Assembly: GCA_004213955.1 (NCBI GenBank)
Contig: SGZL01000006.1
Location: 1-48,357 of the forward strand
Length of the DNA stretch: 48,357 bases
DNA from: Gammaproteobacteria bacterium
Lineage (GTDB): Bacteria > Pseudomonadota > Gammaproteobacteria > Magnimaribacterales > AG-339-G14
Direction: 5' to 3'
Part shown: one piece after another, positions 1-48,357 of the stretch
Layout of the letters: each line of letters begins with the position of its first letter
Numbering within the stretch: position 1 is the stretch's first letter
Notes under the pieces: generated by a model
Told to the model about the DNA's origin: nothing
Databases searched by the model: none
The model's input: the letters and a program-made list of their open reading frames with translations, nothing else
Position numbers and translations under genes: made by a program

Positions 1-489
1 AACTGGTTTACCAGAGTTAAATCGCTTTAAGGACTCCAGAACATTTTTCGTTTCTTGAATTGAGGAAATTGTTTCGCACAAATAAAAATCTACATACGGA
101 TCTAATTCTTTAATTAAAACTTCATACACCTCAAGTGATTGCTCAAGATCATGAACTAAATCGGGTCGATAACTTTCATCTAGTGGAGGAATAGAACCGG
201 CTACTTTAATTTTTCCTTCATATTTTAGTGCAGTATTTTTTGCAATTTCTCCAGCTTTCCTAATGAGATTGACCATTTCATCTTCGAGCCCATCTTTGGA
301 TAAATAGCTTGGAATAGTTGAATAAGTATTAGTCGTGATAACTTCAGAACCAGCATCAATGTACTCATCATAAACCTCGGAAATTAAATGACTTTCTTTT
401 AGAAGAAACTGCGCTGACCAAGTGCCTTTAAATTTCTTTTTGGATCGTTCTAAAAGTTCATGACCTAGACTGCCGTCAAGAAAAATCAT
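1..489 (-). CDS. Homocysteine S-methyltransferase family protein (C-terminus beyond window)
   Basis: The frame is open from an ATG at 489 to the window edge, giving 163 residues. It begins MIFLDGSLGHELLER, matching the DGxxGxEL opening of the homocysteine S-methyltransferase (MmuM/BHMT) barrel, and continues with EVITTNTYSTIPSYL and KVAGSIPPLDESYRP, also typical of the family. These enzymes move a methyl group from a donor such as S-methylmethionine to homocysteine, using a zinc held by C-terminal cysteines; that part is outside the window. The gene starts 10 bases after the ilvC stop on the same strand, so it probably shares the ilvB-ilvN-ilvC transcript. The methyl donor cannot be told from this half. 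Confidence 0.85.
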   Translation of the reverse strand, partial: MIFLDGSLGHELLERSKKKFKGTWSAQFLLKESHLISEVYDEYIDAGSEVITTNTYSTIPSYLSKDGLEDEMVNLIRKAGEIAKNTALKYEGKIKVAGSIPPLDESYRPDLVHDLEQSLEVYEVLIKELDPYVDFYLCETISSIQETKNVLESLKRFNSGKPV

Positions 490-499
490 GAAAAGAAAA

Positions 500-2057
<1,558 letters not shown>

Positions 2058-2058
2058 A

Positions 2059-3798
2059 TTAAAAAGTTTTTTTATCTTTGCTTAATCGCATTTCAGACAT
2101 AGATCCTCCAGCTTCGAGCATTGGATAAACGTGTTCATCTGGGTCTACTAAGACATCTAGAAATACTAATTTATCTTTCATCGCGAAACTTTCTTTCATG
2201 GCGTCGTTAAGTTCCGATAACTTTTCTACTTTAATTCCAACGTGCCCAAAAGATTCAGCAAGCTTCACAAAATCTGGAAGAGAATCTTCATAAGAAATAC
2301 TGGAATATCTTCCTCCATATTGCATGTCTTGCCACTGTTTAACCATTCCTAAAGCTCTATTATTTAAGTTAACAATTTTTATCGGAAGACCGTATTGCCC
2401 GCAAGTTGATAATTCTTGGATACACATTTGAATACTTCCTTCCCCAGTTACACAAGCAACGTCAGCCTCAGGAAATGCAAACTTTACTCCCATGGCTGAA
2501 GGGAGTCCAAAGCCCATAGTTCCAAGACCACCAGAATTAATCCATTTTCTTGGATCCTTAAATTTATAATATTGGGCGGCAAACATCTGATGCTGACCAA
2601 CATCAGAAGTTACATAAGCGTCTCCATTTGTGGTTTGGTATAAAGACTGAATAACTTGTTGCGGCAAAATAATATCTTTCTCATTTTTGAGTTGAAGCAT
2701 ATCGTGATTTAAACCGTGCGCCTTTCGCCAAGCTTCAACTTTACTCCACCAATCTTTGTAAATAGATTGATCAAAGCCAGTGGATTTAACTTGTTCAATT
2801 AGTTGTTGCATCACTATTTTCGCATCGCCTTCAATTGCGAGATCAACCCCGATAATCTTATCGATTGAAGATGGATCGGAATCGATATGTATTTTTTTTG
2901 CCTCCAAGCCAAATTTGCTTGGGTTATTTGTTATACGGTCATCAAATCTTGCTCCAACGTTAAAAATTAAATCTGCTTCAGACATCACCATATTTGCCTC
3001 GTAAGTTCCATGCATGCCTAACATGCCAATAAATTGTTCATCATTGCCTGGAAATGCCCCAAGTCCCATAAGCGTGTTGGTGACTGGACAGCCAATTAAT
3101 TTTGAAAATTCTGTTAATTCTTTTGAAGCATCTGCTTGAATAGTTCCACCTCCAGAGTAAATAACTGGTTTTTTTGCAGACCTAAATAATTCTATCGCAG
3201 CGGCAATTTTTTCGTCTTGTCCTTTTCCTAAAATTGGAAATGATCTCATGACTAAATCTTTAGGATACTTATACTCAAACTTATAATTTGGATCCGTCAT
3301 ATTTTTGGGTACGTCAATTACCACTGGCCCAGGTCTGCCTGAGGTAGCAATGTGAAATGCTTTTTTTATAACAACTGGTATTTCTTCAGCTGATTGCACC
3401 AAAAAACTATGTTTTACAATAGGTCTTGAAATACCCAACATATCGGTTTCTTGAAATGCATCGGAACCAATCAAGTGACTCGCTACTTGTCCAGATATAA
3501 CCACTACTGGAATAGAGTCCATATAGGCAGTAGCAATTCCAGTGATTGCATTGGTAGCACCGGGTCCAGATGTAACTAATGCAACTCCTGGCTTTCCAGT
3601 TGCTCTAGCATAACCATCTGCAGCATGGACTGCAGCTTGCTCATGTCTGACCAAAATGTGTTGAACTTTATTTTGCTTATAAATTGCATCATAGATATGT
3701 AAAGCTGCCCCGCCCGGATAGCCAAAAATTAAATCTATATTTTCGTCGGCGAGAGCCCTAATCAGAGCATCTCCTCCATTAATTTCCTCGTTACTCAT
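2059..3798 (-). CDS. ilvB: Acetolactate synthase large (catalytic) subunit
   Basis: This thiamine-diphosphate enzyme condenses two pyruvates, or pyruvate and 2-oxobutyrate, in the first common step of branched-chain amino-acid synthesis. It has 579 residues in the usual three-domain order. GYPGGAALHIYDAIY and RHEQAAVHAADGYARATGKPG carry the catalytic glutamate region, SGPGATNAITGIA follows, and the C-terminal ThDP domain has GDVGQHQM-like and GEGSIQMCIQEL / NNRALGMVKQWQ motifs. It is the first gene of the ilv operon. No branched-chain leader peptide or attenuator is evident in the 66 bases upstream, where a TTGACT-17-AAAATT promoter candidate lies. It could equally be called ilvI. Confidence 0.97.
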   Translation of the reverse strand: MSNEEINGGDALIRALADENIDLIFGYPGGAALHIYDAIYKQNKVQHILVRHEQAAVHAADGYARATGKPGVALVTSGPGATNAITGIATAYMDSIPVVVISGQVASHLIGSDAFQETDMLGISRPIVKHSFLVQSAEEIPVVIKKAFHIATSGRPGPVVIDVPKNMTDPNYKFEYKYPKDLVMRSFPILGKGQDEKIAAAIELFRSAKKPVIYSGGGTIQADASKELTEFSKLIGCPVTNTLMGLGAFPGNDEQFIGMLGMHGTYEANMVMSEADLIFNVGARFDDRITNNPSKFGLEAKKIHIDSDPSSIDKIIGVDLAIEGDAKIVMQQLIEQVKSTGFDQSIYKDWWSKVEAWRKAHGLNHDMLQLKNEKDIILPQQVIQSLYQTTNGDAYVTSDVGQHQMFAAQYYKFKDPRKWINSGGLGTMGFGLPSAMGVKFAFPEADVACVTGEGSIQMCIQELSTCGQYGLPIKIVNLNNRALGMVKQWQDMQYGGRYSSISYEDSLPDFVKLAESFGHVGIKVEKLSELNDAMKESFAMKDKLVFLDVLVDPDEHVYPMLEAGGSMSEMRLSKDKKTF

Positions 3799-3830
3799 TG
3801 CAATTGCTAGGTTTTGTTCCTGAGGGAGCG

Positions 3831-3859
3831 AATTTTGACACCCATCAGAGACAAGTCAA
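3831..3859 (-). promoter_or_regulatory. Candidate sigma70 promoter for the ilvB operon
   Basis: Read on the minus strand, TTGACT (3859-3854) is separated by exactly 17 bases from AAAATT (3836-3831), and ilvB begins at 3798. The -35 is a five-of-six match but the -10 is only three of six, so this is tentative. Confidence 0.35.
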
Positions 3860-3864
3860 GTCTA

Positions 3865-4815
3865 TTAAGAGAGTTGAGCCAGTCTGGCTTCTAGGTTCTT
3901 AATATCTTTAGGTAATTCAATAGTAAATTCAATTTTTTTATTTGTACTAGGGTGGAGAAATCCAAGCGAGGATGCATGCAAAGCTTGTCTTGGAAATTGC
4001 TCTATAACCTCTCTTAACTTGCTATCAGTTGACTTTGCAAACCTCCTTTTTCTACCATACAAAGGATCGCCGATTATGGGGAACCCTAAATGACTTAAAT
4101 GAACTCTAATTTGGTGAGTCCTCCCTGTTTCAAGTCTTAAAAATAAGTGTGAATAATTACCATATGTTGCTTCTAGCGAATAATGAGTGATTGCCTCCTT
4201 ACCAGAAGAAAGTACAGATTGTTTTTGTCTATTAGAAGGATGTCGACCAATTGGCTCATCAATTTTTCCTGATTTAGATATTTTACCGACAACAAAGGCT
4301 TGATATATTCTTGTCACCGTTCTATTCGAGATTTGATTTGATAGATTAAATAAAGACTTTTCGTTTTTGGCTACCACCATCAATCCTGAAGTATCTTTGT
4401 CCAATCTGTGAACAATACCCCCTCTAGGAAGTTTTTTTAATTCTGGAAATTTAAATAATAATCCATTTAGAAGAGTATTAGTTTTATTCCCAGCGCCGGG
4501 ATGAACTACCAAATCTGGCGTTTTATTGACTACAATAAAATCAACGTCCTCATCGACAATATCCAAATTAATTTCTTGTGGGATAGTTTCAACTACTTCT
4601 TCCTCGATAAAAGTAATTTCTATTACTTCTCCACCATGAAGTTTAGTATTTAATTTACTAACTATTTCTTCATTAAGCAGGACTCTACCGTCTAAGATAG
4701 AAGTTTTAATTTTTGATCTAGAAACATCGCTAAGCATTGCCGTAAGTGCCAAATCAATCCTTTGCCCAGACAATGCTTCGGGAACCTTTAGAACTTTATT
4801 AGTTTCAATTGTCAT
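3865..4815 (-). CDS. rluD: 23S rRNA pseudouridine synthase RluD
   Basis: RluD makes the pseudouridines of 23S rRNA helix 69 (1911, 1915, 1917 in E. coli). An N-terminal S4-like RNA-binding domain spans about residues 16-75. The catalytic motif HRLDKDTSG is at 136-144 with the nucleophilic aspartate at 139, preceded by VVHPGAGN and followed by TGRTHQIRVHLSHLGFPIIGDPLYG. The 316-residue length is typical. It lies divergent from bamD with only 28 bases between start codons, an arrangement I recall from other Gammaproteobacteria (rluD next to bamD/yfiO), which supports RluD over the paralogues RluA and RluC. The start at 4815 gives the expected short N-terminus before the S4 domain. Confidence 0.94.
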   Translation of the reverse strand: MTIETNKVLKVPEALSGQRIDLALTAMLSDVSRSKIKTSILDGRVLLNEEIVSKLNTKLHGGEVIEITFIEEEVVETIPQEINLDIVDEDVDFIVVNKTPDLVVHPGAGNKTNTLLNGLLFKFPELKKLPRGGIVHRLDKDTSGLMVVAKNEKSLFNLSNQISNRTVTRIYQAFVVGKISKSGKIDEPIGRHPSNRQKQSVLSSGKEAITHYSLEATYGNYSHLFLRLETGRTHQIRVHLSHLGFPIIGDPLYGRKRRFAKSTDSKLREVIEQFPRQALHASSLGFLHPSTNKKIEFTIELPKDIKNLEARLAQLS

Positions 4816-4843
4816 ATTTTCTAATGATAGAATAGTCGAATCT

Positions 4844-5605
4844 ATGAACTTTATTAAGAAAAAAAAATTCTACTTAATTAGTATCCTGGTCGCTTCTTTC
4901 ATCCTATCTGGCTGTAATTCAACTCCAGAAGAAGAAATTACGATAGAGATGATCGAAAAGGATATTTACGATCAGGCACAAAGTAGATTGAAATCTGGAA
5001 ATTATGCTCTTGCCATTGTAAGTTTAGAAACTTTAGAAAGACAATTTCCTTTTGGAAAATATGCTGAGCAAGCTCAGTCGGAGTTAATTTTCGCTTATTA
5101 TAAAAATTCTTCATACGATGCTGCAATTTCTGCAGCAGATAGATTCATAAGTCTTCATCCAAGACATCCAAATACGCCCTACGCATTCTATTTAAAAGGA
5201 CTAGCTAGATTTACTGACGATCAAAGTTTTTTCGGTGATCTACCTTTGCTTGGAGATATGACTCACAAAAGGGATCTCAGCAAAGCCAAGGAGTCATTTG
5301 ATGATCTGAGCGAATTTCTTACAAGATATCCTGAAAGTGAATATGCAGGAAATGCAAAACAGAGGATGATTTTTTTGAGAAATCTAATTGCTAGGCAAGA
5401 GATTTATGTTGCGGAATATTACATAGAGAGGAAAGCGTATGTAGCTGCTGTAAATCGTGCAAATTATATAATCAAGCACATGTCTAGAACTCCCGAAGTT
5501 GCAAAAGCTTTAGAAATTTCAATCATTGCTTACAAAGAGTTAGGAAAAGACGATTTAGCAAAAGAAGCTGAAGAAGTTTTAAAAACTTATAAAGAAAATA
5601 TTTAA
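4844..5605 (+). CDS. bamD: Outer membrane assembly lipoprotein BamD
   Basis: BamD is the essential lipoprotein of the BAM complex that folds beta-barrel proteins into the outer membrane. The 253-residue protein starts with a lysine-rich n-region and hydrophobic core ending in the lipobox LSGC (lipidated Cys24). It then shows TPR-like helical repeats, including YDQAQSRLKSGNYALAIVSL, FPFGKYAEQAQSELIFAYYK and LHPRHPNTPYAFYLKGL, which are diagnostic of BamD/YfiO. It is divergent from rluD, with 28 bases between the starts holding any shared promoter DNA. Its stop is followed by an AT-rich inverted repeat shared with the converging DUF4399 gene. Confidence 0.96.
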   Translation: MNFIKKKKFYLISILVASFILSGCNSTPEEEITIEMIEKDIYDQAQSRLKSGNYALAIVSLETLERQFPFGKYAEQAQSELIFAYYKNSSYDAAISAADRFISLHPRHPNTPYAFYLKGLARFTDDQSFFGDLPLLGDMTHKRDLSKAKESFDDLSEFLTRYPESEYAGNAKQRMIFLRNLIARQEIYVAEYYIERKAYVAAVNRANYIIKHMSRTPEVAKALEISIIAYKELGKDDLAKEAEEVLKTYKENI

Positions 5606-5611
5606 AACACA

Positions 5612-5633
5612 AGATTAATAATTATATTAATCT
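5612..5633. repeat. Perfect 8-bp inverted repeat between converging genes
   Basis: AGATTAAT and ATTAATCT flank a six-base AATTAT loop just after the bamD stop and over the stop codon of the DUF4399 gene. It could be a weak bidirectional terminator, but it has no GC clamp and no proper U-tract, so its function is uncertain. Confidence 0.4.
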
Positions 5634-6022
5634 AATACAAAAATTTTCACCTTTTCAGAAACCACAGGAACCTCGTGGGGAACATGCATCCAATCGCCAA
5701 GTAAAAGTTGAAGAGTGTGCTCTCCAGGATCAAGTTCTATTAACGCTTGTGTTTGACCTTTACCAAAATGCAAGTGATTAGCATCTGCTGGAATTCCGGA
5801 CTTTAAATCAGGTAGCTCATTTAAATTAATTAAAAGGTGATGATGACCTGAATTTGGAAAGTTTACTCCTGCGGGAGCTATTCCCATTCCTTTCAATCCA
5901 AAAATAACTTCGACAGGACTCGAAACCTTTGCACCATTTTTTGGACTGATAATGAAAACCTCAGCTGATGCAACAGCATTAATAGAAAAAATAATAGTTA
6001 ATGATAGAAAGAATTTATTCAT
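5627..6022 (-). CDS. Exported DUF4399 family protein
   Basis: This is a 131-residue protein with a clear signal peptide (MNKFFLSLTIIFSINAVASA, probably cleaved after Ala20), so it is periplasmic or secreted. The mature part is a single domain with the DUF4399 hallmarks: FIISPKNGAKVSSPV, GIAPAG, the histidine-rich SGHHHLLIN (His60-62), NHLHFGKGQTQALIEL and GEHTLQLLLGDWMHVPH. The clustered histidines suggest metal binding, but I know of no defined function for the family. It overlaps the end of the upstream flavin reductase gene by eight bases, so the two are probably translated together. Its stop lies in an inverted repeat converging on bamD. Confidence 0.85.
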   Translation of the reverse strand: MNKFFLSLTIIFSINAVASAEVFIISPKNGAKVSSPVEVIFGLKGMGIAPAGVNFPNSGHHHLLINLNELPDLKSGIPADANHLHFGKGQTQALIELDPGEHTLQLLLGDWMHVPHEVPVVSEKVKIFVLD

Positions 6023-6470
6023 ATTCTCCGTCCTGATATATCAAAGGGTTTTTTTCTCCAGAATGCTTTAAATCGAAAATTTTTCCAATCACTAAGGAGT
6101 GACTTGCGAAAGGAAAAATTTCATCAATACAACAAAAAATATTTGATTGGGCATTGGTTAAAAATACTGGCTCCGTTTGACTCCACTCTCCTTGAGAAAA
6201 TCTTTTTTCGCCGTCATCTTCGCCACTGCATAAATTGGCCAAATCTTTTTGATTACTGTTTAACAAATTCAAACAAAACTTTTTATTTTTTTCCAAGTTT
6301 TTATGCATTGAAGCATTTTTGTTTATGCAAACTATTATCAAAGGAGGTTCTAAGGATAAAGATGTCACAGATGATACTGTAACAGCACATCTGTCGCCCT
6401 CAGTGCCTGAGGTCATAATGAATACATTTTGTTTGAGCGTTCTGAGGATTTTTAAAAATTCTTCTTGCAT
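6015..6470 (-). CDS. Flavin reductase-like FMN-binding domain protein
   Basis: A 151-residue protein of the flavin reductase (HpaC/RutF-like) split-barrel family. The N-terminus EEFLKILRTLKQNVFIMTSGTEGDRCAVTVSSVTS has the usual xVxVMTxxxxGxxxGxTxSS layout, followed by LEPPLIIVCINKNASMH and NLLNSNQKDLANLCSG, also family-typical; ASHSLVIGKIFDLKH lies near the C-terminus. Members reduce FMN or FAD with NAD(P)H for a partner monooxygenase, or act alone; no partner is evident nearby. The frame extends upstream to an ATG at 6506, but the start at 6470 matches the family N-terminus and leaves 54 bases before divergent rsmD. It overlaps the DUF4399 gene by eight bases. Confidence 0.82.
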   Translation of the reverse strand: MQEEFLKILRTLKQNVFIMTSGTEGDRCAVTVSSVTSLSLEPPLIIVCINKNASMHKNLEKNKKFCLNLLNSNQKDLANLCSGEDDGEKRFSQGEWSQTEPVFLTNAQSNIFCCIDEIFPFASHSLVIGKIFDLKHSGEKNPLIYQDGEYE

Positions 6471-6524
6471 AAGTTTTTTATAAAAAATATTCTTAAGCGC
6501 TATCATAATTCATTTATTACTGAG

Positions 6525-7094
6525 ATGGAAAAAGGGAAAATAAGAATTATTGGAGGAAAGTGGAAAGGAAAAAAAATTCCTTTTTCAATAGATCCAAAAT
6601 TAAGACCAACACCCGACAGAGCCAAGGAAATGGTTTTTAATTGGTTGGGAAACGATCTATCTGGTCTTTCTTGTTTGGATTTATTTGCTGGAACAGGTGC
6701 TATGGGAATTGAAGCTTTATCTAGAGGCGCAATTAAAATTGATTTTGTAGAAACAGAAAAAAACTTTGCACATAATCTACAAAGTACTTTAAAAAGTTTA
6801 AAAGAAAATACAAATACAAAAGTTTATAACGAAGATTTTCATAAATGGTTTAATCAAATCAAATCAGGACAGATCTATGATTTAATTTTTATTGACCCAC
6901 CTTTCAATAAAGATCTGATAGCAGATGTTTTTGATTGTTTAAAACAAAAGAAAGTTTACTCAAAAGAAACGGTTTTTTACCTTGAATCCGAGACGAACAT
7001 CAATTTAAATTTTTTGGATGATGAATTTGAAATTTTTAAAGAAAAAATAATGAAAAAAAAGTGCTATAGATTATTAAAAATTAAAACTACTTAG
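6525..7094 (+). CDS. rsmD: 16S rRNA (guanine966-N2)-methyltransferase RsmD
   Basis: RsmD methylates G966 of 16S rRNA in the assembling 30S subunit using S-adenosylmethionine. The protein has 189 residues from [15 protein letters not shown]; the RIIGGxWKG opening and [15 protein letters not shown] are signature elements. The SAM-binding motif [11 protein letters not shown] is at 51-61 and the amino-methyltransferase motif DPPF at 124-127. An ATG at 6465 would add 20 residues with no family match, so the start at 6525 is preferred. Its 3' end overlaps the 3' end of convergent rho by eight bases. Confidence 0.93.
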
Positions 7095-8349
7095 ACTTTT
7101 TCATGGAGTCAAAAAAATCATTATTAGTTTTATGTTTTCTTAATTTATCAATGAGCCATTCTGTGGCAGTGGTATCTTCCATTTCATGAAGTAACTTTCT
7201 GAGAATATTAATTCTAGCTAAATCTAATTCATCTGTAATCAATTCCTCTCTTCTAGTGCCAGATCTTCTAATGTTTATTGCAGGAAAAATCCTTTTTTCT
7301 GCAATTGATCGATCTAAATGAATTTCTTGATTACCAGTGCCTTTAAATTCTTCGTAAATTACTTCGTCCATTCTAGAACCAGTATCAACTAAAGCTGTAG
7401 CTATAATCGTAAGACTGCCTCCATTTTCAATATTTCTAGCAGCACCAAAAAATCTTTTAGGTTTTTCTAAGGCGTTTGCATCAACTCCACCAGTAAGAAT
7501 CTTTCCAGAAGATGCTTGAGTTGAATTATAAGCTCTCCCTAATCTAGTGATTGAATCTAATAAAATAATTACATCGTTTCCTGATTCAACAAGTCTTCTA
7601 GCCTTTGCAATTGCCATCTCTGCCACTTGTACGTGACGTGAGGGCGGCTCATCGAAGGTGCTTGCTATCACCTCACCTTTTACAGATCTTGTCATATCTG
7701 TGACTTCTTCAGGACGTTCATCAATTAGTAACACCATTAAAATACTGTTCGGACTATTTTTTTCAATTGAATGGGCGATGCTTTGCAGAAGCAAAGTCTT
7801 TCCAGCTTTAGGTGGAGAAACAATTAATCCTCTTTGGCCTTTTCCAGTAGGTGAAATTAGGTCGATAATTCTTGCAGACAAATCCTCAGTAGTTCCATTA
7901 CCTGATTCCATCACAAGTCTTTCCTCAGGAAATAAAGGAGTTAAATTTTCAAAAGCTAATTTAGATTTAGTTTTGTCAGTTCCTTCAAAATTTATTTCAT
8001 CAATTTTTAATAATGCAAAATAACGTTCTCCATCTTTGGGAGGTCTTATTTTTCCAGATATAGAATCACCTGTTTTTAACCCAAACCTTCTTATTTGACT
8101 TGGAGAAACATAAATATCATCAGGTCCCGCAAGGTATGAAGATGTAGGCGATCTTAAAAATCCAAAACCGTCGTTTAAGATTTCCAGTACTCCTTCGCCT
8201 TCAATATCTTCTCCATCTTTAGAATGTGACTTTAGTATATTGAATATGACATCTTGTTTTTTTGATCTTGCTATATTTTCAATACCCATGTCCTCGGCAA
8301 TACCGATTAATTCTTCGACGGGTTTGGCTTTAAGTTCGCCTAAATGCAT
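7087..8349 (-). CDS. rho: Transcription termination factor Rho
   Basis: Rho is the hexameric RNA-dependent ATPase that terminates transcription. The 420-residue length matches the family (about 419). An N-terminal Rho-N helical domain is followed by a cold-shock-type RNA-binding domain ([17 protein letters not shown], about 51-67). The ATPase has Walker A SPPKAGKT at 178-185, the secondary-channel motif [15 protein letters not shown], and Walker [12 protein letters not shown]. There is no long N-terminal insertion of the kind found in some phyla. trxA lies 105 bases upstream on the same strand, the common trxA-rho order. Few recognisable intrinsic terminators exist here, so Rho may carry much of the termination load. 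Confidence 0.97.
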
Positions 8350-8454
8350 TTGATTTTTTAAAATAAGTTGAAAAAAAATTTACTGGAATATGTTTTGTAA
8401 CTGAAAGTTACTGGGCAAATCTAGCACTTATATTTAATACAGTCTAGTAAATAT

Positions 8455-8778
8455 TTAAATATGTTGATTCAAGAATTCCAATAATTGGTTTTTGGTTAGA
8501 GCTCCTATCCTTTGATCAATTGGGTTTCCATCTTTAAAAAGTATTAATGTTGGAATACTCATTACTTTCTGTTTGATTGCAGAGTCTTTGTTATTATCGA
8601 CGTCTAATTTTGCAATAGTTAGCTTATCTTTTAATTCACTAGATAATTCTTCAAGAATAGGAGCCACCATTTTGCATGGACCGCACCACTCTGCCCAATA
8701 ATCTACAAGCACTGGTTTTTCTGAAGCTGTTAATTGCTGATCAAAATTTTCATCATTTAATTCGATAATTTCACTCAT
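8455..8778 (-). CDS. trxA: Thioredoxin 1
   Basis: Thioredoxin is a small cytoplasmic dithiol reductant for ribonucleotide reductase, methionine sulfoxide reductase and peroxidases. The 107-residue protein carries the active site WCGPC at 31-35, the preceding VLVDYWAE strand and the cis-proline turn in SIPTLILFKDG, all canonical. It lies 38 bases after ilvD and 105 bases before rho on the same strand, so it may be read from its own promoter or from ilvD. Length and motif order match TrxA. Confidence 0.97.
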   Translation of the reverse strand: MSEIIELNDENFDQQLTASEKPVLVDYWAEWCGPCKMVAPILEELSSELKDKLTIAKLDVDNNKDSAIKQKVMSIPTLILFKDGNPIDQRIGALTKNQLLEFLNQHI

Positions 8779-8816
8779 GCAATAATTATGATGGAAATAA
8801 AAATATTTAAAAGCTT

Positions 8817-10481
8817 TTAATCAGTTATTGCACCCAAGGAAGCTGAACTAACTACTTTTGCGTACTTTGAAAGCACGCCTCTTTCCTTGTAGGGCTTAGG
8901 ATTAACCCATGATTTTCTTCTTTCTGAAATCTCTTGTTTAGATAGCTTTGCATCAATTTTTCCCTTGATCGCATCAATAGTGATTTCATCTCCGTCCTCA
9001 AGCAATCCTATAAGACCTCCCTTTGCAGCTTCGGGCGTAATATGACCTACGACGAAGCCGTGCGAGCCTCCAGAAAATCTCCCATCGGTAATAAATGCTA
9101 CTTTGTCGCCCATATCTTTTCCCATAATTGCAGAAGTTGGCTTTAACATTTCTCTCATTCCTGGACCGCCAACAGGGCCTTCATATCTAACAACGATAAC
9201 ATCGCCCGGATTAATTTTAGAATTATAAATTGCATCTAAAGTTTCTTCTTCTGAATTAAATACTCTCGCGCTTCCTGTAAAACTCGTGCCCTCTTTGCCG
9301 GTAATTTTTGCAACGGCTCCGTCCTCTGCCAAATTTCCTTTTAAGATTTTTAAGTGGCTATCTTTTTTTATTGGCGCAGAAAATGCCGAAATTATCTTTT
9401 GATCTTTCGGATATGGTTTCACGTCTTCTAAATTCTCTTCTAAGGTTTTGCCCGTTACAGTTAAGCAAGATTTATGGAGAAGCCCCTCTTCCATTAGCAT
9501 TTTCATTAAGGGCTGGACTCCTCCGATAGCATTTAATTCTGACATTAAGTAGTGGCCAGATGGTCTTAAATCAGCTAAGACTGGGCTTGTTTTTCCTATT
9601 TCCTCAAAATCTTCAATTTTTAGAGAAACTCCTACAGTATGAGCCATAGCTAACAGGTGAAGAACAGCGTTTGTCGATCCTCCGAGAGCTATTATTACTC
9701 TAATGGCATTTTCAAAAGCATTTCTAGTCATGATATCTGAAGGTTTGATATCTTTTTCCAAGAGATGGTTGATAGCAGCTCCAATATTTTCGCAATCAAC
9801 TTTTTTTTCATCTGAGACAGCATCTTGTGAACTACTTCCGGGTAAGCTCATTCCTAAGGCCTCGATAGCTGAAGCCATAGTATTGGCTGTATACATCCCC
9901 CCACAAGAACCAGGTCCAGGGAGGGCTGTTTTCTCAATAGCTATCAATTGATCTTCAGAAATTTTATTACTCGTATAGCTTCCTATACCTTCCATGACTG
10001 TTACCAAATCCGAATGATTTTTTCCTGGTCTAATCGAACCTCCATAGACAAAAATAGAGGGTCTATTCAATCTTGCTAGGCCAATCAAACAACCTGGCAT
10101 ATTTTTATCACATCCGCCTATTGCGACTACGCCATCAAAAGATTGACAGCCAACAACTGTTTCAATTGAGTCTGCAATAACCTCTCTAGAAACTAATGAA
10201 TATCTCATTCCTAAAGTTCCCATCGATATGCCATCTGAGATTGTAATGGTATTAAACAAAACCGACTTGAGTAAATTTTCATCAATCGATTGACATACTA
10301 AGCTTGCCAAATCATTAATATGCATATTGCATGGAGTCACCATGGACCACGTCGATGCAACTCCTACCTGAGGTCTATTAAAATCTTCGTCTTTAAAACC
10401 TGCTGCACGAAGCATCGAACGAGAAGCAGCTTGTTCAGGGCCATCTACTAAAGAAGATGAAAACTTTCTCTTTTTATTCAT
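8817..10481 (-). CDS. ilvD: Dihydroxy-acid dehydratase
   Basis: IlvD is the iron-sulfur enzyme that dehydrates dihydroxyisovalerate and dihydroxymethylvalerate to the 2-oxo acids of valine and isoleucine synthesis. The protein has 554 residues. The cluster cysteines are in TPCNMH (Cys51), GGCDKNMPGC (Cys124) and GPGSCGGMYTANTM (Cys193). The C-terminal part has YEGPVGGPGMREML and TDGRFSGGSHGFVVGH, characteristic of the IlvD/Edd family. IlvD is favoured over Edd by length and by the ilv genes elsewhere in the window. It is separated from the ilvBNC operon, starts divergently from the DsbD-alpha-like gene, and is followed by trxA. Confidence 0.97.
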   Translation of the reverse strand: MNKKRKFSSSLVDGPEQAASRSMLRAAGFKDEDFNRPQVGVASTWSMVTPCNMHINDLASLVCQSIDENLLKSVLFNTITISDGISMGTLGMRYSLVSREVIADSIETVVGCQSFDGVVAIGGCDKNMPGCLIGLARLNRPSIFVYGGSIRPGKNHSDLVTVMEGIGSYTSNKISEDQLIAIEKTALPGPGSCGGMYTANTMASAIEALGMSLPGSSSQDAVSDEKKVDCENIGAAINHLLEKDIKPSDIMTRNAFENAIRVIIALGGSTNAVLHLLAMAHTVGVSLKIEDFEEIGKTSPVLADLRPSGHYLMSELNAIGGVQPLMKMLMEEGLLHKSCLTVTGKTLEENLEDVKPYPKDQKIISAFSAPIKKDSHLKILKGNLAEDGAVAKITGKEGTSFTGSARVFNSEEETLDAIYNSKINPGDVIVVRYEGPVGGPGMREMLKPTSAIMGKDMGDKVAFITDGRFSGGSHGFVVGHITPEAAKGGLIGLLEDGDEITIDAIKGKIDAKLSKQEISERRKSWVNPKPYKERGVLSKYAKVVSSASLGAITD

Positions 10482-10496
10482 TGATGTTTTGTGATG

Positions 10497-10525
10497 TTGG
10501 CAATTTTTAAAATTATTTTTATATC
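10497..10525 (+). promoter_or_regulatory. Candidate sigma70 promoter for the DsbD-alpha-like gene
   Basis: TTGGCA (10497-10502) and TATATC (10520-10525) are separated by 17 bases, and the start codon is at 10554. This is five of six and four of six matches to consensus. The site lies in the 72-base divergent spacer with ilvD, where AT-richness makes chance matches likely. Confidence 0.38.
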
Positions 10526-10553
10526 TCTTATATTTTATTAGAATTTATCTTAA

Positions 10554-10964
10554 ATGTACCTAACAAAAAGAATAGTGATCTTAATTATGACTTTTTCAGT
10601 CTATTTAAGTTCAAGTGATTCTATTTATGACTCAGTGCCTAACTCAAAAGAAGCTATTAAAATTTATGCTGATAAAAAAGAAGAGACAGTAGAAATAAAT
10701 TTTAAATTGCATGAAGGAATTTACGTCTATAAGAACAAAATTAAAGTTCGACAAGATACATTTTTTAACCCTTTTATTATTTTAGGTGAAATAACATTTA
10801 TAAAAGATAAATTTTTTGGAGAACAACCTATTTTAGAAAAAGATTTTAGTTTAAATCTCAAACTTTCTGATACTATTTCTAGTGGAGATATTTACTTAGA
10901 ATATCAAGGGTGTTTCAGAAACTATTTTTGTTTCAACAAAGAAGTAAAAAAGATTTCTTATTAG
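10554..10964 (+). CDS. Stand-alone DsbD N-terminal (alpha) domain-like periplasmic protein
   Basis: This 136-residue protein has a signal peptide (KR n-region, then IVILIMTFSVYL) and one domain resembling the N-terminal domain of DsbD. The HEGIYVYKNKIKV strand and YQGCFRNYFC match the DsbD-alpha pattern. Cys120 and Cys126 keep the five-residue spacing of the E. coli redox pair (Cys103/Cys109). DsbD normally continues into an eight-helix membrane domain and a C-terminal thioredoxin domain, about 570 residues in all. Here the frame simply stops, and aroQ begins 60 bases later with no remnant between. I recall full-length dsbD lying before aroQ-accB-accC in Pseudomonas, so this looks like a reduced descendant. 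Its electron donor is unknown. Confidence 0.72.
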   Translation: MYLTKRIVILIMTFSVYLSSSDSIYDSVPNSKEAIKIYADKKEETVEINFKLHEGIYVYKNKIKVRQDTFFNPFIILGEITFIKDKFFGEQPILEKDFSLNLKLSDTISSGDIYLEYQGCFRNYFCFNKEVKKISY

Positions 10965-10986
10965 AATACATCTTCTTCTAAATTCT

Positions 10987-11015
10987 TTGAAATAAATACT
11001 AAAATCTCTTAAAAT
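10987..11015 (+). promoter_or_regulatory. Candidate sigma70 promoter for aroQ-accB-accC-leuS
   Basis: TTGAAA (10987-10992) and TAAAAT (11010-11015) are separated by exactly 17 bases, each a five-of-six match. The aroQ ATG at 11025 would leave a nearly leaderless message. This is consistent with the absence of a Shine-Dalgarno sequence before aroQ, but it remains a by-eye call. Confidence 0.42.
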
Positions 11016-11024
11016 CCCTAAAAT

Positions 11025-11468
11025 ATGTCTAATCTACTTCTCTTAAATGGTCCAAATCTAAACCTTCTTGGTTCTAGAGAGAAAGATATTTATGGAAGTA
11101 GTACTTTAGAAGATATTGAATCCAAACTTACCGAACTTGCAGCAAAGAACAATATAAAGTTGGACTGCTTTCAAAGTAATGCGGAACACGAACTTGTAGA
11201 TAAAATACAAGAGGCCAAAAAAAATGACGTAAAAATTATTCTTTTTAATCCTGGGGCTTTTACTCACACTAGTGTTGCATTGAGAGATGCGGTTTTGGGA
11301 GTAGACATTCCAATGATAGAAATCCACATTAGTAATATTTTTGGAAGAGAAAGTTTTAGAGAAAAATCTTTTTTCTCAGATATTTCTATTGGCGTGATCT
11401 CTGGATTGGGAGAAGAAAGTTACGTTAGCGCATTAGATTTTGCAATTAAAAAAATTGGAGATATGTAA
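11025..11468 (+). CDS. aroQ: Type II 3-dehydroquinate dehydratase
   Basis: AroQ catalyses the third step of the shikimate pathway, dehydration of 3-dehydroquinate. The 147-residue protein opens with LLLLNGPNLNLLGSRE, the type II signature. It has the catalytic tyrosine in IYGSSTL, NPGAFTHTSVALRDAV, and the histidine-containing IEIHISNIFGRE. Length and motifs exclude the type I enzyme. Its stop directly abuts the accB start at 11469; the aroQ-accB-accC order is conserved in many Gammaproteobacteria. Confidence 0.96.
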   Translation: MSNLLLLNGPNLNLLGSREKDIYGSSTLEDIESKLTELAAKNNIKLDCFQSNAEHELVDKIQEAKKNDVKIILFNPGAFTHTSVALRDAVLGVDIPMIEIHISNIFGRESFREKSFFSDISIGVISGLGEESYVSALDFAIKKIGDM

Positions 11469-11936
11469 ATGGATATAAGAAAAGTAAAAAAATTGATTGA
11501 GATGTTAGAAGACTCTAATCTCAATGAAATTGAAATTAAAGAAGGTGAAGAATCAGTAAAATTAGTAAAAGCGGGTTCAAATTTATCTCAGACTTTAGTC
11601 GCTCAACCAGCTGCTCAGCCTTTAGAAGGAAAATCCATTACTAAAGAGGAGCCAGAAAAAATTGAGAAAGATACAGAGGTTGAAGAAACTAAGAAAGTTT
11701 CAGGTAAAGAGATTAAATCGCCAATGGTTGGAACTTTTTATGGAGCTCCTAATCCTGGGGCCGAAACTTTTGTAAAAGTAGGCGATAACGTAAACGAAGG
11801 AGACGTACTTTGTATCATTGAAGCAATGAAAATGATGAATGAAGTTAAAGCAGATTTCAGTGGAACAATCATAGATATAGTTCCTGACGATGCAGAACCA
11901 GTTGAATTTGGACAAACTCTTTTTATCTTAGAATAA
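11469..11936 (+). CDS. accB: Biotin carboxyl carrier protein of acetyl-CoA carboxylase
   Basis: AccB carries the biotin that shuttles carboxyl groups in acetyl-CoA carboxylase, the first step of fatty-acid synthesis. It has 155 residues: a short N-terminal helix region, a flexible linker (about 35-80) rich in Ala, Pro, Glu and Lys, and the C-terminal biotinyl domain. The biotinylation motif EAMKMMNE places the modified lysine at 121. It abuts aroQ without spacing and precedes accC by two bases, so translation is likely coupled. Confidence 0.97.
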   Translation: MDIRKVKKLIEMLEDSNLNEIEIKEGEESVKLVKAGSNLSQTLVAQPAAQPLEGKSITKEEPEKIEKDTEVEETKKVSGKEIKSPMVGTFYGAPNPGAETFVKVGDNVNEGDVLCIIEAMKMMNEVKADFSGTIIDIVPDDAEPVEFGQTLFILE

Positions 11937-11938
11937 GG

Positions 11939-13279
11939 ATGTTCGACAAAATATTAATTGCCAACAGAGGTGAGATAGCACTTCGTGTGCTGAAGGCCTG
12001 CAAAGAGATGGATATAAAATCTGTAGCAGTCTATTCAGAACCTGATAAGGAGCTAAAGCACGTTAAGATGGCTGATGAAGCTATTTGTATAGGCCCTGCT
12101 CAATCAAATAAGAGTTATTTGAACATTCCAGCCCTTATAAGTGCCTGCGAGGTATCTGGAGCAGATGCTGTTCATCCCGGTGTAGGTTTTTTAGCCGAAA
12201 ATGATCATTTTGCTGAACAAGTTGTAGCAAGTGGATACACATTTATTGGACCAGATCCAGAATCAATAAGAATTATGGGTAATAAAATCTCTGCTAAAGA
12301 AATGGCTACTTCAGTAGGTTTGCAATGTGTTCCAGGCAGTGGAAGAGTTTCTGCAACGAATAGAGAAACTTTAGACATAGCTAACTCAATAGGATACCCC
12401 CTACTAATAAAAGCTGCAGCAGGAGGTGGCGGAAAGGGAATTAAAATTGTCAGAAAAGAAGAAGAACTTCTTTCTAGTATGAGAATAACTCAACAGGAAG
12501 CATTAAATAGCTTTGGGAGTGACGAGATATATCTAGAAAAGTTTATTGAAAATCCAAGACATATTGAAGTGCAAGTAATTGCTGACAATTTTGGTAATGC
12601 TCTACATTTTTTTGAAAGAGACTGTTCTATTCAAAGAAAAAACCAAAAAATTATCGAGGAAGCACCAGCATGGGACTTAAATGAAACCAAAAAAGAGGAA
12701 TTGTTTAAGCTTTGCATAAATTGTTTAAAGAAAATGAAATACAAAGGTGTCGGGACTTTTGAATTTCTTTATAAAGACGATGAGTTTTATTTCATAGAGA
12801 TGAATACTAGATTGCAAGTTGAACATACCGTTACAGAAATGATAACTAATATGGACTTAGTTAAATTACAAATAGAAACAGCGGCAGGTCAGGAACTTGA
12901 ACTTAAACAAAACGATATAAAAAAGTATGGGCATGCGATTGAATGCAGAATAAATGCTGAAGATCCTGAGACGTTTATTCCATCTCCAGGAAAGGTCACG
13001 GAATACGATCCGCCAGGAGGTATTGGTATTAGAGTCGACTCACATCTTTATGCGGGTTATACGGTGTCGCCTTACTATGATGCATTGATTGCTAAAATAT
13101 GTGCTTTCTCTTTTGATAGAAAATCTGCAATCAAAAGAATGTCTTTCGCTTTAGAGGAGTTCTTTGTTGAAGGAATTATGACTAACAAAGATCTTCAAGA
13201 AATAATTATGAAGGAGCCTAAATTTTTTGAAGGAGATATCTCAATTAATTATCTTAAAGACGTTCTTAATATTAGCTGA
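11939..13279 (+). CDS. accC: Biotin carboxylase subunit of acetyl-CoA carboxylase
   Basis: AccC uses ATP and bicarbonate to carboxylate the biotin on AccB. The 446-residue protein has the ATP-grasp layout: N-terminal [18 protein letters not shown], glycine-rich [44 protein letters not shown], and the catalytic [15 protein letters not shown]. The C-terminal biotin-carboxylase domain has [12 protein letters not shown]. Length is normal. Its TGA overlaps the ATG of leuS (TGATG), which ties fatty-acid initiation to the leuS-lptE-holA run. Confidence 0.97.
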
Positions 13280-15651
13280 TGGGTAAAACTCAAGAATATA
13301 ACCCGAGTAAAATTGAAAAAAAAATTCAGGATTTTTGGGAAAAAAATAAAAGCTTTGAAGTAGAAGCAGATTCAGAAAAAGAAAAATTTTACTGTTTAAG
13401 TATGTTCCCTTATCCATCTGGCGAACTTCATATGGGGCATGTAAGAAATTATACAATCGGAGATGTAATTTCTAGATTTCAGAGAATGAAGGGTAAAAAT
13501 GTGTTGCAACCAATGGGTTGGGATGCATTTGGTCTTCCTGCAGAAAATGCGGCTATTGAAAATAATGTATCGCCAAAAGAATGGACTGAAACAAATATAG
13601 AAAAAATGAAAATCCAGCTTAAGTCCTTAGGGTTTAGCTATGATTGGAGAAGAGAATTTAAAACTTGTGACGAAGATTATTTTAAGTGGGAGCAATGGTT
13701 ATTTTGTGAGCTTTACAAGAAGAATTTAGTTATCAGAGAAGAAGCAGAAGTTAATTGGGATCCTGTCGACAAAACAGTGCTAGCAAACGAACAGGTTATC
13801 GATGGAAAGGGATGGCGATCTGGAGCAGAGGTAGAGAAAAAAACTATCAGTCAGTGGGCTTTAAAGATTGAAGATTACGCAGATGAGTTGTTGACAGAAC
13901 TTAATAATCTTACTGGGTGGCCAGAGCAAGTAAAACTTATGCAAAAAAACTGGATTGGTAAGTCAGAAGGAATGGAATTCGCGTTTGAGACTAGCACTAA
14001 AGATACTCTAAAGGTATTCACCACACGACCAGATACAATCATGGGGGTAACTTTCATAGCGCTTTCTTTGTCTCATCCAATTACAAAAAGCTTTATTGAA
14101 GAAGATGAGGATCTTAAAAATTGGGTTTTAGAAAATTCTAAAGGATCTACCTCCGAAATAAATTCAGCTTTGGCAGCAAAAGAGGGATTTAAATTAAATG
14201 CTCACGCTTATCATCCAATAACAAAACAAAAAATTGAAATCTGGGTAGGAAATTATGTTCTTCAATACGGTTTTGGAGCATTGATGGGAGTTCCTGCTCA
14301 TGATCAAAGAGATTACGACTTTGCAAAAAAATATAACATTGAAATCAAACAAGTAATTCAAGATCCAGAAAAAAAAGTAAATATTTCAAAAGAAGCTTAT
14401 ATAGAAAAAGGAGTGATCTTTAATTCTGATTTTTTAGATGGATTGTTTTCTGACGAAGTTCTAGACAAATTAGAAGAATTTGGCAAAAGAAAAACAAATT
14501 TTAGATTAAGAAATTGGGGCGTTTCTAGACAAAGAAGTTGGGGAGCTCCAATTCCAATGATGATAAACGATGCTGATCCTGGAGATGTTCTTCCATTTTC
14601 AGAACTTAAAGATGCTGACTTAAAAAATGATTCAATCAGTTTAAATAACAAAATTTACACAAAAGATTCCGATACTTTTGACACTTTTGTTGAATCTTCT
14701 TGGTACTTTGCAAGATTTGCATCTTATAAGTCTCAAGATAAGATTCTTGATGATGAAGCAAACTACTGGCTTCCAGTAGACCAATACATAGGTGGAATTG
14801 AACACGCAATCTTACACCTTTTATATTCAAGGTTTTTTTGTAAAGCAATGAATGATTTAAACCTTTTGGAAACAAGAGAACCTTTCACAAATTTACTATG
14901 CCAAGGAATGGTTTTAAAAGATGGCTCTAAAATGTCTAAATCAAAAGGTAACGTTGTAAATCCTAAAGACTTGATTGAAGAGTTTGGTTCTGATGCAGTA
15001 AGAATGTTTTCAATGTTTGCGGCGCCGCCTAATCAATCATTGGAATGGTCTAATGAAGGTTTAAAAGGGTCTTTTAAGTTTTTAAATAAATTATGGAATC
15101 TTACTCAAATTATTAAGACTCAAAAAATTAAAGATAGTGATGAAAATGAAATTGATGAAAAACTGGAAGTTAAACTAAACCAAACTATAAAAAAGGTTTC
15201 TGATGACTTCGACAGAAGACAGTCATTTAATACGGCTATCTCCTCTATTATGGAATTGATAAATTTCATTCCTAGTATTTTCTTGGAAGAAATAACTACA
15301 AGTCAAAGGAGTAAAACACTAAGAAATATAGTCAACAAAAGTTTGCTAATGCTTTACCCTATTTCGCCCCACATTTGTCATGAGCTTTGGGATCAACTTA
15401 ACGAGGATAAAATTGAAGATAATAAATGGCCTAATTTTGATAAATCATATTTAGAATCTTCAGAATTTGATTTCGTTATTCAAGTCAACGGAAAAGTTAG
15501 AGGCTCCATAAAGGTAGGTCTTGAAGACGAAAAAGAGAACATTATAAATTCTGCAAAAAAAATTGAGAATGTGAAAAAATTTATATCAGGTAAAGAGGTC
15601 CTTAAGGTAATATTTATAGAAAAGAAATTAATCAACTTTGTCATTAAATGA
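13279..15651 (+). CDS. leuS: Leucyl-tRNA synthetase
   Basis: LeuRS charges tRNA-Leu. It is 790 residues, against about 860 in E. coli. The class I motif HMGH is at 51-54 and KMSKS at 551-555. The CP1 editing domain keeps TTRPDT and [13 protein letters not shown], so proofreading is expected. The C-terminal domain ends [14 protein letters not shown]. The shortening is largely explained by loss of the leucine-specific insertion: [12 protein letters not shown] runs straight into KMSKS, where E. coli has roughly 45 extra residues. Bacillus-type enzymes also lack this domain. The start overlaps the accC stop and the 3' end overlaps lptE by four bases. Confidence 0.97.
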
Positions 15652-16124
15652 AGCTATATCCATCTCTATTATTATTTATTTTATTTAGCTGCGGCTATTC
15701 TCCAGTAAATGAATCTGAAGAAGATGCGCTAAAAATTTATTTTTCTTTCAAAAATAATCCATTAAATCAATCTCTTCTTGTTGAAATTAGAAAAAATACC
15801 TCTTTTCTAAATCTAGAAATTTCATCATTAGATGAAGCAGACTTAGAAATTGAAATTGTAAATCACAGAATCGGAAAATTCTTAAACGCTACAGATAAAA
15901 ATTTTTTTCCAGCCGTGGGTAAATTAGACTACCAATTTGATTTTTACTTGAAAACAAATTCTAAAAGCGAATTTATAGAATTTTTTGCAAATGAAGATTT
16001 TGCTTACGACACTGATAGTATTTTATCTAACGAACAAAAAATTGAAGAAATTAAAATAAATTTTTTCCAACAAGCGCTAAATGAATTAGCTTTTAGGATT
16101 TCAAACTTTTCATCTAGCCTTTAA
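15648..16124 (+). CDS. lptE: LPS-assembly lipoprotein LptE
   Basis: LptE plugs the LptD barrel and helps place lipopolysaccharide in the outer membrane. Sequence conservation is low. The call rests on a lipoprotein signal ([11 protein letters not shown], lipidated Cys15, with the CGY typical of LptE), a 158-residue length, and the conserved position between leuS and holA. An [16 protein letters not shown] segment and an aromatic-rich [12 protein letters not shown] strand fit the expected beta-sheet fold. It overlaps leuS by four bases and shares one base with holA, so all three are translationally linked. Confidence 0.82.
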
Positions 16125-17056
16125 TGAAAGCTCCTAACATTTATACAATTCATGGCGCAGAACCCTTTCTTATCGAATTAAAACGAGATGAAATAATTCA
16201 AGATTTAAAAAAAAAGGAATATTTTTTAAGAGAAATTTTTTTTAGTAATGACTCTGGTTTTAAGTTAGAAAATTTATTTAAAGAGAACGAAACCTCGTTG
16301 TTTAGTGAAAAAAAAATCATAGATCTTAGGCTGAGTTCTTCGCTTACAAAAGATAATTCCGAAACTTTTATAGACTTTTGCAGACATCTAAGTGAAGACA
16401 AATCGTTAATAGTTTCTATCATTAATATTGAGAGAGTAACTACTAAAAAATGGTTTAAAGAGATATCTACTATCTCAGAGGTTACGGAAATAAAAAAAAT
16501 ATATCCTAATCAGTTCAAAAATTGGGTTGTTCAGCAATCAAAAAAAAATTCTCTTGAATTAGATATTGAAACGTTAAATCTAATTATTGAAAAAACTCAG
16601 GGAAATTTTCTTGCTGCAATTCAAGAAATTAAATTCCTAAAAACTTTAAATGCTGATGAAAAGACTTCTATTTCTGAAAATTCAGATTTTGAAATATTTA
16701 ATTTATCTGACTCCATACTCAGTGATGATGTCGATATGAGTTTAAAAATATTTAAAAATCTTCAAAATAAAAAAACTGCCGAGCCAATTATCTTATGGTT
16801 TCTATTTAGAGAAATGGAAAGATTAATCTTGACCAAAGAAGACCCTAGTTCTTATTTTCCTGGTCCTAGAACATACTCAGACAACTTGAGAAGAAAATCC
16901 TCAAAACTAGAACTAAGTTTTATTATTAACTTGAAGAGAGAATTAGCAAAACTCGATAGAGATTTTAAAATGGGTAGAAGTGATTTTTGGAGCACAAGCG
17001 AAAAGATACTTATTAAACTTTGCAATCCTCAATTTTTTTCAAAAAACCCTGTTTAA
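16124..17056 (+). CDS. holA: DNA polymerase III delta subunit
   Basis: HolA opens the beta clamp as part of the clamp loader. The 310-residue protein is recognisable by YTIHGAEPFLIELKRDEI at the N-terminus (the delta-family YLLxGxExxL pattern), LFSEKKIIDLRLSS, and FKNWVVQQSKKNSLELDIETLNLIIEKTQGNFLAAIQEIKFL in the middle. It lies directly after lptE, the conserved leuS-lptE-holA order. In E. coli nadD follows; here nadD is on the opposite strand, six genes away. The last 44 bases overlap the 3' end of convergent dat. Confidence 0.9.
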   Translation: MKAPNIYTIHGAEPFLIELKRDEIIQDLKKKEYFLREIFFSNDSGFKLENLFKENETSLFSEKKIIDLRLSSSLTKDNSETFIDFCRHLSEDKSLIVSIINIERVTTKKWFKEISTISEVTEIKKIYPNQFKNWVVQQSKKNSLELDIETLNLIIEKTQGNFLAAIQEIKFLKTLNADEKTSISENSDFEIFNLSDSILSDDVDMSLKIFKNLQNKKTAEPIILWFLFREMERLILTKEDPSSYFPGPRTYSDNLRRKSSKLELSFIINLKRELAKLDRDFKMGRSDFWSTSEKILIKLCNPQFFSKNPV

Positions 17057-17861
17057 CTGATTGAAATAATTTGCCAGGAATCCCATTTCCGATGACCTTT
17101 TTATCAAGTTCGACAATCGGAAGAATCCCTTTGGTTGTATTAGTAATCCAAAGTTCATCTGATTTAAATAAAAACTCTTCATTAATTTTCTTTTCTTCGA
17201 AATTTAAATTTAGATCTTCGAATATTTCTATAATTACTTTCCTTGTGATTCCAGGGAGGATGTTTGCGTCTAATGGAGGAGTAAATATTCTATTTTCATT
17301 TACGCAGAAAACGTTACTCACAGCTCCTTCAGTAATGAATCCAGCATCACTCATCAAAAGTTCATCCACTCCTTCCTCTTGAGCTTTTATTTTGTATAAA
17401 ACATTTGCTAATAAAGAAGTAGATTTAACTGAACTTTTTTTCCATCGGATATCGGAACTTAAAATTGCTTTTATGGTTTCATTATTTTCGTTAGGAACAT
17501 TTTTCATTTCAAAAGAACATATAAATAAAGTTGGCTTTGTATCTTCTTTTGGAATGTGATTCCTAATCTCTTCCATTCCTCTTGAAATTTGCAAGTATAT
17601 TATTTGATTTTTTTCTAGATTTTTTAGACAAACTTCTTTCAAAATAGATTTAATTTCAGAATCAGAAAGATTTAGATTAATACCCAGGAATTCTAAGTTT
17701 TTATTTAACCTATTTATGTGATCATCCAATCTGAAAAGGTTTTTATTATAGGCAGCAAGAACTTCATACACCGAATCTCCGAAAAGGAAACCTCTGTCTA
17801 AAGGGGAAATACTTGCCTTGCTAAGCTCAATAAAATCTTCGTTTAGATAACAGATTGTCAT
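17013..17861 (-). CDS. dat: D-amino acid aminotransferase (class IV, PLP)
   Basis: Dat interconverts D-alanine and D-glutamate using pyridoxal phosphate and could supply D-amino acids for peptidoglycan. The 282-residue protein has the fold-type IV layout: LDRGFLFGDSVYEV near residue 25, YLQISRGMEEIRNHIP around 90-104 with the Dat-type RNH substrate motif, and the PLP lysine at 146 in SSVKSTSLLANVL. The RNH motif argues against branched-chain aminotransferase and aminodeoxychorismate lyase, the main alternatives. It is the last gene of the minus-strand peptidoglycan operon, abutting dacA, which supports a wall role. Confidence 0.85.
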   Translation of the reverse strand: MTICYLNEDFIELSKASISPLDRGFLFGDSVYEVLAAYNKNLFRLDDHINRLNKNLEFLGINLNLSDSEIKSILKEVCLKNLEKNQIIYLQISRGMEEIRNHIPKEDTKPTLFICSFEMKNVPNENNETIKAILSSDIRWKKSSVKSTSLLANVLYKIKAQEEGVDELLMSDAGFITEGAVSNVFCVNENRIFTPPLDANILPGITRKVIIEIFEDLNLNFEEKKINEEFLFKSDELWITNTTKGILPIVELDKKVIGNGIPGKLFQSVKQGFLKKIEDCKV

Positions 17862-19015
17862 TAATTAACTTCGTCTTGCATAAAAAAACTGTAGATATAA
17901 AAACCTATAGCTTCGAATGTAGAAGATAAAAAACCTTTTGAATCTATTTTTTTTACAGCAACAAGATCTATACTCTTTAAAGTTTTATTGTCGATAACAA
18001 AGTCTAAAGAATCTAAAGTATCGCCTTTCTGAATTGGGGCCTTAACGCCTAAGTTTTTAGAAACAATTAATTCAAGAGAATTAAATTCAGGTTTAGTGAG
18101 AGTGAGATATACATCTTCGGATGGCCCTAAGTTAAGAACATCTTCGCTTCCAGCCCATACATCTACTGAAGAAACCGTCTCGTATTTGGAAAGAATTTTT
18201 TTAGTGGAATAATATCTAAAGCCATAGTCAAGAAGTCTTCGGCTATCTCGAAGTCGCGCTTTTTCTGAAGAGCTGTTTAAAGTTACCGCAATTAACCGCA
18301 TATCACCCCTCTTAGCCGAAGAGACCATGCAATATCCTGAACTAGTGGTATGGCCAGTTTTTATGCCGTCAATTGAGTCATCTTGCCAAAGCAGGCTGTT
18401 ACGATTTAACTGTCTAATATCGTTGTAAGTAAACTCTTTTTGGCTAAAAATTTTATAAGTATCTGGGTAATCTTCTACCAATCTAATGCTGAGTTTTGCA
18501 ATATCTTTTGCCGTAGAATAATGATTCACATCTGGAAGGCCTGTTGGGTTCATAAAATTTGTTTCTTCCAATTGCATTTCTTTAGCATATTCATTCATTA
18601 AAATTGAAAAATCATATTCAGAACCGGCAATATGTTCTGCTAAAGCACAGCTTGCATCGTTTCCTGACTGCACTATGATTCCCAACATTAAATTCTCAAC
18701 GGTAACTTCTGTTCCCTCTTTTACAAACATTCTAGATCCTTCAGTCCGCCAACATTTTTCACTAATTTTTACTAATGAGTCGTTTCTTAGAAAGCCTTTA
18801 TTAATTTGATCTGCGACAACATAGGCAGTCATTATCTTTGTGATGCTTGCCAAACCGGTTGATTGATTTGAGTTCTCCTCAGAAATAACTTTTAAAGTTT
18901 TTGCGTCAAGCAAAAGATAGCTTGTTGCCGATAACTGGGGTGGGTTAGGAATTAAAGCTTGAGAATAAGAATTTAGACTTATAAAAAATAACCCAAATAA
19001 ATAAACTAATTTCAT
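17861..19015 (-). CDS. dacA: D-alanyl-D-alanine carboxypeptidase (PBP5/6 type)
   Basis: DacA trims the terminal D-alanine from peptidoglycan stem peptides in the periplasm. The 384-residue protein has a signal peptide ending near SYSQA (residue 20). Its serine-peptidase motifs are SITK (Ser57, Lys60), SGN in VQSGNDASCALAEH, and KTGHTTSSGYC. The PBP5-type C-terminal beta domain follows, and an amphipathic tail (FEAIGFYIYSFFMQDE) matches the membrane-anchoring helix of this family. It lies between mltB and dat in the same operon. The lipoprotein gene rlpA often found here is absent. Confidence 0.95.
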   Translation of the reverse strand: MKLVYLFGLFFISLNSYSQALIPNPPQLSATSYLLLDAKTLKVISEENSNQSTGLASITKIMTAYVVADQINKGFLRNDSLVKISEKCWRTEGSRMFVKEGTEVTVENLMLGIIVQSGNDASCALAEHIAGSEYDFSILMNEYAKEMQLEETNFMNPTGLPDVNHYSTAKDIAKLSIRLVEDYPDTYKIFSQKEFTYNDIRQLNRNSLLWQDDSIDGIKTGHTTSSGYCMVSSAKRGDMRLIAVTLNSSSEKARLRDSRRLLDYGFRYYSTKKILSKYETVSSVDVWAGSEDVLNLGPSEDVYLTLTKPEFNSLELIVSKNLGVKAPIQKGDTLDSLDFVIDNKTLKSIDLVAVKKIDSKGFLSSTFEAIGFYIYSFFMQDEVN

Positions 19016-19023
19016 ACTTGTAT

Positions 19024-19983
19024 CTAATTTTTTAACTCTTCGCTCAAAAGAAAGACTGACATTGCATACTTAGAACTTGGATTATACCTTGTTATTGCGT
19101 AAAGATTTTTATCACCTATCCAAAACTCATCTCTTTCTTCGTTTTTTGGGAAAAGAGAAATTTGAATATATTTTTTTGAAAAATCAAAATTATCATTTTC
19201 ATAAATAACATCTAAGTCTTTGTAAGGAACTAATTTAAAAGATGATTTGATTAATTTATTTTTTCTTTTAGCTAAAGCTGGAAGTGCAATAAATCCATCT
19301 CTATCCCATCCTCTTTTATTTCCTTTATTAGAAGATAAAAAGTTTGCCACACTCCCTATGGCATCTGCCGCGTTATTCATAATGTCTCTTTTACCATCCT
19401 CATCGAAATCCAAAGCTAATCTTCTGTAATTATCAGGCATAAATTGGGCAAACCCCATGGCTCCGGCATAAGATCCTCTAACTCCAGTTATTTCGAAGTT
19501 TTCTTCTCTAGAAAGTAAGAAAAACTCTTCCAATTGTTTTTTAAAAAAAGATCTTCTTCTGGGGTAATCAAACGCAGCTGTACTTAATGCATCAATGACT
19601 CTTATCTTTCCTTTGTACCCGCCATAATTTGTTTCCAACCCGATAATTGCTGCTATAACCTCTCGAGGAACTCCAAAATCTTTCTCCGCCTTATCAAACC
19701 ATCTTTCGTAGGTATTGAGAAAAACCTTACCGCTTTGAATTCTAAAAAAAGAAACTCTATTTTTATATTGATCCCATGAAACAACTTTTTCAGCAGGTTT
19801 ATTCATGGAGTCAATTATATTTTGCTGTTTTACTGCTTTTGAGAAAACCTCTACTAAATAAGTCTTATCAAAGTCATGTTCTGTAGACATGAAATCTATA
19901 AATTCATGAACTTCGTCGCGATCTAAGTAATTAGAATGAACATAAGAGCAAAAACAAATCAAAAAAATAAAATTATATTTCAT
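19024..19983 (-). CDS. mltB: Lytic murein transglycosylase B
   Basis: MltB cleaves peptidoglycan glycan strands to 1,6-anhydromuramoyl ends. The 319-residue protein has a signal peptide (FIFLICFCSYVHS). Although it contains Cys residues there, the context is not a good lipobox, so it may be soluble. The catalytic glutamate is in IGLETNYGGYKGK, followed by DALSTAAFDYPRRRSFFKKQLEEFF and SYAGAMGFAQFMPDNYRRLALDFDEDGKRD, all family hallmarks. It lies one base after rodA on the transcript and eight bases before dacA. Confidence 0.93.
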   Translation of the reverse strand: MKYNFIFLICFCSYVHSNYLDRDEVHEFIDFMSTEHDFDKTYLVEVFSKAVKQQNIIDSMNKPAEKVVSWDQYKNRVSFFRIQSGKVFLNTYERWFDKAEKDFGVPREVIAAIIGLETNYGGYKGKIRVIDALSTAAFDYPRRRSFFKKQLEEFFLLSREENFEITGVRGSYAGAMGFAQFMPDNYRRLALDFDEDGKRDIMNNAADAIGSVANFLSSNKGNKRGWDRDGFIALPALAKRKNKLIKSSFKLVPYKDLDVIYENDNFDFSKKYIQISLFPKNEERDEFWIGDKNLYAITRYNPSSKYAMSVFLLSEELKN

Positions 19984-21087
19984 TTAAGTTTCTCGTCTCA
20001 AAGATAAAATAATACCTATTGTAACTAAATTAATAATCAAAGCAGTCCCTCCCTGACTAACAAAAGGTAGTGGCATTCCAACGACAGGTAGTAAACCAAT
20101 CACCATGCAAATGTTGATAGATATATACGCAAGTAATATTGTTGAAAGTGTTGCAGATAAAATCTTGGCAAATCTATTTTGATGCATTACTGAAATCAAA
20201 ATTAATCTATAAATTAATAAACCGTAAAGAAATAATAAAAATAAAACCCCTATCAAACCAAATTCTTCAGAAATTACTGAGAAGATGAAATCAGAATGAC
20301 TCTCTGGAATGAAGTTCAATTGGCTTTGAGAACCGTTTAGATAGCCTTTGCCCCAAAACCCTCCAGAACCAATTGCAATTTTAGACTGAGCGATATTCCA
20401 CCCAGTTCCATAAATGTCGGCGTCAGGGTTGAATAAAGTTATGATTCGCTGTTGTTGGTATTCGTATAAAGAAAACCAAATTAATGGCAGAGAGCAAATA
20501 ATAGTGAAAGCTCCTAGATAAATAAAAACCCAAGGAAGTCCTCCTAATAAAATTGGCAAAATTCCCGATAAAAGCACAATTAATGATGTTCCTAAATCAG
20601 GTTGAAGCAAAACTAGAAATGTAGCTACCATAGTCAGAATAAAAACTAATAAATAATCAAAATTTGATATCAAAGGTTTTCTCGACAAAAATGCTGCGGC
20701 AGACAGTGGAAGGAGGAATCTCATAATTTCAGATGGTTGAATAGTGAATATGCCTAAATCAATCCACCTATTGGTTTCATTATTTTCATTGGAAAAAAAT
20801 AAAACGATTATTAAAAGTAACAATCCAGGCCAATAACTATAAAGATAAAAAACTTCCATTTTTCTAAAATTTGAAAAGGAAACTAAAAGTAATATTGCTA
20901 ATCCAAAAATCATATAAACGCCTTGTCGCAATGCCATTTCTACTGACTGACTAGCGCTGTAAATCATAAAAATTCCAATTAAACTTAGCAGAAAAACGCT
21001 TAAAACAATCCAAGGATCAAATACTGATTTTCTTCTAGAATTATCTATTCCGAGGTTCAAAGAAAAATCTAAAGGTTGTCTGCTCAT
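19984..21087 (-). CDS. rodA: Rod-shape peptidoglycan glycosyltransferase RodA
   Basis: RodA is the SEDS-family glycosyltransferase that polymerises lipid II for cell elongation together with PBP2. The 367-residue protein is almost entirely hydrophobic, with about ten predicted membrane helices. It carries the SEDS signatures IQPSEIMRFLLPL, LQPDLGTSLIVL, GTGWNIAQSKIAIGSGGFWGKGYLNG and PESHSDFIFSVISEEFGLIG, and ends PLPFVSQGGTALIINL. These match RodA; FtsW is the alternative, and the adjacent mrdA settles it. Its ATG shares one base with the mrdA stop. Confidence 0.96.
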   Translation of the reverse strand: MSRQPLDFSLNLGIDNSRRKSVFDPWIVLSVFLLSLIGIFMIYSASQSVEMALRQGVYMIFGLAILLLVSFSNFRKMEVFYLYSYWPGLLLLIIVLFFSNENNETNRWIDLGIFTIQPSEIMRFLLPLSAAAFLSRKPLISNFDYLLVFILTMVATFLVLLQPDLGTSLIVLLSGILPILLGGLPWVFIYLGAFTIICSLPLIWFSLYEYQQQRIITLFNPDADIYGTGWNIAQSKIAIGSGGFWGKGYLNGSQSQLNFIPESHSDFIFSVISEEFGLIGVLFLLFLYGLLIYRLILISVMHQNRFAKILSATLSTILLAYISINICMVIGLLPVVGMPLPFVSQGGTALIINLVTIGIILSLRRET

Positions 21088-22883
21088 TATTTTTGATAAA
21101 GATTAATTGCTTTTTTTACTAAAGGTGCAGCTACAAGGCTGCCGCTTTCACCATTCTCCACAATGGCAACGACTAAGATTGATGGATCCTCTACAGGTCC
21201 GTAACCTACAAATAAAGCATGGTCTCTAAGTAAAACATTTTCTCTAATTTCTTGATACTTGTTGTCATCAAGAATACTTTTTACCTGAGCTGTTCCTGTT
21301 TTGCCTGCAATTCTTAACTTGGGATCATAAATATTTTTAGCCGTACCAGTATTTGATTCAACAACAGAAATCAAAGATTGTTTTATGTACTCTAAATTCT
21401 TAATATTTTTAATCTCTATTTTTTCTGAGACAAATTCTGTTTCCTTTCCTTCTATAGATTGAACTATTCTGGGGGAGATTAACTTACCTCCGTTTATAAG
21501 TGCAGAGTAAGCAAGAGCTATTTGAAGCGGGGTTGCTAATATATATCCCTGCCCAATACCCATATTAATAGTATCTCCTTTGAACCAAAATTCTCCTTTT
21601 TGTCCGAGCTTCCATTTTTTATCTGGCAAAATGCCTTTGCTTTCATTCATGAAAAGATCAGATGATTCGCCAAAACCAAACATTTTTAAAAATGGAGCTA
21701 TTGAATTTACGGTTAGATCGTAAGCAATATTATAAAAATAAACATCTGAAGATTCGGCGATAGCTTTTTCCATATTTACTTCGCCATGGCCCCCTTCTTT
21801 CCAACCTCTATAAGGTCTTTCATCTCCTTCTACAAAAAACTCTCCTTCATCTAATATCTTTTCTTGCCAAGTTATTACTTCTTCCTCTAGAGCAACAAGA
21901 CCAATAAAAGGTTTCAAAGTTGAAGCAGGAGGATATTGACCTGATATAGCTCTATTGAAAAGAGGGCTATTCTTATTTTGAAAAAGTAATTTAATTTCTT
22001 CCGTCTTTAAATTGTTAAAGAAGTTTGGATTGTATGAAGGTGAACTTATCATCGCACGAATGAAACCGGTTTCAGGTTCAATCGCTATCAATGCGCCCTT
22101 TCTTCCCTTAAATTCTTTGTATAAGTCGTCTTGTAACTCAATATCAATAGAAAGTTTTACATTTTTCCCTTTAATGGAGGGCTCTGTAGATAAAACATCT
22201 AAAACACTTCCCCGTGCATCTTTTTCTGAAAATCTATAACCAACAGTTCCTCTTAACTCCTCATCAAGTTCCTTCTCAATTCCCAGCAATCCTACTTGTT
22301 GGTCATTAAAATTTTTTAAATTCGGATTGAATAAGATGTCTTGTTTTGAGGCAAAACCTAAATATCCTATAACGGGACCTGAACTTTCTCCATAAACTGC
22401 ATTCCTTGAAAAACTTGAATTGATTTCTGTCCCTGACAAATCTTTAAAATTTAATTTTACTTTGGCTAATTGTCTATCGTTTAGATCTCTCAACAATGTA
22501 AAAGATTGGAAGGGTTTAATTTCTGATAATTTTTGATAAAAAATTTGCTCTAAGACATCTTCTTCAATCTCCACTAAGCTAGATAAAAGAGACAAGTAAC
22601 TAGAATAATTTTCAATAAAGTTGGGTGTTACTACTAAATCTTGCCTTATGAAATTATTCACTATAATTTTATCTTTAGTATCTAGAATTAACCCTCTTGG
22701 GGGGAAGACTTTCTCTTTCAGGATCCTATTTGAATCTGCTTGAGTTTTAAATTTTTCAGCCTGAAACACCATTAAATTTAAAATTTGAAGAAAAGCAAAA
22801 ATAAGTAATATGAGAAAAGGCAGTAAGAATAAGAATACCCTTCTTAAAATACTTTGATCTGTTAAAAATTTTTGGCCTTTCAT
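21087..22883 (-). CDS. mrdA: Penicillin-binding protein 2 (elongation transpeptidase)
   Basis: PBP2 cross-links peptidoglycan during lateral growth. The 598-residue protein has one N-terminal membrane helix (VFLFLLPFLILLIFAFLQILNLM) and a pedestal domain from about 60 to 230. The transpeptidase domain has the nucleophile in ASTLKP (Ser321, Lys324), SSD in AIAESSDVYFYNIA, and KTG in AGKTGTAQV. GQYPPASTLKP is typical of PBP2. It overlaps rsfS by four bases and rodA by one, so elongation and ribosome-silencing genes are in one transcript. No rlmH lies between mrdA and rsfS. Confidence 0.97.
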   Translation of the reverse strand: MKGQKFLTDQSILRRVFLFLLPFLILLIFAFLQILNLMVFQAEKFKTQADSNRILKEKVFPPRGLILDTKDKIIVNNFIRQDLVVTPNFIENYSSYLSLLSSLVEIEEDVLEQIFYQKLSEIKPFQSFTLLRDLNDRQLAKVKLNFKDLSGTEINSSFSRNAVYGESSGPVIGYLGFASKQDILFNPNLKNFNDQQVGLLGIEKELDEELRGTVGYRFSEKDARGSVLDVLSTEPSIKGKNVKLSIDIELQDDLYKEFKGRKGALIAIEPETGFIRAMISSPSYNPNFFNNLKTEEIKLLFQNKNSPLFNRAISGQYPPASTLKPFIGLVALEEEVITWQEKILDEGEFFVEGDERPYRGWKEGGHGEVNMEKAIAESSDVYFYNIAYDLTVNSIAPFLKMFGFGESSDLFMNESKGILPDKKWKLGQKGEFWFKGDTINMGIGQGYILATPLQIALAYSALINGGKLISPRIVQSIEGKETEFVSEKIEIKNIKNLEYIKQSLISVVESNTGTAKNIYDPKLRIAGKTGTAQVKSILDDNKYQEIRENVLLRDHALFVGYGPVEDPSILVVAIVENGESGSLVAAPLVKKAINLYQK

Positions 22884-23206
22884 GCTAAAGAATCGTCCCA
22901 GAGACTTTCTAAATCATAATATTTTCTTGCTGATTTCGACATGATATTTATTACAATGTCTCCAAGATCTAGAAGTACCCAATCTGGGGAGCTTTTACCT
23001 TCTAAGTTAAAAATTTCAATTTTATTTTTTTTTAATTCTCTTATTAGTTTGTCTGAAATAGCTGACATGTGAGTAGAGGAAGAGCCGCTAGTGATTAAAA
23101 GAACGTCTGTAAACGAATTAATTTTTTTTAAATTTAAGGTCTTAGTATCTAATGCCTTGATATCTTTTAAAGTGTTATCAATTATCTTTAAAGTTTTTTT
23201 TGTCAT
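22880..23206 (-). CDS. rsfS: Ribosomal silencing factor RsfS
   Basis: RsfS binds ribosomal protein L14 and blocks subunit joining in nutrient limitation. It is 108 residues. DVLLITSGSSSTHMSAISDKLIREL and SPDWVLLDLGDIVINIMSKSARKYYDLESLWDD are near-diagnostic, the second matching the family WxLxDxGxxVVHxM...YxLExLW pattern. It overlaps nadD and mrdA by four bases each. The nadD-rsfS adjacency is widely conserved. Confidence 0.95.
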   Translation of the reverse strand: MTKKTLKIIDNTLKDIKALDTKTLNLKKINSFTDVLLITSGSSSTHMSAISDKLIRELKKNKIEIFNLEGKSSPDWVLLDLGDIVINIMSKSARKYYDLESLWDDSLA

Positions 23207-23832
23207 TTATAAATAGACTTATCCTTAATAAAATTTAAAGTTCTTTGATCAAGGTTTTCTTCAAAAGGCTTACCATCACTTATTGCTTTTTTTATTTGAG
23301 TGGACGATATATCTAATTGAGTAAGTGTAAAAAAAATTATTTTTCCTGTTGAGTTTAAAAATTCTTCTAACTCGTCTGTAATAGCCTCTTGAAACTGCTT
23401 AAGATATTTTTGGTCTAGGACATAATTTGGTCTTTTTAAAACTAATATAGAAGAGAGCTCTAATATCCTTTCATAATTTTTCCAGGAAGTTAAATTCATA
23501 AATGCATCTAAACCCATAATTAAAGAGAAGTGCTGATTGGGCTTACTTTTGTTAGATAAGTCTTCCAAAGTTTTAACCGTATATGAAATACCTTCTTTTT
23601 CTAATTCACAAGGATCTATCTTAATATTTTCCACATCATCAAATACTAATTTAAGCATCTGAAATCTTTCTTCTTTCGAGGCTACTGTTACCTTTTTTAA
23701 AGCAGGAATATTGCAAGGAACTATTTTTAACTCAGAAAAATTTACTATCTCATTTATATCTTGAATAGATTTAATGTGTCCTTTATGCAGCGGGTCAAAT
23801 GCACCCCCAAATATGCCAATGGTGTCACTCAT
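23203..23832 (-). CDS. nadD: Nicotinate-nucleotide adenylyltransferase
   Basis: NadD adenylates nicotinate mononucleotide to deamido-NAD in the NAD pathway. The 209-residue protein opens with GIFGGAFDPLHKGHI (about 5-19), the nucleotidyltransferase (T/H)xGH motif. It has SLIMGLDAFMNLTSWKNYERIL in the centre and the C-terminal DISSTQIKKAISDG motif, a slight variant of ISSTxIR. Length is normal. It sits six bases after proA and overlaps rsfS by four. Confidence 0.95.
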   Translation of the reverse strand: MSDTIGIFGGAFDPLHKGHIKSIQDINEIVNFSELKIVPCNIPALKKVTVASKEERFQMLKLVFDDVENIKIDPCELEKEGISYTVKTLEDLSNKSKPNQHFSLIMGLDAFMNLTSWKNYERILELSSILVLKRPNYVLDQKYLKQFQEAITDELEEFLNSTGKIIFFTLTQLDISSTQIKKAISDGKPFEENLDQRTLNFIKDKSIYK

Positions 23833-23838
23833 TAAAAT

Positions 23839-25098
23839 TTAAGCGCGTAACTGTCCATTTCCCTCAACGATATATTTTTCGCTTGTCAGTCCTTCCAAGC
23901 CAACTGGTCCTCTAGCATGAAGTTTATCGGTTGATATTCCTACCTCAGCACCAAGGCCATATTCAAATCCGTCAGCAAAACAGGTTGGCAGATTATGCAT
24001 AACAGAACTTGAGTCAACTTTTCTTAAAAAAACTTTCTTTGCTTCTATGTCTTCTGTCACGATGCAATCTGTATGACCCGACCCATATAAATTTATATGC
24101 TCAATAGCTTCATTTACATCCTTTACAGTTTTAATTGAGAGAATTGGTGCTAAATACTCGCTTGTCCAATCTTCTTCGCTAGCTAAAGATAGATTAAAAT
24201 TTTTAGAAGTTGTTTCACACCCTCTTATTTCAACTTTTTGGCTCTTAAATAAATTTATTATTTCTGAAATCACAGACGAAGAAATTTTTTCTGAAATTAA
24301 TAACGTCTCCATAGCTCCGCAAATACCGTATCTATAGGTTTTAGCATTTAAAGCAATTTCTTTCGCTTTTTTAGAATCTGCCTTTTCATCAATATAAACA
24401 TGGCAAAGTCCATCGTAATGTTTCAAAACTGGGACACTAGAATCTTTTGCAATAACTTGAATAAGATTTTTACCGCCTCTAGGAATTATAAGGTCAATCT
24501 CCTTATCACGTTTTATCATTTCTGCTACTAAAGCCCTATCTTGATTTTTTAATAATTGAATTGAATTTTTAGGTAATTCAGCTGAGGACAATCCGTCTAT
24601 CATGCATTGCTCGATGGCTGCGTTGGAGTTTATAGCTTCCGAACCTCCTCTTAAAATACTTACATTTCCTGATTTAAGACACAAAGCTGAGGCATCAGCT
24701 GTTACATTGGGCCTTGATTCATAAATTATTCCAATAACTCCCAAGGGAACTCGCATCTTAGAAACTAAAAATCCTGAAGGTGAGGTAGTTTTATTAGAAA
24801 TTTGTCCTACTGGGTCATTCAAATCTATTACTTTATGAATTCCTGAAATCATTGAATCGATTCTTTGGTCATTGAGTTTCAAACGATCGATAAAACTATC
24901 CAGTAAATCTTTTTTTGATGCTTCCTCCATATCTAAATCATTTGCAGATTTAAGACTTTTCCTTGAATCATTTAATGATTCTGCAGCAGCCTTAAGAGCT
25001 TTATTCTTATGCTCAAGACTCGAGGTACTAACAATTTCCTTTGCTTCATTTGCCTGTTTGAGCAAACTAGTTAAATCTGATAAGTTTTCGTCAATCAT
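23839..25098 (-). CDS. proA: Gamma-glutamyl phosphate reductase
   Basis: ProA reduces gamma-glutamyl phosphate to glutamate semialdehyde in proline synthesis. The 419-residue length is typical. Motifs include VPLGVIGIIYESRPNVTADA, the catalytic cysteine in YRYGICGAMETLLI, and the C-terminal FADGFEYGLGAEVGISTDKLHARGPVGLEGLTSEK. It is the first gene of the long minus-strand operon ending with dat. ProB is not in the window. The 52-base spacer to divergent dedA must hold its promoter. Confidence 0.97.
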   Translation of the reverse strand: MIDENLSDLTSLLKQANEAKEIVSTSSLEHKNKALKAAAESLNDSRKSLKSANDLDMEEASKKDLLDSFIDRLKLNDQRIDSMISGIHKVIDLNDPVGQISNKTTSPSGFLVSKMRVPLGVIGIIYESRPNVTADASALCLKSGNVSILRGGSEAINSNAAIEQCMIDGLSSAELPKNSIQLLKNQDRALVAEMIKRDKEIDLIIPRGGKNLIQVIAKDSSVPVLKHYDGLCHVYIDEKADSKKAKEIALNAKTYRYGICGAMETLLISEKISSSVISEIINLFKSQKVEIRGCETTSKNFNLSLASEEDWTSEYLAPILSIKTVKDVNEAIEHINLYGSGHTDCIVTEDIEAKKVFLRKVDSSSVMHNLPTCFADGFEYGLGAEVGISTDKLHARGPVGLEGLTSEKYIVEGNGQLRA

Positions 25099-25109
25099 AT
25101 ATTGTATTA

Positions 25110-25138
25110 TTGCAATAAATTAATTATCTGCATATTAA
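25110..25138 (+). promoter_or_regulatory. Candidate promoter for dedA
   Basis: TTGCAA (25110-25115) and TATTAA (25133-25138) are 17 bases apart, with the dedA ATG at 25151. Each element is only four of six, in an AT-rich divergent spacer, so this is weak. Confidence 0.28.
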
Positions 25139-25150
25139 CTTCATAAATTA

Positions 25151-25741
25151 ATGTTTGATTTTAGTAATATTCTTGAATTTCTTTCAAATAACACAGAGTG
25201 GATTAATTGGGCTGCCTTTATTCTTGTTTTTTTAGAATCGTTAATAATTGTAGGATTATTTACACCTGCTACCCTTATTGTTCCTGGTATTGGTGCATTA
25301 GCAGCGAGTGTTGGCATTGGCCCGATTGAGATTTTTTTATATGCAACCCTTGGAATGATTTGTGGCGATTCAATTAGTTACTTGATAGGGAAAATTATAG
25401 GAAATAGGGTTATTGGTTGGTTTCCGGAAGATCAAAGGCCTTATGTTGAAAGAGCTAGAATTTTTATTAAGAAGTATGGAATTTTGAGTGTGGCTCTGGG
25501 CAGATTTGTTGGACCTCTTAGATGTTTAGTCCCATTGACTGCTGGAACGCTCGGAATGAATTCTAAAATTTTTTTCCCAGTAGAAATTTTGTCAGCTCCA
25601 GCGTGGACGGCTGTATATGTATTGACTGGATATTTTCTTGGTGTGGTTTTTGTAGAGTATTTTACCTATTTTTTATTGGCTTTCGTTTTAGTAGTTTCTG
25701 TGTATGTTTTCTTCAAGGATCCTATGAAACTAAGAAAATAA
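25151..25741 (+). CDS. DedA family inner-membrane protein
   Basis: This is a 196-residue membrane protein of the DedA (SNARE-associated/VTT) family, linked to undecaprenyl-phosphate or phospholipid translocation and envelope homeostasis. The family features are visible: LESLIIVGLFTPATLIVPGIGALA near the N-terminus (ExxxPxPGE-like re-entrant region), GDSISYLIGKIIGNRV, and FIKKYGILSVALGRFVGPLRCLVPLTAGTLGM, with the conserved arginines and glycine. Several hydrophobic segments follow. It lies alone between divergent proA and the convergent acyl-CoA synthetase, whose stop is five bases away. Which DedA paralogue it represents cannot be decided. Confidence 0.88.
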   Translation: MFDFSNILEFLSNNTEWINWAAFILVFLESLIIVGLFTPATLIVPGIGALAASVGIGPIEIFLYATLGMICGDSISYLIGKIIGNRVIGWFPEDQRPYVERARIFIKKYGILSVALGRFVGPLRCLVPLTAGTLGMNSKIFFPVEILSAPAWTAVYVLTGYFLGVVFVEYFTYFLLAFVLVVSVYVFFKDPMKLRK

Positions 25742-25746
25742 CTAAA

Positions 25747-27309
25747 TTACCCTCCAACATTTCTTTCTACACCTTCCCAAAAAGGAGCTCTTAGCTCTCT
25801 TCTTAAAACTTTACCTGAAGGGTTTCTTGGAAGCATATCTATAAAGTTAATACTTTTTGGACACTTATATCCAGCAATCTGTGACTTAACATATGAAATC
25901 GTATCTATTTCATTAAGTTCAGCACCCTCTTTTAAAACTACAAATCCCTTGACGCTTTCTCCCCATTTTTCATCAGGTATTCCAATTACCGCAGCATCAA
26001 TTATTTCTGGATGACTCATCAAAGCATTTTCAACTTCTGCTGGATATATATTCTCTCCCCCAGAGACGATCATATCTTTGACTCTATCGTGGATATAAAG
26101 ATAACCCTCCTCATCAAAATAACCAGCATCTCCAGAAAAAAACCATTGATCTTGTATTGCTTCTTTTGTCGCATCTGGCTTATTCCAGTAGCCTTTCATA
26201 TTTAGAGCAGATTTGGTGACAACTTCACCAATTTCTCCTATTGGCATCTCTTCTCCAGAATCACCAAGTATTTTTATTTCAACTCCACTTAAAGCTTTTC
26301 CACATGATCTCAATTTTTCGCGTTTAGGATCGTGATCTTCTGGCAGCATTATAGTTATAGCTCCAGTAGTTTCTGTAAGACCATATACTTGATATAAGTC
26401 ACAGTTCATTATTTCTTTAGCCTTAATTATCGTATCATCAGCAATTGGTGAAGCGCCGTAGAGAACAAATTCTAAAGAACTAAAATCTGTTTCTTGAGCT
26501 TTAGGGTTGGTTATCAGAAATAAAATTACTGCAGGAACGAAAAGAGTATGTCTGATTTTTTCAGTTTCAATCAATTCCAGAATTAGATTTGGATCGACAT
26601 CAGCTATTATTATGTTTCTACAACCATGAAGAAGACCCCAAATACCCCAATTGGTTCCAGCGATATGATATCCAGGCATGCACACGAGATTCGTCTCATT
26701 TTCTGCAAAAGGCACGCTGTTTTGGACTGAATCGTTAGCGGAAGCAAAATTTCCGTTTGTTATTTGAACTCCCTTAGGATGCCCAGTAGTACCAGATGTA
26801 TAGAGTTGTATTACATCATCTTCCATCGAAGTCTCTATGTTAATTTTAGTATCAGATTTAGATTCTCTCCAGGTTAAATAGCCTTCGTATTCTTCGTGTT
26901 TATCGTCAATAGCAATAATTTTTTTTACTGTAGTTAATTCATCTCTAATTTGTTCTATTACAGGGTAAAAGTCTTCACTGACGAAAACTATTTCGCTTTT
27001 TGAATCATTTATAATGTAAGAAACTTCTGGCGGAGCTAATCTCCAATTTACGCCAACTGCAACCGTAGCGGATTTTATAGTTCCTAAAAGTACTTCAAAA
27101 AAATAATCTGAGTTTTTTCCGAGATAAGCTACTCTTGCATCTTTTTTACATCCTTCTTCAAGAATGCCATTTGCAACTTTATTTGAAAGAAAATCTAATT
27201 CTAAAAAAGAAGTTTCTCGATCCAAAAATTTATGAGCTATGTTATTTGGGGATGTCTCTACTCTCCATCTAAAATTTTCTTGAAGAGTTTTATTTGCTGG
27301 AATCGTCAT
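25747..27309 (-). CDS. Long-chain fatty acid-CoA ligase (AMP-binding, class I adenylate-forming)
   Basis: The 520-residue enzyme activates a carboxylic acid as an adenylate and then a CoA thioester. Core motifs are the phosphate loop QLYTSGTTGHPKGVQI, YQVYGLTETTG, the hinge region WFFSGDAGYFDEEGYLYIHDRVKDMIVSGGENIYPAEVE, and the catalytic lysine in PRNPSGKVLRREL. The best family guess is medium- or long-chain fatty acyl-CoA synthetase (FadD/FadK-like); aryl-CoA or other ligases remain possible because motifs do not set the substrate. It starts three bases after dut on the same strand, probably at the end of the coaBC-dut transcript. The coaBC link gives a loose CoA theme. Confidence 0.85.
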   Translation of the reverse strand: MTIPANKTLQENFRWRVETSPNNIAHKFLDRETSFLELDFLSNKVANGILEEGCKKDARVAYLGKNSDYFFEVLLGTIKSATVAVGVNWRLAPPEVSYIINDSKSEIVFVSEDFYPVIEQIRDELTTVKKIIAIDDKHEEYEGYLTWRESKSDTKINIETSMEDDVIQLYTSGTTGHPKGVQITNGNFASANDSVQNSVPFAENETNLVCMPGYHIAGTNWGIWGLLHGCRNIIIADVDPNLILELIETEKIRHTLFVPAVILFLITNPKAQETDFSSLEFVLYGASPIADDTIIKAKEIMNCDLYQVYGLTETTGAITIMLPEDHDPKREKLRSCGKALSGVEIKILGDSGEEMPIGEIGEVVTKSALNMKGYWNKPDATKEAIQDQWFFSGDAGYFDEEGYLYIHDRVKDMIVSGGENIYPAEVENALMSHPEIIDAAVIGIPDEKWGESVKGFVVLKEGAELNEIDTISYVKSQIAGYKCPKSINFIDMLPRNPSGKVLRRELRAPFWEGVERNVGG

Positions 27310-27312
27310 ATT

Positions 27313-27861
27313 TTAAATCTTACCAGAAGATCCAAATCCTTCAATTCCTCTTTCGGTCTCATCAAATTTTGAAACCAATTTAAAATTTGGAGAAAAAATA
27401 CTAAAAAAGAGCATTTGCGCTATTCTGTCACCTGGTTCGATAATAAATTCTTTTTTGGATCTATTCCAAAGAGAAATCATAATCTCTCCTTGATAATCTG
27501 AGTCAATTAAACCAGAAAGATTTCCTAAAACTATGCCATCTTTATGACCCAGTCCTGACCGAGGTAATATAAGCGCAGCATATCTCGAGTCTTTAATATG
27601 AATTGCAAAGCCCGTTGTAAATAATTTTGTTTCGTCAGCTTTCAAAGTATAGCTTTTACTAATATTTGTTCTGAGATCAATTGCTGCAGAGCCTTTAGTA
27701 TGAAATTTTGGAAGAGGGATATCATTTCCCAATCTGTCATCGAGAATTTTGAATTCAACATTTATTTCACCAACCGTTTCTTCTTCTTTATTGTTGAAAA
27801 AGCTTGAAATTAATGAAGGTAGAAAAAAACCTATAACTCTAGTAATGATCCACCTAATCAT
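27313..27861 (-). CDS. dut: dUTP diphosphatase with hydrophobic N-terminal extension
   Basis: Dut hydrolyses dUTP to dUMP, preventing uracil incorporation and feeding dTMP synthesis. All five trimeric dUTPase motifs are visible: GSAAIDLRTN, PRSGLGHKDG, GNLSGLIDSDYQGEI, EPGDRIAQMLF and the C-terminal RGIEGFGSSG. At 182 residues it is about 30 longer than E. coli Dut. The extra N-terminus, MIRWIITRVIGFFLPSLISSFF, is hydrophobic with a few charges. No ATG, GTG or TTG occurs in frame between residue 1 and the catalytic domain, so the extension must be translated. The gene overlaps coaBC by eight bases, the usual gammaproteobacterial coaBC-dut pairing. Confidence 0.94.
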   Translation of the reverse strand: MIRWIITRVIGFFLPSLISSFFNNKEEETVGEINVEFKILDDRLGNDIPLPKFHTKGSAAIDLRTNISKSYTLKADETKLFTTGFAIHIKDSRYAALILPRSGLGHKDGIVLGNLSGLIDSDYQGEIMISLWNRSKKEFIIEPGDRIAQMLFFSIFSPNFKLVSKFDETERGIEGFGSSGKI

Positions 27862-29059
27862 TTATTACCTTTTGAGCTATAAATTCGACAATTTTCTTCG
27901 AAATAATTTTTTTAGAAGTTTTTTTAATTATTTTTTTTTCTTTTTTTGTTATCAAAGTCACTTCATTTTCGTCTGAGTCGAAACCAATAGACTCATCGGA
28001 AACATCATTTGCAACGATTAAGTCTAAATTTTTATCTGAAAGCTTTCTTTTAGCGTTCGTAATCAAATTTTCTGTTTCGGCTGCAAATCCAACGGTTTTT
28101 AAATTTAATTTTTTTTCTGATATTGCTTTTAAAATATCAGAATTTTTATTCAAAACTAGCTTTACCTTTTTATTATTAGAATCTTTTTTTATTTTATTTT
28201 CTTGTAATTTTTTTGGCTTAAAATCTGCAACAGCGGCCGCTGAGATAAAAAGATCAAAGTCTTCAATAAGCTCTTCTACTTTAGACTGCATTTCTTTGGC
28301 AGATTTCACGTCAAATCTTTCAACTTTATCAGGGGTATTTAAATTAACTGGTCCTGATATCAAAGTTACAATTGCTCCCTGATTTTTTACTTCTTCGGCA
28401 AGAGAAAAACCCATTTTTCCTGAACTCTTATTAGAAATATATCTAACAGGATCGATCATTTCTTGTGTTGGGCCAGCTGTAATTAATACCTTTTTGCCTG
28501 ACAAGGAACCTTTTTTAAATTTATTTTCAATTTCATTTAATATATCTTTCGGCTCTGTCATTCTCCCTTCACCAACATCCCCGCAAGCCTGCTCTCCTGA
28601 AGCGGGACCTATAATTTTAGCTCCAGATCTTAAAATCTTTTTTAAATTTTTTTGTGTTCTACTATCTTTCCACATAGCCTGATTCATAGCTGGTGCTATG
28701 CATAACTCACTTTCTGACGCCAAACATACTGCTGAAAGTAAATCGTCTCCTCTCCCTTCAGCTAGTTTCGACAAAGAATTTGCTGAACAAGGGGCGATAA
28801 CAATTACGTCACACCATTTAGCTAGTTCTATATGACCCATTGCGGCTTCTGCCTCTTTACTCAAAAGATCTGTGTGTACTTTTTCTCCTGAAAGAGCTTG
28901 CATGGTAAGAGGTGTAATGAATTCTTGAGCTCCTTTTGTCATTAATACTTTTACAAAAGCATTAGAAGTTTTAAAAAGTCTTACTAATTCTGCCGCTTTA
29001 TATGCTGCTATTCCTCCAGTTACACATAAAAGAATATTTTTGTTTGCTAGTTTGCTCAT
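27854..29059 (-). CDS. coaBC: Phosphopantothenoylcysteine decarboxylase / phosphopantothenate-cysteine ligase
   Basis: This is the bifunctional flavoprotein of CoA biosynthesis. The N-terminal decarboxylase (about 1-190) has VTGGIAAYKAAELVR, the catalytic histidine region MGHIELAKWCDVIVIAPCSANSLSKLAEG, PAMNQAMW, and the cysteine in GEQACGDVGEGRM. The C-terminal ligase begins KKVLITAGPTQEMIDPVRYISNKSSGKMG and ends with a lysine-rich stretch. The 401-residue length is typical of the fused enzyme. It is divergent from rpmB; in E. coli radC lies between them but is missing here. It overlaps dut by eight bases. Confidence 0.96.
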   Translation of the reverse strand: MSKLANKNILLCVTGGIAAYKAAELVRLFKTSNAFVKVLMTKGAQEFITPLTMQALSGEKVHTDLLSKEAEAAMGHIELAKWCDVIVIAPCSANSLSKLAEGRGDDLLSAVCLASESELCIAPAMNQAMWKDSRTQKNLKKILRSGAKIIGPASGEQACGDVGEGRMTEPKDILNEIENKFKKGSLSGKKVLITAGPTQEMIDPVRYISNKSSGKMGFSLAEEVKNQGAIVTLISGPVNLNTPDKVERFDVKSAKEMQSKVEELIEDFDLFISAAAVADFKPKKLQENKIKKDSNNKKVKLVLNKNSDILKAISEKKLNLKTVGFAAETENLITNAKRKLSDKNLDLIVANDVSDESIGFDSDENEVTLITKKEKKIIKKTSKKIISKKIVEFIAQKVIND

Positions 29060-29108
29060 TCGAAAGAATTATAACCTGATTTGGGTTTCCTAAAACTCAA
29101 GATTCTGG

Positions 29109-29114
29109 TATAAA
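29109..29114 (+). promoter_or_regulatory. Candidate extended -10 promoter for rpmB-rpmG
   Basis: TGGTATAAA (29106-29114) forms an extended -10 (TGnTATAAA) in the 77-base spacer between coaBC and rpmB. No good -35 lies 16-18 bases upstream, as expected for an extended -10 promoter. A GAGAGG ribosome site (29125-29130) precedes the rpmB ATG. Confidence 0.4.
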
Positions 29115-29136
29115 TCCTTCCTCAGAGAGGCTATAT

Positions 29137-29373
29137 ATGAGTAAAATTTGTCAAGTCACAGGCAAAACCCCTATGTCAGGAAACAACGTTTCAAAGGCAA
29201 TCAATAAAACTCGTAGAAGATTTATGCCTAATCTGCACAAACATAAGTTCTGGGTAGAATCTGAAAACAAATATATCTCTTTAAACGTTTCAGCTAAAGG
29301 ATTAAGAATTATCGATAAAAAAGGCATCGAAGTTGTTTTGAACGAAATCAGAGCAAGAGGAGATAAGGTATGA
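29137..29373 (+). CDS. rpmB: 50S ribosomal protein L28
   Basis: L28 is a 78-residue ribosomal protein. [29 protein letters not shown] and [34 protein letters not shown] are canonical. A good ribosome site (GAGAGG) precedes the ATG. The stop overlaps the rpmG start in an ATGA, so the two ribosomal proteins are coupled. Confidence 0.97.
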
Positions 29374-29525
29374 GAGAAAAAATTAAGTTAGTATCATCTG
29401 CAGGAACAGGTCACTATTACACAACTGATAAAAATAAAACCAATACTCCAGATAAAATAGAAATTAAAAAATTTGATCCTGTCATCAGAAAACACGTTAT
29501 ATACAAAGAAGATAAGATCAAATAG
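29370..29525 (+). CDS. rpmG: 50S ribosomal protein L33
   Basis: A 51-residue ribosomal protein, read as [21 protein letters not shown] followed by [18 protein letters not shown], which is the L33 pattern. It lacks the four zinc-binding cysteines of the C+ form of L33, so it is the zinc-free C- type. It starts inside the rpmB stop (ATGA), and its own stop shares a base with the GTG of maf (TAGTG). Confidence 0.96.
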
Positions 29526-30136
29526 TGGCAAGTATATATCTTGCTTCGCAATCCCCGCGCCGAAAAGAAATTCTAAAATCTCTAGGAGTTAATTTTAAAA
29601 TATTAACTTGTAATCATAAGGAAGAAGTATTTCCTAATGAAAATGTACTAGATTTTGTAGAAAGAAATACAAAAGAAAAAGCACTCAATGCACTTGCATT
29701 AATTCAAGCTAAAAAAGAAATTATCCTACCTGTTTTGACTGCTGACACTGTTGTGTCCTTGGACAATCAAATTTTTGGCAAACCTCGAGATAAAGATCAC
29801 TGTATTTCAATGTTACTTGAGCTATCTGGTAGATGGCATAAGGTTTACTCTTGTATAGTTATTGGAGAGTTAGTTAATAAAAATTCGGAAGAAGTAAATT
29901 TGAATTACGAAATAGTTGAAAGTGAAGTATTGTTTAGACAGCTTAATGCCGAGGAATGTCAAAAATATTGGGATACCGGAGAACCAAATGATAAAGCTGG
30001 AGGATATGCAATCCAAGGTTACGGAGCAGTATTTGTTGAGAGAATTATAGGAAGTTATTCGAACATCGTAGGATTACCAATTTTTGAAACTTGTAGAATT
30101 TTAGAAAGTAAAAAAATAAGTTTCTGGCTAAAATAG
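29525..30136 (+). CDS. maf: Maf family nucleoside triphosphate pyrophosphatase
   Basis: Maf proteins hydrolyse non-canonical or canonical nucleoside triphosphates (dTTP/UTP or modified bases) and influence septation. The 203-residue protein begins with GTG at 29525, one base into the rpmG stop. The family opening ASIYLASQSPRRKEILKSLG is followed by TADTVVSLDNQIFGKPRD, LSGRWHKVYSC and the C-terminal KAGGYAIQGYGAVFVERIIGSYSNIVGLP. This C-terminal motif resembles the dTTPase (YhdE-type) branch more than YceF. Position after rpmG is unusual; mutM or radC often sits here. Confidence 0.92.
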   Translation: MASIYLASQSPRRKEILKSLGVNFKILTCNHKEEVFPNENVLDFVERNTKEKALNALALIQAKKEIILPVLTADTVVSLDNQIFGKPRDKDHCISMLLELSGRWHKVYSCIVIGELVNKNSEEVNLNYEIVESEVLFRQLNAEECQKYWDTGEPNDKAGGYAIQGYGAVFVERIIGSYSNIVGLPIFETCRILESKKISFWLK

Positions 30137-30167
30137 AACTTAATCGATTGTCAGCAAGGTTCTATAA

Positions 30168-31703
30168 ATGATTTTAAAAGCTATATTTTCTTTTTTTCTT
30201 GGAACCCTTTTAATTTTAGCGTTCGAACCTTTTAACTTTTGGATCTTTTCTTTAATTATTCCTTTTTTAATTTTAATTACTTTAGAAAAGCAGAATCCAA
30301 AAGTTTCGTTTATTTTAGGTTATTTTTTTGGATTAGGATTTTGGTTAATCGGTATTTTTTGGATAGAAAATAGCATTAATGTATATGGCGGGGCTAATGT
30401 TTTTGCTGCTTCCTTTTTAACCATTGTGCTTTCAATGTTTTTATCTCTATTTCAGGGTCTTATCTTTTTAACTTATAGTTTTTTAAGAAATGATAACTTC
30501 CTTGCTAGGTTGTTATTATTTCCATCGGTCTGGGTACTTTCTGAATGGTTAAGAGAGTTTTTATTTTCTGGCTTCCCCTGGCTATATGTTGGTTATACTT
30601 CGATAGATAATTTTTTTATAAATGGGTTTATTCCTGTCGCTGGAATATTTGGTATGTCATTTATTATCGTATTATTATCCTCATCGGCTTTAGAGTTCAT
30701 AAAAAGTGTTAAGAAACTCAATTCAAGTTCAATAATCTTATGCAGTTCTTTAATTTTACTTATTTGCTTATCAAATATATTTTTGATTCGAGTTGATTGG
30801 ACTACTTCAACAAACGAAATTGACATAGTAGTTGTTCAGCCGAATATAGGAATTAAAGAAAAATGGACTTCCTCGGGTAAGCGAGAATCAACCGATATCA
30901 TGGGCGGATTTTTGATAAAAGAATCGCCTAGATTAATTAACAAAGCAGAAACTCCAAAATTATTTTTTTTTCCTGAAGTTTTCTTGCCAGGGCAATTCTC
31001 AAACTTTGGGTTTTACTTAAAACCTTTTTTAACACTAGCAGAAAAAGCAAACATTGGGGTGATAGCAGGAACCTTATCTAAAAATGAAGAAAACGATGAA
31101 ATTTATAACTCTTTAATTAGTTTTGGAAATCTAAAAGGACAATATCGCAAAGAAAGATTGGTTCCTTTCGGCGAATATGTTCCTTATAGTTTTTTTAATT
31201 ATTTTTTTAACTTCTTCAACTTTTCTAGACCTGAAGTCAGTGCCGCAGTTAATAACGAGCTAATTATGGGGGATGGTTATTCAATTTTTGCTTCGATCTG
31301 TTATGAAGTGTCTTTTCAAGACCTTTTTTTTAAATATGCCCCACAAAGTAATTTGTTATTTTCTGCAAGTAATGATGCTTGGTTTGGAGAAACCATTGGG
31401 CCGCATCAACATTTACAAATAGCTAGATTTAGAGCAGCTGAAAATAGAAAGCCTTTGATAAGAAGTACTACAAGCGGAATAAGTGCCGTGATTAATGAAA
31501 GAGGAGGAATAATTGATTTGATAGAAATAGATGATGAAGTTAGTAAGAGAAATAATCCTCAAGAGTTGAGTTTAAAAATAAACCTCTTTAAAGGAACCAC
31601 GCCTGTTAATAGTTACGGTAAAATGCCTATTATTATATTGTTGTTAACAATCCTTATGGTTTCTAGTTATTTAAAGTTAAGAAAAATACGTGAAAATAAA
31701 TAA
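30168..31703 (+). CDS. lnt: Apolipoprotein N-acyltransferase
   Basis: Lnt adds the third acyl chain to the N-terminal cysteine of lipoproteins at the inner membrane. The 511-residue protein has about six N-terminal membrane helices, then a periplasmic nitrilase domain with the Glu-Lys-Cys triad: Glu270 in FFPEVFLPGQ, Lys328 in QYRKERLVPFGEY and Cys378 in SICYEVSF. One C-terminal membrane helix follows. It would process BamD, LptE and the adjacent lipoprotein. It begins 31 bases after maf and its 3' end overlaps the next gene by 14 bases. Confidence 0.95.
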   Translation: MILKAIFSFFLGTLLILAFEPFNFWIFSLIIPFLILITLEKQNPKVSFILGYFFGLGFWLIGIFWIENSINVYGGANVFAASFLTIVLSMFLSLFQGLIFLTYSFLRNDNFLARLLLFPSVWVLSEWLREFLFSGFPWLYVGYTSIDNFFINGFIPVAGIFGMSFIIVLLSSSALEFIKSVKKLNSSSIILCSSLILLICLSNIFLIRVDWTTSTNEIDIVVVQPNIGIKEKWTSSGKRESTDIMGGFLIKESPRLINKAETPKLFFFPEVFLPGQFSNFGFYLKPFLTLAEKANIGVIAGTLSKNEENDEIYNSLISFGNLKGQYRKERLVPFGEYVPYSFFNYFFNFFNFSRPEVSAAVNNELIMGDGYSIFASICYEVSFQDLFFKYAPQSNLLFSASNDAWFGETIGPHQHLQIARFRAAENRKPLIRSTTSGISAVINERGGIIDLIEIDDEVSKRNNPQELSLKINLFKGTTPVNSYGKMPIIILLLTILMVSSYLKLRKIRENK

Positions 31704-32304
31704 ATTTGTTTTTTTATATTTTTTACTATTTATTGGATGTGCAACTACTGTGAGTGAAAAAAATATTACAAATGATATTGTAAGTAACTTCATAAAAAAT
31801 AACGAAAAAAATAATTTCATTCTCATTAATATTGATGAACAAAAGCTCATTTATAAAACTAAATTTAGAACTTATACATATCCTATTTCATCTTCGGTCA
31901 ATGGTTTAGGTAATAAAAAAAATAGTTACAAAACTCCATTTGGAGAACATATTATTTCTGAAAAAATTGGTAAGAATTTACCCCTTGGAGCAGTATTCAA
32001 AGGAAGAAAATGGACCGAAGAGATTATAGAGCCTATTAAAGAAAAAATAGACATTCCAGAGGATGTCATCACTTCTAGGATCTTATGGTTGGATGGATTA
32101 GAAGACGGTATCAATAAAGGTGGAGACGTTGATTCCAAGGAAAGGTTTATCTATATTCACGGTACTGCTGAAGAAGGTCTTATAGGAAAACCAGCATCTA
32201 TAGGCTGTATAAGGATGAAGAATAAGGATGTAATTAAATTGTTTAATAGAGTTAAAGAGAATACAAAAGTCTTGATTTATAGTAAAAAGACTCAATATTT
32301 TTAG
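31690..32304 (+). CDS. L,D-transpeptidase (YkuD) domain lipoprotein
   Basis: A 204-residue protein starting with GTG. It has a lipoprotein signal ending in LFIGC (Cys17) and a YkuD domain. The catalytic pattern is IYIHGTAEEGLIGKPASIGCIRM, with the conserved HGT, the SxGCxRM motif and the nucleophile Cys173. Such enzymes make 3-3 peptidoglycan cross-links or attach proteins to the wall, but some homologues act only as hydrolases. The start overlaps lnt by 14 bases. The alternatives ErfK/YbiS-type anchor or Ldt cross-linker cannot be separated. Confidence 0.87.
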   Translation: MKINKFVFLYFLLFIGCATTVSEKNITNDIVSNFIKNNEKNNFILINIDEQKLIYKTKFRTYTYPISSSVNGLGNKKNSYKTPFGEHIISEKIGKNLPLGAVFKGRKWTEEIIEPIKEKIDIPEDVITSRILWLDGLEDGINKGGDVDSKERFIYIHGTAEEGLIGKPASIGCIRMKNKDVIKLFNRVKENTKVLIYSKKTQYF

Positions 32305-32306
32305 AT

Positions 32307-32864
32307 ATGAAACATTTTTATTTTTATTTAAGCTTAATTTTATTTTCTTCGATTAGTTTTTCTATAGGCTCTTCTGACGAGAACAGTGCATGTCCATCTT
32401 ACTTGGATCATGATTTAAGAATTTTAGACACCCAAAATTACGAGAACTTATGTAAATACAAAGATAAAGTAATAATGGTTGTTAATGTCGCCAGCAGATG
32501 TGGCTTTACATACCAATACGAAAGCTTACAAAAACTTTATTCTAAATATAACAATGAAGACTTTGTTATCTTAGGTTTTCCCTCTAGAGATTTTATGTTT
32601 CAGGAATATAATTCCGAAGACAAAGTTAAAGAATTTTGCGAATCTACCTATGGAGTTTCCTTTCCATTGTTTGCTACCTCTAGTGTAAAAGGCAGTAAAG
32701 CAAATGATTTCTACAAGGATTTAAATAGTAAAACTGGAAAAGCCCCTTCTTGGAATTTTACAAAAATTCTTATATCAAAAAATGGTTCAGAAACGCATGT
32801 ATTTTCAAGTAACGTGGAACCAAACGACCAAAGTATTCTAAGCAAAATAGAAAAATTACTATAA
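32307..32864 (+). CDS. Exported glutathione peroxidase family protein
   Basis: A 185-residue thiol peroxidase of the GPx family with an N-terminal signal peptide (FYFYLSLILFSSISFS), so it is probably periplasmic. The peroxidatic cysteine is Cys65 in VASRCGFTYQYESLQKLY. The catalytic glutamine is kept in FQEYN and the tryptophan/asparagine in SWNFTKIL. The usual FPCNQFG segment reads FPSRDFMF, so that cysteine is Ser. The resolving-type cysteine survives in KEFCESTYGVSFP, suggesting a thioredoxin-like rather than glutathione reductant. It lies two bases after the L,D-transpeptidase gene, and its end overlaps convergent rpiA by six bases. Confidence 0.88.
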   Translation: MKHFYFYLSLILFSSISFSIGSSDENSACPSYLDHDLRILDTQNYENLCKYKDKVIMVVNVASRCGFTYQYESLQKLYSKYNNEDFVILGFPSRDFMFQEYNSEDKVKEFCESTYGVSFPLFATSSVKGSKANDFYKDLNSKTGKAPSWNFTKILISKNGSETHVFSSNVEPNDQSILSKIEKLL

Positions 32865-33515
32865 TTCGTAAGTTTTAGCGCCATCCGAAACGACTATATA
32901 ATCTGCCTTTCTGGCTGAAAATATACCGTTCTCGACTACTCCAGGAATTTTATTAATCCTACCTTCTGTTTCAAAAGGAACATCAAAATTTAAATTAAGC
33001 ACATCTATAATTTGATTGCCATTATCGGTAAGAAAACCAATTCTATAATTTGGTCTTCCTCCCATTGCAACTATTTGTCGAGATACATAACTTCTCGCCA
33101 TGGGAATTACTTCGACTGCAACAGGAAATTTTCCAAACCTGTCCACAACTTTTGTTTGATCCACTATGCAAATAAACTTTTGAGATGCCGAAGCGATTAT
33201 TTTTTCTCTAGTCAAAGCTCCGCCTCCGCCTTTAATCAATTCAAACTTAGAGTTAACTTCATCGGCTCCATCGACATAGATATCTGGACCTCCAACATCG
33301 TTTAATTCAGCATCAATGTATCCAGCGTCTTTTAATAAATCTGAGCTAGCAGATGAACTTGAAACAAAACATTTCATTTCAGGTTTTTTTTCTTTCAGTA
33401 TCTCAATAAAACAATTTGTGGTTGAGCCTGTTCCAATGCCGAGAATAAAATCTTTATGAAATTTTTTTTCAATTTTCTCAAATGCATATTGAGCAGCTTT
33501 TTCTTTTGGATTCAT
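32859..33515 (-). CDS. rpiA: Ribose-5-phosphate isomerase A
   Basis: RpiA interconverts ribose-5-phosphate and ribulose-5-phosphate in the pentose phosphate pathway. The 218-residue length is standard. Motifs are LGIGTGSTTNCFIE, VDGADEVNSKFELIKGGGGALTREKIIASAS and VIPMARSYVSRQI, with the catalytic aspartates and glutamate. It is divergent from ilvA with a 66-base spacer. Confidence 0.97.
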   Translation of the reverse strand: MNPKEKAAQYAFEKIEKKFHKDFILGIGTGSTTNCFIEILKEKKPEMKCFVSSSSASSDLLKDAGYIDAELNDVGGPDIYVDGADEVNSKFELIKGGGGALTREKIIASASQKFICIVDQTKVVDRFGKFPVAVEVIPMARSYVSRQIVAMGGRPNYRIGFLTDNGNQIIDVLNLNFDVPFETEGRINKIPGVVENGIFSARKADYIVVSDGAKTYEL

Positions 33516-33533
33516 AGAAAAACTTATTTTAAG

Positions 33534-33561
33534 TTGTGGTGATCTATTCTAAAAGTATAAT
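33534..33561 (+). promoter_or_regulatory. Promoter for ilvA
   Basis: A perfect TATAAT (33556-33561) is preceded at 16 bases by TTGTGG (33534-33539). The ilvA ATG at 33582 is 20 bases downstream, giving a very short leader. The perfect -10 in a 66-base spacer makes this one of the better promoter candidates here. Confidence 0.5.
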
Positions 33562-33581
33562 GCTCAGCTTAAAAGATAGCC

Positions 33582-35114
33582 ATGTTAAAAAATAGTCAAA
33601 AATATGTAAAAAAAATTGATGCCTCTAGTGTTTATGACGTAGTAATTCGTTCACCGATTACTTTAGCTGAGAATTTATCTCTTTCTCTTCGCAACAAGAT
33701 CTTTTTAAAGAGAGAAGATCTTCAACCTACGCATTCTTTCAAAATAAGAGGAGCCTATAACAAAATTAAGAATTTAATAAGCAAAGATGCTGTAAGTCAT
33801 GTTGTCACTGCTTCTGCTGGTAATCATGCTCAAGGGGTGGCTTACTCTGCCAAAACTCTAAAAATAAAAGCGACAATATTCATGCCAAAAACTACCCCTT
33901 CAATAAAGGTCGAAGAAGTAAAAAAAATGAAATCAAAAGTCATGTTAATTGGTGACAACTTTGATGAGGCTTTAGAAGCTGCTTTAAAATTTTGTAAAAA
34001 AAATAAACTTCCTTTTATCCACCCTTTTGACGATCCAGAAGTAATTTCAGGACAAGGAACTATAGGCAAAGAAATATTTGAAGAATTTGAAGAAGATTTG
34101 CATGCCATTTTTGTCGCCGTTGGCGGCGGCGGTCTAATTTCTGGTTTAGGTGCCTATATAAAAAATAAAAATCCAAATGTAAAAATTATTGCTGTTGAAG
34201 CTGAGGATGCTGCAGGTTTAAATCAATCAATAAAATTTGGCAAAAGAATTAAACTTGAAAAAGTTGGACTTTTTGCGGATGGAGCTGCCGCAAAACAGAT
34301 TGGATTAAATAATTACAAGGTCATTATGGAGTGGCTGGACGATTCTATTACTGTTTCAACTGATGAAATTTGTGCGGCTGTAAAAGATACCTTTATTGAC
34401 ACTCGAACAGTACCAGAACCCACTGGAGCTTTAGCTCTAGCAGGATTAAAAAAATACGTAACGAAAAAGAAACTTAAAAATAAAAACCTGATAGCTACTT
34501 ATTGTGGCTCTAATTTAAATTTTGAATCTTTAGCGCATATAGTTGAAAGATCAAAAATGGGGGAAGAAAAGGAATTAATTTTTAGCATCGAAATACCTGA
34601 AATAAAAGGAAGTTTCAGAAAGCTCTGTAAGGCAGTTGGACAGAAAAATATCACTGAATTTAGTTATAGAGCTGACGGAACTGAGTCAGGAAAAATTCTT
34701 CTGGGAGTAGAATTATCTGGAAATGCAAAGGTTAAAAAAACTTTCATCAATGGTATGAAACAAAAGAAATTCAACTTGGTTGATCTTACAAATGACGAAA
34801 TTTCAAAAGTTCATCTTAGATATATGACTGGAGGAAGAGCTGGAAAATTGCCTGATAACAAAATTGAAGAAGTATTCAAAGTTGATTTTCCAGAAAGGCC
34901 TGGAGCTCTCATGGACTTTTTAAATTTACTTCAAGACAAATGGAACATTAGTTTGTTTCATTACAAAAATCAGGGATCTATTTATGGAGGAGCGTTGGTA
35001 GGGTTTTTCTTAAACAAATTAGAGCGAGAAAAATTAAAAAAAGATTTATTAAATACAGAGTTTCCTTTTGTAAGGGTTACAGAAAACAAAGGTTATCAGG
35101 CTTTTCTAAAGTAA
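33582..35114 (+). CDS. ilvA: Threonine ammonia-lyase, biosynthetic
   Basis: IlvA deaminates threonine to 2-oxobutyrate, the committing step of isoleucine synthesis. The 510-residue length matches the biosynthetic enzyme. The PLP lysine is in THSFKIRGAYNKI, the phosphate-binding glycine loop is VGGGGLISGLGAY, and the C-terminal regulatory region has two ACT-like repeats (ELIFSIEIPEIKGSFRKLC and EVFKVDFPERPGALMDFL). The regulatory pair distinguishes it from the short catabolic enzyme TdcB. With ilvB, ilvN, ilvC and ilvD here, only ilvE of the isoleucine pathway is missing from the window. It overlaps the end of convergent fau by 19 bases. Confidence 0.96.
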   Translation: MLKNSQKYVKKIDASSVYDVVIRSPITLAENLSLSLRNKIFLKREDLQPTHSFKIRGAYNKIKNLISKDAVSHVVTASAGNHAQGVAYSAKTLKIKATIFMPKTTPSIKVEEVKKMKSKVMLIGDNFDEALEAALKFCKKNKLPFIHPFDDPEVISGQGTIGKEIFEEFEEDLHAIFVAVGGGGLISGLGAYIKNKNPNVKIIAVEAEDAAGLNQSIKFGKRIKLEKVGLFADGAAAKQIGLNNYKVIMEWLDDSITVSTDEICAAVKDTFIDTRTVPEPTGALALAGLKKYVTKKKLKNKNLIATYCGSNLNFESLAHIVERSKMGEEKELIFSIEIPEIKGSFRKLCKAVGQKNITEFSYRADGTESGKILLGVELSGNAKVKKTFINGMKQKKFNLVDLTNDEISKVHLRYMTGGRAGKLPDNKIEEVFKVDFPERPGALMDFLNLLQDKWNISLFHYKNQGSIYGGALVGFFLNKLEREKLKKDLLNTEFPFVRVTENKGYQAFLK

Positions 35115-35665
35115 CCTGTCGGAAAAATAATAGTTGAAATTTCGATATCATGATCATAACTTCTGAAAGACAGATTTTTCTGAAATTCATAACAAATTCC
35201 AATAAATTTTAATTTATTTACTGTTGATAAACTTCGATCATAATAACCCCCTCCAAAACCTAACCTTTTATTTGTTTTATTGAGTCCTCTGATGGGAATA
35301 ATTATTAAATCTAATGACTCGGGTTTTAAAGATTTTCCTTTATCTTTAGGTTCTAAAATTCCATAGTCTCCTAACACTAAACCGTCGTTATTAGAAAATT
35401 TTAAAAATTTTAATTTTTTTGAATTTCCCTTACTTTTTATTTTTGGCAAATACAAAGAAGAACCTTTTTCTAAAATGAATTTATTTATTGCCTTTGTGCT
35501 TACTTCATTATCTTTAGAAATGTAGGAGCCTATCCTTAAGGGCGTTTCTAACGGAAATATTTTTTTAAAATGTTCAAATATGTTTGCATTAAAAGATTTT
35601 TTATCTTTTTCTGTAATTTCTAAGAATTCATTCTGAATAAAATCACGTAATTTTTGTTTTTGCAT
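35096..35665 (-). CDS. fau: 5-formyltetrahydrofolate cyclo-ligase
   Basis: The enzyme (YgfA/Fau) converts 5-formyl- to 5,10-methenyltetrahydrofolate with ATP. The 189-residue protein carries LDLIIIPIRGLNKTNKRLGFGGGYYDRSLS, with the GFGxGYYDR motif. The start at 35665 lies 11 bases after the 6S RNA 3' end as mapped here. In E. coli ygfA also lies directly downstream of ssrS and is cotranscribed with it. Confidence 0.93.
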   Translation of the reverse strand: MQKQKLRDFIQNEFLEITEKDKKSFNANIFEHFKKIFPLETPLRIGSYISKDNEVSTKAINKFILEKGSSLYLPKIKSKGNSKKLKFLKFSNNDGLVLGDYGILEPKDKGKSLKPESLDLIIIPIRGLNKTNKRLGFGGGYYDRSLSTVNKLKFIGICYEFQKNLSFRSYDHDIEISTIIFPTGYFRKA

Positions 35666-35676
35666 TTGTAGAAGGA

Positions 35677-35847
35677 GCTTTCCAAGTTATCGCTGCAAAA
35701 TTTACCCGAACCGAAAAGCTCAGGTCGGGAAGAATCACTATTTTTTCAGGCAATCCAAATGGGTGCTCAACAAAAATAAGTATCAAATTCCCTTATTTTT
35801 TTGTATCGGCTCGAAGTGTTATTTGGCTGGCAAATAACCCAGAAAGC
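35677..35847 (-). ncRNA. ssrS: 6S RNA
   Basis: 6S RNA mimics an open promoter and sequesters sigma70 RNA polymerase. It is about 171 nt on the minus strand, in the conserved slot between zapA and fau. Bases 35847-35834 (GCUUUCUGGGUUAU) pair with 35690-35677 (AUAACUUGGAAAGC) over 14 pairs, allowing GU, to form the terminal stem. GAGCCGAUA at 35812-35804 matches the central-bubble strand of E. coli 6S and is followed by a hairpin as in E. coli. An apical hairpin, CCCGACC with GGUUCGGG, lies near 35729-35704. Exact ends are estimated from pairing. A second 8-bp hairpin at 35818-35838 competes with part of the terminal stem. Confidence 0.88.
35818..35838. repeat. Perfect 8-bp inverted repeat inside the 6S RNA 5' arm
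   Basis: GTTATTTG and CAAATAAC flank the five-base loop GCTGG (plus strand). The repeat shares five bases (35834-35838) with the 6S terminal stem, so the two cannot both form fully. It could be a conformational switch or a terminator for zapA; no U-tract follows it on the minus strand. Confidence 0.6.
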
Positions 35848-35865
35848 AAATTAATTATAACAATT

Positions 35866-36237
35866 TTATAATTTTGATAACTCAGAAATTTCGGAAACAA
35901 GTTTAATGCTCAAATCGTCTGTTTTATTTGTATTTTGCTCGGTTTCTGATATTTCTTTACTTTCGACAATTTCTTTCTCAGAGCTATCTAGTTCTGTATG
36001 AGGCTCGCTTATTTCTACCTTATCTGAATTTAACAGTTCATTAGCAACTTCAAGACCAGCTAAAACTGAAGCTTTTTCGATACTCAAAAACTTAGCTTGT
36101 CTTTTAATTTTCTTTACTTTTTTATTAAGGTAATCAGCAGCATTTAAAAGTCCTCTTTGTTCATCCTTAGGACAGTGCAGCTGATATTCAACTCCTGCAA
36201 CTTTTATAGAAATTATTTCATCGCTGTCTTTACTCAT
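35866..36237 (-). CDS. zapA: Cell division protein ZapA
   Basis: ZapA bundles FtsZ filaments at the Z ring. The 123-residue protein has the N-terminal ISIKVAGVEYQLHCPKDEQRGLLNAADYLNKKVKKIK typical of the family and a helical middle part (KASVLAGLEVANELL). After about residue 72 it has an acidic, Ser/Thr/Glu-rich tail where E. coli ZapA (109 residues) has a coiled coil. It overlaps the upstream coiled-coil gene by four bases and is followed by 6S RNA, the conserved zapA-ssrS-fau order. Confidence 0.9.
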   Translation of the reverse strand: MSKDSDEIISIKVAGVEYQLHCPKDEQRGLLNAADYLNKKVKKIKRQAKFLSIEKASVLAGLEVANELLNSDKVEISEPHTELDSSEKEIVESKEISETEQNTNKTDDLSIKLVSEISELSKL

Positions 36238-36416
36238 ACTGACTCCAGTTTATCAATTAAATTCTCAATTTTATTTTTTGTTAATTCAAGTTTCTCTTTT
36301 AATTTTAAATTATTTTCTTTAAGTTTTTGATTTTTCTTTCTTAAATCAGTATTCGCTTCTCTTAGCTTTTTAGAAAGTATTAGTAATTCTTGAACATTAC
36401 TTTCTAAATTATTCAT
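36234..36416 (-). CDS. Short coiled-coil protein (TIGR02449-like) upstream of zapA
   Basis: A 60-residue, almost purely helical protein with heptad-like Leu/Ile spacing (VQELLILSKKLREANTDLRKKNQKLKENNLKLK) and very high Lys, Glu and Asn content. Its length and position just before zapA fit the small TIGR02449 family, which resembles ZapB. Its ATGA overlap with zapA implies coupled expression. A role in Z-ring assembly with ZapA is inference from context. It is divergent from pepP. Confidence 0.72.
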   Translation of the reverse strand: MNNLESNVQELLILSKKLREANTDLRKKNQKLKENNLKLKEKLELTKNKIENLIDKLESV

Positions 36417-36469
36417 ACCTTATTCTAATCTTACTCTTTAACGCATTCCACAATCAGATAAAATAAAGT

Positions 36470-37711
36470 ATGGATATTTTCAGCAAAAGACGTCATTTTC
36501 TTTCAAATCAACTGGAAAGTAACTCTGTAGCTATTTTATTTGGGTCAGAGGAAACTCTCAGAAACGGTGATGTAAACTTTCCTTTCCGACAGAATAGTAA
36601 TTTTAGCTACTTAACAAATTTTCCGGAGTCAGAATCTATCGCAGTCTTGGATAATGAAAACTTTATAATTTTTTGTAAAGAAAAAAATAAACTCAAGGAG
36701 CAATGGGATGGTGAAATCTTAGGCCCGGAAAATACAAAGTTGTATGGTGCTACTCAAGGAATACCTATAAACGATTACGAAAAAGTGCTTCCTGGCTTAG
36801 TTAAAGATCGTGACAATATTTATTGTTTTGAATCATTCATTCCAAAATTAAAAAAACTTTTACCTGATCTTGAAACAATCATTAAGCCGCTTGATTATGA
36901 AGTTTCAAAAATGAGGACAATTAAATCTGCAGACGAGCTAAAAATTATTGAAGAAGCTTGTCGTATTTCTTCATTAGCTCATATACGCGCCATGAAATCA
37001 GTTAAACCAGGCATGTATGAATATCAGTTGGAAGCTGAATATGTTCATGAGTTCATGTCACATGGAGCAAGAGCTTGTGCTTATCCTTCTATTGTGGGGG
37101 GAGGAAAAAATGCTTGTGTGCTTCATTATAACGAGAACAAAAATGTTCTAAACGATGGGGACCTAGTTTTAGTCGATGCAGGTTGCGAATTTAATAACTA
37201 TGCAAGCGACATAACTAGGACATTTCCAGTGAATGGAAAATTTAGTAAAGAGCAGAGAGAAATTTATGAGATAGTTCTTGAGGCCAGTAAGAAGTCAATT
37301 GAAACTGTAATTTCAGGATCTAATCCCTTAAAAGCTCATGAAACTTCTGTGGAAATAATTAGTCAAGGATTGCTAGATTTAGGACTGCTAGATGGAGATC
37401 TGAACGAAATAATTGAATCAAACAGGTACTTTGATTTTTATATGCATCGCGTGGGGCATTACATGGGTTTAGATGTTCATGATGTTGGAGGAAAAGATAT
37501 GAATGGTGAATGGTTAAATTATGCTCCAGGCATGATAACTACCATTGAACCGGGAATTTACATTAATGAAAATTTAGATGTGCCTGAAAAATATAAAAAT
37601 ATTGGGATAAGAATCGAAGACAATGTTGTAGTTACAGAAACCGGTTTCAAAGTTTTAACTGATCTTGTTCCCAAAGAAGTTAATGATATTGAATCGTTAA
37701 TGAATTCATGA
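36470..37711 (+). CDS. pepP: Xaa-Pro aminopeptidase
   Basis: PepP removes N-terminal residues preceding proline. The 413-residue protein has the aminopeptidase-P N-terminal domain (RRHFLSNQLESNSVAILFGSEE) and an M24 pita-bread domain. The metal ligands are in VDAGCEFNNYASDITRTFPV (two Asp), HRVGHYMGLDVHD (His), TTIEPGIY (Glu) and GIRIEDNVVV (Glu). It overlaps the next gene by four bases, matching the pepP-ubiH(-ubiI) operon of other Gammaproteobacteria. The ygfB gene often preceding pepP is absent. Confidence 0.95.
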   Translation: MDIFSKRRHFLSNQLESNSVAILFGSEETLRNGDVNFPFRQNSNFSYLTNFPESESIAVLDNENFIIFCKEKNKLKEQWDGEILGPENTKLYGATQGIPINDYEKVLPGLVKDRDNIYCFESFIPKLKKLLPDLETIIKPLDYEVSKMRTIKSADELKIIEEACRISSLAHIRAMKSVKPGMYEYQLEAEYVHEFMSHGARACAYPSIVGGGKNACVLHYNENKNVLNDGDLVLVDAGCEFNNYASDITRTFPVNGKFSKEQREIYEIVLEASKKSIETVISGSNPLKAHETSVEIISQGLLDLGLLDGDLNEIIESNRYFDFYMHRVGHYMGLDVHDVGGKDMNGEWLNYAPGMITTIEPGIYINENLDVPEKYKNIGIRIEDNVVVTETGFKVLTDLVPKEVNDIESLMNS

Positions 37712-38841
37712 TCCATCACGACGTTTTGATTGTCGGCACTGGAGTTATGGGAGTTGCACTTGCCAATTCTATAAATTCTGACGAACTGTCAATTGGTATT
37801 ATTGAATCTAATCCCGAGCCTTATTTAAGTAAAAGACATTTATCGATAAATCAAAAAAGTCTGAATTTTTTTAAAGATCTTGATGTTTGGAAAGAAATTG
37901 AACCGAATGCTTATCCGTACCGAAAGATAAAAGTTTGGGACCAAGAAGGCTCTGGGTATATTGAATTCGATTCACAGGAAGCAAATATTGATCTCTTAGG
38001 TCATATAGTCTCCGAAGGAAAAATTCAGAAGAGCCTGATCGATAGCTTAGAGACTAAAAAAGTAAACTTTTACTGGAATAATAAACTTCTCGATATTAAA
38101 AAAAATACTTCGGATATTATTTGTACAACATCAAATGACCAAATAAGTTGTAAATTTTTAATCGGTTGCGACGGTGTTAATTCATCGGTAAGAGATTTAG
38201 GAAAATTCGAATCTAGATTCTGGAGTTATAATCAAACGGCAATTGTCGCAAACCTAAAATCCTCCGATATAGACTCGACTATTAGACAAACTTTTACAAA
38301 AATTGGTCCATTAGCACTTTTGCCTATAAATGATGATGAATTGACAATGATTTGGTCAATAGACGATAAATTTGCTTATGAATTTCTTCAAAAAGAAAAA
38401 AAAGAATTTTTAAAGGAAATCAATATCCATTTTGGTGAGAATTTTGGAAATTTAGATTTTTCTACAGAAATCCAACATTTTCCATTGAACCACTTGTCTT
38501 CTAAAACATTCGCAAAAGATGGGATTTTTCTTGTTGGAGATGCTGCTCATCAGATCCATCCTTTAGCTGGACTGGGATTAAATGCTGGTTTAGGTGACGT
38601 AGTCTGCCTTGCAAAGGAAATAAATGAACTTGGCAAATCTGAAGTTAAGAAAATATCTCAAGTTTATAACAGAAAAAGAATTCCAGTGAATTTGGCTCTT
38701 GCAGCTAGTATGGAAGCTTTTAAAAGAGGATTTGAAGCAAAAAATATCTGGATTAGGCTAATAAGAAATTCAGCGTTCAACTTTGCAAATAATCTTGAAC
38801 TTTTAAAGAAGAAATTTATGGAATTTGCTACTGAACTATAA
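37708..38841 (+). CDS. UbiH/UbiI/UbiF-family FAD-dependent ubiquinone-ring hydroxylase
   Basis: These enzymes hydroxylate ubiquinone precursors with O2 and NAD(P)H. The 377-residue protein has the FAD motif VLIVGTGVMGVALA, IGCDGVNSSVRDLG, and the second FAD motif FLVGDAAHQIHPLAGLGLNAGLGDV. Segment KVWDQEGSGYIEFDS...LGHIVSEGKI looks closest to UbiI (VisC) of E. coli, while its place directly after pepP is that of ubiH. Only one hydroxylase gene is present, whereas ubiH and ubiI are usually adjacent here. It may act at more than one ring position, or its partner lies elsewhere. Confidence 0.88.
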   Translation: MIHHDVLIVGTGVMGVALANSINSDELSIGIIESNPEPYLSKRHLSINQKSLNFFKDLDVWKEIEPNAYPYRKIKVWDQEGSGYIEFDSQEANIDLLGHIVSEGKIQKSLIDSLETKKVNFYWNNKLLDIKKNTSDIICTTSNDQISCKFLIGCDGVNSSVRDLGKFESRFWSYNQTAIVANLKSSDIDSTIRQTFTKIGPLALLPINDDELTMIWSIDDKFAYEFLQKEKKEFLKEINIHFGENFGNLDFSTEIQHFPLNHLSSKTFAKDGIFLVGDAAHQIHPLAGLGLNAGLGDVVCLAKEINELGKSEVKKISQVYNRKRIPVNLALAASMEAFKRGFEAKNIWIRLIRNSAFNFANNLELLKKKFMEFATEL

Positions 38842-38843
38842 AC

Positions 38844-39032
38844 TTAATTGTCTTCTATAGCGTTAGCTTCATTCATCAAGATTGGTCTGCCATCATGAGC
38901 AGAATTCAAAGGAATAATTTTTCCATCGTATCTAGCGCAAAGTGTTGGAGCGCTTCTAGTTTCTTTCCCCATATTAACTTCTAGATCAACTAGTATTAAT
39001 TCAACGTTATCGAATACTTTTAATATTTTCAT
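38844..39032 (-). CDS. Small conserved-looking protein at the end of the heme operon (unknown)
   Basis: A 62-residue frame that begins two bases after the hemJ stop and ends two bases from the convergent hydroxylase stop, so it fills its slot exactly. It contains a strand-like MKILKVFDNVELILVDLEVNM and a polar part with TRSAPTLCARYDGKIIPLN and a single cysteine. It has no signal peptide or membrane segment. I do not recognise a family. The tight coupling to hemJ argues that it is a real gene, and the heme context is the only clue to its role. Confidence 0.6.
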   Translation of the reverse strand: MKILKVFDNVELILVDLEVNMGKETRSAPTLCARYDGKIIPLNSAHDGRPILMNEANAIEDN

Positions 39033-39034
39033 AA

Positions 39035-39457
39035 TTATAAATTTGGTTTAAACACTACAAGTCCAACAATGATTATAACTAAAACTGTTGGAACCTCGTT
39101 TATGATTCTAAAAAATCTTTCAGAATAATCATTGAGATCGTCTTTGAATCTCTTTAAAGAATAAAACAAAAAGAAATGATAGAGAGTCATTAAAAATACA
39201 AAAAATATTTTAAGATTTAACCAAAACTGATTTCCCTGGACATAAACTAAGTAAATCCCACTTAGCCAAACGACAACCATAGCTGGATTAGCTATCACTC
39301 CATACAGTCTTGATTCCATCACTTTGAAAACGCTACTTAAAAGTTTTTCATCGTTATGCTTAGCGTGATAAACAAACAATCTGGGGAGATAAAATAGCGC
39401 AGCCATCCAAGCTATTACGGCGACAATATGAACTACTTTTAGAGTTAAATAAATCAA
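39035..39457 (-). CDS. hemJ: Protoporphyrinogen IX oxidase HemJ
   Basis: HemJ oxidises protoporphyrinogen IX to protoporphyrin IX in the inner membrane. The 140-residue protein has four membrane segments. The N-terminal KVVHIVAVIAWMAALFYLPRLFVYH carries the conserved histidine, MESRLYGVIANPAMVVVWLSGIYL follows, and the C-terminus RIINEVPTVLVIIIVGLVVFKP is diagnostic. It follows hemF by one base. HemJ replaces HemG/HemY in many Alphaproteobacteria and some Gammaproteobacteria. Confidence 0.94.
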   Translation of the reverse strand: MIYLTLKVVHIVAVIAWMAALFYLPRLFVYHAKHNDEKLLSSVFKVMESRLYGVIANPAMVVVWLSGIYLVYVQGNQFWLNLKIFFVFLMTLYHFFLFYSLKRFKDDLNDYSERFFRIINEVPTVLVIIIVGLVVFKPNL

Positions 39458-39458
39458 G

Positions 39459-40283
39459 TCAATCCCACTTTGCTTCTGGAGGCATTGACATCATGATGGC
39501 TTCAGTTGAACCTCCTGTTTTCAGACCAAACAATGTTCCCCTATCCCAAATCAGGTTAAATTCCACATATCTTCCTCTTTTAATAAGCTGTTTTTCTTTT
39601 TCATCTTCATTCCAAGGCAAATCTTTTTTATCTGACACAACTTTTGAGATTATTTTTAAGGTTTCTAAACCTACATCTTTTACAAAATTAAAATCTTGTT
39701 CCCAATCTCCTGTATTAAGATGGTCAAAAAAGATTCCACCTATCCCCCTCGGTTCTTTTCTATGTGGGAGGTAAAAATATTCGTCACAATTTTTTTTAAA
39801 TTCTTGGTAATAGTCCTCATTGTTCTTGTCACAAGCCTTTTTTAAGCTATCGTGAAAAAACAACTCATCAGGCTTATCATAAATAGTTGGAGTCATATCT
39901 GCGCCCCCTCCAAACCAAGAATCCTCAGTAACGAGAAATCTTGTGTTGAAATGAAATGCAGGTACTTTAGGGGAATTCATATGCGCTACTAGACTTATTC
40001 CTGAAGCCCAATACTTAGGAGATTTAGACGTGCCTTTTACTTGCCCTCTATAATCTTCAGAAAATTCTCCTGAGACGGTTGAAATATTCACTCCAACTTT
40101 TTCAAATACTTCTCCGCGCATGATACTCATTTCGCCTCCGCCTTTTCCTTTGTGATCCCAAAGCTTTCTCGAAAATTTTTTTGAATCTAAATCTTCAAAA
40201 GTTTTGCAAAAATCGTCGCGTAGAGAGCGAAACCAATCGCTTGCTTCTTTCTTTTTTATTTCTATATTCTTATCTATTGCCAT
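39459..40283 (-). CDS. hemF: Oxygen-dependent coproporphyrinogen III oxidase
   Basis: HemF uses O2 to decarboxylate coproporphyrinogen III to protoporphyrinogen IX. The 274-residue protein has MSIMRGEVFEKVGVNISTVSGEF, WFGGGADMTPTIYD, HRKEPRGIGGIFFDHL and RGRYVEFNLIWDRGTLFGLKTGGSTEAI. It ends MSMPPEAKWD, lacking the roughly 20-residue tail of E. coli HemF. From memory, this ending and the SIMRGxVFEKVGV/STVxGEF pattern match alphaproteobacterial HemF better than the enteric one. It overlaps hemH by ten bases. Oxygen-dependent HemF without HemN in the cluster suggests an aerobic lifestyle. Confidence 0.96.
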   Translation of the reverse strand: MAIDKNIEIKKKEASDWFRSLRDDFCKTFEDLDSKKFSRKLWDHKGKGGGEMSIMRGEVFEKVGVNISTVSGEFSEDYRGQVKGTSKSPKYWASGISLVAHMNSPKVPAFHFNTRFLVTEDSWFGGGADMTPTIYDKPDELFFHDSLKKACDKNNEDYYQEFKKNCDEYFYLPHRKEPRGIGGIFFDHLNTGDWEQDFNFVKDVGLETLKIISKVVSDKKDLPWNEDEKEKQLIKRGRYVEFNLIWDRGTLFGLKTGGSTEAIMMSMPPEAKWD

Positions 40284-41281
40284 ACAGAAACTTGCTTCTC
40301 TATGAAGTTTTTTAAAAAATCTACATGATCATCTGAGTCATTAAGACATTCAACGTAAGAAAATTTTTCTCCACCTGATTCTAAAAAATATTCTTTATTT
40401 TCTTCGTCAATTTCCTCTATGGTCTCTAGACAATCCATACTAAAGCCTGGTGCAATCACTAGAATATTTTTGCAATTTTCTTTAGGTAGGCTTTTCATGA
40501 CCTCGCTGGTATAAGGTTTCAACCATTCAGCGCTACCAAGTCTAGATTGAAATGCTGTAATGGCTTTTTCTTTCTGAATACCAAGTTGTTCACAAACAAG
40601 CCTTGAGGTTTTTTGACATAAACAATGGTAAGGATCGCCTTGATCAAAATATTTTTTTGGAATTCCGTGATATGTAAAAACTATTTTGTCTGGATGCTCT
40701 TGATCAAATTTCGGTTTTAATGACTGAGATATCGCTTTAATAAAATTTTTATCATCATGATAAGAATTTACAAAAACCAAACTTGGCACCCATCGCCAAC
40801 CACTAACTACTTCGGATACTTTGTCAAAAATACTACCCGTTGTTGTTGCAGAGTATTGAGGGAAAAGAGGAAGCACTATGATTTTTCTGCAATTATTTTG
40901 TTTCAGCTTTTCTAAGGCTGAATTAATACTTGGATTGCCATATCGCATTCCTAGAGCTAATGAGTAGTTTTCAGGCAAAGTTTGCTCTAATTTTTCTACT
41001 AGCTTTTGAGAATACACCATTAGAGGAGACCCCTCTTCTGTCCAAACAGATTTATATAATTTTGCTGAACTAAAAGGCCTAAAAGGCAAGATAAAGAGGT
41101 TTAAAATGAACCACCATAAAATTCTTGGAATTTCTATCACTCTTTTATCAGATAAAAATTCTCTTAAAAAAGTTCTAACGTGATTAACTGAATAACTGTC
41201 AGGAGTTCCTAAATTACAAATTAGCACTCCTATATTTTCTTCATTTTCATGACTAAAATCATTTTCTCCTATAAAACTCAT
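40274..41281 (-). CDS. hemH: Ferrochelatase
   Basis: HemH inserts ferrous iron into protoporphyrin IX to make protoheme, the last step of the pathway. The 335-residue protein has GVLICNLGTPDSYSVNHVRTFLREFLSDKRVIEIPR, LYKSVWTEEGSPLMVYSQKL, the catalytic histidine in FTYHGIPKKYFDQGDPYHCLCQKTSRLV and IAPGFSMDCLETIEEID with the metal-site glutamate. The SVWTEEGSPLMVYS element is of the gamma/betaproteobacterial kind. It shares one base with hemE and overlaps hemF by ten. Confidence 0.96.
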   Translation of the reverse strand: MSFIGENDFSHENEENIGVLICNLGTPDSYSVNHVRTFLREFLSDKRVIEIPRILWWFILNLFILPFRPFSSAKLYKSVWTEEGSPLMVYSQKLVEKLEQTLPENYSLALGMRYGNPSINSALEKLKQNNCRKIIVLPLFPQYSATTTGSIFDKVSEVVSGWRWVPSLVFVNSYHDDKNFIKAISQSLKPKFDQEHPDKIVFTYHGIPKKYFDQGDPYHCLCQKTSRLVCEQLGIQKEKAITAFQSRLGSAEWLKPYTSEVMKSLPKENCKNILVIAPGFSMDCLETIEEIDEENKEYFLESGGEKFSYVECLNDSDDHVDFLKNFIEKQVSVWQ

Positions 41282-42300
41282 TAAAAAGCCTCTCTAATCA
41301 TTTTGACAAAAGTTTTAACATTCTCTTCTGGAGTTTCTTTCAATATTCCATGACCTAAGCCACAAATCCAACCAGCTCTTTGTTGATCAGTAAAATTTGA
41401 TAATCCATTAATATACTTTTCTAACTCTATTTTCATAGAATCATTGGGCAATAACATTTTTTTTTCGTCAAAATTACCTTGGATAAAATAATCTCTAGAT
41501 TGAGTGAAATATTTTGTAAGAGGTTCTTTTGAATCAATTCCAACTCCGGCTAAGCAAGCCCCTTTTGATCCATTCAGGGAAATTATTGCATCGTAATCAA
41601 TATAGTCTTTTGCGTAATAACCTATTTTCTTACTAAATTTTGTAAAAATCTGATCAAACATCTTTTCAATATATTTTGTAAAATCATCTGTACCTAATAA
41701 ATGAGCTGAAGAATCAAAAATCATAATTAATTCGGCCCCAGCATTCAATTGCATTTCGATATTCTCTGAAATGGTAGGAATTAAAACATCATTTAAAACT
41801 CCCCATTGAAAATCACTAATTTTTAAATTTCCGCTAATTTTATTTAAGCCCATCGCGTAGGCTAATAAGGTACAAGGACCTCCAACAAATCCAATCAATG
41901 ACTTATCTTCAGGCAATACTTCAAGAGTCCTTTGTAAAGCCTCTCCTTGAAATGATAACGAATTGATATCAAATTTATTTTTAAATACTTTTTTATAACT
42001 TTCTTCTGTTAAGCAATTCCCAAATTTAGGGCCAGGAGAATACGTTAATTCCATTCCCAAACTTTCCAAGGGAAATAAAATATCACTAAAAAGAATTGCT
42101 ACATCAAAATCAAATGATTCAATTGGGCCTAAAGCAGTTTCCGCTGCTAAAGAAGGAGTTTTGCAAAGCTCTACAAATGAATTTTTAGTTTTTAAATTTT
42201 GATAATGACTATGATATCGCCCTGCTTGTCTCATAAACCAAATTGGCGGCGTTGGCTGAGGAATATTTTCGAGTGCATTGAAGAACTTTTTATTAGACAT
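41281..42300 (-). CDS. hemE: Uroporphyrinogen decarboxylase
   Basis: HemE removes four acetate carboxyls from uroporphyrinogen III. The 339-residue protein opens with PPIWFMRQAGRYHSHYQNLK (substrate-binding MRQAGRY) and has FSDILFPLESLGMEL, VGGPCTLLAYAMG and a C-terminal GWICGLGHGILKETPEENVKTFV, all standard. It starts three bases after hemB on the transcript and shares one base with hemH. Confidence 0.96.
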   Translation of the reverse strand: MSNKKFFNALENIPQPTPPIWFMRQAGRYHSHYQNLKTKNSFVELCKTPSLAAETALGPIESFDFDVAILFSDILFPLESLGMELTYSPGPKFGNCLTEESYKKVFKNKFDINSLSFQGEALQRTLEVLPEDKSLIGFVGGPCTLLAYAMGLNKISGNLKISDFQWGVLNDVLIPTISENIEMQLNAGAELIMIFDSSAHLLGTDDFTKYIEKMFDQIFTKFSKKIGYYAKDYIDYDAIISLNGSKGACLAGVGIDSKEPLTKYFTQSRDYFIQGNFDEKKMLLPNDSMKIELEKYINGLSNFTDQQRAGWICGLGHGILKETPEENVKTFVKMIREAF

Positions 42301-42303
42301 CTT

Positions 42304-43299
42304 TTATAAATCTTTAGCTATCTCATAAGCAGAGTAGGTCAAAATACAATCAGCTCCAGCTCTTTTAAATGAAATTAAAGATTCCTTAATTACATCTTCT
42401 GAAAGCCAACCATTTGCGATCGCTCCTTTAAGCATAGAGTATTCTCCACTGACTTGATAAACAAAAGTTGGAATCTTAAAAGTTTCTTTTACTGAAGATA
42501 CTATATCTAAGTATGGCATCCCTGGTTTAACCATAACAATATCTGCGCCTTCATTAATGTCCATTGCTACTTCATGTAAAGCTTCGAGTTTATTTGATGG
42601 AGACATCTGATATGTGTCTTTAGTTTTGTTACCAAAAAATTTTGCAGACTCAACTGCATCTTTGAAAGGTCCATAAAATTTTGAACTATATTTTGCTGCA
42701 TAAGACAAAATAACAGTATCCTTAAAATTTTCACTCTCCAAGGTATCTCTTATCGCTTTGATCCTTCCATCCATCATGTCTGAAGGTGCAACTACGTCGG
42801 CTCCAGCTTTAGCAAGGAACAACGCTTGTTTTTTTAAAGATTCAAGACTTGAATCATTATCTACGTCTCCAGAATCATTTAGAACTCCATCGTGTCCATG
42901 ATCGGTATATGGATCCAGTGCAACATCGGCTATGGTTATTAATTCAGGGAAGAGATCTTTAATTTTTGAAATTGAATTATTAAGGAAATTATCTTGTTTT
43001 AATGCCTCCGAACCTAATGGATCTTTTTTCTTTTCATCAATTACTGGAAATACAGCAATTGCTTTGATACCAACATCAACAATTTTTTGTAATTCTAATT
43101 TTAAAACGTCTTCTCCAATTCTATTAACATCAGGCATAGAAGAAATTGGTTCATAGCCAGACAAATTCTCTTTCACAAATATTGGTTGAATAAGATCATC
43201 CACAGTTATATTTGATTCAGCTAAAATCGATCTCAAGCCACTCTTCAAGCGGTTTCTTCTTAATCTAGTTGAGGGAAATTTTCTTAATAAGTCTTTCAT
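42304..43299 (-). CDS. hemB: Porphobilinogen synthase (delta-aminolevulinate dehydratase)
   Basis: HemB condenses two ALA molecules to porphobilinogen. The 331-residue protein has the catalytic lysines in SYAAKYSSKFYG and VMVKPGMPYLDIV, with SPSDMMDG-like APSDMMDGRI. The metal site reads DVALDPYTDHGHDGVL: the zinc-binding cysteines of E. coli HemB are replaced by Asp and Thr, so this is the magnesium-type enzyme, as in Pseudomonas and Alphaproteobacteria. It follows hemC by 21 bases. Confidence 0.96.
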   Translation of the reverse strand: MKDLLRKFPSTRLRRNRLKSGLRSILAESNITVDDLIQPIFVKENLSGYEPISSMPDVNRIGEDVLKLELQKIVDVGIKAIAVFPVIDEKKKDPLGSEALKQDNFLNNSISKIKDLFPELITIADVALDPYTDHGHDGVLNDSGDVDNDSSLESLKKQALFLAKAGADVVAPSDMMDGRIKAIRDTLESENFKDTVILSYAAKYSSKFYGPFKDAVESAKFFGNKTKDTYQMSPSNKLEALHEVAMDINEGADIVMVKPGMPYLDIVSSVKETFKIPTFVYQVSGEYSMLKGAIANGWLSEDVIKESLISFKRAGADCILTYSAYEIAKDL

Positions 43300-43320
43300 A
43301 TCTCAAAATCGGGAGCAATG

Positions 43321-44814
43321 TTACTTTGCTCGTATAATTTTATCTAGCCAATCTTGATAATTCTGATAAGGATAAACTTTTCCAGGGATCAATTGATTTA
43401 TTTCATCGAAAGTTTTGCCCATTCCGCAAGCATGATTAGCGTTTTCGATAGATGGAAATTTATTAAAAACAAATTTAAAGGAGCTAGCGCTCATCCAAAA
43501 ATAATGAGAATTTTTTTCTATACCTTTTGGTAATTTTTTAGGAACAAGTTGATATGTTGATAACAACTCTAATTTATCTTCCTTTGCATCTAAATGAGAT
43601 AATTTGAACCACTTTACTTTATCGAATAATCCAACTGGTGGATTGTCATTCTCTCCCATACTATCAGAAGTACCATTTACCCAAATTCCTTGAGATGCTA
43701 ATTTTTTCCAAGTTTCAACTCCACTTGTCCAAACTATATTTGTTTCCGAAATTGTTTTGATATTCTCCAGAACGTTCCCTCTACTGACAAAAACACCTGA
43801 ATCTTTAATGTTTGAAACATCCTCTTCTACGCCAGTTAGTGGCACCCTGTCAAAAATTTGAGAAGAAGATGCATTAGAAGGAAAAAAACTTTCAATGCTG
43901 TTTAAATCATTTTTAAAGGTCGGGACAGGAATAAATGACGATTCAGAAATTTTATCACCGCCTTCGGTCTCGCCTTTGAGATTTAAAATTTCTCCTTTTT
44001 TTGTATTTAATATTGTTACGCCAATTTTTTGATGACATCCGCCCCCATACTTTTTTAATATCTCTCTTTCTTTAGTGACAAGGTTAAATGTTGCTTCATC
44101 TCCAATTTTTTTTATAAGATCTTTGAGTTCAAGATTATGTGATGCGATCTCAATTGCAAGAGCTCCTTGCGCAGGAGCAGCTGGATTTTCAGACAAAGGC
44201 AGAATCATCCACTTTGATTCTTTTAAAAAATTCAAAAGATGCAATTCTTCTTCTATAAATTGAGGTGAAGATAAAAGTCTTTTCATCGCTGCAAAAGCTA
44301 TCACCAGTCCATCTTCATTGGAGTTTAAAAGTTTAGAAATTCTAGTTTGAATATTTCCCCTTACGTCTATGAAATTAATTTTTTTTGGCTTCCAACTTAA
44401 GGCCTCTGGAAGAAATCTAGCTAAATTCTCTTTTCTTCTCGGAGAGGATGTAAAGATGTTAATTATTTCTTTGTCTATAGAATCTTGTTTTAAAATTAAA
44501 AAATCCCTAGGGTCTTCTCTTTTCAAAGTAGTTACTATTTCTGTTCCCACTTGTAATTCGACAGGTAAATCTTTCCAAGAATGGACAGCTAAATCTGCTT
44601 TATTATTAAGAAGCTCTTCTCTTATATCGTTAGTAAAAACTCCAGGATCAGGCATCTGATGTAATGGAGTAGATAAATCTATATCGCCTGATGTTTCCTT
44701 GGTTAAAAACTCTATGTTGATATTAGAAAATTCTTCTTTAATCTTGTCAGCAACAATATTTGCCTGAATTTTTGCAAGTAAACTTTTCCTAGAAATTATT
44801 CTTATAGTTTTCAA
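43321..44814 (-). CDS. hemC: Hydroxymethylbilane synthase with C-terminal HemD-like domain
   Basis: HemC polymerises four porphobilinogens into hydroxymethylbilane. Residues 1 to about 310 are HemC: ISRKSLLAKIQANIV, DLAVHSWKDLPVEL with the catalytic aspartate, SSPRRKENLARFLP, PAAPAQGALAIEI, and the dipyrromethane-cofactor Cys260 in YGGGCHQKIG. The protein continues to 497 residues. The tail has VFVSRGN, IVWTSGVETWKKLASQGIWV and YFWMSASSFKFVFNKFP...ACGMGKTFDEINQL, which resembles the C-terminal half of uroporphyrinogen-III synthase (HemD) but is divergent. The start codon is TTG, with an in-frame TAA four codons upstream and no clear ribosome site. It heads the minus-strand heme operon, divergent from hemA. 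Confidence 0.93.
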   Translation of the reverse strand: MKTIRIISRKSLLAKIQANIVADKIKEEFSNINIEFLTKETSGDIDLSTPLHQMPDPGVFTNDIREELLNNKADLAVHSWKDLPVELQVGTEIVTTLKREDPRDFLILKQDSIDKEIINIFTSSPRRKENLARFLPEALSWKPKKINFIDVRGNIQTRISKLLNSNEDGLVIAFAAMKRLLSSPQFIEEELHLLNFLKESKWMILPLSENPAAPAQGALAIEIASHNLELKDLIKKIGDEATFNLVTKEREILKKYGGGCHQKIGVTILNTKKGEILNLKGETEGGDKISESSFIPVPTFKNDLNSIESFFPSNASSSQIFDRVPLTGVEEDVSNIKDSGVFVSRGNVLENIKTISETNIVWTSGVETWKKLASQGIWVNGTSDSMGENDNPPVGLFDKVKWFKLSHLDAKEDKLELLSTYQLVPKKLPKGIEKNSHYFWMSASSFKFVFNKFPSIENANHACGMGKTFDEINQLIPGKVYPYQNYQDWLDKIIRAK

Positions 44815-44864
44815 TATAACTTTTTAATATATAAAGAATGTAATTATAAAATTTATATCTATTA

Positions 44865-44886
44865 ATTTATACTTTCATTTATACTT
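44865..44886. repeat. Tandem 10-bp direct repeat in the hemC/hemA divergent control region
   Basis: ATTTATACTT occurs at 44865-44874 and again at 44877-44886, 12 bases apart start to start, 26 bases before the hemA ATG. Each copy contains TATACT, close to a -10 box, so they could be overlapping promoters or a regulator site. The 98-base spacer must hold both promoters. Function is unproven. Confidence 0.5.
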
Positions 44887-44912
44887 CGATTTGTAAGTCG
44901 CGTTATTAATAA

Positions 44913-46166
44913 ATGAATTATAAAAAATACTTTGCAGACGAACTAACGTCGCTCAAATCTCAAGGTCTTTACAGAAAATTCAGACAAATCAACCGAAACC
45001 AAGTTAATTTCCCAAAAGCGACTGAACGTTTTGAAGGAAAAGAAAGAGCAGTCGAAGTTTGGTGCAGCAATGATTATTTAAATTTGAGTCAACACCCTGT
45101 TGTGATTCTTGAATCAATAAAAGTAATTAAAGAATTAGGCACGGGTTCTGGGGGGACAAGGAATATATCTGGAACTTCTTCTTACCATGCTGATTTAGAG
45201 CAAAATTTAGCTGAATTACATAATAAGGAAGCCAGTCTTCTCTTTCCTTCAGCTTATACGGCTAATCAATCTACTTTATGGACTTTATGTAAGAAGCTTC
45301 AAGGTTGCGAGGTCTATTCAGACGAACTAAATCACGCTTCAATGATTCAAGGAATTAAAAATGCTAACGTTACTACTCATGTTTTTAAGCATAATGACGT
45401 CGAACATTTGGAGGAACTCTTAAAAACTTCAAATGCAAATACTCCAAAATTAATTGTTTTCGAATCACTTTACTCGATGGAAGGTTTGCGCTCTCCAATT
45501 AAGCAAATTGTAAATTTAGCAAAAAAATATAACGCTTTAACTTATTTAGATGAGGTACATTCAGTTGGTTTATATGGTCCCGAAGGCAGAGGTATAGCTG
45601 CTGAATTAGAAGTATCTAATGATATAGATATTATCAATGGAACTTTATCTAAAGCTTTCGGTCAGATGGGGGGCTACATATCTGCAAACAAAGATATAAT
45701 AGATTTTATAAGAAGTTTCGCTCCAGGTTTTATTTTTACTTCTTCTGCAAACCCAAGCATTGCTGCCGCGTCCATTCAAGCTATTAAAATAGCCAAAAGA
45801 GCAGACATTTTAAGAGAGAATATTAAAATAAATTCAAATTTAATTAGAGAAGGTTTAGCTGAATACAACATACCTTTCCTTAAAAATGACAGTCATATCG
45901 TCCCTATTCATCTATACGAACCTGAACTTTGTAAAAAAGCTGCAAACACTCTTATTGAAGAACATGGAATTTACATTCAACCGATATTTTATCCGACAGT
46001 TCCTAAGGGAGATGAAAGATTCAGAGTAACCATAACTCCTAAACATTCTGCCTCAGATGTTCAAAGCTTTGTTGAATCTCTTAATAAAGTATGGTCTGAA
46101 TTAGATCTCAAACGCTCTGATAAAACAGCTGAAAAAGAGCCTAAAAAGGTTTCTAAAATTTACTAA
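44913..46166 (+). CDS. hemA: 5-aminolevulinate synthase (Shemin pathway)
   Basis: ALAS condenses glycine and succinyl-CoA to 5-aminolevulinate with PLP. The 417-residue protein matches alphaproteobacterial ALAS throughout: GLYRKFRQINRNQVNFPKAT, VWCSNDYLNLSQHPVV, GTGSGGTRNISGTSSYHADLE, SDELNHASMIQGI, YLDEVHSVGLYG, PLP Lys247 in NGTLSKAFGQMGGY, and the ALAS-specific SHIVPIHLYEPELCKKA and HGIYIQPIFYPTVPKGDERFR. The last two separate it from BioF and Kbl. A lysine-rich tail (about 15 residues) follows the catalytic domain. It is divergent from hemC. ALAS is uncommon in Gammaproteobacteria; the name hemA is also used for the unrelated glutamyl-tRNA reductase. Confidence 0.95.
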   Translation: MNYKKYFADELTSLKSQGLYRKFRQINRNQVNFPKATERFEGKERAVEVWCSNDYLNLSQHPVVILESIKVIKELGTGSGGTRNISGTSSYHADLEQNLAELHNKEASLLFPSAYTANQSTLWTLCKKLQGCEVYSDELNHASMIQGIKNANVTTHVFKHNDVEHLEELLKTSNANTPKLIVFESLYSMEGLRSPIKQIVNLAKKYNALTYLDEVHSVGLYGPEGRGIAAELEVSNDIDIINGTLSKAFGQMGGYISANKDIIDFIRSFAPGFIFTSSANPSIAAASIQAIKIAKRADILRENIKINSNLIREGLAEYNIPFLKNDSHIVPIHLYEPELCKKAANTLIEEHGIYIQPIFYPTVPKGDERFRVTITPKHSASDVQSFVESLNKVWSELDLKRSDKTAEKEPKKVSKIY

Positions 46167-46183
46167 TTTTAAAGGAAGAACTC

Positions 46184-46207
46184 AGGATCTCTGCCAACCT
46201 GGGTCCT
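46184..46207 (+). terminator. Weak hairpin after hemA
   Basis: AGGATC and GGTCCT can pair (one GU) around a 12-base loop, followed by TAATTTAATTT. It lies 18 bases after the hemA stop in the 127-base convergent spacer. A smaller hairpin (TTGAG, loop GGTA, CTCAA) at 46270-46283 lies nearer the receptor stop. Neither is a strong terminator. Confidence 0.25.
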
Positions 46208-46293
46208 AATTTAATTTGCGTATTTATGGTGAGTTTATAAGAATAATAAATGTAAGTTCTATTATTTAATTGAGGGTACTCAAATCAAAATCC

Positions 46294-48357
46294 TCAGAAA
46301 GTCCTCCTAATTGAGAAATTAGCATTAACCTCTTCTCCAACTGACGCTTGATGCGTTGAGTGTGAGTGAGGGAAATACGTTTCATCTGTGAGGTTTTCTA
46401 TATTCATTTGTAACATTAAATCATCAGCAATTTGATAATACGCTGCTACATCAACTCTTGTGAAACTTGGCAAGTAAGGAGTTGCAGAAGTTCCCATTTG
46501 CTGATCGCCTTGAGAAGTTACGCCAAATCCAATACCGAATTTATCGTTAACCTGATAATTAGCGAACGCAGAAAATTGGTAATCTGGAATCTCTTTATTC
46601 TGAGCAACAGTATCTCCTTCAAAATCAGCGTAACTCATTGTCAGTTCTAGTTGATCTGAAATTCTTCCTACTAACTCAATTTCTATACCGTCTACGTTTT
46701 GATTTACAACTGCTTGTTGTTCAGCAACGCCACCAACTGTAACTGCCTGCATAGCTGTTCTTTCCGCATCAAAATATGCAGCAGTCAAAAATAGCTCTTC
46801 AGAAATAGCCCATTTCAATCCTATCTCAGTATTTTCTGTCTCACTGGCATCAAGAACTGCGCCTAAAGTAGAGTTGTTGGACATTGCCTTGTATTGCTCT
46901 CCGGCGACAGGTGCAAAGGTATTGCTGTAACTAGCATAAATTGAAACATTGTCCTGTGGTTTAAAAATAATACCAGCTCTAGGAGAAACTAAATCCTCTC
47001 CTTTAGTAACAGTAGCTTCAGAACCAGGTTTAAGATTAACTACTGTAATTTCGTAATCATCGTATCTTGCGCCAAGAAGAATCTTCAAGTTATCAGAAAC
47101 ATCTATTTGATCTTGAAGGAAGAAAGAAGTAACTTCAAATTCTGTAGTAGTACTATTGTTAAGACTAGAAGTGAAATCCAAGGTGACAGTTGAACCAGCT
47201 TCATCTCTATTAAAGATACCTGCTCTCATGTCAGCAATTGAAAAAGTTTCTCTGTCATTTTTACCTGCTTGTGAACTATCTGCTGCGAATATACCTGCAG
47301 CATCATTAGCTAAAGGTAAAGCTCCAGCATTAGTGAAATACGTGTTGTATCGAAAGTTTTTGTTATCAGTATCAACTACTTCAACACCAAATAAAATAGT
47401 GTGCGTAGCAGAAACTAATTCAAGTTCGTTTACAAAGTTAGCTGAAATAATTAAATTTTCTCTTGTCGTAGGATCTCGGTATCCATCCAAAGCTACTTCT
47501 TGAGCAGTTTCATCATAACCAGCGACATAAAGATTTTGATACATTTTTTCAAATTCATTATTTGTAACAGAAAAAATAGCTTTTGAAGTATCTGAGATGT
47601 CTCTAGTAATGGTAGCTCTTAATATGTCAGCAGTTAAAGTTTGAGTATTAAGTTCTGGATGTCCGAAAACGATATCGGCTAAAGCCTCTACTGGCTCTCC
47701 ATTAGAACCTGTAGGTATACCTCGGTCAATAAATCTTTGGTGATCAGCATATTCATAAGAAACATCCAATACGGTGTTATCACTCATTTTAACTTTTAAA
47801 GTCGGATTAAATCCTGCTCGATCTCCGTCGTAATAAGATCGGTGATTGTTAAGGTAATCACGATGCGCCATGATTCTTAAAGACCTTTCTTCATTAATTG
47901 AAATGTTGTAATCCGCAACGAAATCATAAGCACCGAAGGTGTTTGAACCGATTGAGAATGAACCAAAGGTTTCTCCTAAGACACCTTTTTTAGAAACTCT
48001 GTTAATTACTCCACCAGTTCCGCCCCTTCCAAATAATAAAGCATTAGGACCTCTTAAGATCTCTACTTGCTCTACGTTATAAAGAGAACGGTAATATTGA
48101 ACATCGTCTCTAACACCGTCTTGAAAAAAGTCAGCTGTTGATCTATTGCCTCGAAAAACAATTGCATCTCTATGGCCTTCTCCCTGAGAAGTACTTACAC
48201 CTGGAGTGTATCTAACTAGGTCTCCTAATTGTTGATATCCTTGTCTGGCAATTTCATCGTCAGTGATAATTGATACAGAAACAGGTACATTAATAATCGG
48301 CACTGGAGTTTTAAGTGCATTGACTTGGTCAGAATAAAGAACATTACCTCTTACAGT
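46294..48357 (-). CDS. TonB-dependent siderophore-type outer membrane receptor (N-terminus beyond window)
   Basis: The frame stays open to the window edge, giving 687 residues; a GTG at 48303 is internal, because the upstream TVRGNVLYSDQVNALKTP is typical plug-domain sequence. The plug has PIINVPVSVSIITDDEIARQ, LGDLVRYTPGV, IVFRGNRSTADFFQDGVRDD and VEQVEILRGPNALLFGRGGTGGVINRV, all hallmarks of the catecholate (Fiu-like) siderophore-receptor group. A 22-strand-type barrel follows and ends with NLTDETYFPH...SIRRTF, whose terminal Phe is the BAM recognition residue. The TonB box and signal peptide are outside the window. It converges on hemA across 127 bases. Confidence 0.93.
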   Translation of the reverse strand, partial: TVRGNVLYSDQVNALKTPVPIINVPVSVSIITDDEIARQGYQQLGDLVRYTPGVSTSQGEGHRDAIVFRGNRSTADFFQDGVRDDVQYYRSLYNVEQVEILRGPNALLFGRGGTGGVINRVSKKGVLGETFGSFSIGSNTFGAYDFVADYNISINEERSLRIMAHRDYLNNHRSYYDGDRAGFNPTLKVKMSDNTVLDVSYEYADHQRFIDRGIPTGSNGEPVEALADIVFGHPELNTQTLTADILRATITRDISDTSKAIFSVTNNEFEKMYQNLYVAGYDETAQEVALDGYRDPTTRENLIISANFVNELELVSATHTILFGVEVVDTDNKNFRYNTYFTNAGALPLANDAAGIFAADSSQAGKNDRETFSIADMRAGIFNRDEAGSTVTLDFTSSLNNSTTTEFEVTSFFLQDQIDVSDNLKILLGARYDDYEITVVNLKPGSEATVTKGEDLVSPRAGIIFKPQDNVSIYASYSNTFAPVAGEQYKAMSNNSTLGAVLDASETENTEIGLKWAISEELFLTAAYFDAERTAMQAVTVGGVAEQQAVVNQNVDGIEIELVGRISDQLELTMSYADFEGDTVAQNKEIPDYQFSAFANYQVNDKFGIGFGVTSQGDQQMGTSATPYLPSFTRVDVAAYYQIADDLMLQMNIENLTDETYFPHSHSTHQASVGEEVNANFSIRRTF

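Follow-up and report, generated by a model that had tools for sequence, protein, structure and literature searches.

How a bacterium with no recognizable hemD gene makes uroporphyrinogen III is the question raised by a heme biosynthesis cluster of a marine SAR86-order gammaproteobacterium. The stretch of DNA analyzed as a whole (the window) comprises 48,357 nucleotides, and at positions 43321-44814 of its minus strand lies a gene for a 497-residue protein in which a HemC (hydroxymethylbilane synthase) part is followed by a C-terminal tail. A preliminary description of this DNA had proposed that the tail supplies uroporphyrinogen-III synthase (UROS) activity. Our results support this reading through the predicted fold of the tail, the absence of a separate hemD and full-length homology to the HemC/D protein of Leptospira. 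We conclude, with a probability of about 0.94, that the product of the gene is a bifunctional HemC/D enzyme whose tail acts as the UROS, although for SAR86 the activity of the tail is inferred.

The fusion gene heads a tight operon, all on the minus strand. A 21-nt gap separates it from hemB, encoding porphobilinogen synthase (42304-43299; NF006762), which is followed by hemE, uroporphyrinogen decarboxylase (41281-42300), hemH, ferrochelatase (40274-41281; TIGR00109), hemF, oxygen-dependent coproporphyrinogen oxidase (39459-40283; NF003727), and hemJ, protoporphyrinogen oxidase (39035-39457; TIGR00701); the other gaps are at most 3 nt or are overlaps. A hemA-type 5-aminolevulinate synthase (ALAS) gene lies on the plus strand (44913-46166; TIGR01821, 547 bits), divergent from hemC/D. 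The cluster had been described as otherwise complete, and indeed all other genes from ALA to heme are present, leaving UROS as the sole missing step if the tail is discounted. HemF acts on the type III isomer, and UROS activity is therefore needed for this route. The gene order recurs in the other sampled loci of the same SAR86 family (f1). The HemE protein matched PF01208 above its cut-off, and because it scored 222.6 bits against the curated NCBIfam cut-off of 302.95 for TIGR01464, automatic naming may miss it too. Next to the ALA synthase gene, at 46294-48303, lies a gene for a TonB-dependent siderophore-type receptor, and a related receptor occupies the same place in most sampled f1 loci.

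We then considered the two parts of the protein separately. The HemC part, residues 1-298 (43921-44814), matched PF01379 over residues 4-230 (4e-50, 170.7 bits against a cut-off of 22.1) and passed the NCBIfam hemC model TIGR00212 (201.6 bits against 164, 1e-59). In an alignment to E. coli HemC, Lys81 and Asp82 (codons at 44569-44574), the latter the catalytic aspartate, pair with K83 and D84, and Cys260 (44035-44037), the dipyrromethane cofactor cysteine, pairs with C242. These three residues, together with the substrate-binding arginines R9, R126, R127, R152 and R158, are invariant among 24 relatives. An AlphaFold2 model of the full-length protein, built from an alignment of the window protein and 23 homologs, had a mean pLDDT of 90.6 and a pTM of 0.88, and solved HemC structures matched it over residues 1-298 with Z-scores of up to 33.5.

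The match to the HemC fold stops at residue 298, corresponding to residue 281 of 313 in E. coli HemC (1pda), and the tail thus appears to take the place of the final ~30 residues of HemC domain 3. PF03900, which represents this C-terminal domain 3, gave a weak match covering positions 3-37 of 74 (14.9 bits; cut-off 26). The window protein is thus like E. coli HemC in its catalytic and cofactor residues and in its fold over residues 1-298, but appears to differ in the end of domain 3. Of the earlier claim of a complete HemC with a Cys260 site, the cofactor cysteine stands, whereas the HemC part seems to be not quite complete.

The tail is difficult to recognize from its sequence. Residues 311-497 alone fit no Pfam or NCBIfam family, the window protein has no Pfam match to PF02602 (HEM4), a tail profile found no match among PDB sequences, and hhalign gave a probability of 0.5%, hence no link, against the HemD/HEM4 proteins of SAR86 families f3 and f4. 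Because these sequence-level searches all fail, the homology between the tail and UROS is argued here from predicted structure and from Leptospira. We modeled the tail (residues 296-497) by itself, since HemC matches filled the structure search made with the full-length model, and obtained a pLDDT of 86.3 and a pTM of 0.79. In Foldseek, ranks 1-10 were all solved UROS structures, from Shewanella, Thermus, human and Helicobacter (probability 1.00, E-values of 9e-6 to 2.5e-3), and rank 11 was a tryptophan synthase (probability 0.18, E-value 0.06). The Foldseek TM-scores, normalized by query length, were moderate at 0.37-0.54, and the two domains of UROS are known to be flexible relative to each other. 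With VIA-align, UROS structures again filled ranks 1-10 (Z = 8.4-12.8), led by P. aeruginosa HemD 4es6 (Z = 12.8, rmsd 3.8 over 186 residues), and the first unrelated row was a half-match to a dehydrogenase (Z = 6.1 over 90 residues).

The VIA-align matches to UROS extend over residues ~11-202 of the tail model, equivalent to residues ~306-497 of the protein. The prediction for the tail is thus a complete, though compact, two-domain UROS fold; it is encoded, together with the stop codon, at 43321-43899. The comparison with HemD suggested in the preliminary description thus came out in favor of UROS; the HemD-like layout that it had placed in the last part of the tail is confirmed in kind but not in extent, since the whole tail is covered. 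By structure comparison, the tail shares the two-domain fold of canonical UROS (PF02602; PDB 4es6, 3p9z, 1wcx, 1jr2). It differs in being shorter (~190 residues, against 213-260 in the solved chains), in being fused to HemC, and in having no detectable match to PF02602 or to the HemD of sister SAR86 families. An invariant tyrosine in the alignment of relatives, Tyr421 (codon at 43552-43554), may correspond to the active-site tyrosine conserved in UROS; our literature searches returned no papers on that residue.

Based on these features, the HemC part would convert four porphobilinogens into hydroxymethylbilane on the dipyrromethane cofactor held by Cys260, and the compact C-terminal UROS would close this bilane with inversion of ring D. 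The resulting uroporphyrinogen III would then feed the neighboring HemE and HemF. Both steps from porphobilinogen to uroporphyrinogen III thus most likely take place on one polypeptide, and the apparent hemD gap in the cluster is explained by the fusion of the HemD part to HemC. Hydroxymethylbilane is unstable, and it may be transferred directly between the two parts; with its ~190-residue UROS and shortened HemC, the fusion would lend itself well to studying such passage between active sites.

A precedent for this arrangement exists in Leptospira. In the plasmid collection, the top match was L. interrogans WP_000086821.1; it is annotated as a "bifunctional porphobilinogen deaminase/uroporphyrinogen synthase" and shares 37.7% identity with the window protein over 98% of the query. 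Passages in PMC8698207, PMC11426443 and PMC3945110, citing Guegan et al. 2003, describe Leptospira HemC and HemD as one bifunctional enzyme with dual activity, and a passage in PMC7567364 names the gene hemC/D. The Leptospira protein (LIC20009/LB011) and the window protein have the same domain order, homology over their full length, the same invariant tail motifs in a joint alignment, hemB as the next gene downstream and no Pfam HEM4 match. They differ in that the Leptospira protein has 542 residues with insertions, compared with 497 in SAR86, and in that its operon uses the C5 route (hemA, encoding glutamyl-tRNA reductase, and hemL), whereas SAR86 has ALA synthase and another operon order. 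The window protein therefore belongs to a known kind, the Leptospira-type HemC/D fusion, and the dual activity reported for the L. interrogans homolog is a precedent for it. What the present case adds is that the fusion is widespread in SAR86, goes unseen by HEM4-based annotation and accompanies an ALA-synthase cluster. Our searches found no literature linking SAR86 to heme biosynthesis or UROS.

To see how widely the arrangement occurs, we collected relatives, most of which came from SAR86 cluster bacteria. The same HemC-tail arrangement was found in 54 of 151 SAR86-order genomes, all belonging to families f1 and f2, in five alphaproteobacterial records (one of them truncated), in Leptospira and in Bdellovibrionales. 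A phylogenetic tree separated all fused proteins, as a single clade, from unfused SAR86 HemC, with a support of 100/100. The fusion known from Leptospira thus also occurs in SAR86, in Bdellovibrionales and in certain marine Alphaproteobacteria. A search of 298 further genomes from across the phylum did not find the tail, and its distribution is therefore rare and patchy. An erroneous joining of two genes during assembly is refuted by the recurrence of the arrangement in these independent assemblies, and we give this explanation practically no weight.

The distribution of separate hemD genes complements that of the tail. The genome containing the window (1.06 Mb in 28 contigs, 93% complete) had no HEM4 match even at an E-value of 10, at which all 14 control genomes matched. 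Across the 151 SAR86-order genomes, we found 71 HEM4 genes above the cut-off, all in f3 and f4, and no genome appeared on both this list and the list of tail-bearing genomes. The f3 and f4 HemC proteins inspected had the usual length of ~300 residues. The earlier statement that the cluster holds no separate hemD thus extends to the window's genome and to the tail-bearing families of the order. Weak HEM4 matches in f1 and f2 (10-20 bits, none reaching the cut-off), mostly inside open reading frames of 590-700 residues, were set aside as chance.

Eight of nine genomes with more distant fusion loci had only the fused HemC and no HEM4 gene above the cut-off. The gammaproteobacterial metagenome-assembled genome G449, the source of locus L048, carried both a fused hemC/D on contig 21 and, on contig 13, a standard hemC next to hemD; the bin may be mixed, or the genome may be in transition. 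In addition, a single-contig SAR86 f4 genome (G030, 95% complete) encoded HemE and glutamyl-tRNA reductase but matched neither HemC nor HEM4, which leaves an odd gap in mid-pathway.

The L. interrogans HemC/D and other fusions likewise lack a Pfam HEM4 match, and because the Leptospira protein shares this property, the HEM4 model seems to miss this entire UROS branch. Automated reconstruction relying on that standard model can consequently call such genomes heme auxotrophs in error, and recognizing the fusion removes an apparent heme-pathway gap in abundant ocean bacteria.

The lack of a HEM4 match could also be taken to mean that the tail retains a UROS fold with no catalytic function or with a structural role only, and that another, unrecognized protein makes uroporphyrinogen III. 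A fold by itself is no proof of activity, and divergence is quicker in the tail than in HemC (identity to the relative L053, for example, is 31% against 46%). However, the tail is kept at full length with its invariant residues from SAR86 to Bdellovibrionales, and no listed tail-bearing SAR86 genome has a HEM4 gene above the cut-off. The operon itself contains HemF, which uses the type III isomer. Moreover, passages in PMC8698207 and PMC3945110 report dual function for the Leptospira homolog. We therefore regard a dead tail as improbable.

A further alternative is that tetrapyrroles are scavenged or made in some other way, so that the cell can do without UROS and the tail is an appendage of some unrelated kind. 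The TonB-dependent receptor adjoining the cluster would fit such a lifestyle, and heme dependence may occur within the order: in four genomes of the f2 genus g12 (G040, G058, G067 and G119) we found neither HemC nor HemE, and likewise no fusion tail and no HEM4 above the cut-off, and this genus may depend on external heme. However, g12 has lost the fusion along with the pathway, while the window cluster spans the steps from ALA synthase to ferrochelatase and is kept in the sampled f1 loci. The tail also matches UROS structures specifically. Scavenging with a dispensable UROS is thus very improbable, and a working HemC/D fusion remains our reading of the locus.

Within SAR86, the fusion is tied to one of two ways of making heme. 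Among the 41 nearest genomes, 25 had the fusion and the same 25 had an ALA synthase above the cut-off; glutamyl-tRNA reductase was confined to f3 and f4, where 9 of 10 genomes had it. Families f1 and f2 thus have ALA synthase and no glutamyl-tRNA reductase, whereas f3 and f4 have glutamyl-tRNA reductase and no ALA synthase above the cut-off. Given this co-occurrence and restriction, SAR86 heme biosynthesis is split by family into two alternative routes, one with ALA synthase and fused hemC/D and the other with glutamyl-tRNA reductase and separate hemC and hemD.

In four loci from marine Alphaproteobacteria (L049-L052), hemC/D, hemE, hemH, hemF and hemJ stand in the same order as in SAR86, with a divergent upstream ALA synthase in two and hemB in one. 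This conserved order suggests that the cluster has moved between SAR86 and marine Alphaproteobacteria. A broader scenario, to which we give even odds, is that the fusion marks a self-contained cluster of ALAS, hemC/D, hemB, hemE, hemH, hemF and hemJ that was exchanged with marine Alphaproteobacteria and replaced the ancestral SAR86 C5 route and separate hemC and hemD in two families, its HEM4-negative UROS leading annotation to call them hemD-deficient.

Finally, we examined the start codon of the fusion gene. The 497-residue reading frame with a TTG start had been noted from the DNA itself, and it is borne out, on the minus strand, by the ORF call, by the upstream frame and by the start codons of relatives. 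Upstream of the TTG, the frame stays open for only three codons, and the next ATG is that of Met54. The same site holds TTG in other species of genera g1, g3 and g4 and of the f2 genus g8, and ATG in genus g2, while two genomes (G005 and G025) have an ATG start one to three codons further in. Many SAR86 species share this TTG at the equivalent position, so it counts as an established start codon, genuine and long-lived. The proposal that it limits expression of the gene found no support and was dropped in view of this conservation. A GTTATA stretch at 44815-44832 abuts the start codon and is kept across most SAR86 f1 genera.
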